DNA of 45,287 nt, taken from assembly GCA_020851115.1 (NCBI GenBank), contig JADZDJ010000140.1:1-45287 (forward strand), written 5' to 3'. The notes beneath the pieces were generated by a model, which saw only the letters and a list, made by a program, of their open reading frames with translations, was not told the origin of the DNA and did not search any database. The position numbers and the translations under genes are program-made. Shown piece by piece: positions 1 to 45,287 of the stretch (its first letter is position 1; the number at the start of each line of letters is the position of its first letter). The stretch is from Pirellulales bacterium. Its GTDB lineage: Bacteria > Planctomycetota > Planctomycetia > Pirellulales > JADZDJ01.

Positions 1-81
1 AGGAACTCGAACAATTGCGATCACCGGGCACCCTCTTCCCGAGCATCTCCTCGATGGAGATGGGAGCTTGTTCGAGTTCCT
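1..81. repeat. Perfect 14-bp inverted repeat with nested hairpin
   Basis: Positions 1-14 (AGGAACTCGAACAA) are the exact reverse complement of 68-81. Inside the 53-nt spacer a second hairpin pairs 44-50 (CATCTCC) with 56-62 (GGAGATG). The minus strand is also open across this stretch and reads as a plausible Glu-rich peptide, so it could be the interior of a gene running off the left edge. Its role is unknown. Confidence 0.5.
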
Positions 82-446
82 TCAATAATTCACGGTCAAG
101 TATAATTTGCAGGTGGTTGTGCTGTAAATGGGCGATACAGGGCGGCCATGGGGAAGAAGCGATATAGGGGACAATGCAAGTGGATCCGGGCCTGGACGGA
201 CTGTTACTCTCGCGGCGGCGAAGGCGCGTTACGGAAGATGCTCTCCGGAAGGCCCACTCAGGAAGCGATGTCATCGCTGGTCGAAAAGACGGGCTTGATC
301 GTAGTGAAAAAGTAACTCAATGTGACGTAGATGAGCAACTGGGCCTGCATGGTGATGAGCGCCTTGGCCTGGAATCTGAAAGCCTGCCAACGGCATACGG
401 CTGTGGAACAGTGAGGCAACGAAAATTAGCTCAGCGCATTTCGCCG
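82..446. other. No firmly assignable gene
   Basis: This stretch before the arfB stop codon holds only weak reading frames. On the plus strand, 148-315 encodes a 55-residue basic peptide starting MGKKRYRGQC and ending IVVKK, with no convincing ribosome binding site and no family I recognise. On the minus strand a frame is open from about 180 leftward to the window edge. Either could be a remnant or a small real gene. I cannot support a call. Confidence 0.4.
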
Positions 447-869
447 CTATTCGTCACCGCGCGGCCCGCGGCGCGATTGTTTTTTTTGCGAGTGAGCCCG
501 TTTGCCTTCCACGCGACGCCGGATCGAGGTTTTGGTCGGTTTCGTCTTTTTCCGCGGCTTGGGCACAGCGGCGACCGCAGCGAGCATGGCACGCAGTTTT
601 TCGAGGCAATCGCGCTGGTTTTGGGCCTGATCGCGAAACCTCTGACTGCTGAGTACAACTGCGCCATCGACCGTAATCCGGCTGGCGTAACGCTGCAGAA
701 ATCGATGCCGCATGCCGTCCGGCAAGCGAGTGGTATCGCGGATGACCCACCGTAGTACCGCTTTGGAGTTCACCTTGTTCACATTTTGTCCGCCAGGACC
801 GGAGCTGCGCACGAAGGAGAATTGAATCTCATCCAGCGGTATTTGTAGATTTGGTGGAGTGCGAAGCAT
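447..869 (-). CDS. arfB: Alternative ribosome-rescue factor ArfB (peptidyl-tRNA hydrolase)
   Basis: This 140-residue protein is a stand-alone class I release-factor-like hydrolase. Such proteins enter ribosomes stalled without a stop codon and release the nascent chain. The catalytic GGQ motif lies at residues 26-28 in the context RSSGPGGQNVNK, which is diagnostic. The C-terminal tail of about 35 residues is highly basic (Lys/Arg-rich), as expected for the ArfB tail that enters the empty mRNA channel. Length matches the family. I chose ATG at 869 because the frame open to 932 adds 21 residues with no family resemblance. It is divergent from the propeller gene at 949, leaving about 80 bp for both promoters. 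Full-length RF1/RF2 are excluded by size and by the lack of codon-recognition domains. Confidence 0.9.
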   Translation of the reverse strand: MLRTPPNLQIPLDEIQFSFVRSSGPGGQNVNKVNSKAVLRWVIRDTTRLPDGMRHRFLQRYASRITVDGAVVLSSQRFRDQAQNQRDCLEKLRAMLAAVAAVPKPRKKTKPTKTSIRRRVEGKRAHSQKKQSRRGPRGDE

Positions 870-948
870 TGTCGTCGCGAGAAATTCGATATATGTTCGG
901 TTGTCAGTTGTAGTATAGTGGACGTATCGCAAATATCACGGGTGAGCT

Positions 949-2388
949 TTGGACCGATTCAGAAAAATTGCGATGGCAATCATCGCTTGGTTGGCTACGA
1001 TCGGCGCAGCTCAATGCACGCTGGCGAGTGATTTGCCAGCAATCGATCCTGCGCTGCGTGGTAGGCCGGACGGGTATGTCGAGCGGCTCGCGACCGATTT
1101 GGGCACGCGCAAACAAGGTGCCGATTGGCCAACTTTTTTGGGTCCGACGCACAACAGCGTCTCGACCGAGACCGGCATTTTGACCGACTGGCCTGAGCGT
1201 GGGCCGCGGATCGTTTGGACGCAGCCTCTGGGAAACAGCTATAGCGCGCCGGTGGTCGGCCGCGGTCGCCTGTTTCTATCGCATGCTTTCGAAAACACGA
1301 CTCGCCTAGCTTGCTTCAACAGTGAAACCGGTGAGGAGCTATGGAAATTCGAATATCCCATCGACTACCACGACCTCTATCACTTTCACAATGGCGCACG
1401 AAATTCGCCCATGGTGGACGATAACCGTGTTTACCTGTTTGGCATCGAGGGAATGCTGCATTGCCTGCAAGTTGCCGACGGCAAGCCGCTTTGGACGGTG
1501 AACACGACGGTTGAATTCGGCGTCGTGCAGAATTTTTTTGGCGTCGGTTGCTCGCCCGTCGTTGAAGGCGATTTGCTGATCGTGCAAATCGGCGGTAGCC
1601 CGCCGCATAGCCCCGAGATGCGCAGCGGTCGTACGACGGGAAACGGCAGTGGCATCGTAGCGTTCAACAAATACACGGGAAAAGTCGTTTACAAAATCAC
1701 TGATGAATTGGCGAGCTATTCTAGCCCCGTGCTGACGACGATCGAGAATCGCCGGTGGTGCTTTGTTTTTGCTCGCGGCGGACTGGTCGGCTTTGAACCA
1801 CAGAGCGGCAAGGTCGACTTTCATTATCCGTGGCGGGCGAAGGTGATCGACAGTGTTAACGCCTGCAATCCCGTGGTTGTCGGCGATAAAGTATTCATTT
1901 CCGAAGCCTATGACGTAAAACGTGGCGCTTCGCTGTTGCGGGTTTTCCCCGGCGGCTACGACGTGCTTTGGACCGATGCGGGACGACGCGACAAGATACT
2001 ACAATCACATTTTATCACTCCGGTCCAGCACGAAGGATTTCTTTACGGTTGCAGCAGTTCGGCACTTGCCAGTGGAGCCGAATTGCGATGCGTCGATTGG
2101 GCAAGCGGCAAAATCATGTGGAGTGAAACCAGTTTGCCCCGGACGTCGCTATTGTACGCGGACGGTCATTTTGTCTGCCTGAGCGAAGATGGCACGTTGC
2201 GATTGATAAAGGCCAATCCACTGCGATATGAACCGATTGGGGAAGCCACTCTCCGCGATTCGGCAGATGTTAGTGGCGCGCAGTTGCTCAAGCATCCGGC
2301 ATGGGCTGCGCCGATATTGTCGCACGGTTTGTTGTACGTTCGCGGGGCCAATCGTCTCGTCTGTTTGGAACTGATTCCTGAAAGGTGA
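949..2388 (+). CDS. Secreted PQQ-binding-like beta-propeller (WD40-like) protein
   Basis: 479 residues. The N-terminus has a basic start, then a hydrophobic stretch (AIIAWLATIGAAQC) ending near ALAS, fitting a Sec signal peptide and a periplasmic or extracellular location. The body shows repeated propeller-blade motifs of the form TGEELWKFEYP, DGKPLWTVNT and SGKIMWSETS, each with the Gly-x-x-x-Trp signature of PQQ-like repeats, and a WPTFLGPTHN motif near residue 60 typical of planctomycete members. The start is uncertain: TTG at 949 keeps the positively charged n-region, while ATG at 973 begins directly at the hydrophobic segment. Neither has a strong Shine-Dalgarno. The substrate is unknown, and catalytic PQQ binding is not implied because many such proteins are structural propellers. 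Confidence 0.85.
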   Translation: MDRFRKIAMAIIAWLATIGAAQCTLASDLPAIDPALRGRPDGYVERLATDLGTRKQGADWPTFLGPTHNSVSTETGILTDWPERGPRIVWTQPLGNSYSAPVVGRGRLFLSHAFENTTRLACFNSETGEELWKFEYPIDYHDLYHFHNGARNSPMVDDNRVYLFGIEGMLHCLQVADGKPLWTVNTTVEFGVVQNFFGVGCSPVVEGDLLIVQIGGSPPHSPEMRSGRTTGNGSGIVAFNKYTGKVVYKITDELASYSSPVLTTIENRRWCFVFARGGLVGFEPQSGKVDFHYPWRAKVIDSVNACNPVVVGDKVFISEAYDVKRGASLLRVFPGGYDVLWTDAGRRDKILQSHFITPVQHEGFLYGCSSSALASGAELRCVDWASGKIMWSETSLPRTSLLYADGHFVCLSEDGTLRLIKANPLRYEPIGEATLRDSADVSGAQLLKHPAWAAPILSHGLLYVRGANRLVCLELIPER

Positions 2389-2414
2389 ACCCCCATCGTG
2401 TCCATTGCCTCACA

Positions 2415-2765
2415 ATGAGCGATCAAACAACCACCTTGTCCGACCTGCGCACTCTGATGTTCGACTTTGTGGCTCGTCGGAATTGGCAGCAATTTCATTC
2501 GCCGAAAAACTTGTCGATGTCGCTGGCGATCGAGGCGGCGGAGTTGATGGAGCACTTTCAATGGCTGACGGTCGATGAATCGCGGGCCGTCGCCGATCAG
2601 CCGCAAAAGCTGGCGGACGTCGGCGAAGAATTGGCCGATGTGCTCTGCTATGCTCTGGCGCTGGCGAATGAATTGCAGCTGGACGTATCTCAAATCGTTC
2701 GTGGCAAGATGGTTAAGAACGAATTGAAATATCCTGCCGACGAATACCGCGGGCGATTCAACTAG
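2415..2765 (+). CDS. MazG-like nucleotide pyrophosphohydrolase (dCTPase type)
   Basis: 116 residues of the all-alpha NTP pyrophosphatase superfamily, close to the RS21-C6/DCTPP1 branch that hydrolyses non-canonical or excess dNTPs to dNMP and pyrophosphate. The metal-binding pattern is visible: SLAIEAAELMEHFQW supplies the first E-x-x-E pair, and GEELADVLCYALALAN supplies the second E-x-x-D helix. FHSPKNLSMS before them is also typical. I start at ATG 2415 rather than the in-frame GTG 2385, which overlaps the upstream stop. It lies 26 bp downstream of the propeller gene and may be co-transcribed. It converges with the aldehyde dehydrogenase gene, and the two stop regions overlap by 8 bp. The role is probably nucleotide-pool sanitation, inferred from the family. 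Confidence 0.88.
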   Translation: MSDQTTTLSDLRTLMFDFVARRNWQQFHSPKNLSMSLAIEAAELMEHFQWLTVDESRAVADQPQKLADVGEELADVLCYALALANELQLDVSQIVRGKMVKNELKYPADEYRGRFN

Positions 2766-4338
2766 GAATATTTCCAGTCGTCCAACTGCCATCGATCAGT
2801 CGCCAAGCCTTCCCGCTGGGGCTCTTGTCTCGCAAGAGCGGCGGTAGGCGAATTGGGCGGACGTTATCGTAGCAGTGCAGCGCGGCGAAACGGCGCATCG
2901 AAGCAGGGATGCCGACGGCAGTGAAGCCCGGGTGGCCGGTGGCAGGATATGGGCCGCCGTGATTCATCGCCGTGGAAACGGCAACACCGGTGGGCATTTT
3001 GTCGTTCAGCAGTCGTCCGACGCGTTGGCGTAAGTACGGCTCGATTTGAGAATAGATCGAATCATCTTCGCCGTTTGTCGCCGAATAAATGCATCCGGTA
3101 AGATTGCCTTCCAGTTGATCGAGTGCGGCAACCAGTTCCTCGACACCATCGGCAACAACGATTAGCGACTCGTTTCCAAACGCTTCGGCTTGTAACGCTT
3201 CGGCGTTTACGCGAAATTTACTCGCCGGCACTCTTAACAGCGTATTCGCGTAGCTGTAACCTCGGCCACCGCCAGATGTTGCGCCGGCGACGACTTGAGC
3301 TCCCGCGGATTGCAATTTTGAAATTGAATTGCCGAGCGACTTTGCCGCGCGGCCGGAAAGTAGCGTGCCGACCGGGGCCGCTTGAAATCGCTTTGCAACG
3401 TTGGCAATAAACTTATCCGTCTCCAGGCCATCCAGCAGCAGCACCAAACCGGGATTCGTGCAAAATTGTCCCACGCCCATTAAACAACTAGTCGAAAATT
3501 CATCGGCGATCTTGTCGGCGCGCTCAGCAATCGCGCCGGGCAATAGCACGACAGGATTGATGCTCGACAACTCCAAATAAATCGGTTTGCCAGCCACATC
3601 GGCTGCTGCCTTTAGCGCTAATCCCGCAGCCCGACTGCCCGTGTAGCCGGTGGCCCCGGTGCGACTGTCGGAAACCAATCGCAAGCCGTCGTCGTGGCTG
3701 GTGCGGTAGATCAATTGCACCATGCCGGCCGGCAGGCCAGTCTGCTCGGCAGCCGATTGAGCAATCTCCGCAAACAGTCGCGTCGTGCCGGGATGCGAAG
3801 TGTTGGCTTTGGCGATCACTGGATTACCTGCCGCGATGGCGGCGGCGAAATCACCGCCAGCGATGCTATTGAAAGCGAAAGGAAAATTGTTCGGTCCAAA
3901 GACCCAAACCGGTCCAATGGGCGCCAGCATACTGCGGATGTTGAGCTTCGTGTCAATCGTCGGCAAAGCCCAAGAGCCTTCGCGCGCCGCGGCAGCCGCA
4001 AGGCGTAACTGATTGCTTGTGCGAGGCAACTCGACATCTTTCAGGCGTGGCGCGGCAGGAAGACCAGTTTCCGCATGAGCGATGGCAACCAATTCGTCGG
4101 CTCGACGCTCGATGCCGGCGGCATAGGCATCCAGAAATACTGCCAGCGGCTCGGGGCCGTGCGGCCGCGAATTTTCCAGTGCGACCGTGGCTGCATCGAG
4201 CGCAGCATCGCAGTCCGACCATGTGCTTACCGGGAATTCGTCGGGCAGCGGTTCCGTGGTGGCTGGATTCTCCGCGCGAAACACCCCTGAAGATTGCGAT
4301 TGCCGCCACTGGCCGGCAATAAGAATGGGAATTGGCAT
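2758..4338 (-). CDS. Aldehyde dehydrogenase, 2,5-dioxovalerate (alpha-ketoglutaric semialdehyde) type
   Basis: 526 residues, the usual length of NAD(P)+-dependent 2,5-dioxopentanoate dehydrogenases, which oxidise alpha-ketoglutaric semialdehyde to 2-oxoglutarate in non-phosphorylative uronate/pentose or hydroxyproline breakdown. Seen directly: a cofactor-binding region with GPNNFPFAFNSIAGGD near residue 150, the general-base segment YLELSSINPVV near 256, and the catalytic cysteine in GVGQFCTNPG near 292. The ELxSINPVV pattern distinguishes this subfamily from ordinary betaine/succinate semialdehyde dehydrogenases. ATG at 4338 gives a natural N-terminus, PIPILIAGQW. No other gene of the pathway is visible here, so the substrate is inferred from the subfamily only. 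Confidence 0.88.
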   Translation of the reverse strand: MPIPILIAGQWRQSQSSGVFRAENPATTEPLPDEFPVSTWSDCDAALDAATVALENSRPHGPEPLAVFLDAYAAGIERRADELVAIAHAETGLPAAPRLKDVELPRTSNQLRLAAAAAREGSWALPTIDTKLNIRSMLAPIGPVWVFGPNNFPFAFNSIAGGDFAAAIAAGNPVIAKANTSHPGTTRLFAEIAQSAAEQTGLPAGMVQLIYRTSHDDGLRLVSDSRTGATGYTGSRAAGLALKAAADVAGKPIYLELSSINPVVLLPGAIAERADKIADEFSTSCLMGVGQFCTNPGLVLLLDGLETDKFIANVAKRFQAAPVGTLLSGRAAKSLGNSISKLQSAGAQVVAGATSGGGRGYSYANTLLRVPASKFRVNAEALQAEAFGNESLIVVADGVEELVAALDQLEGNLTGCIYSATNGEDDSIYSQIEPYLRQRVGRLLNDKMPTGVAVSTAMNHGGPYPATGHPGFTAVGIPASMRRFAALHCYDNVRPIRLPPLLRDKSPSGKAWRLIDGSWTTGNIPS

Positions 4339-4520
4339 GCGGCCAGTGTACCGTTTTGATGCGACCCGATGAAGGGCCTCATTGGCAAAATGCTGGTCGC
4401 TAGAATCTGGATTTTAGGCGTTCGACCAGGATCGTCGAACCTGCGTCATTCATCCATCAGCTTACGTCAAACTCGTCTCACCCATAAATGGCACAGCGGT
4501 CAATCAGACTTGTGCGCAAT

Positions 4521-4560
4521 AAAAAACTCTGCCCGGCACTTTCGCACCGGGCAGAGTTTT
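4521..4560 (-). terminator. Rho-independent terminator of the Cys-rich gene
   Basis: A perfect 14-bp stem pairs 4523-4536 with 4547-4560 around a 10-nt loop. Read on the minus strand, the stem is followed by a run of six T (4526-4521). It lies 28 bp beyond the stop codon of the Cys-rich gene. Confidence 0.9.
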
Positions 4561-4587
4561 AATATTCAGTCAAGCATTCGTACCAAC

Positions 4588-5376
4588 TTAGTTGGCACGG
4601 ACGTACTTGCTGGCTTGGACGACGCGACGGGTACCAGGAATGGCAGCCGAAGGATCGGCCATTGGGGCCGGAGGCATCGGAGCGGCTTCACCGCTACCAG
4701 CAGCCGCCGGGGCCGGGGCCGCACCGCCGCAACCGCAAGCTGGCGCACAACCGCAGCTATTGCAGCAGTTGTTGCAGCTATTGCAGCTATTGCAGCAAGG
4801 CTTGCAGCACTTGTGGCAAGAGAACAGGTCGAGCAGCGAGCAGTGATGGCAGCACTTCTTGCAGCAGCAGCTATTGCAGCTATTGCAGCAGTTGTTGTTG
4901 CAGCCACAAGCTGGTTCGCAACCGCATGCCGGAGCGGCACTGCAGCCAGCAGCCGGAGCAGCAGCAGCACAAGCCGGTTCGCACGTGTTGCACGTATTGC
5001 AGCAGCTATTGCAGCAGCAAGACTTGTGGCAGCACGAGAACAAGCCCTTCAAACCGCAGAACAGGTCGCAACCGCAGCTTTTATGGCAGCAGTTGTCGCA
5101 GCACGTGTTGCAGCCACAGCCACTGTTGCAGCCGCAGGTGTTGTTGCAGCCGCAGGCATTGTTGCAGCCGCAATCGCATGCTGCTTGGCAGCCGCAGTTG
5201 TTGCAACCGCAATTGTTGCTGCACGACGAGCAGCAAGTCTTTTCACAACACGAAGGCTCGCAGCAACAGCTCGAGCCGCCGCCATACAGCATACGGTCGA
5301 GCAACTCGAACCCGTAGCTCTGGCCGGCCAAGCCCATGCTTAGCATGAGCGCTCCAAACACCAGTTTCAGTTTCAT
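4588..5376 (-). CDS. Secreted extremely cysteine-rich protein
   Basis: 262 residues with a Sec signal peptide (MKLKLVFGALMLSMGLAG). By my count about 65 residues are cysteine, roughly a quarter of the chain, arranged as CGCNN, NSCC, CCNSC and EPACGC units with frequent Asn, Ser, Gly and His. A longer motif recurs: DLFCGLKGLFSCCHKSC near the middle and LLDLFSCHKCC later, which suggests internal duplication. The last 50 residues are Pro/Ala-rich and cysteine-free apart from their start. A good ribosome binding site (AAAGGAG) precedes ATG 5376, and a strong terminator follows, so it is a stand-alone, probably well-expressed gene. Cys-rich secreted proteins occur in planctomycetes and have been linked to cell-wall material. 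Disulfide-linked envelope polymer or metal binding are both possible, and the sequence does not decide. Confidence 0.85.
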   Translation of the reverse strand: MKLKLVFGALMLSMGLAGQSYGFELLDRMLYGGGSSCCCEPSCCEKTCCSSCSNNCGCNNCGCQAACDCGCNNACGCNNTCGCNSGCGCNTCCDNCCHKSCGCDLFCGLKGLFSCCHKSCCCNSCCNTCNTCEPACAAAAPAAGCSAAPACGCEPACGCNNNCCNSCNSCCCKKCCHHCSLLDLFSCHKCCKPCCNSCNSCNNCCNSCGCAPACGCGGAAPAPAAAGSGEAAPMPPAPMADPSAAIPGTRRVVQASKYVRAN

Positions 5377-5974
5377 CGAGCAACATCTCCTTTACGAGTT
5401 GGATCGCGATCTTGCGCGCATCCCCGAAACGACTCTCTGTCCAACGCGGAGAAAGAATCGTTAACCTTCCTTGGGCTTGCATTTCGTCCGACCGGGCAAG
5501 GCGGGGCCGCTGCGGGAGCGGCAGTGCCAGGAGGGTTGAGATCGGAAAGCTGCAGCCTAGGTTGGCGGGTTTGAAAACCGCGTCCACACGGTGTATTGCG
5601 CCAGGTCCGTCGAGCCAATCCTTGGCCCGAAAAACCGAACCGGTTGCCTGACGCCCCTTGCACGTGCCGCGAAGGCCCGTTTCTTCCAGGGGGACAACTG
5701 ACGTATCGGCCTGCCGAGTTTGCCCCCTTGAGCAGCCCGAAGTTTTTTTGGGCAAATAGCTTACGACGACCGTGGCGCAAACCTTAGCGCGGGCAGAAGA
5801 TGGTAAAACCTTGCGGCTTATGCTGTCACATAAACGCCGATTTCGCTTTCGTGATCGCTACAACTTCCGGCTAGTCGCCGAGAATGCTACTGACAAGCCT
5901 GAAATGTTTGCGCAGTTTGTGGTATCGTAAAAGGCAGTATGTCGGGCTTAAGCGATTAGGGTTCCGGGTAATTC
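5377..5974. other. Long divergent spacer between the Cys-rich gene and the cupin gene
   Basis: About 600 bp with no convincing gene. Minus-strand frames across 5373-5780 are open but compositionally unlike proteins (Arg/Pro-rich with no domain pattern). It probably holds the promoters of both flanking genes and a long 5' leader for the Cys-rich gene. The only clear signal is the Shine-Dalgarno just before 5376. I see no riboswitch or tRNA. Confidence 0.5.
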
Positions 5975-6328
5975 ATGGCCGACGCCAAACGCTACGAAGT
6001 CGCCGAGCTGGCCGAGATCCCAGTAGCAACTTGCCCTTGTGGAACGGCTCGCCGGGCCTTTATCAATGGCGATTCGCCGCTGTCCTTTCACCTTACGGAA
6101 ATATCCGCGAATGCGCAGCTCCGCTATCACCAACGGCATACCGCGTGTTACTGCATTTTATCCTGCGACCCCGACGCCAAAATGCAACTCGACGACGAGA
6201 TGGTTTCGATCTACTCGGGACTGTGCATTTTGATACCCCTTGGTGTGCGCCATCGCGTCGTCGACAAAATGCACGCCCTGATCGTTTCCGTGCCAAAATT
6301 TGATCCCGCGGAAGAGCGGTTTGACTGA
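5975..6328 (+). CDS. Small single-domain cupin protein
   Basis: 117 residues predicted to form one beta-barrel cupin. Motif 1 is represented by RYHQRHTACYCILS (residues about 50-63), and motif 2 by the C-terminal IPLGVRHRVV. The usual Gly and His/Glu metal ligands are only partly conserved, so enzymatic activity is uncertain and a binding or sensor role is equally possible. A CPCGTARR segment near residue 20 is unusual for cupins. ATG 5975 is the first start in the frame. The gene stands alone, 192 bp before the propeller pair. Confidence 0.72.
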   Translation: MADAKRYEVAELAEIPVATCPCGTARRAFINGDSPLSFHLTEISANAQLRYHQRHTACYCILSCDPDAKMQLDDEMVSIYSGLCILIPLGVRHRVVDKMHALIVSVPKFDPAEERFD

Positions 6329-6336
6329 ATGATGAC

Positions 6337-6429
6337 GAATGCGGAGTGCGGAATGACCAGCGATGAGCGGAGCCGAAAGTTCGCATTTCTGGCGTTCCAT
6401 CCTTCATGGTTCACGATCCATCGTTACTC
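6337..6429. repeat. Degenerate 7-nt-period array in the spacer
   Basis: Between the cupin stop and the propeller gene, 6337-6357 reads as three heptamers (GAATGCG, GAGTGCG, GAATGAC). 6395-6429 reads as five more (TTCCATC, CTTCATG, GTTCACG, ATCCATC, GTTACTC). The units are imperfect but the 7-nt phase holds within each block. It is the same kind of structure as the arrays near 13278, 20014, 21705, 30702, 31400, 31452 and 32577. Confidence 0.5.
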
Positions 6430-6520
6430 CTCCCGCTTGCTCCAGACCACGCGGCAACTTATCCTTAACATTACCCCACCTGCCTAATCCGGATCGCCGG
6501 AACCCACCGGGAGTTTCTTT

Positions 6521-8839
6521 ATGCATACCCGCGTTTGGCCAGCTTGGATTTTTGTCTCGTTCACTCTCGTCGTGGGATTTAGCACGAATTTGGCTTCGCT
6601 TCACGCGGCAGAACCGATGGATTGGTCAAACTGGCGCGGGCCGGAGCAAAACCGAATTTCGCGCGAGAAAGGACTCATTGAAAAGTGGAACCCTGACACT
6701 GGGGAAAACGTGTTGTGGAAGTCCGAGGAAGCTGCAGGCATTTCATCGCCCATCGTAATGAACGGCAAGGTTTATACTCAGGTACGCCACAAGCCCGACA
6801 CCCGTGAAGAACAGGAAAAAGTCCTCTGTCTCGATGCTGAAACCGGCAAACAGCTTTGGGAAAGCTGCTGGAATGTCTATCTCTCGGATGTGCCAGCCGA
6901 GCGGGTGGGCTGGCCGGCGGTGGTAGGCGATCCAGAAACCGGCAACATCTACGCGCATGGCGTCAATGGCTATTTTGCCTGTCTCGATGGCGAAACCGGA
7001 AAGACTCTGTGGTCGCGCTCGTTGCATGAAGAGTTGGGCCTGCTTAGCACTTACGGCGGACGCACGCATCCGCCCATTGTCTTTGAAAACATGGTGATCG
7101 TCAGCGGCGTGGTGATCGGCTGGGGCGAAATGGCCCGGCCGGCACACCGGCAGATTGCAATGGATAAGGAAACCGGCGACATCCGCTGGTTCAACGGCAC
7201 CAAGCCATCGCCGGAAGACACGATTTACAGCACTCCGGTGCTAACGGTGCTCGACGGCCAGGCGGCCATGGTGTTCGGATCGAGCGACGGCGCTGTCTGG
7301 GCGTTTCAGCCACGTACAGGTAAGCCAATTTGGAACTTCCGCATGTCGCGCCGCGGGCTCAATGTCTCGCCGACGGTCGTCGGCAATAGAATATATATGT
7401 CCCAGGCGGAGGAGAACCTCGACAATAAGACGATGGGGGCGCTGGTCTGCATCAATGGTGGTGGCAAGGGAGATATTACGGCAACGAACGAAGTTTGGCG
7501 GATTCCGGGCGTGATGGCGGGCAAGACTTCGCCGCTGGTGGTCGATGGGCGAATCTATTCGATCGACGATGCAGGCAGTTTATATATCGCCGATGCCGAA
7601 ACTGGGAAGCCGATCGGCAATCGGCCAACCAAAGTGGTTGGCACAATCATTCGTGCTAGCCCATTATATGCCGACGGCAAAATCTACATTTGTTCGACCA
7701 CCGCTTGGAACGTGCTCAAGCCAACCCCCGACGGCGTAAAGTCCATAAATCGGATGCGCTTTCCGGCAGGAAACGAGGTCAGCGGCTCGATGGCCGTCTC
7801 GCACGGCAAATTCTATCTACCGACGGGCGGTGCGCTGTATTGCTTGGGAAAGAAGGGCGTCAAGACACAGGCGACGGCGATTCCCGATCCGCCCAAAGAA
7901 GCTGCCAACGGCACGCAACCCGGTGATCAGGAAACAGCCTGGGTACAAGTCACGCCCTGCGAAGTGATCGTCAGACCGGGCGAAATGGTGCGGCTTGATG
8001 CGCAGGGATTCAATGCCCGCGGTCAGAAGCTGGCGACGGACCACGTTTCGCATTTCGATTTTGAACTGTCCGGCCCAGGCAAACTCAACGTCTCCAGTGA
8101 CGCCCAACGCGGGCTGTCGGTCGAGTTTATCGCGCCTCCGGGATCACAACCCACGATTGCGACCATCGTCGCCAAGGCCGGTGAAGTGAAAGGTCTGGCA
8201 CGCATTCGCGTCGTGTCACCATTGCCCTGGAAGTTCGACTTCAACGACATCGAACTTGCCAAGAATCCCGCCGGCAAATTGGAAGGCGAAGTACCGATCG
8301 TTTGGGTCGGCGCGCGGCATCGCCATAAAGTGCGCCTGCTCGACGGCGAAAAGGTAATGGTTAAAGTCACGACCATTCCCAAAGGCACTCGCAGTCAGTG
8401 CTGGATGGGGCAGGACGACCTGCACGATTATACGATTCAGGCCGACTTGCGCGGTCAAAATAATCGCGGAGAACTGCCGGATATGGGCCTGATCGCGCAG
8501 CGCTACACGATTGACCTGATGGGCGCCAACCAGGAATTGCAAATTCGATCGTGGCCGCCGCAAGTTGCTACTCGCTTTTCCAAGACGATTCCGTTTTCCT
8601 GGAAAGGAGATACTTGGTACACGATGAAGTTCCGTGCTGAAGCCAAGGACGGAAAAGCCGTGCTGCACGGAAAAGTTTGGTCGCGCGGCGAGAATGAGCC
8701 GGAAAAATGGACGATCGAAGCGACCGACGACGTGGCCAATCTGCAAGGCAGCCCCGGGCTGTTCGGCAACGCCACAAATGCGGAAATCTACATCGACAAT
8801 CTCAGCGTGACGCCCAACGAAACGGCGTCGGCGAAGTAA
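6521..8839 (+). CDS. Secreted PQQ-like beta-propeller protein with C-terminal lectin-like domain
   Basis: 772 residues. A Sec signal peptide (VWPAWIFVSFTLVVGFS, cleavage near LHAAEP) is followed by a WSNWRGPEQNRISREKGL motif. That motif marks a large planctomycete/verrucomicrobial family of outer-membrane-assembly-type propellers. PQQ-like blades with Thr-Gly-Lys-x-x-Trp signatures fill about residues 50-450 (TGKQLWESCW, TGKTLWSRSL, TGKPIWNFRM). A linker with an Ig-like segment (PCEVIVRPGEMVRLDAQGFN) follows, then about 180 residues resembling a concanavalin/DUF1080-type domain (FDFNDIE, IYIDNLSVTP at the end). It sits 24 bp upstream of another propeller gene and is probably co-transcribed with it. 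An extracellular polysaccharide-related role is plausible but inferred. Confidence 0.85.
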   Translation: MHTRVWPAWIFVSFTLVVGFSTNLASLHAAEPMDWSNWRGPEQNRISREKGLIEKWNPDTGENVLWKSEEAAGISSPIVMNGKVYTQVRHKPDTREEQEKVLCLDAETGKQLWESCWNVYLSDVPAERVGWPAVVGDPETGNIYAHGVNGYFACLDGETGKTLWSRSLHEELGLLSTYGGRTHPPIVFENMVIVSGVVIGWGEMARPAHRQIAMDKETGDIRWFNGTKPSPEDTIYSTPVLTVLDGQAAMVFGSSDGAVWAFQPRTGKPIWNFRMSRRGLNVSPTVVGNRIYMSQAEENLDNKTMGALVCINGGGKGDITATNEVWRIPGVMAGKTSPLVVDGRIYSIDDAGSLYIADAETGKPIGNRPTKVVGTIIRASPLYADGKIYICSTTAWNVLKPTPDGVKSINRMRFPAGNEVSGSMAVSHGKFYLPTGGALYCLGKKGVKTQATAIPDPPKEAANGTQPGDQETAWVQVTPCEVIVRPGEMVRLDAQGFNARGQKLATDHVSHFDFELSGPGKLNVSSDAQRGLSVEFIAPPGSQPTIATIVAKAGEVKGLARIRVVSPLPWKFDFNDIELAKNPAGKLEGEVPIVWVGARHRHKVRLLDGEKVMVKVTTIPKGTRSQCWMGQDDLHDYTIQADLRGQNNRGELPDMGLIAQRYTIDLMGANQELQIRSWPPQVATRFSKTIPFSWKGDTWYTMKFRAEAKDGKAVLHGKVWSRGENEPEKWTIEATDDVANLQGSPGLFGNATNAEIYIDNLSVTPNETASAK

Positions 8840-8862
8840 AATTGTACTGCAGGAGTTGAAGA

Positions 8863-10662
8863 ATGATTCGTTCTTTGTTCGTGGTGGCGGCTTTCATTGC
8901 TCCGACTGTCGCGGAGGCGACCAAAGTTGCCAGCGCAGCCACTTCGAGCGACAGCCCCCAGATAAACCTCGGCAAGCAGCCGGCCGAAGCAAAGGGCTTG
9001 CTTTCCGGCGTGCCGGGCTACAAAAAGTACGCCTCCGAAGTGGTCGGAATTGGCGAAAACGATTGGGGCCAATGGGGTGGCTCGTCGCTGCGAAACAACG
9101 TGCCTCAAGCCGCCAATCTACCTGTCCAGTGGAATCCTGGCGCGATTGATTTCGACACTGGCGTTTGGAAGAAGGACACGGCAGAAAATATTAAATGGGC
9201 GGCGCCGCTCGGTTCGCAAAGCTACGGCAATCCGGTTGTCGCCAATGGAAAGGCATTCGTCGGCAGCAATAACGGGGCTGCCCATCTAAAGCGATATCCC
9301 GCCGAAGTCGATCTGGGCACATTGCTTTGTTTCGATGAAAAAACGGGCGAATTCCTTTGGCAAGACAGCAGCGAAAAGCTGCCTACGGGACGAGTTCACG
9401 ATTGGCCGCTGCAGGGCATCTGCTGCGCGCCGTTCGTTGAGGGGGATCGGCTGTGGTATGTCACCAGTCGCGGCGAAGTGAAATGCCTCGACACCGAGGG
9501 CTTTTACGACTCCGAAAATGATGGCCCCGTGACGAACGAAAGGGAAACTGCCCTAACAAAGAAGCTCGACGCCGCTTGGGAAGAAAAGAAAGAAGCCGAT
9601 GTCGTCTGGGTGCTCGACATGATGAAGCAGCTCGGCGTTTCGCAGCACAACATGTGTAGTTGCTCGATCACGGCCGCCGGCGACGTGTTGTTCATCAACA
9701 CCTCCAACGGCGTCGACGAGGCACACATCAATTTGCCAGCGCCCAGTGCGCCGTCTTTCATCGCCGTCGAGAAGAAAACCGGCAAAGTTCTTTGGACCGA
9801 TAACTCGCCTGGCAAGAATGTGCTACACGGCCAATGGTCGTCCCCTGCCTATGCGATCCTCGGTGGGGTTCCGCAGATTCTGTTTGGCGCCGGCGATGGC
9901 TATCTCTACAGCTTCGACCCGCGCGGCGACGGCAACGGCAAGACAAAAATTCTTTGGAAGTTCGATTGCAATCCCAAGAAATCGAAATATGTGCTCGGCG
10001 GCAGAGCCGATCGAAACCACCTGATCGGCACTCCCGTGGTCTACGATGGGCTGGTTTACATTGCCGTTGGCGAAGATCCCGAACACGGCGAAGGCGTTGG
10101 GCACTTGTGGTGCATCGATCCCAAGCATCGTGGCGACGCCAGCCCCGAACTGGTGTTCAACAGCAGCGACCCCAGCAAGCCGATTCCCCACAAGCGCAAT
10201 CAGGCCTGCGTGGCCGCAGACGGCGATTTCACGCGAGCCAACCCCAATTCCGCCGCCGTCTGGCACTACGAAGGCCAAGACACTACGGGCGACGGCAAAC
10301 TGGGCGAGTTCGAAGAGCAAATGCATCGCACCTGCGGCACGGCGGCTATTAAGGACGACATCCTTTACATCGCCGACTTCAGCGGTCTGATGCATTGCCT
10401 CGACGCCAAGACCGGAAAGCAGTATTGGACGCACGACATGTTGGCTGCTTGCTGGTCGTCTCCGCTCGTGGCCGATGGAAAGGTTTACATCGGCGATGAA
10501 GATGGTGAAGTCACAGTCTTTAAACACGGCAAGGAGAAAGAAATTATTGCGGAAATCAACATGGGAAGCAGCGTCTATAGTACGCCGATCGTCGCCAATG
10601 GCGTGCTGTTCGTTTCGAGTAAAAACCTGCTGTTTGCGATCGAAGCGCCACAGGAAAAATAA
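8863..10662 (+). CDS. Secreted PQQ-like beta-propeller protein
   Basis: 599 residues beginning with a signal peptide (MIRSLFVVAAFIAPTVAEA) and preceded by the ribosome binding site AGGAG. After a linker comes a WGQWGGSSLRNN motif, then PQQ-like propeller blades: TGEFLWQDSSE, TGKVLWTDNSPG, TGKQYWTHDM, with paired blade strands such as DGLVYIAVG and DGKVYIGDED. A calcium-binding-like segment, DTTGDGKLGEFEEQ, sits near residue 475. An insertion of about 60 residues rich in charged residues (EWEEKKEADVVWVLDMMKQLG type) separates two blades. This gene and its upstream neighbour form a two-gene operon of related proteins, probably an old duplication with later divergence. No enzymatic signature is evident. 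Confidence 0.84.
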   Translation: MIRSLFVVAAFIAPTVAEATKVASAATSSDSPQINLGKQPAEAKGLLSGVPGYKKYASEVVGIGENDWGQWGGSSLRNNVPQAANLPVQWNPGAIDFDTGVWKKDTAENIKWAAPLGSQSYGNPVVANGKAFVGSNNGAAHLKRYPAEVDLGTLLCFDEKTGEFLWQDSSEKLPTGRVHDWPLQGICCAPFVEGDRLWYVTSRGEVKCLDTEGFYDSENDGPVTNERETALTKKLDAAWEEKKEADVVWVLDMMKQLGVSQHNMCSCSITAAGDVLFINTSNGVDEAHINLPAPSAPSFIAVEKKTGKVLWTDNSPGKNVLHGQWSSPAYAILGGVPQILFGAGDGYLYSFDPRGDGNGKTKILWKFDCNPKKSKYVLGGRADRNHLIGTPVVYDGLVYIAVGEDPEHGEGVGHLWCIDPKHRGDASPELVFNSSDPSKPIPHKRNQACVAADGDFTRANPNSAAVWHYEGQDTTGDGKLGEFEEQMHRTCGTAAIKDDILYIADFSGLMHCLDAKTGKQYWTHDMLAACWSSPLVADGKVYIGDEDGEVTVFKHGKEKEIIAEINMGSSVYSTPIVANGVLFVSSKNLLFAIEAPQEK

Positions 10663-10764
10663 TCCGCCGCCAGATGCTCATGACGCTCTTCTGAGAGAAT
10701 GAAGCGGGGCGGATGCTGTTCCCGAAGATCGGCCTTTACGGCGGAACGTGAAAAATTCGCTTCA

Positions 10765-11829
10765 TCAGCCGCTATTCAATTCCAGCAGCCGTTGCAAGTC
10801 CGCCGGCCGATTTGTCGCCGTTATCTTGCAGCGGAAGGTGCGGCGTTCACCGGGTTCTAAATACTGCTGCCAGCCGCGCTCGATGTCTTTCGAGCGGCCT
10901 TCGACGCCAACACTGGTCGGCTCCAGCGCACCAACATACGATCCTCCAGGGCCCCAGTGCTGCCAATGCACCATACGGGGAAAATCGTTGCGATTGAATT
11001 CGATGCTCAAGCCCATGCCGCGCTGGCGGTTGATCAAGCCTACGATCGCGTTTCCGGCGGCATCATAATCGGGCTGGATCATGCAGCAATATTCGCCGCT
11101 TCCGCAATGGGCAGCCAAAGGTTGCGGCGCGGTGCGATAGTCGCGTCCCTCCTGGAACCAATCTACGCTGGCGCCAAGCGGCGTTACTTTTCCACGGTAG
11201 CAATAGGTGCTCGCTTCGGGCTCGAGCAACGGATAGCCGAAGTTAATATGGAAGAGCCACGACAGTGGAACACGCTGATTTCCACGGTTGACGAACTCAT
11301 CGACGACGAGAATCGCAGGCTCGCCTAGTTGGCTTGTGAGAGTACGGTGTAGTTCAATGTTGGGGCCAAAGACTCTCGCGGTTCGAACCAAGCCGGTGAT
11401 TCGCATTTCCCTGACGCCGCGCACGAGATCGGGATTCACGACCGATTCCAATACTGCCGCGGTGTTGGAATGTGTGCCGTGCAGTCCGTATTGCTCTCCG
11501 TTCTCTTCAAAGGGACCGCCGACATTCAACGGTCCACAGCTTACGAGCATGCCGCCATAGAAGCCGCGCAGCCACTCCAGCCCCTTTTGAAAGGCCGGCC
11601 GCGGTGCTGTCACCCCCGTTAGCGAATGCCACGTGAGCGATTGGCCGAGAAACTCCGCATCGGCAATGTCCAACCCGCGGTCGATGACCACTTTGTACCG
11701 CAATCCGCCGCCGGTATTGACCCAAGCGATTCGCACTCCACGGCCAGGGCCGTTGTCGAGTACGGAAGTTTCAATGCCGCCCAGTTGGGCGACGTTCATA
11801 ACCGGCAAATCGGTTTGGTTCGACATCAT
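10765..11829 (-). CDS. DUF4432 family protein (aldose 1-epimerase-like)
   Basis: 354 residues. The family adopts the galactose-mutarotase-like fold and is thought to act on sugars or sugar derivatives. Supporting stretches are VVIDRGLDIADAEFLGQSLTWHS near the N-terminus, YGLHGTHSNT near residue 120 with a likely active-site His, and LSWLFHINFGYPLLEPEA near 205. Two adjacent ATG codons at 11829 and 11826 fit the start (MMSNQTD), and the longer frame to 11880 adds residues without family likeness. It converges with the propeller operon (102 bp gap, no strong terminator seen). The precise substrate is unknown. Confidence 0.82.
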   Translation of the reverse strand: MMSNQTDLPVMNVAQLGGIETSVLDNGPGRGVRIAWVNTGGGLRYKVVIDRGLDIADAEFLGQSLTWHSLTGVTAPRPAFQKGLEWLRGFYGGMLVSCGPLNVGGPFEENGEQYGLHGTHSNTAAVLESVVNPDLVRGVREMRITGLVRTARVFGPNIELHRTLTSQLGEPAILVVDEFVNRGNQRVPLSWLFHINFGYPLLEPEASTYCYRGKVTPLGASVDWFQEGRDYRTAPQPLAAHCGSGEYCCMIQPDYDAAGNAIVGLINRQRGMGLSIEFNRNDFPRMVHWQHWGPGGSYVGALEPTSVGVEGRSKDIERGWQQYLEPGERRTFRCKITATNRPADLQRLLELNSG

Positions 11830-11922
11830 TGATTCTCGACATAGGGATGAAAGCAACTTATCCGACGCGATCAATAACATATCCGAAACCGCCGGCGCAT
11901 TTTAGAGGTTGAACCTTACAAC

Positions 11923-12492
11923 TCACAACCAACATTGCCGCCCACCGCCATCCGATTGGCGGCAAACAACTGGGCAGGAATTTTGGGCAACCCATAGAAA
12001 TAGGGGCGAGCGCTGCGGATTATCCGCAGACGTTACGCCGTCGTCTCGGCGACCCACGAAAACGCGTGCCTGCTCGCGTGGAGTTAACGAATCCCAAACC
12101 GGGTCGAAGACAGCCATCGCCTTGGCGACTTTGCGCTGGTCGACGATGCTACGGCTCAGGGTATTGACCTGCTCGCGAACCTCCGTCGCTCGTTGTTCCG
12201 CGCCTCGAATCCGCTCTTGGAGATCGGTCAGTCGAGCGGTCGAAGGCGTATTGTCTTCGCCAGGGGCGATCTGCTGGAGCAACGTGCGGACCTCGCCGTT
12301 CCAGCAGGCCAGTTCGCGTTCGAGCGTCTTTCGCTTGGCTTCCAGCGCGGCAACCTGCGTCTGCCCCTGACTGCGAGCCTGCGCCACGGTCTCGTAAAGT
12401 AGCGTCGGGTCGCGTCCAATGCACTTGATCTGATCGACGACGAACCGTTCGATTTCGCCGGCGGGAATCGACTTGGACGGCCATTTATGCAC
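11923..12492 (-). pseudogene. C-terminal remnant of a large serine recombinase
   Basis: The 189-codon frame matches only the distal part of resolvase/invertase-type large serine recombinases. It begins with a SIPAGEIERFVVDQI motif that normally follows the zinc-ribbon domain. It continues with a long coiled coil (ALEAKRKTLERELACWNG, then LQERIRGAEQRATEVREQV), and reaches FDPVWDSLTPREQARV, a family C-terminal signature. The catalytic serine domain and zinc ribbon are absent. After ARV the frame diverges from the expected LxxLVERVDYDG continuation, so the 3' end is also damaged. It is next to an ISAs1 transposase fragment, so this is a scar of a lost mobile element. Confidence 0.75.
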
Positions 12493-12596
12493 GGCAATCG
12501 CATCTAATCTTCCGGCACTATTGCAAGCGGCTTGAATAAAGCAAGGGGCCTTGCTTCGATTCCTTTGTGGGGCACCTATTTCACGGTGGGTTTTCG

Positions 12597-12680
12597 ATGT
12601 CTCAGCGGCTTGTGGCGGTTTTTTCCCAGTTTGAAAATCTTACCGATCCGCGGGTCGAGCGGACGCGCATGCATGGGCAA
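12597..12680 (+). pseudogene. N-terminal fragment of an ISAs1-family transposase
   Basis: Starting at ATG 12597 the frame reads about 27 residues including FENLTDPRVERTRMHG. This is the conserved N-terminal helix region of ISAs1/H-repeat-type transposases (family pattern: F-x-x-L-x-D-P-R-x-x-R-x-x-x-H). The expected hydrophobic LxDILVIALCAV helix never follows, and the frame runs into the 3' end of the DUF423 gene. Only the first few percent of the transposase remains. Confidence 0.6.
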
Positions 12681-12684
12681 CTTT

Positions 12685-13092
12685 TTACTCGGAGCGAGAT
12701 GCCGTCAGACAAACTGCCATCGCAACCCAACCAATGATTAGCGCCACTCCACCGGCGGGCACGAGCGCCCAGTGAAGCGTGATTCCCGTGAGTACAGGAA
12801 AGTAAAGGCATCCGCTGAACAGCAGTGTGCCAAGCACGAACATCCAGCCGGAAATCTGCATGCCACGCTGCGTGGATTGCCGCGCAATAACGCCCACAAG
12901 AATCAGACCCAGAGCATGATACATTTGATAGCGCACGCCGACTTCAAAATCGTGCAGCTTTTGGACGACAACCTCCGCCGCCAGCGCTTGCGAATCGAGC
13001 CGTTTCTTTAGCCCGTGCGCATGATACGCTCCTAGGCCAACCGCCGCCGCGGCCGAAATCGCCCCGAAAACCATCCAAATGCGAGGTGACAT
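12685..13092 (-). CDS. DUF423 family inner-membrane protein
   Basis: 135 residues with four predicted transmembrane helices. The first is WMVFGAISAAAAVGLGAYHAHG, whose GAxHAHGL motif is the family signature. Next come YQMYHALGLILVGVIA, then SGWMFVLGTLLFSGCLYF with the conserved F-S-G-x-L-Y, and finally a helix ending LIIGWVAMAV. Length and order match the YgdD/YwdK group, whose function is unknown. The start at ATG 13092 is set by the family; upstream in-frame codons encode a spacer repeat. The stop codon lies only a few bases from the ISAs1 fragment, so the insertion scar abuts the gene without truncating it. Confidence 0.9.
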   Translation of the reverse strand: MSPRIWMVFGAISAAAAVGLGAYHAHGLKKRLDSQALAAEVVVQKLHDFEVGVRYQMYHALGLILVGVIARQSTQRGMQISGWMFVLGTLLFSGCLYFPVLTGITLHWALVPAGGVALIIGWVAMAVCLTASRSE

Positions 13093-13102
13093 CTTCGTAG
13101 AA

Positions 13103-13159
13103 CAGGCATTTCTGTCTGCAAATAGAATGATCCTTCGGCAGGGCAAGCAGGAATGCCTG
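13103..13159. repeat. REP-like imperfect inverted repeat
   Basis: Arms 13103-13119 (CAGGCATTTCTGTCTGC) and 13143-13159 pair with about three mismatches across a 23-nt spacer. The element sits immediately upstream of the DUF423 start. The core GGCAGGCATTCCTGC on the minus strand looks like a dispersed intergenic repeat, but copy number cannot be judged from one window. Confidence 0.45.
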
Positions 13160-13277
13160 CCCCACCATGAGTAAAGCAAAAAAACCGCCGGCGGTCGATG
13201 CCTTGCGGCAAGCGAACCACCGGCGGCTCGGGGGGAACGGATATAAAATGCAAAACTCAAACTGCGGAATTAGGAAT

Positions 13278-13305
13278 CATTTTTCATTTTGCATTTCTTA
13301 TTTTC
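13278..13305. repeat. Heptamer-period array ending at the secretin stop codon
   Basis: Four successive 7-mers, CATTTTT, CATTTTG, CATTTCT and TATTTTC, occupy 13278-13305 and stop exactly where the secretin gene's stop codon begins on the minus strand. The tract is AT-rich compared with its surroundings. Confidence 0.5.
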
Positions 13306-16300
13306 TTACGGCGCTGGCGCCGTGCCTAACAGGTTCTCTTCTTCTTCTTCCTGAATGATGATTCGCGGCGTGACCATCATCATCAGGCTGCTGGTTGTGC
13401 GGCCGATCCCGACGTTGCGGAACAACCGGTTGACATAGGGCATTTTGCCCAAGATCGGCACGCCGCGCTCGCTGCGCCCTTCCGCCAATCGCTTAATGCC
13501 GCCCAGCAGTACGGTGCCGCCGTCGGGGACGCTGACCGTCGTGGTTACCGAGACGAACGAGAATTCCGGCAATTGCACGGTCGTGCCTGTGCTGGACGTC
13601 TCTTCCGCGTCGCTGGACGATTCTTCGTCGTCTCCCTTCTTGTCTTCCGACGAGCTTTTCTTCGTGGTCTTTGAGCCGTTGAACGTGAATTCTTCGACAT
13701 CGCCGATCTGGCTGAAAAACGGCACGACAGTGAGCCGTACGAACCGGCGGTTGTCCGATACGACGGCCTGAACCGTGAGCGCCGTTCCCTCGGAGAGTAC
13801 GACAATTACTGGCTGCTGGCCGACGGCAAAGTTGCCCACGACCGGCGTCACGCTGATCACAAACGGCCGCTGTGTTTGGTCGGAGACGGTCGCTTGTTGG
13901 CCATTGAACAGCGTTACCTTGGGCGCTTGGAGGATATTCGATCGGGTGTCACCTTGGGCGGCTTCGATGAGAAAAAACGCCTGGATGTCGCTCAAGATGG
14001 CGAAGCCGAACGTTGCCGCCCCGGCGCTCGACGGATCGAATCCGCCAAATGGCGGCAATGCATTGGCGAAGCTGTTTTGCCGGAATTGAATGTCCTGGTT
14101 CTGCGTGATCCTGTTGAGTGGATTCAATCCGACGACACGACTCGGACTGATACTGCCAAAGCCGGGCGGGCTGCCGGTGCCTCCCGTATCAAGGGTTGGT
14201 GTGACCGGCGATGTATTCGTCGCCAGGTTGGCGTCGAAGTCGAGCCCGATGCGTTCGAAGAATTCATCGCGGAGCGTAATAAACCGCACTTCGATAGTCA
14301 CTTGCAGATCTTGTAAACGCCGCAACTGGGTGAGCAGGTCGGCGATTTGTTCGTGAACTTCTTGCGTTTGACTGACAACCAGGCTGAGCGTCGTATCGAA
14401 GCCGTCGATTGTGCCAGGCCCGCCAAGCTCCGACCAGGTCGAGGTGGCGATCGTGCCGGTGATCAAGTCGATCAGCGGATCGAAGTCGGCTTGCGAGCCA
14501 CCTTGAAGGCCGCCCGGTCCGAAGGGAACGTTTTGTGGAACGCCGCTGGCCGGCGGGCCACCGCTGCCGATCGGCACGACACCCATGCCTGGCGCAACTT
14601 GGCCGAGGACGTTGGGATTGACGTGTCCCTTGCTGGACTGGTTTGACGCCAAATAAGGGGGCGAATTGGCGCCAAAGCCACCTCCCGTCGCGCCGGCGAA
14701 GCCCATCTGGCGATCGTACGCTTCGCGAAAGGCGGCGTTAATGCCTTCGCGTCCGTTGGGGGCGAAGTTGGGGATTGGAATCACCAGGTCGCCGACCGGA
14801 TAAACCACTTCGTAAAGCTGCCCGCGGCGTTGGTCTTCGGTCGTAATCTTCAGCACTTCGTCCTTGACGAGATATGTCAGGTGCAGCGGTTCCAAAATCA
14901 ACTTGAGTGCGCTCTTCAGCGAAATGTCTTGCGTCAGGTCGATATTGACCATGGTCGTGCTGGCGTCGACTCCTTCGGCCTTCAATCCTTCAGGGTCGAG
15001 ATATACCGGCACCTGGGCGATTTTACCCAGGTAGGCGACGACTTCCGACAAGGGACGCTCTTGAAACTTCAGCGACACCGGCGTACTCAATCGCTGCTCG
15101 ATTTCGATGTCTTTCTGAGTCTTGCGGAATTGACCATCCAGCTTTTGACGATATTTGCTGCGACGGAAGAATTCCCATTGATCGCGATCGCCATGCTTGT
15201 AATCGACGAACCCGGGAACGGCCGCTTCATCGACTTGCTCCATCGCCTGCCAAAAGCCATTTTCTTTGTCATCGCGAACTTGAGTGTTGCGGAAATTGCG
15301 TTCGTACATTCGGCCCATTGCGGTCAGTTGCACCGCCAGCGGGTTGTCGGGCATCAATTCGGCAGCCCGCTTGGCGACGGCTTGCGCTTCGGCAAATCGA
15401 CCTTCATCGCACAGCTTGTTGAAGTCGTCGACCATCTTGGCCAGCCGCGCATCGACTTCAACTCGGCGCTGCTGCATGCGTTCGTTTTCGCCTTCCACTT
15501 GGCGATTCTGCTCGTCCAGTTCGATTTGCGAGACGTTTTGCGTCATGTATTGCCGCAATTCGGCGATACTCATCTCGAGGCGGCGAATCAGTTGCTCGCG
15601 CGACGACTGATCGACGTCGCTTGCTGACGCGACTGTTTCTTTGGTGCGCTCGAGTAATTCGAGCGCCTGCTTCGGCTGCTTCTCACGCATGTCGCGCGCC
15701 TGCATCTGTTGCTTGTAGACTTCGGCGGAAAGTTTGCGCGTCGCGGCGCCGACGGTCGGGTTTTCGACGGCTGGCGGCACCGGGCCGGCGGCCGGAGCCG
15801 GCGCGGGAGCGGCATCGACCGGAGAGCCCAGGTTTTGCAAAAAGTCTTGCAACCGCTTACGTGTCACAGGATCGAGTTCAGCCTGGAAGGCGTAGGCTCG
15901 ACGAAACGCTTGCAATGCCTGATCGGCCTGCCCTTGCGACATGGCTTCGGTCCCTTTGCGGAACCATTTCAGGCCTTCGCCAGTGCCCGCCTCCGGAGTC
16001 GGTTCGGTCGGATCCATCGGCAGCGGCGAATCTGGCTGCGGAGCCGCGTTGGCCGGTTCTATGCTTGGTTCTGCGTCTTGAGCCAAACGAACACCGCCAG
16101 CAGCGCCGAGCAACGCTCCGTGGCCACCTGCATGCGTGATGCGCGAGGCATCGCGATCGGATCGATATAACGCCTGAGCGTTGGAACCGCGATCGCCTGC
16201 GGTCGAATGGTCGTTTTGCGGCGTGGCCCCGCGGCCATGTTTCCGTTTTTGAACGTCGAGTAGCACCATCCCTGGCCGATCGTCTTGAGGGCCATAAGCG

Positions 16301-17238
16301 CTATCTGACACGATTGGCATCGCTTGTCGAGCCATTTGTTCGGCCGTCGCCAGATCGCCCCGTTCCAGCGCGGCGCGAGCTTGTTTGGTCAGTTCGATCG
16401 CGCGGCGCTTTTCGACCGCGCTCTCCGCCTGGGTTGCATTGGGGGCCGCTCCCAACGAGGACGCGGGCGGACTCAGCATCGGAGGATTGCTTGCCATCTG
16501 CAATTTGCCTGCCGGTAGCGAATCGACGTTGGCAGTGCTTGGCAATGCATTCTCGGGCTGAACTTGAACGGGCTTGGCCGCCCCGTGGAGAGATTCCACC
16601 GGAAGCGGGATTGCCGCGTTGCCGGGTGCTGCGGCGTCATTCGCACCTTGTAGTGCCGTAGCATAGCGGTTGCCGACCAGCGAGAGATCTGCGTGGGCTC
16701 GCGGCAAAGGCTGCGCGGGCATCTCCGGCAGCACCTGACTGGGGCCAAGCGACGATTTCGATTCGCCTGAGCGCGGCGGGTTTAAATTCGGCGCCGCGAA
16801 TTGATTCGCAGGAATTGATTCAACGTTGCGAGCCATGAACGGATCGTGCGGCGCGTCTTTGCCGGCAGCTTTCGTCGAGTCGTAGGGCGCGGCCCGACGG
16901 CTGGGAAGCTGATTTTGCGTTCGCAGCTTGTCGAGCGTGGCACGGGCTTTTTTCGGCGTATCGCCCAAGTGCAACGGAGAGTATTTGATGTTCAGAGATT
17001 CGGCAGCGGCAATCCGCGCATTGGCGGTTTCCAGGTCTCCGTCCTGCATCGCCTGGCGAGCTTCGTGCAGATATTGCTCCGCAAGTTTGGCCGGAGACTT
17101 GCCTTCGTCTCCCAGGCTGGCGGCACCCAACAGCAGCGACAGCACTTCATCCTGAGAACCAGCCCATACGCCCAGCGGTGTGGCAAACGCCATGGCCGCC
17201 AATGCACTGGCTAACAATTTGGTCGTGGTCTTTCGCAC
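13306..17238 (-). CDS. Type IV pilus/type II secretion-like secretin (PilQ/GspD family)
   Basis: 1310 residues, about twice a typical secretin. A Sec signal peptide opens the protein (LLASALAAMAFATPLGVWAG). Tetratricopeptide-like or helical segments near residues 35-75 and 480-540 follow (GLKWFRKGTEAMSQGQADQA). A long Ala/Pro-rich and coiled-coil middle leads to an STN/N0-like domain near 710-790 (LKFQERPLSEVVAYLGKIAQVPVYLD). A Gly-rich loop is near 850-910. The secretin C-terminal domain covers about 1000-1295 (ILQAPKVTLFNGQQATV; VPDGGTVLLGGIK; VPILGKMPYVNRLF; MMMVTPRIIIQ). The start is GTG 17238, chosen for an ideal AAGGAGG five bases upstream. An acidic Ser/Lys insert (near 1183-1220) interrupts the barrel domain. 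It forms the outer-membrane channel and is the last gene of the PilM cluster, separated by a 476-bp gap that may carry its own promoter. Confidence 0.93.
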   Translation of the reverse strand: MRKTTTKLLASALAAMAFATPLGVWAGSQDEVLSLLLGAASLGDEGKSPAKLAEQYLHEARQAMQDGDLETANARIAAAESLNIKYSPLHLGDTPKKARATLDKLRTQNQLPSRRAAPYDSTKAAGKDAPHDPFMARNVESIPANQFAAPNLNPPRSGESKSSLGPSQVLPEMPAQPLPRAHADLSLVGNRYATALQGANDAAAPGNAAIPLPVESLHGAAKPVQVQPENALPSTANVDSLPAGKLQMASNPPMLSPPASSLGAAPNATQAESAVEKRRAIELTKQARAALERGDLATAEQMARQAMPIVSDSAYGPQDDRPGMVLLDVQKRKHGRGATPQNDHSTAGDRGSNAQALYRSDRDASRITHAGGHGALLGAAGGVRLAQDAEPSIEPANAAPQPDSPLPMDPTEPTPEAGTGEGLKWFRKGTEAMSQGQADQALQAFRRAYAFQAELDPVTRKRLQDFLQNLGSPVDAAPAPAPAAGPVPPAVENPTVGAATRKLSAEVYKQQMQARDMREKQPKQALELLERTKETVASASDVDQSSREQLIRRLEMSIAELRQYMTQNVSQIELDEQNRQVEGENERMQQRRVEVDARLAKMVDDFNKLCDEGRFAEAQAVAKRAAELMPDNPLAVQLTAMGRMYERNFRNTQVRDDKENGFWQAMEQVDEAAVPGFVDYKHGDRDQWEFFRRSKYRQKLDGQFRKTQKDIEIEQRLSTPVSLKFQERPLSEVVAYLGKIAQVPVYLDPEGLKAEGVDASTTMVNIDLTQDISLKSALKLILEPLHLTYLVKDEVLKITTEDQRRGQLYEVVYPVGDLVIPIPNFAPNGREGINAAFREAYDRQMGFAGATGGGFGANSPPYLASNQSSKGHVNPNVLGQVAPGMGVVPIGSGGPPASGVPQNVPFGPGGLQGGSQADFDPLIDLITGTIATSTWSELGGPGTIDGFDTTLSLVVSQTQEVHEQIADLLTQLRRLQDLQVTIEVRFITLRDEFFERIGLDFDANLATNTSPVTPTLDTGGTGSPPGFGSISPSRVVGLNPLNRITQNQDIQFRQNSFANALPPFGGFDPSSAGAATFGFAILSDIQAFFLIEAAQGDTRSNILQAPKVTLFNGQQATVSDQTQRPFVISVTPVVGNFAVGQQPVIVVLSEGTALTVQAVVSDNRRFVRLTVVPFFSQIGDVEEFTFNGSKTTKKSSSEDKKGDDEESSSDAEETSSTGTTVQLPEFSFVSVTTTVSVPDGGTVLLGGIKRLAEGRSERGVPILGKMPYVNRLFRNVGIGRTTSSLMMMVTPRIIIQEEEEENLLGTAPAP

Positions 17239-17489
17239 ACGATCCTCCTTGATCGAAACGCGCTCCGCCCCGATTTTGGCAAGCGACTTACGAGTGAAAA
17301 GTTTGTTCCATCTGGCGCGCTCGCCAGGAAAAACAGCGAGCGCTCGCACGACCGGCAGAAAGGAAAAGCCGTTGACCGAACGGCAGGCTCGCTTGTAGTC
17401 GATTCTTGCGAACCGCACCACAGCAATTCCGCGAATCCACGGTCGCAGCGTCACCCTCTCAGCCAGGAAACTGGCAGACGAGGGCGGGA

Positions 17490-17518
17490 TAAATACCTGC
17501 CATGAAAGCCGCGGTCAA
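17490..17518 (-). promoter_or_regulatory. Candidate promoter for the secretin gene
   Basis: On the minus strand TTGACC (17518-17513) is separated by 17 nt from TATTTA (17495-17490), about 250 bp upstream of the secretin GTG. The -10 is weak. The rest of the 476-bp spacer (17239-17714) holds no recognisable gene. Confidence 0.3.
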
Positions 17519-17714
17519 GGCCACTTCGCGCCGAGGAGAGAAAAATCCAGGAAATTCTGCAACGCTAGCGGACGGTAAAAGCAATTCCGCTAGGGCGCAA
17601 TCGATACATCGCATCCGATGAACGGCAGGTCGGCAATCTTTCCCCTTCCGAAATGTTCCGTGAGTTTTGTGCGATCGGCGACTAGAATTGCCGCTTCCGG
17701 GAAAGCCACCCGAT

Positions 17715-19919
17715 TTACGGCCCTAGACCGCGGCCGCCGAATTTTCCACCGCCGCGCATTCCGGGGGGGCCAAATCCGCCGCGCGGGCCCATGCCAGGGA
17801 AAGCGCCACCGGTGATTTCGGAGGAAACAAACGTCCGATCCTTGTAATCTTCCGACTTCTGGCGGTCGACGCCGGAATGGGCTGCAATCAGCCGACCATC
17901 GGGACGGAAAAACAGCATTTCGACCACGCCTTTTGACTTTCCGCCCGTTGAGTCGTCACTGCGCACATCGAGCAGCATTGCTTCCTGAGCACTCAGCGTC
18001 AGGCCCTCGATTTTCTTCTTTTCGATTTCGACGGCCATGTCGAGCACTTTTTCGACTTTCTCATTGACGAAATAGGCTATCCCCCCCAACGGTAGTTTCA
18101 ATCCTTCCTTGAGCACCTCGACCCAGCCTTCGGTCGGCTCGGTGTTCATCATTCCCAGGCCAAGCCCGCCACCTTCCACCCCGCTTGTCGAGTTGGTTTT
18201 CTTCTTGTCCTCTTTCTTTTCCCAGTGCGTCAGTTCCAACATCGAGACAATACCCTCCATCTCGCCAGACGACCCTGTCGCGCTGGAGCCGGCCGCCAGC
18301 ACCTGGCCGTTCATGGGAATTTCGATCACGGATGATGGCTCACTCCACTCTGACAACAAAAACTCCTGCTTTGCGCTTTCGGGCTTTTCAAGGTAGCCGG
18401 CCGGAAACATGAAGTTGGGATTGCGGACCATCAGTTGCACGCGATAGCGATAGCGTTTCCCTTTTTCGCACGTCATATCCACATAGCGGTAGAGCTTGTA
18501 GGGCACCTGTGGCGCGGCAGACATGCCATTGCCGTATCCTTCGCCTCCCATGCCACCCACTCCACGCATGCCTCCCATGCCTCCAACTCCGCCCATCATG
18601 GGCGAAGGGCGTCGCATCATGCCGCCAAACTCGCCTCCCATGCGGCCACCCATCCCTTGCGGTCCCCCCATGCCTCGCGGCGCCATCATTGGGCCACCGC
18701 GTGGAGCTCGTGCCGTTGGCATCGTGCCGGCGCCTGGGTTCGTCATGCCCGCCGGTCCTTTACCCGGTTCAAAGAATTGTGGCTCTTGCATCTCATCCAG
18801 CAACGAGTTTTTCAGAAACGGCACTTTGGGATGCGTGACTTCGAATCCCCAGTCTCGCAAAATCATCGGCGGTAGCGGCCACTCTAGATATTCTGACCAG
18901 CCGTTAGGATCGACTCCGATCGCGCCGCCCGCTGCAAAGGAATAGAGCGGGTCGATCGGCGGATCGCCCTGTGGGTTGGCTTGTCCCCATAGCGCCGTAT
19001 CTTTGCGTGCAGAAATAACATCGAGCCGATTCCATGCGAAATTCTTGTCCCGATGGTCCTTCACTTCGGAGCGTTCTATGTACCAGTAAATATACTGGGG
19101 GGTGAATTGATCGGCTCCCATGCCGGCCGCCGACGTTATGTCTTTGCCTAGAGCGTCTTCGAATTTCTTTTTGTACTCCTTATATTGCTCTTCGAACGGG
19201 ACCAGGCCAGTAACGACGGCAAAGTACTTCGGCTCCAGCCTCATTCCCGTGCCGCGAGCGCCGGGAAGTGGTGCGCCGCCAACGGCGCGATCGGTGGCGA
19301 TTTGTGTTGAGACAGGTTCTTCTTCGCGCCGATTCCTGCTTTGCATGACCCCTGGAGGAAGCATGACCCCCTCTGGGACTTCCCCCCCCTCTTTCTTCTT
19401 CTCTCGCTTCTTCTTGGCTTCTTCTTCCCGCTGCTTTCGCTTGGGAAGAAACTGCGGGTCGGGGAGCGCTGCCGCGATTTCCTTTTGATCCTGCAGATAC
19501 GGGACCAGTGCCGACATGCCCTTGCCGGTCAGCTCAATCACCGGCAGCAGCTTGGGATCGGCCCGCTTGGTGAGCGGATCGAAGATTCGTGGCGAAAGCG
19601 GCGTAGTATGTGAAAGCGCGAGGGTCTTTTCGAGCGGTTTATTTCTTTCGTCCGTTCTGCCCTTGAAGTCCACCACTTGCGTGAATTCCGGCTTGTCCTT
19701 GATGTGCTCATCCCAAGTAGTTTTGTTGATTCTAACCTGGGCTTCATCACTTTCTTTTTTGATTTGTTCTGGTGTTCCTGGAACTTGCGTGTTGGCCGTG
19801 ATCGCTCCGTAGGCAAAATTCAACAGCAGAAGCACGACTACGCCCAAGACGATTTTTTCTCCATGATGAATGAAAAAATCCTTGAATGCCGCGCCGTTCA
19901 GGTTCAATTTCGCTTTCAT
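17715..19919 (-). CDS. Large membrane-anchored protein of the secretin cluster (PilP-position, unknown family)
   Basis: 734 residues. One N-terminal transmembrane helix (KIVLGVVVLLLLNFAYG, about residues 22-38) anchors a large periplasmic part. Visible regions are a Lys/Glu-rich stretch near 160-180 and a Gly/Met/Arg-rich low-complexity block near 385-465 (MGGRMGGEFGGMMRRPS). Next is a fibronectin-like segment (YKLYRYVDMTCEKGKRYRYRVQLMV), and the C-terminus is Gly/Arg-rich. The ribosome binding site AGGAGG precedes ATG 19919. The gene lies between the PilO-position gene and the secretin gene, where pilP or gspC would be expected. I recognise no PilP lipobox or GspC domain, so a connecting role between inner membrane and secretin is inferred from position only. 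Confidence 0.75.
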   Translation of the reverse strand: MKAKLNLNGAAFKDFFIHHGEKIVLGVVVLLLLNFAYGAITANTQVPGTPEQIKKESDEAQVRINKTTWDEHIKDKPEFTQVVDFKGRTDERNKPLEKTLALSHTTPLSPRIFDPLTKRADPKLLPVIELTGKGMSALVPYLQDQKEIAAALPDPQFLPKRKQREEEAKKKREKKKEGGEVPEGVMLPPGVMQSRNRREEEPVSTQIATDRAVGGAPLPGARGTGMRLEPKYFAVVTGLVPFEEQYKEYKKKFEDALGKDITSAAGMGADQFTPQYIYWYIERSEVKDHRDKNFAWNRLDVISARKDTALWGQANPQGDPPIDPLYSFAAGGAIGVDPNGWSEYLEWPLPPMILRDWGFEVTHPKVPFLKNSLLDEMQEPQFFEPGKGPAGMTNPGAGTMPTARAPRGGPMMAPRGMGGPQGMGGRMGGEFGGMMRRPSPMMGGVGGMGGMRGVGGMGGEGYGNGMSAAPQVPYKLYRYVDMTCEKGKRYRYRVQLMVRNPNFMFPAGYLEKPESAKQEFLLSEWSEPSSVIEIPMNGQVLAAGSSATGSSGEMEGIVSMLELTHWEKKEDKKKTNSTSGVEGGGLGLGMMNTEPTEGWVEVLKEGLKLPLGGIAYFVNEKVEKVLDMAVEIEKKKIEGLTLSAQEAMLLDVRSDDSTGGKSKGVVEMLFFRPDGRLIAAHSGVDRQKSEDYKDRTFVSSEITGGAFPGMGPRGGFGPPGMRGGGKFGGRGLGP

Positions 19920-19970
19920 GGCCGGGCCTCCTAGGAGAATTTGCTCTGGACAGGTTGTAACACGAGTCGT

Positions 19971-21701
19971 CTAGACGCTTTGCGCATCGAAGTACGCGCG
20001 CGAGACCAAATCCGATATCCAATATCCAAAATTCGAGGTGAATTCAAAATGACTCAAATTCAATAACCATGTTGAATGCCTTTGAAATTCGTACGTTGAA
20101 TTAATTTCGGATTTCGCGATGAGAATTTTGGATCTCTTGGATATTATCGCCGCGGATGGCGGAGTCGGCGCGGGCACCGTGCCGTCAGCGGGCGCTGCGC
20201 CCTCTGAGGGAGTGATACCCAATTTCGAAGGATCGGGCTTTTTCAGCAAGTAAGCGACACCGCTCACTTCCACGGGAATCAAATTTTGCTGCGGCATACC
20301 TGGCGTGCCCTGCATCGGCCCTGTCGCGCTGGGCGTCATTCTCATTCCACCGCCGACACCAGACTCGGGACTGAGGCTGCGCATTGGAGCAGGGCCACGA
20401 AACTCGCCTCGCATTCCGCCGCCGCCAGCGGACATCGGAGATCCGGTGCCGGTTGGTTCACCGACGTTGACTTCTCGAACTTCGAACGGCAGCGTCGAAT
20501 TGCGAAACGCAATCAACAATTCATCGATTTCCTTCGGATTTATGATCAATCTGACACGGAAGGGCATCAAATTAAATTCCGGCGGCGACTGTTCGACTTC
20601 GGCGGCGGTGGCCAGCGGCTTGCCATCTTCGGCCACGTAGCGAAAACCTTTCCAGATATCGTCAGAGTTGCCGCCGGCCGCGGCGGAATCGCTGGCTGGA
20701 GCACCGGGCATCATGCCGATTCCTCCCATCTTTCCCATGGTGCCTTGGGCCATAGCGCCCTTGCAGCGATCTTTGGGGTTTGGCAGTGCGCCTGCGGCCG
20801 GCCCTCCTTCTGGCCCACCTGCTAGCCCAGGTATCCCCATCCCCATTTTGGAGCCCATCATGTCGCCGCCCATTGATGCGCTGGGGGCTTTCACGCGCAT
20901 CACGCGGTGTCCATTACTGCTCATTCCCATTGTCGCCCCCGTCGCGCCGCTTTGCGCCAAATAGGCGACCGCCATGTCTTGGATTCCGGTGATGGAAGCA
21001 TCATGCGAGCCCGTGGCGCTCTTATTCACTTCAGCAATCACCTTGCAAAGTGCCTCATAGACCCAAAGCTCCTCTTGCGCTTGGCGGATGATGGCAATGC
21101 TGGGTGTTTCGTGCCAAGTAAACGTGTCAAAGATCGTTTGTTGCGATTGCGGATCCCAAATTACCCGATGATCGACAAAAACCGGCATCCCATTGGCGTC
21201 CGTCGGCCCCATGGGCTGGGGTAGGCCCCCGCTGGTGGTTTCCTGAGCGACTTCCGCATCGACCAATTTGGGCAATTCCTTCGCCAGTGCAAGCACGTTG
21301 TGTAGATAATAATCGCGCAGGAACAACTTCAGATCGGCCTGCTTTCCCTCTTCCACTTTGGCGATTCCGTCGAGAAAATCCTTTCGCAAGCTCTTTGGCC
21401 AAACGAACACTTGTTGCTTCTGCTTTTCATACAACGCCGCCCAGGCCGTGCTAATACTCGTTTGTGTTTCACCCGTTTTTTTTCCAATGCCGGCGTTCCA
21501 ATCGTCGTTGGGATGATCTGCGGAAATACTCTTGACTGCTTCGTATTTCGATTTAATTTGATCGCGGCGAGCCTTGGTCTCCGCCGAGAGTTTGCCCGAT
21601 GCCATCATCTGCACAACGAGGCCGATCAGCGCAGCCACCCCGCACAGGATCCAAAAATGATGCTTTCCGGCGACGACGAGAAATTGTTTGACCTTGTCCA
21701 T
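19971..21701 (-). CDS. PilO-position inner-membrane protein of the secretin cluster
   Basis: 576 residues. An N-terminal transmembrane helix (FWILCGVAALIGLVVQMM, about 16-33) is followed by a coiled coil (SAETKARRDQIKSKYEAVKS), the layout of PilO/GspM. Further on come a Gly/Met-rich block near 265-330 and a ferredoxin-like-fold candidate (FNLMPFRVRLIINPKEIDELLIAFRN) near 380-405. That is the sort of segment that pairs PilN with PilO. A Pro/Ala linker ends near residue 525. The final 50 or so residues are unlike the rest: they are AT-rich and encoded by a 7-nt-period repeat, so the original C-terminus was probably earlier. The start ATG 21701 is preceded by heptamer repeats rather than a clear Shine-Dalgarno. 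Confidence 0.75.
   Translation of the reverse strand: MDKVKQFLVVAGKHHFWILCGVAALIGLVVQMMASGKLSAETKARRDQIKSKYEAVKSISADHPNDDWNAGIGKKTGETQTSISTAWAALYEKQKQQVFVWPKSLRKDFLDGIAKVEEGKQADLKLFLRDYYLHNVLALAKELPKLVDAEVAQETTSGGLPQPMGPTDANGMPVFVDHRVIWDPQSQQTIFDTFTWHETPSIAIIRQAQEELWVYEALCKVIAEVNKSATGSHDASITGIQDMAVAYLAQSGATGATMGMSSNGHRVMRVKAPSASMGGDMMGSKMGMGIPGLAGGPEGGPAAGALPNPKDRCKGAMAQGTMGKMGGIGMMPGAPASDSAAAGGNSDDIWKGFRYVAEDGKPLATAAEVEQSPPEFNLMPFRVRLIINPKEIDELLIAFRNSTLPFEVREVNVGEPTGTGSPMSAGGGGMRGEFRGPAPMRSLSPESGVGGGMRMTPSATGPMQGTPGMPQQNLIPVEVSGVAYLLKKPDPSKLGITPSEGAAPADGTVPAPTPPSAAIISKRSKILIAKSEINSTYEFQRHSTWLLNLSHFEFTSNFGYWISDLVSRAYFDAQSV
20001..20147. repeat. AT-rich heptamer-period tract read as the 3' end of the PilO-position gene
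   Basis: The sequence changes abruptly from GC-rich coding DNA to an AT-rich tract. The clearest part, 20014-20034, reads as GATATCC, AATATCC, AAAATTC. Similar 7-nt spacing of ATTC/GAAT cores continues to about 20147. It is open in the gene's frame by chance or selection and encodes a tail rich in Ser, Phe, Asn and Trp. Confidence 0.55.
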
Positions 21702-21704
21702 GGG

Positions 21705-21751
21705 AGGGTTCAGGGTTCAGGGGTCAGGAGGTTCATCGTTCATCCATTGGT
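21705..21751. repeat. Heptamer repeats directly upstream of the PilO-position start
   Basis: On the plus strand AGGGTTC occurs at 21705-21711 and 21712-21718, followed by the variant AGGGGTC (21719-21725). GTTCATC then occurs twice at 21731-21744. On the gene's strand this is GAACCCT repeated, three bases before ATG 21701. The same unit precedes ilvC. Confidence 0.65.
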
Positions 21752-21771
21752 TCAGGATCAAGGCGAAGAAA

Positions 21772-24069
21772 TTACTGTGGAGCAGCGCCGTTTTGCGCGG
21801 CCAGTTCGGGTTGCTGAGCTTTGGCGGCATCTTCCAGTTTTTGGCGATTCAAGAGCCGTTCTCTCAGGGTTGTCGGCTTCCAGCAGAAATGAACGACGAA
21901 GTCGTACCGCAATTCATCGAAGACGCGCTGTTTGCCCGGCTCTTCGGGAGCGCCAGGGGCAGCGGCGTTCGGCGCGGCTTTTCCCGCGCCACCCAGCCCA
22001 GCGCCCAGCTTTGAGCCGACCCCGCCGATTTCCGCGGTATTCAGTAGCACCTCGGCTACATTTTCATTGACAAGTTGCCACTTCTTAATCGATTGATCGC
22101 TGTTGACCAGCACGGGATATCCAATTCCCAGTTCCTTCGCCGTAAAGATGCCATCGGGAAGTTCAAATTTCCCTTCTTTGAGGCTGGCGATCAGCGTATC
22201 TCGGACGAATTTTCCACCTTCTTCTCGCCCACCGCCGTTGTGAAAGTGGTGGCCGCTGATTTGAATCACCCAGCCAGGGCCACTAAGCGGAGAACTGCTG
22301 GCAGTTGCATCGGTCGGCGCCGTTGCACCCGTGACCGACGGAACGCCCGCCATCGGCGGCACCGGTGCGGGAGATGGGCCGGGACCAAGAGTTGGGCCGG
22401 GAACTGGCGCAGCGGCCATTGGCGGCTGTGCATTCGGATTGGCAACCGCTGCGGTAGCATCGGCTGGAGCGTTTGGATCGACCGCTGCCGGAGCGGCTGT
22501 CGGATTCTCTTTTTGCCAAAGTTCTTGAATGTCGGTGTACCACACGGACAAGTCGGGAAAATACTCCCATTCAATCGAATCGACGCGTAGTTCATTGCGA
22601 TCGGCGATTTTTTCCGGCCGCTGACCGTCTGGATCGCGAGGTAGTGATTCGTCGATTGCCTTCATCAACTCGGCGACCAAAATCCGCCGATCGCCGATGC
22701 TGGCTAGTCGCTCGCCGTGTTTGCGAACTTCTTCGAACTGGGTTTTCGCGCTCTCAAAGCTGCTTTGGCTTCGACTGGCCAAATCCTTGGCGGCGTCGGA
22801 AGCGCCGAACGCTGATTTATACTCCTGCGTTTGGGTATTGTTCGCGTCCCATTCGCGCCACGTGCCGGCAAAGCCCAGCGTGCAACCGAGCAGCAGCACG
22901 GCCACCGCGGCAACAGCCCAAGGTTTTTTCGCGCGGATCATGCGGTCTTTCACGATCTCGCGCGGCAGCAGGTTCGTTGAAAGCTTGCCCTTGCCGAGCG
23001 CTTGCACCGCCAGCCCGTAGCAAACGGCATAAGACAGCATATTCTCGTTGAACGCCGGCTGCGCCGTGACACCCGGGCCGGTTAGCTGCGCATATTCTCG
23101 GAACTCCGTTACTTTCAGACCGAGGTTTTGCTCTAGATATTTGTGCAGCCCACGTAATTTCATCGCATTGCCAAGCGCCACGACGCGGCCAAGCTTGGCT
23201 GAGCGGTCGAGATTTTGGAAAAAACTAAGCGAACGCTGCACTTCACCGAGCAAATCGTTGAACACCGGCCGCATCGCCTGAAAGACCGCCTTGGGGTCTT
23301 CGGCCTTCATGGCGTTCCGTTTCAAATGCTCAGCCTTCGCGAAAGTGAGCTTCATCTGCTTGGTGAGGGCCTTCGTGAAGTGGCTACCGCCGAGGTTGAT
23401 CGTGCGCTGCCAGACGCGATAGCCGTTGGTCACCACAAGGTCCGACATGTCGGTCCCCAGCGAGAGTACGATCAGGCTTTCCGGCGGATTCTCGGGATCG
23501 TATTGATCGGCTGCCGGCAAATCGTGAAGCTGATCGAAGGCGACAAAATTGTACAACGCAACGGGCGTCAATTGGACGACGTCGATTTCAATGCCCGCCT
23601 CGGTAAACGGCCGCATCGCGCGGTAAGCTTGGTCGCGCTTCATCGCGAACAGGCCCACTTCGGTTTCCAGCGCAAAGCCTTCTTCCTCGCTGCCGCCGGC
23701 CATCCGCTCGTAATCCCAAACAACGTCCTCCAACGCGAAGGGGATCTGTTGCCGGGCTTCGTACTTGACGATGTCGGGGATCTTTTTCGATTCGACCGGC
23801 GGCAACTTGATGAATCGCGACAAACCGCTCTGCCCCGACACGGAGATCGCCACTTGATCGCCACGAACCGAATTGCGCGATAGAAATTGCTTCAGCGCCT
23901 CGGCAATCAACTCAGCCGGATTCGCTTCTGGCTGGCTGAGGATTTTTGGATATTCGATAAAATCGAATGCTTCGGCGACGATCTTACCATCGTCCCCCAA
24001 TCGGCACTTGAGCGCTTTGAGCGCGCACTGGCCGATGTCGATTCCCCAAACGGCACCGGATTTTGCCAT
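21772..24069 (-). CDS. pilM: PilM-PilN fusion, type IV pilus assembly ATPase-fold/platform protein
   Basis: 765 residues. Residues 1 to about 350 are PilM: an actin-like domain with VWGIDIGQCALKALKC (phosphate 1), KLPPVESKKIPDIVKYEARQQIPF (highly characteristic) and LSLGTDMSDLVVTNGYRVWQRTINLGG. A transmembrane helix (WAVAAVAVLLLGCTLGFAG, near 383-402), a coiled coil (SFESAKTQFEEVRKHGERLASI) and a periplasmic domain follow. This is the organisation of PilN, normally a separate protein that binds PilM through its cytoplasmic N-terminus. A Pro/Ala-rich linker (near 520-590) divides the periplasmic part. The protein would couple cytoplasmic PilM to the periplasmic PilO-like partner in one chain. 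It heads the cluster with downstream genes on the same strand, 70 and 51 bp apart. Confidence 0.9.
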   Translation of the reverse strand: MAKSGAVWGIDIGQCALKALKCRLGDDGKIVAEAFDFIEYPKILSQPEANPAELIAEALKQFLSRNSVRGDQVAISVSGQSGLSRFIKLPPVESKKIPDIVKYEARQQIPFALEDVVWDYERMAGGSEEEGFALETEVGLFAMKRDQAYRAMRPFTEAGIEIDVVQLTPVALYNFVAFDQLHDLPAADQYDPENPPESLIVLSLGTDMSDLVVTNGYRVWQRTINLGGSHFTKALTKQMKLTFAKAEHLKRNAMKAEDPKAVFQAMRPVFNDLLGEVQRSLSFFQNLDRSAKLGRVVALGNAMKLRGLHKYLEQNLGLKVTEFREYAQLTGPGVTAQPAFNENMLSYAVCYGLAVQALGKGKLSTNLLPREIVKDRMIRAKKPWAVAAVAVLLLGCTLGFAGTWREWDANNTQTQEYKSAFGASDAAKDLASRSQSSFESAKTQFEEVRKHGERLASIGDRRILVAELMKAIDESLPRDPDGQRPEKIADRNELRVDSIEWEYFPDLSVWYTDIQELWQKENPTAAPAAVDPNAPADATAAVANPNAQPPMAAAPVPGPTLGPGPSPAPVPPMAGVPSVTGATAPTDATASSSPLSGPGWVIQISGHHFHNGGGREEGGKFVRDTLIASLKEGKFELPDGIFTAKELGIGYPVLVNSDQSIKKWQLVNENVAEVLLNTAEIGGVGSKLGAGLGGAGKAAPNAAAPGAPEEPGKQRVFDELRYDFVVHFCWKPTTLRERLLNRQKLEDAAKAQQPELAAQNGAAPQ

Positions 24070-24500
24070 GTGCAGATCCCTCGTTCTCCGTTCCGCCTAC
24101 GCTGAGCGGAAGGAAAGGCCAGGTTCGATTGAGCCGGCGATGTTTGCGGTGGAACGACTCACCCACGTCATTCCGCCTTGCTTGTGCCGCGCGGGCGACA
24201 CCTGCTCAATCCAATCTTGCATTCCCAACAACGCCCCGTACTAACCAATTGCGACAGCCAGCGGGCCACGATTGCAGCGACCTCGAACAAACTAAGGCAC
24301 CGATAAGATGATAATTCCGCAACTGCCGAATGCCAGCTTCTCTCTAAATACCAATGTATCGACCAACGATGGCGATTGTCAAACAGGAAATCCCGGCAAA
24401 ACGAGGCTGGATGGACCAAACGCGGCCAGACGTTTGGCCCCAAGATTCGCCGGTCTTGTGCGGAAATCTCCGCGAACCAACGGGCGAATACCTCCTGGGC
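24070..24500. other. Spacer upstream of pilM, no gene seen
   Basis: A 430-bp stretch between the pilM start and the IS630 relic. Open frames on both strands lack family resemblance. It should contain the promoter of the pilM cluster, and its right part may be eroded IS630 sequence. Confidence 0.4.
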
Positions 24501-24739
24501 ATTACCTCCGTCGCTTACATTCCCAAGCATGGGAGTTGGCTGAACGTGGTAGAGTGGAAAATGAGTTGCATGACCAGTCAATGCTTGAAGGACCGAAGGA
24601 TCGGCGACCTCGACAGGCTGCAGATCGATATTGCCGCCTGGTCAACCCGCGTCAGCGAGAAGCTGCGAGCCGTCGATTCGGGCAATTCACGATCAACCAA
24701 ACGATGGGCAAATTGAAGCGGCTCTACCCGAAACTCTAG
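24501..24739 (+). pseudogene. C-terminal relic of an IS630-family transposase
   Basis: The first frame reads YIPKHGSWLNVVEWKMS, which matches the IS630 DDE signature region (YTPKHGSWLNxxE, including the catalytic Glu). It continues through QCLKDRRIGDLDRLQ and AAWSTR. After about 24665 the similarity shifts to another frame that ends FTINQTMGKLKRLYPKL, the family's usual C-terminus (FTxxxARxKLKRLYP). There is therefore at least one frameshift, and the N-terminal half is missing. Confidence 0.8.
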
Positions 24740-24752
24740 CCTGGATGGGGCA

Positions 24753-25907
24753 TTAGTTCATTTGTGGACGGCAATAAGAGAGCACGATCAACGAATAAGC
24801 CGTCACGAGATTGGGGTCGGTCTCCATCCACTTGCGATTGGTATTGACCCAGGTGCCGTTTTCTTTTTGCCGCTTGGCAAGTTCTTCGACAATTTCCTTC
24901 CGCCAATCGTGGCGGACGCCGTGAGAGTCTTCAAACAGCGGCTCGCCCATCGCGCTCAAACACTTGGCCAGCGTGTGGTAGTAGTAATAGAGGCCATCGC
25001 TACCTAGCGGTGGATTTTCCTTGAGCGTGTAGTTTTTCTTGAGCCAGCCCAGCGCGGCTTTTACGCGAATGTCGTCTTTTGTCACGCCGGCATAGATCAT
25101 GCTTTTCAACCCGGCGTAGGTCATGGTGCCGTAGCTGCGCAGGCCCCCTTGGTCGATCTGGCCGGCGGGACTGCTGCCGGCGCCTTCGGCGACGGTGTAG
25201 AAAAATCCGCCATCTTGATTTCCTTCGGCGGCCAATTTCGTGGTGTTGTATTGCGATTCTAAATTCTGGCAGCGCGACACAAAAACGAGAGCCTTTTGAA
25301 TCGCCTCGTCATTTCCGTCGCGTCCAAGGTCGTGCAAAGCATCGATCAAGAAAGCCGTGTTCGACAGGTCGGGACGACCGCTGCCTCCGCGACCGTAGCC
25401 CGATCCACCGTAGCTCAAGTCGTTTGTTTGCTTGTCCTCTGCTTCGTCAAATTGAACGCCTTTGACAAATTTCTCGGCCTTTTTCAGCAGTTCGTTGTAG
25501 CGACCGTCTTGATTGGCCGATGACAACGTGGAAATCGCCAGGCAAGTTTCATAGTTGGGGATTCGCGACTTGGTCGGTGCAATCGCTCCATCGTCGCGTA
25601 AGCTATTTTCGAGCAACTTCAATGCTTTGGCCACGGCCGGATCGTCGGGCGTGCGACCATTCCTCAATAGTGCCTCAATTGCCAGTGCCGTCACGCCAAT
25701 ACCCATTTGCTTGCTGAACGCTCCGTCGGCATCCTGCGCCTTAAGCAATGCTTGAATGCCGCGATCGACCATCGCCTGATACGGCTTGGAATCAACGTTG
25801 GTCGCCGATTCGTCGGCCGGCGATGGTCGGGAACAGAGTACAGTGGCCAGCGCCAAAAGCGTCAAAAGCGGCGTTTTCCAACTGCGATGTTGCGCGAAGC
25901 GGAACAT
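24753..25907 (-). CDS. Secreted prenyltransferase/squalene-cyclase repeat protein
   Basis: 384 residues with a signal peptide (LLTLLALATVLCSRPSPA). The mature part is built of alpha/alpha-barrel repeats like those of squalene-hopene cyclase and the beta subunit of prenyltransferases: AIQALLKAQDADGAFSK, SNTAFLIDALHDLGRDGND, TMTYAGLKSMIYAGV and LAKRQKENGTWVN. The DxDD catalytic motif of cyclases is not present, so cyclase activity is unlikely. These exported planctomycete proteins are of unknown function. A GGSGYGRGGSGR loop interrupts the repeats near residue 170. ATG 25907 is supported by GGAGG eight bases upstream. It is convergent with the IS630 relic, 13 bp away. Confidence 0.82.
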   Translation of the reverse strand: MFRFAQHRSWKTPLLTLLALATVLCSRPSPADESATNVDSKPYQAMVDRGIQALLKAQDADGAFSKQMGIGVTALAIEALLRNGRTPDDPAVAKALKLLENSLRDDGAIAPTKSRIPNYETCLAISTLSSANQDGRYNELLKKAEKFVKGVQFDEAEDKQTNDLSYGGSGYGRGGSGRPDLSNTAFLIDALHDLGRDGNDEAIQKALVFVSRCQNLESQYNTTKLAAEGNQDGGFFYTVAEGAGSSPAGQIDQGGLRSYGTMTYAGLKSMIYAGVTKDDIRVKAALGWLKKNYTLKENPPLGSDGLYYYYHTLAKCLSAMGEPLFEDSHGVRHDWRKEIVEELAKRQKENGTWVNTNRKWMETDPNLVTAYSLIVLSYCRPQMN

Positions 25908-26135
25908 TTTCGATGCCTCCTACGACTGGTGATATCCAGCAAAGCTTGAGCAAGCCGGCAGGAGCAGAACCCGTGCCGCGGATTCAAAAAACAGCGAATC
26001 TGCGACAATTCGCCGTTCTTTCCAAGCAATGGGCGGCCGAAGAAGTCGCGCGGCGGTGCTTTTTTCACCACTGCTGGCGAAATTCTTGCCGTCGGCATGC
26101 AATTTCATTTAGTCAATCGGCGAGGGAAGCCACGA

Positions 26136-26327
26136 TCACTTTCGCTCTTCCAAACCCCAATTGTCGATAATGACTTCACAGCCTGGGGTCATCTTACGGA
26201 GTTTGTCGGCCATGACGGCGCGTTCGGAAACCGTGGCCTTTTTCAGGCGCTTTTTGAACTTGTCCACCTTTTGACGGCGCTTGCGACGCCGCTTGATTTC
26301 TTGCATCCGGTCGCTGATACCGCTCAC
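26136..26327 (-). CDS. Small highly basic protein, DUF6800-like
   Basis: 63 residues, strongly helical and basic: MQEIKRRRKRRQKVDKFKKR followed by SERAVMADKLRKMTPGCEVI and a short acidic end. The pattern, a run of Arg/Lys then a helix ending LRxxTPGxEVII, matches a small planctomycete-restricted family that I believe is DUF6800. Its function is unknown; RNA or ribosome binding is plausible from charge alone. The start is GTG 26327 with a GGAG seven bases upstream, and the frame extends further only through the repeat-like leader. It stands alone on the minus strand. Confidence 0.7.
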   Translation of the reverse strand: MSGISDRMQEIKRRRKRRQKVDKFKKRLKKATVSERAVMADKLRKMTPGCEVIIDNWGLEERK

Positions 26328-26526
26328 AATGATACTCCGAAATTGAACAATCAAAATTAGCCCACGTGGAAGATAACGAGTGCCAATTCGCGCGCTTCTC
26401 GCTTACCTCTGAATTACAAATTGGCATCGATACATCCTAGCGAACCATGTTTTGTATCATCGAAGCGATTGTCCGTCAACGCGCCTGCGTTTGCGAAGAT
26501 GAAGAAAACTGCCTTGTGCGGACCCG

Positions 26527-27180
26527 TCACCAACGCGGTTCTTCACTGCCAACCAGCGGCACGAATCGGCAACCGGTGAGCTTGTGCGACCGTGGTTGGC
26601 CGTTCACTTTTCGGACGGCCTCGAGAGATTGGGCTTCGCTGGCGCCAAGCGGAATCACCAAGATGCCTCCTTCGGAGAGTTGATCGAACAAGAGGGGCGG
26701 CATCCGCTGTGCGGCGGCGGTGCAAATGATTCGGTCGTAAGGGGCAGCTTCCGGCCAGCCATATGTGCCATCGGCGACGATCAACTGGTAGTTCTTGTAG
26801 CCCAGCGATTGCAACATGCGATCGGCCGCGATGGAGAGTTCGGCATGACGCTCAACGCTCGTCACGCAGCCAGCGAGTTCACAGAGCACGGCCGTTTGAT
26901 AGCCGCTACCCGTGCCGATTTCCAAGACTGATTCGCGGCCCGCGAGTTCAAGAGACTCCGTCATGAGAGCCACCATGTAGGGCTGGCTAATGGTCTGGCC
27001 GCAGTCGATATTGAGCGCCCGATCCGCATAGGCGTCGACAAGCTCGCCGGCGGGCACAAACCGCTCGCGCGGGACGGATAACATCGCCCGTAGCACCCGT
27101 GGATTGCGAATGCCGCGCCGCTCGAGTTGATCGGCGAGCATTTTCAGGCGATCGCGCTTGTGATTGGGAGAAATGGGCAT
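26527..27180 (-). CDS. pcm: Protein-L-isoaspartate O-methyltransferase
   Basis: 217 residues. It repairs age-damaged proteins by methylating L-isoaspartyl and D-aspartyl residues with S-adenosylmethionine. Seen: the family-specific GQTISQPYMVALM (residues 61-73), SAM-binding motif I VLEIGTGSGYQTAVL (85-99), motif II-like IVADGTYGWPEAAPYDRI, and the C-terminal LSEGGILVIPLG. ATG 27180 is chosen because the longer frame to 27294 would overlap recJ and adds unrelated residues. The recJ stop lies 65 bp upstream of this start on the same strand, so the two genes may share a transcript. Confidence 0.94.
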   Translation of the reverse strand: MPISPNHKRDRLKMLADQLERRGIRNPRVLRAMLSVPRERFVPAGELVDAYADRALNIDCGQTISQPYMVALMTESLELAGRESVLEIGTGSGYQTAVLCELAGCVTSVERHAELSIAADRMLQSLGYKNYQLIVADGTYGWPEAAPYDRIICTAAAQRMPPLLFDQLSEGGILVIPLGASEAQSLEAVRKVNGQPRSHKLTGCRFVPLVGSEEPRW

Positions 27181-27245
27181 TGTCGACACACCACCTCGGA
27201 AGTGGAGTTCCGGCGCGGTCGTCACGCTTGAAATCGCTGAAATGC

Positions 27246-29012
27246 TCAGCCAACGTGTGCGATCTCCGCGGATTCCGGCAAACACCAGTCGCATACGTGT
27301 AATTCTACCGAGCGGCGGCCATTGAAGTTATTAATCACCGGCTTGAAGGCAATATTAAGGGGGCCGGAGACGTCGGCTAGTTCGTCGGCCCAATCGCCGT
27401 TGCCGAAGGCGACACCGCGGAGTTTTGCGCCGTGTTGCTCCAGTCGCAGAGAGAGATGCCGGCCACTCGTGCCAATTCGCTTGGGGGGCTCGGCCAGTCG
27501 TACGTTGGAAGCGCACAGAAGGGGCCGGTGATTTCCCTGGCCGAATGGGGCGAGTTGTTCGATTTGTTCGACGGCGCGGAGAGTGAGCGAGGCCAGCAAC
27601 GTTTCGCCGTCGATCCAAAGTTCGGCGGTCCGGTGTTCTTTGCGGAGTTGCTTGGCAGCAACCTCGCAGAATTCTTCGCGGAAGGCAGCGACGTGCTGGT
27701 CTTCGATCTTCAACCCGCCGGCCGCCGCATGGCCACCGTGGCTGATGAGTAGGTGCGTGCAGGCGGCGAGGGCTTCGTGCACGCTGAACCCCGGCACGCT
27801 GCGCACCGAGCCGATACCGGGCTTCACGCCGATCTCGTCCTGCGCAATGAGCGCGACGGGGCGATGATATTTCTCGGCGAGCCTTCCCGCGACAATGCCA
27901 ATCACGCCTGGATGCCAGCCCTGCGCGGCCAACACCAGCGCCGAATCTCCCTCGGCGTCGAATCGTTCTTGCACCTGCTTGTTAGCGGCCAGAAAAATGC
28001 TGCGCTCCAAGCTATCGCGACTGCTGTTTAGTTCATGAAGATATTCGGCGAGTGCGTTCGCGCGATCCGACGACTGGGTCGTTAGCAGTTCGACGCCCAG
28101 CAGGGCCTGCCCCAGCCGTCCCGCGGCATTGAGGCGCGGAGCCAACGTGAACCCGACGTCTTCGCATTCCAGAGTCGCTTTTTGATCGAGCTTCGTCAGT
28201 TGCATGAGCGCGGCAATTCCCAGCGTTGGCCGTTGGCGCAAGCTGAACAATCCATGATAGACCAGGATGCGATTTTCATCGACCAGCGGCACGACGTCGG
28301 CCACGGTGCCCAGCGCCGCCAGTCCGACGGCTTGTAGCAAAAAGTCGCGCATCGCATCGGTGACTCGCTTCGCTTGGCACGAGCGCTGGCACAGCGCCCA
28401 GGCAAGTTTGAAGGCGACTCCTGCCCCGCTCAATCCGGCGAATGGATAGGAATATCCAGGCAATCGCGGATGCACCAGCGCTGCAGCCGCGGGCAATTCG
28501 TCCTTCATTTCATGGTGATCGGTGATGATCAACTCGATGCCGATCTCGCGTGCCGTCTGCGCCTCGCCGATACTGCAAATGCCACAATCAACGGTGATCA
28601 CCATTTGGGCACCGCGTTCAGCTAAAACCCGCAAGGCGCCGTCGTTCAGGCCATAGCCTTCGTCGATGCGATTGGGAACGTAGTAACTGACCGCCGCCCC
28701 GAGCAACCGCAAACCGTTCGTGAGAATCGCAGTCGCCGTCATGCCGTCGGCGTCGTAATCGCCGTAAATGACAATCGGTTTGCCCGCTGAAACGGCCGCG
28801 TGAATTCGTTCGACAGCGCCGTTGAGTCCCGGCAGCTCTTCGGGATCGCGCAGGCAGTTGAGCTTGGGATCGAGAAATGATTTGACCGTCGCAGCATCGT
28901 AGATTCCCCGCGCTGCGAGCAACTGGGCAACGACCGCCGATACGCCAGCTTCGCGCTCAAGACGGGCAATTTGCCCCGAATCATGCGGCCGAATCCGCCA
29001 ACGCTTGGGCAT
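27246..29012 (-). CDS. recJ: Single-stranded-DNA-specific exonuclease RecJ
   Basis: 588 residues, the usual RecJ length. This DHH-superfamily 5'-3' exonuclease acts in recombinational and mismatch repair. Motif I is IYGDYDADGMTATA (DYDAD at residues 85-89), motif III is TDHHE (165-168), and AGLSGAGVAFKLAWAL and FTLAPRLNAAGRL carry the later motifs. The DHHA1 region includes HGGHAAAGGLKI, followed by the OB-like C-terminal domain (FGQGNHRPLL). All metal ligands visible in the core are intact. It is followed closely by pcm. Confidence 0.96.
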   Translation of the reverse strand: MPKRWRIRPHDSGQIARLEREAGVSAVVAQLLAARGIYDAATVKSFLDPKLNCLRDPEELPGLNGAVERIHAAVSAGKPIVIYGDYDADGMTATAILTNGLRLLGAAVSYYVPNRIDEGYGLNDGALRVLAERGAQMVITVDCGICSIGEAQTAREIGIELIITDHHEMKDELPAAAALVHPRLPGYSYPFAGLSGAGVAFKLAWALCQRSCQAKRVTDAMRDFLLQAVGLAALGTVADVVPLVDENRILVYHGLFSLRQRPTLGIAALMQLTKLDQKATLECEDVGFTLAPRLNAAGRLGQALLGVELLTTQSSDRANALAEYLHELNSSRDSLERSIFLAANKQVQERFDAEGDSALVLAAQGWHPGVIGIVAGRLAEKYHRPVALIAQDEIGVKPGIGSVRSVPGFSVHEALAACTHLLISHGGHAAAGGLKIEDQHVAAFREEFCEVAAKQLRKEHRTAELWIDGETLLASLTLRAVEQIEQLAPFGQGNHRPLLCASNVRLAEPPKRIGTSGRHLSLRLEQHGAKLRGVAFGNGDWADELADVSGPLNIAFKPVINNFNGRRSVELHVCDWCLPESAEIAHVG

Positions 29013-29117
29013 TTGTCATCCTGACGGAGAAAGGAACACCCGATCGCTGGCGAACTGGTGTCGGATGGAGACATTCAGCAGTCACCGGGCGACCGGACCA
29101 CCAGCCACTCGTCCTTG

Positions 29118-29282
29118 CTACTTCTTCTTTTCCACGTGCAGCGTATGCTTTCGCAACCGCGGATTGTATTTCTTTAGCTTCAATTTCTCACCTCCCGGCT
29201 TGCGGCGGAGAGTGTAGTTGTAATCTCCCGTCTCTTCGCAGACGAGAAAAACGGTTTCGCACTTTTTCTTGCTCTTGGCCAT
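29118..29282 (-). CDS. rpmG: 50S ribosomal protein L33
   Basis: 54 residues matching L33: [19 protein letters not shown], the [18 protein letters not shown] core and a basic end [10 protein letters not shown]. It retains cysteines at two positions in the N-terminal half ([12 protein letters not shown]), but the second CxxC pair of zinc-binding L33 forms is missing. It is therefore probably a zinc-independent or intermediate type. It lies 105 bp upstream of recJ on the same strand; L33 is usually monocistronic, or near secE or trmFO genes that are absent here. Confidence 0.93.
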
Positions 29283-29494
29283 GACAATTCCTCGCGTTCG
29301 GCAGACAAACAATGCACTTATGAGCGAACATTGTACCGAATCCGCCCGCTCTGCAAACAGGGGCCTCACATGGGACGCATGTCGAATTACGGTCGCCGCA
29401 ATTTGATCGAGGGATTCGCCCTGGCATGGGGCGGCCTCAGCAATTCCGCCGTCCAATCCGGGGGGAGATGGTGAATCGATAAAACTCGCCCCGC

Positions 29495-30556
29495 TCAGGT
29501 GACCGCCGGCGCTTCAGCCAACTTTTCGTACGCCGCCAATATTAACGACTCCGTCTCTTCCCAACCTATGCACGGGTCGGTAATGGAAACGCCGTATTGG
29601 AGCTTCGTCCGGTCGCCGTTGGGTTTTTGGCTTCCTTCGACAAGATTGCTTTCGAGCATCAAGCCGGCGATCGATGAATTGCCGTCTCGCCTTTGATCCA
29701 GCACGCTATTCCACACGACGCACTGGCGGCGGAAGTCTTTATTCGAGTTCGAGTGGCTGCAATCGACGATCAGCCGCGGCGGCAGTTTATGCTTGGCCAG
29801 TTCGTTGGCGGCGGTTCTCAGGCTATCCGGGGAATAATTTGGTCCCGATCGGCCGCCGCGCAAGATGAGACAGCCCCACGGATTGCCGTTGCTTCGAATG
29901 ATACAAGTGCGTCCTTCGTTGTCGATGCCCAAGAATGCATGCGGTGTGCGAGCAGCCATCATTGCGTCGAGCGCCACTTGCAAGCTGCCGTCGGTCCCGT
30001 TTTTGTAGCCGACCGGCATCGACAAGCCGCTGGCCATTTGACGGTGCGTCGGTGACTCGGTCGTGCGAGCACCGATTGAAGCGAGCGTGAGCAAGTCCGC
30101 GATGTACTGTGGCGTGATTGGTTCAAGCATCTCGGTGGCGGCCGGCAAACCCATGTCAGCGACCCGCAGCAATATTCGCCGGGCGGTTCGCAAGCCGGTA
30201 CTTACGTCGAATGTGTCGTCTAGATGAGGATCGTTGATGAGTCCCTTCCAGCCCACCGTCGTCCGCGGCTTTTCGAAATAGACCCGCATCAAGACAAACA
30301 GCTTCTCGCTCACGCGACCGGCGAGTTCTCTGAGCCGCTGGGCATATTCCAGCCCCGATTTTTCGTCGTGAATCGAACAGGGGCCGACGACGACCATCAG
30401 TCGCTGGTCTTCGCCGGAAAGGATTTTTTTAACGACTTCGCGTGCATCGACGACGGTCTGAGCCACCGCCTCGGAAGCGGGCAGTTCGTGCTTCAAATCG
30501 AGGGGCGAAATAATCGGCTCGATGCCGCGGACATTGATATTTTCGGTCTGGTACAT
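29495..30556 (-). CDS. aroG: 3-deoxy-7-phosphoheptulonate synthase (class I DAHP synthase)
   Basis: 353 residues. It catalyses phosphoenolpyruvate plus erythrose 4-phosphate to DAHP, the first step of the shikimate pathway. Characteristic stretches are [41 protein letters not shown] (the KPRT motif), [41 protein letters not shown] and DPCIGWEET. Its length and these motifs match the AroF/AroG/AroH type-I-alpha group that carries an N-terminal extension and is feedback-inhibited by aromatic amino acids. Which isozyme cannot be told. It is divergent from ilvN with 275 bp between starts, in a stretch full of heptamer repeats. Confidence 0.93.
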
Positions 30557-30691
30557 GGGAATATTTCGACTTTAGGTTGCGAACTCGGATCGCAGGGGGT
30601 TTGTCTTTGCAGCCAGCGTAAATTGAACATCTATTGTAACAGCCCTGCTCCAATGCATGAGGTGTCTGGCTGCTTGAAGAAATATGGATGG

Positions 30692-30764
30692 GATTCTGGC
30701 AGATGCTGGATGCTCGATAGCCTGATACTATCCAGCATCCAGAATCGAACAGCCAACATCCAGC
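30692..30764. repeat. Heptamer array with strong hairpin between aroG and ilvN
   Basis: 30702-30722 reads as GATGCTG, GATGCTC, GATAGCC. 30730-30764 reads as five further heptamers (ATCCAGC, ATCCAGA, ATCGAAC, AGCCAAC, ATCCAGC). Because the two halves are complementary, 30706-30720 pairs with 30728-30742 at 14 of 15 positions around a 7-nt loop. It lies about 70 bp before the ilvN start. Confidence 0.6.
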
Positions 30765-30831
30765 CCGGCTCTTGCTCACCCGCCCTAACTCAAGCTATCA
30801 TTTGGAATTACGTCACAAGCCAGGAATAAGT

Positions 30832-31386
30832 ATGCGCCACGTCATTTCCGCCGTCGTCCAGAACGTGCCAGGGGTGCTCGCCCACATTTCGGGCATGCTC
30901 GCCTCGCGCGGCTACAACATCGACAGTCTCGCCGTCGGCGAAACCGAAGACGCCCAACTTTCTCGAATGACCTTTGTCGTCGTCGGCGATGACCGCGTGC
31001 TGGAACAGGTCCGTCGCCAGCTCGAAAAAATAGTCACGGTAGTAAACGTTGACGATATCAGTTCGCAGGATTACGTCGAACGCGATTTGATGCTCATCAA
31101 GGTACGGGCATCGAGCGGGAAACGTCGAGAAATCCGCGAGTTGACCGACATTTTCCGCGGCCGGATCGTGGATGTGGCCAAAGACCAGGTGATCGTTGAA
31201 ATCTCCGGTCAGGAGAAGAAAATCGAAGCTTTCATCGACATGATGCGCCCTTACGGCATTGTCGAGTTGGCGCGCACAGGCCGAATTGCTATGGTCCGCG
31301 GCGTCTGCCGCCCCGACCCGAAAGCAATCGCTGAAGCGAACGCCGACGGTGTCGATGAAGAAACGGCACGAAGCTCATTGGCGTGA
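30832..31386 (+). CDS. ilvN: Acetolactate synthase small (regulatory) subunit
   Basis: 184 residues. It regulates acetohydroxyacid synthase, the first common enzyme of valine, leucine and isoleucine synthesis. The N-terminal ACT domain is clear: MRHVISAVVQNVPGVLAHIS, then GMLASRGYNIDSLAVG, with valine-binding residues in the family's usual place. The C-terminal domain (VERDLMLIKVRA through IVELARTGRIAMVRG) is complete. I use ATG 30832, not the upstream in-frame start at 30772, because the shorter form starts exactly where the family does. The catalytic subunit ilvB is not in this window. ilvC follows 123 bp downstream. Confidence 0.94.
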   Translation: MRHVISAVVQNVPGVLAHISGMLASRGYNIDSLAVGETEDAQLSRMTFVVVGDDRVLEQVRRQLEKIVTVVNVDDISSQDYVERDLMLIKVRASSGKRREIRELTDIFRGRIVDVAKDQVIVEISGQEKKIEAFIDMMRPYGIVELARTGRIAMVRGVCRPDPKAIAEANADGVDEETARSSLA

Positions 31387-31399
31387 AACGATATGAAGC

Positions 31400-31507
31400 G
31401 CTGAATGCTGAATGCTGAATAAATGAACGAAGTGCGGTAATCCTACAATTCCATTGATCATTCATCCTGTATCGTTATTATCCCGAACCCTGAACCCTGA
31501 ACCCTCC
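31400..31507. repeat. Heptamer arrays between ilvN and ilvC
   Basis: GCTGAAT is repeated exactly three times at 31400-31420. From 31452 to 31507 the sequence splits into eight consecutive 7-mers beginning CATTGAT, CATTCAT and ending ACCCTGA, ACCCTGA, ACCCTCC. Equivalently, GAACCCT is repeated three times at 31485-31505. The array ends two bases before the ilvC start codon. Confidence 0.7.
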
Positions 31508-31509
31508 GA

Positions 31510-32514
31510 ATGGCTGCTACCATCTATTACGACAAAGACTGCGATCTTTCCGTTCTCAAGAACAAGACCATCGCCATTTTGGGCTACGGCTCGCAGGGGC
31601 ATGCCCAGGCGCAAAACCTGCGAGACAGCGGCTGCAACGTGATCATCGGCCAGCGGCCGGGCAGCAAGAATTACGAACTGGCGGTTTTGCACGGGTTTAA
31701 ACCGCTGGCGGTCGAAGAAGCCACAAAACAGGCCGACATTGTCAATATTTTGCTGCCGGACGAAGTGCAGGGAGACATCTACCGCCAGCACATCAAGCCG
31801 AACCTCAAGGAAGGCAACGTACTGATGTGCTCGCATGGATTCAACATTCACTTCGGTCAGGTCGAACCTCCGTCGGGAGTTGATGCACTGCTCGTCGCCC
31901 CCAAAGGCCCCGGACATTTGGTGCGCAGCGAATTTGAAAAAGGCGGAGGCGTGCCGTGCTTGATCGCGCTGAGCCAAGACGCCAGCGAAACGACGAAAAA
32001 GATCGGCTTGGCCTACGCGAAGGGCATCGGCGGCTCGCGAGCCGGCGTGATCGAGACGACCTTTGCCGAGGAAACTGAAACCGATCTATTCGGCGAACAA
32101 TCGGTCCTCTGTGGCGGAGTCAGCGCGCTGGTGAAAGCCGGCTTTGAGACGCTGGTTGAAGCGGGCTATCAACCCGAGATGGCCTTTTTCGAGTGCATGC
32201 ATGAACTGAAGCTGATCGTGGATTTATTCTACCAAGGCGGCCTCAATTACATGCGATACAGCGTGTCGAATACGGCTGAGTTTGGCGACTATACGCGCGG
32301 CCCGCGAATCGTCAATGAACAAACCAAGGCCGAGATGAAGAAGATACTTCAAGAGATTCGCTCCGGCCAATTCGCCAGAGAGTGGATCCTGGAGAACAAA
32401 GCTAATGCGCCGGCCTTCAAAGCGACACGCCGTGCCGAGCGCGAACACCCAATCGAAGAAGTCGGCCGCAAGCTGCGAAGACTGATGCCGTGGATTAACG
32501 CCAAGGAAGTGTAG
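31510..32514 (+). CDS. ilvC: Ketol-acid reductoisomerase (NADP+)
   Basis: 334 residues, a class I enzyme. It isomerises and reduces acetolactate or acetohydroxybutyrate in branched-chain amino-acid synthesis using NADPH and Mg2+. The Rossmann motif [13 protein letters not shown] begins at residue 25; its following loop GQRPGSKN carries an Arg and Ser expected for NADPH preference. The C-terminal knotted domain includes [21 protein letters not shown] with the metal-binding Asp and Glu residues, then [13 protein letters not shown] and [13 protein letters not shown]. The gene pairs with ilvN in the same direction. No Shine-Dalgarno is visible because the leader is a heptamer repeat (GAACCCT). 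Confidence 0.96.
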
Positions 32515-32576
32515 TGGGTCGGTCGTCCGTGGTCGATCGTCGGCTGCACTTGCTCAAGCGCATCCCGACAATCGAT

Positions 32577-32597
32577 AACCATCAACCATCAACCATG
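32577..32597. repeat. Heptamer repeat containing a start codon
   Basis: AACCATC occurs at 32577-32583 and 32584-32590. A third copy, AACCATG (32591-32597), ends in the ATG that starts the next gene. Confidence 0.6.
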
Positions 32598-32891
32598 CAA
32601 ACCGCCCCAGCCTATCCGCTCACAAAGACCGAAGCTGAGTCGCGCGACTTGTTTGCTCACTTAGCGCCTGGCGACCGCATCGCGGCCACGCACGAAGTGA
32701 AAGTCGGCTTGAAACGGTGGACCGCTAAGACCGTTGGTACGGTGGTCCGCTGCGAGCGGCGGCGGCATGGCCTGCATTTCCGCCGCAATTACGACGACAA
32801 AGTCTTCAGCGACTACCTCATCGTCCGCCGCGACGACGGCGAATTGACGACCGTGACGATGGACGAATTCACGGTGTTGCGACGGGCTTAG
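32595..32891 (+). CDS. Conserved small protein of unknown function
   Basis: 98 residues with no domain I can name. It is rich in charged residues and beta-prone: HLAPGDRIAATHEVKVGLKRW, then a basic segment VRCERRRHGLHFRRNYDDKV, ending LTTVTMDEFTVLRRA. The order could form a small SH3-like barrel with a nucleic-acid-binding surface, but that is inference. The start at ATG 32595 lies inside a heptamer repeat; the in-frame GTG at 32514 would overlap the ilvC stop and adds residues that look like translated spacer. The 80-bp gap to ilvC and the 60-bp gap to the radical SAM gene suggest one transcript. Confidence 0.6.
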   Translation: MQTAPAYPLTKTEAESRDLFAHLAPGDRIAATHEVKVGLKRWTAKTVGTVVRCERRRHGLHFRRNYDDKVFSDYLIVRRDDGELTTVTMDEFTVLRRA

Positions 32892-32951
32892 AATTTCGAC
32901 GGTCTGCGGCATAGAATTGTGGCGCCACTGCATACACTGGGATTGAGCCAC

Positions 32952-33836
32952 ATGCCTGACGATCTGCAATCGTCGCCGCTATTTACCAAGCACGAGCGGA
33001 CGTTCGAGAACTTCCGCTTCGTGTATCCCGTTCTCAGTCGACGCTCGCGTGGACTTTCGCTCGGCGTGAACCTCAATCCCGACAAGGTGTGCAACTTCGA
33101 TTGCATCTACTGCCAAGTCGATCGCACGACGGCGGCCGAAACCACGTTTGTCGAAACCGAGGGGCTGTTGGCCGAGCTCGACATTGGCCTGCGGATGATC
33201 TTGTCGGACGACATCTACCACACCGAGAAGTTCCGCCACACGCCACCTGAATTGCGACACCTCAACGACATCGCATTCTCCGGTGACGGCGAGCCGACGA
33301 CCTATCGCAACTTCGATGAACTCGTCTCCGCCTGTGCGGAAGTCAAGCGGCGGCACAAGCTCGACGATGTAAAAATGGTGCTCATCACCAACGCTAGCAT
33401 GTTTCACCGCGAACATGTGAAACGCGGGTTGGCGATTCTAGATCAGAACAACGGCGAAATCTGGGCCAAGCTTGAAGCCGGCACTGAGGAATATTATCAA
33501 CTCGTCGAACGCACGATGATTCCATTCCGCCAGGTGCTTGAAAACATCGCCGACGCCGCCAAGGTGCGCCCGCTGGTGATTCAGTCGCTGTTTATGCGAA
33601 TCAACGGCGATCCGCCAGCGCCCGCTGAACTCGACGCGTTCTGCGACCGGCTGAACGAAATCACCGCCGTCGGCAAAATCAAATCCGTGCAGATCTACAC
33701 GATTGCCCGCCGGCCGGCCGAGGCCTTTGTTGCGCCGCTGACGAATACCGAAATCGATGCCTTCGTCGAGCAAGTGCGAAGTCGTTGTGGGCTGAACACT
33801 CTCGGCTATTACGGACTCTCGCCGGAGACGTGGTGA
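32952..33836 (+). CDS. Radical SAM protein (COG0731-like)
   Basis: 294 residues. The [4Fe-4S]/SAM motif CX3CX2C is at Cys47, Cys51 and Cys54 in KVCNFDCIYC, followed by the GDGEPTTYRN motif (SAM-amine binding, near residue 113) and a segment LITNASMFHREHVKRGL. This architecture resembles the Fe-S oxidoreductases related to TYW1 and wyosine-type tRNA modification. Without the flavodoxin domain, however, the substrate cannot be assigned. ATG 32952 is preferred over GTG 32919 because of its conserved start context. It is the last gene of the plus-strand ilvN-ilvC run. Confidence 0.83.
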   Translation: MPDDLQSSPLFTKHERTFENFRFVYPVLSRRSRGLSLGVNLNPDKVCNFDCIYCQVDRTTAAETTFVETEGLLAELDIGLRMILSDDIYHTEKFRHTPPELRHLNDIAFSGDGEPTTYRNFDELVSACAEVKRRHKLDDVKMVLITNASMFHREHVKRGLAILDQNNGEIWAKLEAGTEEYYQLVERTMIPFRQVLENIADAAKVRPLVIQSLFMRINGDPPAPAELDAFCDRLNEITAVGKIKSVQIYTIARRPAEAFVAPLTNTEIDAFVEQVRSRCGLNTLGYYGLSPETW

Positions 33837-34098
33837 CCATGATTTGCTCTTTCTTCGCCGGCTTCTTCCGCCTCGATCCATCGCCGGACATTGCTGGCTT
33901 GTTGAAGTCTGAGCATCTCCCATCAGTGTGGCATGAACGTTCATGAGCGGTTTTCCTGCTCGCCGTTCATAACCTATGATTTCCCATCGTTTTACGGCAA
34001 CGGGTCAAAATTCTTCCGCTGGCGAGACTGCGTATTGCTGGACTTGCCCGGCTCAAAGCAGAAACAATAGCGGCAAACACGCTTTCAGGAGTTGCACC

Positions 34099-35097
34099 GT
34101 GAATCGCAATATCGGAAAAGTCGGCACAATCGCCGCGGCACTCGGATGGCTCTCGTTGGCTGTCTTCGCAACACCATCGCAGGCCGAGCAAACCTGGGCA
34201 GAACGCCTTGGTTTTCCGGCGGGCAAGAAAGTGCTGATTCTGTACGCCGACCAGGCCGGAATGACGTATGAAACGAGCGCGGCGGCCGAGACGGCGCTCA
34301 AACAGAATCAAGTGCAATCGGTCGGCAACATGATGCCTGCCCCATGGGGATTGGATTTTGCCCAGCGGGCTGACGACCTGGAAAAATACGATGTCGGTCT
34401 ATCGCTGACGCTGACCAGCGAATATGAAAACTATCGATGGAAGCCGGTGTTGCCCGCCGGCGAAGTTCCGTCGCTGGTCGATTCGAATTCGTACTTGTGG
34501 CGCACGCTCACGCAATTCACCGCTAGCGCGACCAGCGACGACACCGACCGCGAAGTGCAGGCTCAAATTCAGCGCGCCCGTGCCGCCGGTTTCGAGCCTA
34601 GCCATTTGACGCCGCACATGGGCGCGCTCGTCTATCGCCCCGATTTGATGGCCGTTTACCTCGGTGTAGCTCATAAGCATTGGATCCCCGCGATCGTGGT
34701 AGAACTGACGCCACAGCGGCTGGCAGAGTTTCAGCAAAAGGGCTTTCCCTTGACACCAAGCATCGTCGGCATGATTTCCAAGTACCCGTTGCCGAAGCTC
34801 GACGATCTGAAGTTTTCCCCCACGGCCGACAACTACGAAGGTAAACGCAACGCCCTGATGAAGCTCATCCAGTCGCTTTCTCCGGGCCTGACGCAGATTG
34901 TTTTTCGCCCAGCCATCGAAGGAGGAGGGCTGAAGCGAATCGATCCCCATTGGCAACAGCGTCTGTGGGACAACCAATTGCTTTCCGATTCCAAATTGCA
35001 AGAATTCTATCAGAGCCAGAGCGTGATCTTCACAAATTGGAAAGAGATTATGCGACGGTTCGAAGGTGCGGTTCAACGACCAAGCGAAGAGCCCTGA
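34099..35097 (+). CDS. Secreted ChbG/HpnK (YdjC)-like polysaccharide deacetylase
   Basis: 332 residues. A signal peptide (IGKVGTIAAALGWLSLAVFAT, cleavage near SQAEQ) precedes a domain related to the YdjC family of Zn-dependent N- and O-deacetylases on oligosaccharides or hopanoids. Seen are VLILYADQAGMTYETSAAAE (the family's ADDFG-like start, but with the usual second Asp replaced by Gln), YDVGLSLTLTSEYENYRWKP where the LHLxLT motif is expected, and THMGALVYRPDLMAVYLGV (H and the metal-ligand region). Because two canonical ligands are substituted, activity is doubtful. GTG 34099 is chosen for the AGGAG seven bases upstream; the longer frame to 33976 is not signal-peptide-like. Confidence 0.72.
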   Translation: MNRNIGKVGTIAAALGWLSLAVFATPSQAEQTWAERLGFPAGKKVLILYADQAGMTYETSAAAETALKQNQVQSVGNMMPAPWGLDFAQRADDLEKYDVGLSLTLTSEYENYRWKPVLPAGEVPSLVDSNSYLWRTLTQFTASATSDDTDREVQAQIQRARAAGFEPSHLTPHMGALVYRPDLMAVYLGVAHKHWIPAIVVELTPQRLAEFQQKGFPLTPSIVGMISKYPLPKLDDLKFSPTADNYEGKRNALMKLIQSLSPGLTQIVFRPAIEGGGLKRIDPHWQQRLWDNQLLSDSKLQEFYQSQSVIFTNWKEIMRRFEGAVQRPSEEP

Positions 35098-35211
35098 TTG
35101 TCAGTCGCTGGGTGAGCGCCCATGTGCGCTCGCCGCAAGTTCCTGAGAAATTTGGTGTCCGCAGGCAGTCTCCGGCGGTCAATAAACTACCGCGATTCGA
35201 AGGAGTATTCT

Positions 35212-35715
35212 ATGATGCGAAATTTCAGCTTTTGTGGGGCAGTTGTGTTGGCGATGGCACTCGGTACTTCTGCCCAAGCCCAGCCCTATTCAGGCGATTC
35301 GTACGCGAGTCTCTACTCGTGGCAACTTGGCACGAGCGGGCAAACGTTGAATCCAAGAACTTATTTGTGGGATCAGTATTACTACAACAATCCGAACATC
35401 TCGCCCTATTTGAACTTGATGCGCGTCCAGCCCTACGGTGGAACCGACTATTTCAACTACGTGCAGCCCATGGAACAGCAGCGCCAGCGCCAGGAAACCC
35501 TGTCGGCGGGCGGTCCCACACGCGGCGGACATTTTGCCGCCGGGCCCAGCGAACCCTCTGGTTTCAACAGCGGCATGATTCAGCCGAAGAATCCCTTCGC
35601 CAAAGGCTCCAGCGCCACCAGCAGCGAGATCATGCCCTATTCGACTGGCGCACCCAACCGCAGTGAGTCGTATTACTACAATCACTACTATGGCGGCTGG
35701 GAAGGACGGAATTGA
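35212..35715 (+). CDS. Small secreted planctomycete protein with SPYLNL-like motif
   Basis: 167 residues. Signal peptide MMRNFSFCGAVVLAMALGTSAQA, then a Tyr/Asn/Gly-rich mature part. The motif YYYNNPNISPYLNLMRVQPYG resembles a recurring motif of short secreted planctomycete proteins (N-P-x-x-x-P-Y-L-N-L). The second half is Pro/Ser/Gly-rich and ends with a run of Tyr (ESYYYNHYYGGW). Start ATG 35212 has a perfect AAGGAG six bases upstream. Its role is unknown; the low complexity suggests a surface or structural function. Confidence 0.7.
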   Translation: MMRNFSFCGAVVLAMALGTSAQAQPYSGDSYASLYSWQLGTSGQTLNPRTYLWDQYYYNNPNISPYLNLMRVQPYGGTDYFNYVQPMEQQRQRQETLSAGGPTRGGHFAAGPSEPSGFNSGMIQPKNPFAKGSSATSSEIMPYSTGAPNRSESYYYNHYYGGWEGRN

Positions 35716-35748
35716 AAGCGAGCGCTGCGTTGTCGCCAGCAACCGCTG

Positions 35749-37023
35749 CTACACAAACAGTTCCTTAATCACTTTGCCGCTGTTGGCGATCTTCATCGGC
35801 CGTCCACTCTTGCTGGTGAACGTGGTGTCGAGCGAGATGCCGAGTGACTTGAGAACACTGGCCATTAAGTCTTGCGAGGTGTAGGGTTCGCTTGTAACTT
35901 CCGTGCCGTCGGAATTGGTCTCGCCGACGACCACGCCCCGTTTGAACCCGCTGCCTCCGACCACCACACTCCAGGCGCGGGCAAAGTGGTCGCGGCCGGC
36001 GTTGCCGTTGATCCGCGGCGTACGGCCGAATTCACCCATCCAAACGATCGACGTTGTATCGAGCAAGCCGCGATCGTAAAGATCGCTGATCAACGCGGCC
36101 ATCGCCTTGTCAAGCTCAGGCAATTTTTGATTTTGCAGCGTGGTGAAAACATTCTGGTGATTGTCCCAACCTCCCAGATCGACTTCGATGAACGGCACGC
36201 CGATTTCCACCAAACGGCGGGCCATTAAGCAACCGCGGGCAAAGCCCGAAGTGCCATATTTCTCGCGTGACTCCTTAGGCTCACTGTTCACTTTGAAGGC
36301 TTCCATCTGCTTGCTGACCATCAAGTTCACGGTCTTTTGCAGCACTTTGTAATGATCGTCGGTGCTGCCGCCGCGATAATCCTTCATGAAGCTCTTTTCC
36401 AGTGAATCCAGCGCGTTGAGTCGTTCGCTCATTCGCTCGGGATTATCGCCGAAGTTCAGGTTTCGCACGTCTCCATTGCTGTTGACGACGAACGGTGCCC
36501 AGGTCATGCCGAGGAAGCCGGGGCCGACGCTGCCGCCACCCACCGAGACGAACGGCGGGATTTGAAGTTCAGGAACCTTGTCAATCAACTCATGCGCGAC
36601 GACTGAGCCGTAGCCGGGATGTTCGATACTGGGATTGGGCACGTAGCCGGTGTGCATGTAGTAGCGGCCACGATTGTGATCGGCCTCGCGAGTGCTCATC
36701 GAGCGCACGATCGACAAGAGATGCATCTGTTTGGCGAGCAACGGCATGTGCTCGCAAATTTGGATGCCATCGGCGCTAGTCGAGATCGGCTTGAACTGTC
36801 CGCCGGTTGGCGCGCCTGGCTTCAAATCCCACAGGTCGATCGTGCTAGGCCCGCCCCCCATCCACAGCAGGATGCACGATCGCTGCTTCTTCTTCATGTC
36901 GACCGCACTGGCCAAGATGCTGTTGGTGAAGCTAATCGCCGGAGCCGCCATCGCCGCCGCGCCAGCCAAGTGCGACATAAAATGACGACGGGTCATGCCC
37001 GCAGGAGTTCGAAAGAGCGACAT
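35749..37023 (-). CDS. DUF1501 domain protein, Tat-exported
   Basis: 424 residues. The N-terminus has a twin-arginine motif (TRRHFM, then an Ala-rich hydrophobic stretch), so it is probably exported folded by the Tat system. DUF1501 has an alkaline-phosphatase/sulfatase-like fold. Characteristic stretches are SCILLWMGGGPSTIDLWDLKPG near residue 50, HNRGRYYMHTGY and PHVSVGGG-like segments, VWMGEFGRTPRINGNAGRDHFARAW near 340, and the end YTSQDLMASVLKSLG. It overlaps no other gene and lies 20 bp downstream of the DUF1549 gene, its usual operon partner. The biological substrate of this pair is not established. Confidence 0.9.
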   Translation of the reverse strand: MSLFRTPAGMTRRHFMSHLAGAAAMAAPAISFTNSILASAVDMKKKQRSCILLWMGGGPSTIDLWDLKPGAPTGGQFKPISTSADGIQICEHMPLLAKQMHLLSIVRSMSTREADHNRGRYYMHTGYVPNPSIEHPGYGSVVAHELIDKVPELQIPPFVSVGGGSVGPGFLGMTWAPFVVNSNGDVRNLNFGDNPERMSERLNALDSLEKSFMKDYRGGSTDDHYKVLQKTVNLMVSKQMEAFKVNSEPKESREKYGTSGFARGCLMARRLVEIGVPFIEVDLGGWDNHQNVFTTLQNQKLPELDKAMAALISDLYDRGLLDTTSIVWMGEFGRTPRINGNAGRDHFARAWSVVVGGSGFKRGVVVGETNSDGTEVTSEPYTSQDLMASVLKSLGISLDTTFTSKSGRPMKIANSGKVIKELFV

Positions 37024-37043
37024 GCGAATTCTCCAACGAGTGG

Positions 37044-38786
37044 TTAGTGATTAAAAATAAACTCCGCACTATTGAGCAGCACCCAAAATACATCTCGCAG
37101 CGCCTCGACGGGATTGCCTTTGCGTGCGATCAAGAGTCGATTGGCCAAGTCGATTTCGCCTGCCGTCGGCTTGCGAGACAGTGCAGCCATGTATAGCAGG
37201 TTAATCTTGTCGCCGTTCGACAGCCTGTTGTTCTTGGCGATGCGATCGAGATAGCTGCCCGAATCGATGCTCGTGGCGGCCTTGATCATGTCGCCGTTGA
37301 ACATCATCAGCATCTGCGGAATAGTCCCGTTGAAAGTGGTCGTATCGTCTCCTTCATCGGTGCCGAAGGCAATGGTGAACTGCCGCAGCCAGTCGTCTTT
37401 TTTTCGCTGCTGCTCTTCGTAATTGCCACGGGCGGTCTTATCGGCTTCGGTCGCTGTCATGAGCGATTCGTACAACTGTTCGGCCTGCATTTGCCGCAGA
37501 TAGAAATGGCTGAACATCGGCTTTTCGCCAAGCGACGGGTCATCCTTATCGTTGCTCCCCTTTCTCATTTTACTCGACAGGCCATAGGGTTCGCTGAGCA
37601 CGATCCAGCGAATGAGTTGCTTGAGGTCGTGACTGTGCGAGGTGAAATCGCTTGCCAGTCGTTCGAGCAATTCCGGATGCGTCGGTGGATTATGCGGACC
37701 CATGTCGTCCACAGGTTTGGTAAATCCGTAGCCAAAGAAATGGCCCCACATGCGATTGACGATGGCCTGACTCAAATAGGGCGAATTTATGATCAACCGA
37801 CCTAATTCGTTGCGACGGTTGACGTCGCCGACGCGGCCGCTTTTGGCAATCTCTTGACCATCCACAAACACTGGGAAGGCCGATTTCATTTGGCCGTTGC
37901 GCAGCTCGTAGAACACGATCGCTTCGTCGATGTTTTTCGTGCGATTTTCACCTTCGCCGGCAAAATCGACATTGACCAGCTCCGCCGCCGGAGACTTGGG
38001 ACGCCGCCGCCTTGGACCTTGGTTTGCCGTTTGTCGAAAAAACGAGTTCAATTCCCAAAATTGGTTCTGTTTCCAGTCATTGAACGGATGGTTGTGGCAT
38101 TGCGTACATTGAACCTGCATGCCGAGAAACAGCTTCGCCGTCTTTGCCGTCGCGTTGGTGGCCTGCTCTGCCAAATCGCCGATCAAAAAATTCGTGGCAC
38201 CGTTGAAATCTTCGTCGCCGGGCCTCGTCGAACCGGTGGCCGTCACCAGATCGAATACCATCTGGTCATAGGGCTTGTTCCGCGCGAACGTATCGCGAAG
38301 GTATTTCGACATCCCCTCGCGATCCACCGGCGAGCGGTTTGCGGCGCGATTGTCGGTCGGTCGACCAATGAGCAGAATCGTCCAAATATTGCTCCAATTA
38401 CGCGCATACTCTTCGACATATTCGTCGCTCAGCAGGCGGTTGATCAGATTCAGCTTTCGATCGACCGCTCGATCTTTTTGAAATCGCTCAATTTCATGGA
38501 TACTTGGAATTCGTCCCAGCAGATCGAGAAACACGCGACGGCACCATTCTCCGTCGGATGCCGACGCCGAAGGTTGCAAGCCATGTGCCCGCCAGCTTTG
38601 GAGTACAAAATCATTGATGTACTCAATTTGCGGAAGCGTTCGAGCCGACGGCTTGTGCGAGGCGGTGCTAGGAGTGGACGTAGTTGCGAGCGTTCGTTCT
38701 GACGGCTTATCGGCCGCTCTGGCAATGACGCTGGCCGCCACCATCAAAAGACCACAGCCATGCAAAATTAAGCTGCGCCTCTTCAT
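37044..38786 (-). CDS. DUF1549/DUF1553 protein (cytochrome-less form)
   Basis: 580 residues with a signal peptide (LILHGCGLLMVAASVIARA). The DUF1549 part spans about residues 60-280 and includes WCRRVFLDLLGRIPSIHEIE and the CTQCHNHPFNDWKQNQFWEL motif. The DUF1553 part spans about 300-560 and includes NRRNELGRLIINSPYLSQAIVNRMWGHFFGYGFTKPVDDMGPHNPPTHPELLE. Many relatives carry an N-terminal cytochrome c (PSD1) domain with CxxCH haem sites, which is missing here, so this is the short form. It is followed 20 bp downstream by the DUF1501 gene. The start at ATG 38786 gives a proper signal sequence; the upstream in-frame codon to 38828 does not. Confidence 0.92.
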   Translation of the reverse strand: MKRRSLILHGCGLLMVAASVIARAADKPSERTLATTSTPSTASHKPSARTLPQIEYINDFVLQSWRAHGLQPSASASDGEWCRRVFLDLLGRIPSIHEIERFQKDRAVDRKLNLINRLLSDEYVEEYARNWSNIWTILLIGRPTDNRAANRSPVDREGMSKYLRDTFARNKPYDQMVFDLVTATGSTRPGDEDFNGATNFLIGDLAEQATNATAKTAKLFLGMQVQCTQCHNHPFNDWKQNQFWELNSFFRQTANQGPRRRRPKSPAAELVNVDFAGEGENRTKNIDEAIVFYELRNGQMKSAFPVFVDGQEIAKSGRVGDVNRRNELGRLIINSPYLSQAIVNRMWGHFFGYGFTKPVDDMGPHNPPTHPELLERLASDFTSHSHDLKQLIRWIVLSEPYGLSSKMRKGSNDKDDPSLGEKPMFSHFYLRQMQAEQLYESLMTATEADKTARGNYEEQQRKKDDWLRQFTIAFGTDEGDDTTTFNGTIPQMLMMFNGDMIKAATSIDSGSYLDRIAKNNRLSNGDKINLLYMAALSRKPTAGEIDLANRLLIARKGNPVEALRDVFWVLLNSAEFIFNH

Positions 38787-39517
38787 GGAATTACATCCGT
38801 TCGCAAGATGGAATAGATGCCGACGCAAGTACTGTGAAGCTTACTGCGACACTACGTCTATTATCGTACAAACCTTCGAGCAACGTTGTCCAACATTTTG
38901 TAGACGAGTGGCATCGTCTCCGCTGGTTACATTCTCGAAAGCAGAGTCGGCCACCATCGATCGTCTTTTAAGTCGACTTCGACCTACCGCTGCAGACATC
39001 CATCGCTGCATGACCGTTCGAGTCAAAGTGGATTAGAAGCACAATACCATTTGCCTGCAGATTGCAATTTTGCCGAACGAGTTGCGAGAATGATCAAATT
39101 TTTTTCTAGTTCTATTGATTTTTATCGAACGAATCGCATGGTAATGTGTTTTATTTTTAATCACATGTTTAATTTTAATACACGCAAAAAAGAACAGGCG
39201 AGTTAAGGATCCCTTTTGGAGAACCCTCAACTCGCCCATCCCATCGTGGCTTCGAATTGTCTTGATTTTTCAGCCAAGCGCCTCTTCCTGGCCGATGTCG
39301 CACTCTCTACTGTTCTTCCTCAACTCTTTCCGTAATCAAGACTTAGGCCACTTCTATTTCCGTTGCTCGGTTTACACTTCGGCATCAACCTCTTCTCTGT
39401 ACCGGCCCCAAATCAGACCCAAGCGCCTCTTCTCGGTTCCGACCCCGCCGGGGGGAGGTTATCGGCGTCTCGCTGGCCGACACCCGACTATGAGCAAAGT
39501 GCGTGCCAAATTGGACA
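38787..39517. other. Long gene-free stretch leading into the accessory island
   Basis: About 730 bp without a convincing gene. Around 39085-39185 it is strikingly AT-rich (runs of T and A), unlike the flanks. A 14-bp direct repeat, CCAAGCGCCTCTTC, occurs at 39274-39287 and 39419-39432. The latter part lies where the 3' end of the truncated IS1 transposase should be, so it may be foreign or rearranged DNA. The DUF1549 promoter should lie at the left side. Confidence 0.5.
39183..39236 (-). terminator. Candidate terminator
   Basis: GGCGAGTT (39197-39204) pairs with AACTCGCC (39229-39236), with further partial pairing inside. Read on the minus strand the stem is followed after five bases by a run of six T. 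It could end transcription from the IS1 transposase. Confidence 0.35.
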
Positions 39518-40177
39518 TCACGGCCCCGGCGAGTACATGCGGCGCTCTTCTCGCGTTTGGTCGCTGTAGGTCTTAACCAGCATTCCAAAATCGACCTTGT
39601 TCCGTAGGTGGCAGAGAACGCCGTATTCGTAGGATTTCCAGCCGTCCGTCGAAAGCTGAAAACGCCCCGTCGTGGCCCGATCCAGCTTTTCGCAGAATCG
39701 CAGCGTATCCCGTTCGTCGCGCCGTCCCATGTGCCACGCCATCAATAGCTTCGTATTCCGCTCAATCGCCGTGTAGCAGTAGGAATCGCCCACGCCGCCG
39801 ACGTACTTCTCTTTTTTGGCCGTGTATCGCTTGCAGTAGATGAACTGCCAAATTTCGTCACACTGAACATCATCAGCCGGCAGCCGAACCAGTGTGCGGG
39901 CCATGTACTCTTCGCAGCGCTGGCCGACCAAGCAGGCCAGCCCGATAACTGTGTTCTTATCGACGCCCGTTAGCCGTGAAGTGCCGCGGACGGAAACGCC
40001 CTCACAGAGCATGCTGACGATCCGCACGGCCATATCCATGCCGACCCGCATTCCGCTGAATGCTTGGGTGAACGCCGTCCAGCTCTTGCCGCAAAGCGTG
40101 CAACGATAACGAGTGTCGCCGCTCTTGGTCGAGCCGTTCTTTTTGTAGCTCGAATGATCGCAAGTCGAAATGACCAT
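39518..40177 (-). mobile_element. 3'-truncated IS1-like transposase
   Basis: 219 codons. The N-terminus has the zinc-finger-like pattern of InsA/IS1 transposases (CDHSSYKKNGSTKSGDTRYRC and C-x-x-C), then a helix-turn-helix region (GVSVRGTSRLTGVDKNTVIG) and the start of the DDE domain (CDEIWQFIYCK, with the first catalytic Asp). The second catalytic Asp lies in LSTDGWKSY. After RRMYSPG the frame ends. The expected segment of about 80 residues, with the HxxRQNL and final Glu region, is missing in every frame examined. The element is therefore truncated and probably inactive. ATG 40177 has a weak GAAGGG upstream. Confidence 0.72.
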
Positions 40178-40267
40178 CGCAAACCTTTCCCTTCGCTGGG
40201 ACGGCTTTGCGTGGTAGAATGAAGTTGCTTAGGCAGCATTCTGGCGCTAGCCGTCAGATTGTTGTTT

Positions 40268-40303
40268 GCCCTTGCGATTGTTTCAGCAGTCGCAGGGGTT
40301 TTT
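40268..40303 (+). terminator. Rho-independent terminator facing the RHH gene
   Basis: CCCTTGCGA (40268-40276) pairs with TCGCAGGGG (40289-40297), nine pairs including one G-U, followed by TTTTTT (40298-40303). No plus-strand gene lies upstream, so it may insulate the RHH gene from readthrough out of the IS1 element. Confidence 0.6.
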
Positions 40304-40309
40304 TATTGA

Positions 40310-40374
40310 CTTGACCTCCAAGGTTGATTTCATTATATAATTCATATCGGGGCTGTCAACATGATTTATATAAT
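40310..40374 (+). promoter_or_regulatory. Promoter and palindromic operator of the RHH gene
   Basis: A TTGACC at 40310-40315 precedes AT-rich boxes, including two perfect TATAAT at 40336-40341 and 40369-40374. Arm TTATATAATTCAT (40333-40345) and arm ATGATTTATATAA (40361-40373) form an inverted repeat matching at 12 of 13 positions across a 15-nt spacer. Such an operator fits autorepression by the downstream ribbon-helix-helix protein. Exact -35/-10 pairing is uncertain because spacing from TTGACC to the first TATAAT is 20 nt. Confidence 0.6.
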
Positions 40375-40394
40375 TATTTCAAACAAGGTGGAAA

Positions 40395-40604
40395 ATGGCC
40401 AAGAAAAAGCAGCATGGCGGGAAGCGAGCGGGCGCAGGCCGGAAACCGTCTAGCCCTGAGGGGCCGACCGTTTTAGTGTCTGCAACCGTGCCAGAAGCCC
40501 TCGTAGAGCAATTGGACGCACTGGCCGATAAGAACGGCTGGAACCGTTCGCAGGCCGTCACAGCGGCAATTCGGGGCTTAGTAGCTACGCCAAATCGTGG
40601 CTAG
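40395..40604 (+). CDS. Ribbon-helix-helix (CopG/Arc-type) DNA-binding protein
   Basis: 69 residues. A basic Gly-rich leader (KKKQHGGKRAGAGRKPSS) is followed by a beta strand and two helices: VLVSATVPEALVEQLDALADKNGWNRSQAVTAAIRGLV. The spacing is typical of dimeric RHH repressors that use the beta strand for DNA contact. Such proteins often regulate toxin-antitoxin or mobile-element genes. Its only obvious partner is the palindromic operator just upstream. No toxin gene follows directly on the same strand; the minus-strand HEPN operon is 170 bp away. The start at ATG 40395 is the only reasonable one. Confidence 0.78.
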   Translation: MAKKKQHGGKRAGAGRKPSSPEGPTVLVSATVPEALVEQLDALADKNGWNRSQAVTAAIRGLVATPNRG

Positions 40605-40605
40605 C

Positions 40606-40697
40606 GGAGAGAAGGGGAATCGAACCCTGTCGGCTGACGCCGAATCCTACGGCAGGCTATAAGGCTGCTGCGCCGACCAAGGCGCGGACCGCCCTCC
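40606..40697 (-). tRNA. Degenerate or unusual class-II-tRNA-like sequence, anticodon apparently UAU
   Basis: Reading the minus strand from 40697, the sequence shows a T-loop GGGTTCGATTCCCC near the 3' end, a D-arm GCGC-CTTGGTCG-GCGC, and a long variable arm TCGGC-GTCA-GCCGA. It also has an anticodon loop CTTATAG with U33 and A37, giving UAU. The anticodon stem (GCAGC/CCTGC) has one mismatch. The T-stem pairs in only three of five positions, and the acceptor stem in six of seven at best with a G-U. UAU with a long variable arm does not match a standard isoacceptor. It is therefore probably a decayed tRNA copy or a mobile-element tRNA-like gene. It directly abuts the RHH stop. Confidence 0.45.
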
Positions 40698-40771
40698 AAA
40701 GCTAATCTGCCGGGAATTCGATTCGATCATAAGAAAAACAAGACAGCGAGACCAGGAAAGGGTTCGCAACT

Positions 40772-41209
40772 TTATGTCACGGTCAATCGCAAGCAGTCTT
40801 TTGCGTATTTCCGAAGCGCATCATGCATTTCGGTTCGTTCGGGTTTCGGAAGCCTCGCCTTAATACACGCGATTATGTCAGATGCAATTCGCAGGTTGGC
40901 AATCGCGCATGGCTTCTTATCGAATTTTTCCAATGACAGCTTATAGTCGGCGTCGTTTCTATCGCGGCGAAGATCGTACAGTTTTGAGTTTGCTGTAGTT
41001 AACTCAGAGTCACCGCTTTGATCCAGAATCTGCCGAACCTTTGTATGGCATTCTGGGCCTTTCGGCAACGTGATTCCTATGCTCTCAAGTAACTCACTCG
41101 CGTTGTGAAATGCGCTGTAGTATGCGCGGCTAATCGCCGATCGCATTTCAGCAGGTGTCTGCCCACTAGAGAGCTTTGACGCCAATTCGTAAAAGTCGTC
41201 GCCGGACAT
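40772..41209 (-). CDS. HEPN domain protein (UPF0332-like)
   Basis: 145 residues, all alpha. The first helix pair AISRAYYSAFHNASELLESIG and the downstream LRRDRNDADYKL match the UPF0332/COG1895 HEPN group, where RN-x-A-D-Y replaces the canonical RX4-6H ribonuclease motif. HEPN proteins are often toxins or ribonucleases in defence and toxin-antitoxin modules, but this subgroup's catalytic status is unclear. The C-terminus is a further helix with Cys and Leu residues. It is the third gene of a tight operon, starting 7 bp after its neighbour's stop. GC content is visibly lower than in the flanking chromosomal genes. Confidence 0.75.
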   Translation of the reverse strand: MSGDDFYELASKLSSGQTPAEMRSAISRAYYSAFHNASELLESIGITLPKGPECHTKVRQILDQSGDSELTTANSKLYDLRRDRNDADYKLSLEKFDKKPCAIANLRIASDIIACIKARLPKPERTEMHDALRKYAKDCLRLTVT

Positions 41210-41216
41210 TCTTCAG

Positions 41217-41741
41217 TTAGTCATCAAACGACAAACGGAAAAGACTACGAACATTGGGAGGTAATGCGGAGACTGACGCGTGCCAGTCGTGGTGCTTCGC
41301 TAATGCCTTATCCACATCGCCGTTGCACTTGACCGCAAATTCAAAATATCTTTCGCCGGCAACTTCGCAATCTTCGTGCTCTACAGGCCCGGAGACGCGA
41401 GAGAAGAGTGATGCTGTTATTGATTTTACACGTTCAATTGCATCTCGAACTTCAAAATATGTTGCGCTTCCGAGCAAAGATGGAACAATAGATTCGACAA
41501 ATCTTAAGCGATTTTGCTGGTCTGCTAATTGCTCGGCTTGCTCAGCTAACTGCATTTCCATTTCTGAAATCTGCAACTTTAGCCGAATAACCTCGGCCAC
41601 ACCTTCGGGGCTTAGGTAGTTATCAGGCTCAGGAAGCTTGATTTCGTCGGACGGTTCGCAGTCGCCAAAATCATAGGCGTATTGGGCTGACGACCCTTCA
41701 AATAGATGCGATAGGTGTGCTATGCGGCTTATTGCTTGCAT
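41217..41741 (-). CDS. Unknown coiled-coil protein, middle gene of the HEPN operon
   Basis: 174 residues with no recognised family. A heptad-type coiled coil of about 45 residues (LKLQISEMEMQLAEQAEQLADQQNRLR) occupies about 53-80. Helical segments (FEVRDAIERVKSITASLFSR) follow, then an end domain with YFEFAVKCNGDVDKALAKHHDWH. The N-terminus begins MQAISRIAHLSHLFEG. Its start codon overlaps the upstream gene's stop by one base (TAATG), which indicates translational coupling. A scaffold or partner-binding role is possible; nothing in the sequence shows a catalytic site. Confidence 0.62.
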   Translation of the reverse strand: MQAISRIAHLSHLFEGSSAQYAYDFGDCEPSDEIKLPEPDNYLSPEGVAEVIRLKLQISEMEMQLAEQAEQLADQQNRLRFVESIVPSLLGSATYFEVRDAIERVKSITASLFSRVSGPVEHEDCEVAGERYFEFAVKCNGDVDKALAKHHDWHASVSALPPNVRSLFRLSFDD

Positions 41742-42379
41742 TATTGATTGACGACGGGTTTGGCACCCTTGAAAAGAACAAAGCGATTTAGTCCATCAAC
41801 GGCCCGAATTGACGCAACTGAGAGCAAATCGGGCGAAACGGAAATTTGGCCAAGTGCACCGATAACTTCTACTGCATACTGCGGTGATCCATCCGGAGCC
41901 GGCGGTGCATGTTTCCAGCGAATTTCCCGATACACCGTGTCCCCGAGCCGGATGGTAGCCCCGGACAAGGACGCCGTGGTCCCACCCAAGTTGATCCCAA
42001 CGCTACCTAGCAAGTTTACCAACCCCACCTTTGGAAGTTGAGAGGTGGTGAGCCTGAATTTTGATTCAAAATTGACAACCAATATCTTCCCAACTAATTG
42101 ATTAAATTGCTGGCGAATCTCATCAAGGTTGCAAGTTGCTGTCCGTGCACCGAAGATCTCGGTCGAAAAGTAGTCTAAATGGAAATGATACAACCCGGAC
42201 TTAAAACGTTCGCGCACCAGACGGACGCAGCTTACACCCTCCTCCACAATCGCAATATCTTCCGTTTTTTGGTCGGGAATTAGTCCCGTAAGCTGTGGAT
42301 GTTCGGCTAAATCAATGCGATTCGCGCAGGCCGTAAGACCGCCAAGAGGCGGGACCAATTCCGGAAACGTCAAAGCCAT
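41741..42379 (-). CDS. Unknown protein, first gene of the HEPN operon
   Basis: 212 residues, no family I can name and no signal peptide. It looks like a soluble alpha/beta protein: FPELVPPLGGLTACANRIDLAE at the start, FHLDYFSTEIFGARTATCNLDEIRQQFNQLVG in the middle, and GTTASLSGATIRLGDTVYREIRWKHAPPAPDG, which is beta-rich with a Gly/Thr run. It ends with VLFKGAKPVVNQ. It is followed by the coiled-coil gene with a one-base overlap. Together the three form a compact cassette typical in organisation of defence or toxin-type modules, although function is unassigned. ATG 42379 lacks an obvious Shine-Dalgarno. Confidence 0.62.
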   Translation of the reverse strand: MALTFPELVPPLGGLTACANRIDLAEHPQLTGLIPDQKTEDIAIVEEGVSCVRLVRERFKSGLYHFHLDYFSTEIFGARTATCNLDEIRQQFNQLVGKILVVNFESKFRLTTSQLPKVGLVNLLGSVGINLGGTTASLSGATIRLGDTVYREIRWKHAPPAPDGSPQYAVEVIGALGQISVSPDLLSVASIRAVDGLNRFVLFKGAKPVVNQ

Positions 42380-42904
42380 TTCAGAGTCCCGAAAAGAGAA
42401 TGGGGCTCTTTGCCCTACTTGGCAAGCCTAGTACAGTCTACTCCACACTCGGTATGTATCGGCATTCTAAGGGTTTTGAGTAAGAATAGTCAATAGAGCG
42501 GAAGCGTAAACCGCAAAAGGACTTGCGGTTACGATAGTGTTTACACATAAGCAAATTCCGGGCCTTTTTGCGGACACAGATATTCACCCACCACCAACTA
42601 TCGGGTGGTGGGTGATTAAGTGTGTCCGACCTCCATAACCCGTTCAAGCATGGTTCGGACGGTCCAAACATGTTCGGCCAGACCGTGTTCCACCGCCGGC
42701 GTATTTCCCTTTAGTGTCCGGTGCTTGCGACAAAAATTTTAGTGGTAGAACATCATGGCGCGGACGGCTGTGTGGTGAGGTGGACCCCAATCATTGGACA
42801 GATTTTATGCAGCCATAAGAGATGAAATTCTTGTGCAGCGGCCCGCGAGACACCTTCCCGGGTCTCGCGCGGCTGCGGCGGCGGTTGACCTACTTGTGTG
42901 CGAC
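42380..42904. other. Gene-free spacer at the right edge of the island
   Basis: About 525 bp with no supported gene. It contains the long hairpin at 42572-42629. Near 42780 there is a TGGACCCCAATCATTGGACA sequence that resembles ends of IS3-type elements (minus strand TGTCCAATGATTGG), suggesting eroded mobile DNA. The minus-strand frame across 42438-42671 has no protein-like pattern. Confidence 0.5.
42572..42629. repeat. Long hairpin (possible MITE or terminator)
   Basis: CACCCACCACC (42586-42596) pairs with GGTGGTGGGTG (42605-42615) around an 8-nt loop. CGGACACA (42572-42579) pairs with TGTGTCCG (42622-42629) outside a partly mismatched six-base stretch. About 22 of 25 positions pair. It lies about 190 bp upstream of the operon's first start codon and has no T-run beside it. 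Confidence 0.6.
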
Positions 42905-44995
42905 CTATTCGATGGTTAATCCCAGCAGAAATTCGTCGAGCGCTGCGCGGGCTTTGGTTGCCCTGTCGTTGAGCATGGTTAATTGTTTATGGAGCTGTTC
43001 CAGTTCGTCTTCCTGCTCCGATAATTTCTTGACGTAGCGATTATAGAGCGTGTTGGTGCGGTCGAGTTGGGGGAGGTTTTGGCGGATGCGGGCTTGATCT
43101 TCTACGATGGTATTGATTTGCACTTGCACGCGGGAGACTTCGGCGATGGCGGCATCCAAGGCGCTTTTCAGTGCGACGCATTGTTGCAAAGCTTGTTCGA
43201 CCGCCGGATTCAGCTTGGCGGCGTTGGTGGCGAAGGCCAGGATGGCTTCGTTGCCGAGCGTGCCAACCATAATTTGTTCGCTGACCTGTTGCTGTTCGAC
43301 GACGTTGAGGCTGGTCGATTGGCCCGGTTCGACCGCGACTTCGAAACGATACAAGTTGCGGGTTTTTTCGGCCGGTTCTTTGGGTGAAACCAGTTGCCAG
43401 CCGGCTTCGATCGGCTGCTCGATCAGCACCGTTTTCTTGTTTTGGCCGGAATTTTTGATGGTGTATTGATGCTGGCGCGTCAATTTGCGAGTGAGTTTGA
43501 GCGTTCCTTTGGCGATGCTGACTGCCGCCAGTTCATCGGGACGGCTTTTCGCTTCTGGAGCGACTTCCACATCGAGATCGAGGGCGTAGCTGATGAGTCG
43601 GGTAGCGGCGGGGGGGACATCTTCGATCTGGGCGTCGCCGGCGAATTCGCCGCCGTCGAACACGGTGACTGGCCCTTGCAGCCAATGGAGGTCAGTCGTG
43701 TTTTTCAGGCGGAAACCGTTGTAGGGATACTTGGGTTGGACGGATTGGTTGTAGATGGAAAGCTTCTTGCCCTCAATCGATTCGTTCACAATCGGCAGCA
43801 TGGCCGACTTGTGGTGAGCGAGCGTGACGGGTGATTTGATTTCATAGCGAAATAGTTCGCCGACATCGCCGGCCGCGGCCGCGGTGGCAATGCCTTCCGC
43901 CGGATTGAACGGTACGGCTGCCTGATCTTCCATGGGTGCAGGGGCTTGCGGTGCTCGCGCGTATCCAAAACTGCCGTCGCCGCCAATACCACCCATCATG
44001 CCACGACCTTTCTTGTCTTTGGCTCGAATCGCGTTGGGTTGAAGTGTCGCATCCTTCGCTTCCTTCGATAGATCTTGCCCATGCACGCGCGGCTTCAAGT
44101 CGGCAAACTCCTGCGGCACTACTGTTGGCCGCTGCACGAAGAGCGGTTCGTAAAGTTCCATGATGAACGAGATTGGCCGGCCGCTGACCAGCGAGAGATT
44201 CACGTCTTTCCAGTCGTGCTCGCCGGTATTTTCGACGATTGCCCAGCCTTGCAGAAACGGCGGCTTTTCGTCGCCCAGCACCAGCCGATAGCTGGCTTTC
44301 CACACGGGGGCTTCTTGAATGTAGCCAACGCGAACGTTTCGCTTTCCTTTGCCGCGGAATTGGAGCGTCACCGACTTGTTGTCGGTTGAATGTGCGGCGG
44401 CCAAGAGCGACAGGGCTTCGTCAAGCTCGGCGTTCAGCTTCTGATCGAGCAGGCGAAAATTGACGATGCTGTCCATCGCAATGCTGCGCAGGCCGCCGCT
44501 GGTTTTGAGATTGAGGAATTGCTGATCGACGACCGTGTCTTTCGCGGCGACCTTGCGTGTTTCGACGCCCAGGAGAATGCCTTCGATGGGCTGCGGGGCC
44601 TCGACCGCGATCTGCTGGCCGCGGACTTGTTGCAGCAAGTCGGCCAAGGTTGCGGCGCGAGTCAGGTCAATCGCGAATGTTTTCAGCGTGCGAGCCAGCG
44701 GTTCGCGGGCTTCATAAGTGACGGCGGAAACCTGCCCGCCGCCGAGGTCTTGCAGCACGAGGCTTTGCAGTAGGTCGTTGATTTGGTCGGTGTTGAATTT
44801 CAAGACCACTTGCTGCGTCTCCTCGACCGAGCCGGTGTGTTCGAAAAATCCGACGCCCGCGTTGAACAACACAACCCGTGTGACGGGCAAGTCTGCCGTG
44901 GACGGTTCGTCCGCAGCGGAAATCGTCGAAACGAAAGCGGCAGACACAAGCAATCCGAATAGGGCGGATCGACAGCGCAGCATTGGGAACCACAT
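42905..44995 (-). CDS. Secreted DUF4139 domain protein
   Basis: 696 residues with a signal peptide (SALFGLLVSAAFVSTISAA). DUF4139 is a large beta domain of unknown function found in mucoidy-inhibitor-A-like proteins. Features are TRVVLFNAGVGFFEHTG near the N-terminus, VRVGYIQEAPVWKASYRLVLGDEKP and WAIVENTGEHDWKDVNLSLVSGRPISF (the most conserved part, near 215-280), then a Gly/Met-rich insert near 322-352 (RGMMGGIGGDGSFG). A beta-rich region around YALDLDVEV follows, and the C-terminal coiled coil runs about 600-690 (EDELEQLHKQLTMLNDRATKAR). The Shine-Dalgarno GAGGTG lies just before ATG 44995. It stands alone between the island and an IS3-type element. Confidence 0.86.
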   Translation of the reverse strand: MWFPMLRCRSALFGLLVSAAFVSTISAADEPSTADLPVTRVVLFNAGVGFFEHTGSVEETQQVVLKFNTDQINDLLQSLVLQDLGGGQVSAVTYEAREPLARTLKTFAIDLTRAATLADLLQQVRGQQIAVEAPQPIEGILLGVETRKVAAKDTVVDQQFLNLKTSGGLRSIAMDSIVNFRLLDQKLNAELDEALSLLAAAHSTDNKSVTLQFRGKGKRNVRVGYIQEAPVWKASYRLVLGDEKPPFLQGWAIVENTGEHDWKDVNLSLVSGRPISFIMELYEPLFVQRPTVVPQEFADLKPRVHGQDLSKEAKDATLQPNAIRAKDKKGRGMMGGIGGDGSFGYARAPQAPAPMEDQAAVPFNPAEGIATAAAAGDVGELFRYEIKSPVTLAHHKSAMLPIVNESIEGKKLSIYNQSVQPKYPYNGFRLKNTTDLHWLQGPVTVFDGGEFAGDAQIEDVPPAATRLISYALDLDVEVAPEAKSRPDELAAVSIAKGTLKLTRKLTRQHQYTIKNSGQNKKTVLIEQPIEAGWQLVSPKEPAEKTRNLYRFEVAVEPGQSTSLNVVEQQQVSEQIMVGTLGNEAILAFATNAAKLNPAVEQALQQCVALKSALDAAIAEVSRVQVQINTIVEDQARIRQNLPQLDRTNTLYNRYVKKLSEQEDELEQLHKQLTMLNDRATKARAALDEFLLGLTIE

Positions 44996-45227
44996 GGTGT
45001 CACCTCAAATTAGCGGTCTAGATAAAGAACCTGTTCCGCGGGCTGTTGAAATTAGAGCACGGAAGAGGGGAGATGTCCAATCGTAGAATGGACAGGTAGG
45101 CGGCAGCGGGCGGAAGACGGTTGGCGCGCCGTGGAATGGGCCTTCCTTGGATCCGCAGGTTGAGGTGGTGCCGATTCCACGGACGGGTCAACACCTTAAA
45201 ATGGACATTACCTCAAGGAGTTGATCG

Positions 45228-45287
45228 ATGCCACGGAAGCAGACTGCCGCAGCCCCTTCGACGCGTCGTGTGTTCACGAAGGATTTC
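45228..45287 (+). mobile_element. Start of an IS3-type transposase orfA (cut by window end)
   Basis: ATG 45228 is preceded by AAGGAG with seven-base spacing. The 20 visible codons, MPRKQTAAAPSTRRVFTKDF, match the N-terminus of IS3/IS911-type OrfA proteins, whose helix-turn-helix begins R-R-x-F-T-x-E/D-F-K. Upstream near 45072-45092 a TGTCCA and TGGACA pair forms a short palindrome, possibly part of the element end. The remaining element lies beyond the window. Confidence 0.6.

Follow-up and report, generated by a model that had tools for sequence, protein, structure and literature searches.

The window analysed here is a stretch of 45,287 nt from the 5.2-Mb draft genome of a Pirellulales bacterium. 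It contains the genes ilvN and ilvC, separated by a 123-nt spacer (31387-31509) that carries arrays of 7-nt units (Table 1). The ilvN label is putative, resting on the naming in the original prediction and on gene order. Homologues of ilvC with 68-90% identity over the full length are present in nearly all relatives, and the loci with the closest ilvC include those of Pirellula sp. PB1.007 and other Pirellulales MAGs. The spacer shows 52 matches between positions 7 nt apart compared to 29.1 expected (z 4.8), and lag 7 is the sole clearly raised lag, the runner-up being lag 8 (z 1.9). The unit GCTGAAT is present three times, as originally described. The description of 31452-31507 as eight drifting heptamers had to be narrowed, because identities between neighbouring units are 6, 4, 3, 0, 5, 7 and 5 of 7, with 0/7 in the middle of the run; the stretch thus consists of two tracts, a CATTGAT/CATTCAT pair and one of ACCCTGA-like units, separated by chance-like sequence. 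The core of the ACCCTGA-like tract is (GAACCCT)3 at 31485-31505. The predicted RNA fold of the spacer is no better than that of shuffled sequences (z -0.5).

A lag-7 excess had also been claimed at eight further sites in the window, and it was found at all eight, each with p<0.05. The region 30680-30775, which contains both arms of a hairpin, has a predicted RNA fold with z -3.0 relative to shuffles, and the predicted fold of the 6325-6435 spacer is no better than shuffles (z 0.5). Elsewhere in the window, positions 4706-5219 hold dense 9-, 12- and 18-nt repeats (GCAGCTATT and similar) with overlapping ORFs near 4369-5376; as their period is a multiple of three, they probably reflect a repetitive protein or a strand-ambiguous ORF.

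Table 1 Heptamer arrays and neighbouring genes in the window, and in-frame arrays elsewhere in the same genome.
Feature	Position	Strand	Lag-7 p (site)	Context
Degenerate GCGGAAT-like heptads	6325..6380	+	0.001 (6337 region)	Around and past stop 6328, G-side; lag-7 26 vs 13.6
Degenerate TTCCATC-like heptads	6385..6430	+	0.045 (6395)	C-side, weak
TCATTTT-like heptads	13277..13304	+	0.009 (13278)	Just past stop end (13306) of minus-strand ORF
CCAATAT-like heptads	20006..20029	+	<0.001 (20014)	Within 3' end of minus-strand ORF 19971-21701
CCTGACCCCTGAACCCTGAACCCT (minus-gene sense; AGGGTTC on +)	21705..21728	-	<0.001 (21705)	Ends 3 nt before ATG of gene 19971-21701
(GTTCATC)2	21731..21744	+		C-side, spacer shared with 21705..21728 array
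Degenerate GATGCTG/GATGCTC heptads	30690..30721	+	0.012 (30702)	G-side hairpin arm
Degenerate ATCCAGC heptads	30724..30764	+	<0.001 (30730)	C-side arm of hairpin with 30690..30721
ilvN, acetohydroxyacid synthase small subunit (putative)	30832..31386	+		Left neighbour of spacer; ORF call
(GCTGAAT)3	31400..31420	+		G-side array, 13 nt past ilvN stop
CATTGAT CATTCAT pair	31452..31465	+		6/7 identity between units
ATCCCGA ACCCTGA ACCCTGA ACCCTCC	31480..31507	+		C-side array, ends 4 nt before ilvC ATG
ilvC, ketol-acid reductoisomerase	31510..32514	+		Right neighbour of spacer
(AACCATC)3	32577..32596	+	<0.001 (32577)	Last unit overlaps ATG 32595 of next ORF 32595-32891
In-frame heptamer arrays, UvrA/ValRS/MetRS/RluD-like/Lhr-type genes	L026:10904-18289 (C283), L023:7323-10688, L103:9128-11257, L022:13838-14947, L019:7803-12626			

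The 7-nt period exceeds chance and is distinct at gene edges

Four lag-7 segments in the window reach a score of at least 12, compared to none in 60 dinucleotide shuffles, and six reach at least 9, compared to 0.25 expected. None of the 60 shuffles matches the window, and chance or an assembly artefact is ruled out for it. We then sampled 970 kb of the 5.2-Mb own genome and 619 kb of the 8.5-Mb genome of a relative, G006, masking coding DNA with a hexamer gene caller whose start positions are approximate. The spacers of the G006 sample contain 55 arrays at lag 7 versus 0-4 at non-harmonic lags, and those of the own-genome sample contain 5 versus 0-2. The G006 arrays are mainly intergenic (55 in 86 kb of spacer versus 8 in 511 kb of CDS), and in the own genome, with 5 arrays in spacers versus 11 in CDS, the density per kb is about twofold higher in spacers. 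Neighbouring G006 units are near-identical (1-6% mismatch per position). Long arrays of up to 80-168 nt occur.

Autocorrelation over all spacers is raised at lags 9, 12, 15, 18 and 21 besides lag 7, and the multiples of three most likely represent missed coding DNA. When the autocorrelation was computed only over the 70 nt next to gene edges (stop and start codons), lag 7 in the own genome gave z values of 7.3 upstream and 7.9 downstream compared to 1.1 in spacer middles, with lags 14 and 21 following; in G006 the values were 6.6, 11.8 and 5.5, respectively. The outcome that would have refuted the original claim, equally strong peaks at other lags, did not arise at gene edges, as the consistently high lags there were 7 and its multiples alone; over all spacers, other lags were raised as well. 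Among pooled named planctomycetes the edge test gave a lag-7 z of only about 2, indicating that the trait is patchy. By distance alone, 30 G006 arrays lie within 8 nt of a gene edge versus 20.6 under random placement, and 14 versus 7.8 in the own genome; because this edge hugging is mild in G006, the edge spectral test is the better evidence.

Contrary to the original description, the arrays are not confined to spacers, and several lie in coding linkers. The own genome has in-frame arrays in UvrA, an Lhr-type helicase, an RluD-like pseudouridine synthase, ValRS and MetRS. The repeat (GGGTTCA)n translates to GSGFRVQ and is stop-free, and the opposite strand contains TGA; every ACCCTGA-family array seen in these genes has its G-rich strand as the sense strand. 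The UvrA and ValRS arrays lie within linkers whose length varies among orthologues, the net gain in the ValRS linker being only about 3 residues. At the array, MetRS has about 20 extra residues compared to PDB 7ulz, and the RluD-like protein about 37 compared to PDB 11wx.

Arrays are polar

The left edge of spacers carries arrays that are G-rich on the plus strand and the right edge arrays that are C-rich, independent of gene direction. Left versus right counts are 14:3 versus 4:15 in the own genome (p 6e-4) and 30:6 versus 11:33 in G006 (p 2e-7). The G006 spacers with at least two arrays contain 28 G-then-C pairs and no C-then-G pair, and this order is kept even between unlike words. Different words make up 27 of the 37 array pairs, and the same word occurs inverted in 10, compared to 4.7 expected. 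Among the listed positions of exact AAAATCC arrays in G006, each close pair seen runs minus then plus, for example in C21, C29, C121 and C193. Among arrays within 15 nt of an edge, the sense strand is G-rich in 29/31 of those after stops and C-rich in 23/27 of those before starts, so that 52 of the 58 edge arrays fit the polarity rule. Exceptions occur in G229 at a spacing of 244 bp (C57 and C148). As a separate observation, opposite-strand arrays 244 bp apart in C11, C57 and C148 of this genome resemble the ends of small mobile elements.

Two close array pairs lie in coding linkers, in the RluD-like gene and in UvrA, and both are G-then-C; with n=2, this points to polarity as a property of the island and not of stop and start codons. 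General spacer composition was rejected as the source of polarity, since spacer edges with the arrays masked show a weak GC skew, between about -0.11 and +0.03 for the own genome and no more than 0.05 from zero for G006. This polarity of the arrays is new here.

Words vary within and between genomes while the period persists

The samples contain 26 distinct units in the own genome and 26 in G006. The commonest is ACCCTGA, found in 19/81 spacer arrays in G006 and in 9/36 in the own genome (13/24 in a first own-genome sample), where its share is inflated because the sample was partly chosen for ACCCTGA matches; a long tail of other words follows. Several frequent units, such as AAAATCC and AAATTGC, lack the GGG runs of G-quadruplexes, and the arrays were thus not filed as G4 repeats. 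TAACTGA is not among the units listed for either genome. The tandem (ACCCTGA)3 occurs in 15 of the 197 genomes of the order, with 376 occurrences in G006, and is absent from both same-family genomes sampled; its reversed control has no match in the 197 genomes. A looser CCCTNNN search gave matches in 22/119 genomes across the phylum, mostly with words of their own (CCCTTAT, CCCTGCG, CCCTTTT, CCCTGTC, ACCCTNN). In the ACCCTNN units of G229, the A is 92% conserved even though the search left it free, and neighbour identity at the two N positions is 0.42 and 0.41, compared to 0.47 and 0.31 from base frequencies. This pattern is unlike fresh slippage and suggests a maintained core and spacing.

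The period is common to genomes, while one or a few words dominate within each. The earlier view of a constant period with varying units is supported, but not the view that the units are all unrelated and no repeat family is involved: AGGGTTC at 21705 and GAACCCT at 31485 are reverse complements of each other, and ACCCTGA recurs across the order. Islands were also noted in other genomes. Loci L315 and L324 of G228, a 2.6-Mb genome, contain very dense GGGAAAA/TTTTCCC islands forming long purine/pyrimidine hairpins, and L299 and L311 of G229 are near-identical islands on two contigs. Locus L197:1-20975 of a member of the Desulfohalobiaceae contains GAGTGAG heptads as well as degenerate heptads of TAACCAT/TAACAAT, so the trait extends beyond planctomycetes.

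The flanks of ilvC in 29 relatives bear out a constant period with a varying unit. Only lag 7 is clearly raised there, with z 3.0 upstream and 5.6 downstream, and unlike words lie beside the orthologous gene. Upstream, GAACCCT is found in G051 and the own genome, AACCAAG/AACTAAG/AACCTCG/AACGAAG/AACCCCC in G014, which belongs to the genus of G051, and CCCTAGC/CCCTAAT/CCCGAGT in G034. Past the ilvC stop the words are GGGGAGT in G051, GTTTTCA in G016 and G032, and GGCTGTC in G047. The closely related G016 and G032 (L226/L227) share a conserved left arm, and the right half of their spacer has been replaced. Thus, the word turns over, whereas the period and the polarity are retained.

Discussion

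The explanation we favour, tentatively and at somewhat less than an even chance, is that the polar islands of 7-nt repeats arise by copying with a 7-nt step in unconstrained DNA, accompanied by word turnover. A local mutational process would copy 7 nt per event, most simply by slipped-strand copying, which we infer as the mechanism. It would act where no coding constraint applies, as at gene edges, and also in protein linkers when in frame and stop-free. The seed word would be whatever local sequence is present, so that units would vary from island to island and from species to species at an unchanged step of 7. Units would then decay by point mutation and be overwritten by fresh rounds of slippage, and polarity may stem from strand-asymmetric copying at 3' ends or hairpin arms. 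Slippage is supported by the near-identical units of G006, the long arrays, the lag-7 signal with harmonics at 14 and 21 and the diversity of units, and further by the edge concentration, the varying words at ilvC and the arrays in the length-variable linkers of UvrA and ValRS. Mismatch repair is inefficient on loops as large as 7 nt. MutS is present in all 18 genomes tested, array-rich and array-poor alike, so the arrays do not require mismatch repair to be lost, and we rejected such a loss as the cause. The 28:0 order and the 52/58 edge polarity are not predicted by slippage, and slippage alone does not account for a step of 7, as opposed to 6 or 8, or for arms with the G side first. Nor does it suffice for the near-identical dispersed islands L299 and L311, which need duplication or transposition.

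A possible but less probable reading is a selected RNA or DNA element, in which a core repeated every 7 nt beside starts and stops would serve a single-strand-binding protein or a hairpin while the other bases drift. The fixed core and free remaining bases in G229 are consistent with such selection, as are the C-rich arrays that end a few nt before an ATG, the G-rich arrays that begin at stops, and the Beggiatoa TAACTGA repeats just upstream of starts, which have been proposed as regulator sites (PMC4679880). Strong hairpins are predicted in G006 (fold z -9.8), in G228 (z -6.3) and at 30680-30775, but 31387-31509 and 6325-6435 fold no better than shuffles, and a hairpin was therefore rejected as a universal function. 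The linker arrays of UvrA, ValRS and MetRS are without an obvious role of this kind, and selection is further at odds with the patchy distribution and the two same-family genomes that lack the ACCCTGA array. The insertion of a small palindromic mobile element (MITE, REP or Rickettsia-palindromic-element-like) with heptamer-array ends, which we regard as improbable, would produce the G-then-C order, including that of the two coding-linker pairs, and the similar island copies on two G229 contigs. In most pairs, however, the words of the arms differ, with 10 same-word inverted pairs versus 4.7 expected; island sizes also vary widely, the net gain in ValRS is only about 3 residues, against about 37 extra in the RluD-like protein, and no core sequence common to the islands was seen.

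We hold it unlikely, although less so than such an element, that an undescribed DNA-synthesis or repair process operates in several phyla; this process would have a mechanically fixed 7-nt step and polarity, with the G-rich 3' strand of each flank directed inward, and would use local sequence as template in building and overwriting intergenic DNA and protein linkers. Templated 3'-end addition at breaks by a telomerase- or DRT10-like enzyme, whereby each end would receive its own G-rich tail before the ends are joined, would account for G-rich strands running away from both flanks with independent units, and DRT10 is known to make tandem-repeat DNA from an RNA template (PMC12632851). We nevertheless consider it very doubtful: the DRT10 motif differs in length between systems (9 nt in one), whereas the present arrays keep one step and vary in word, and many words per genome would require many templates. 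A profile search of the array-bearing genomes G051 and G229, both drafts, also gave no match to the PF00078 reverse transcriptase. Beyond the window, chance or assembly artefact is scarcely credible as a general cause. The genomes are drafts and several long arrays lie at contig ends, but the pattern recurs in many independently assembled genomes, including the single-contig G007, and inside conserved genes.

The original prediction had placed heptameric repeats in some cyanobacteria and knew of nothing like these arrays. The first statement is too narrow and the second does not stand, as such repeats are on record in Xanthomonas, Nostoc and Beggiatoa (PMC4692102, PMC4679880). Two Xanthomonas genomes contain 186 and 183 GGGAATC arrays with 70 and 75 convergent pairs, and their G-rich arrays lie close to the ORF on their 5' side and have heterogeneous (GGGANTN)n units (PMC4692102). 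The planctomycete arrays share with these and the Nostoc GGGGA(C/T)T repeats a tandem unit of 7 above chance, a mainly intergenic location, a G-rich strand near its 5' neighbouring ORF, convergent plus/minus pairs, heterogeneous units, and variation in length and sequence between related species (PMC4692102). They differ in that Xanthomonas and Nostoc each have one dominant, G-quadruplex-capable word per genome, whereas here there are many, several without GGG, and arrays are also found in coding linkers. As cited in the same paper, the cyanobacterium Calothrix likewise has several heptamer words in one genome, three in number. The Beggiatoaceae TAACTGA arrays are similar in lying a few nt upstream of starts and in being patchy across phyla, but they consist of a single conserved word, with related words rarely repeated and inverted arrangements almost absent, one indirect repeat being reported (PMC4679880).

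An excess of heptameric simple repeats in prokaryotes was described by Mrazek et al. 2007, and the hypothesis that 7-nt slippage is tied to the polymerase footprint was already raised there, as cited and quoted in PMC4692102. Our data agree on the excess at unit length 7 and on the slippage idea; in so far as that study is represented in PMC4692102, it was a statistical survey, and the polarity, gene-edge and ortholog-turnover results are from the present work. The literature searched gave no description of planctomycete heptamer arrays, and one may exist beyond it. The planctomycete arrays thus extend an already reported, poorly explained kind of bacterial repeat, whose 7-nt excess was noted in 2007 and is without an accepted cause. 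Dozens of words at one step, a strict G-then-C order and turnover at orthologues separate the period from the word, so that slippage, selection and insertion can be tested against each other. The findings also illustrate how the DNA between genes, and in-frame linkers within essential proteins, can be remade.
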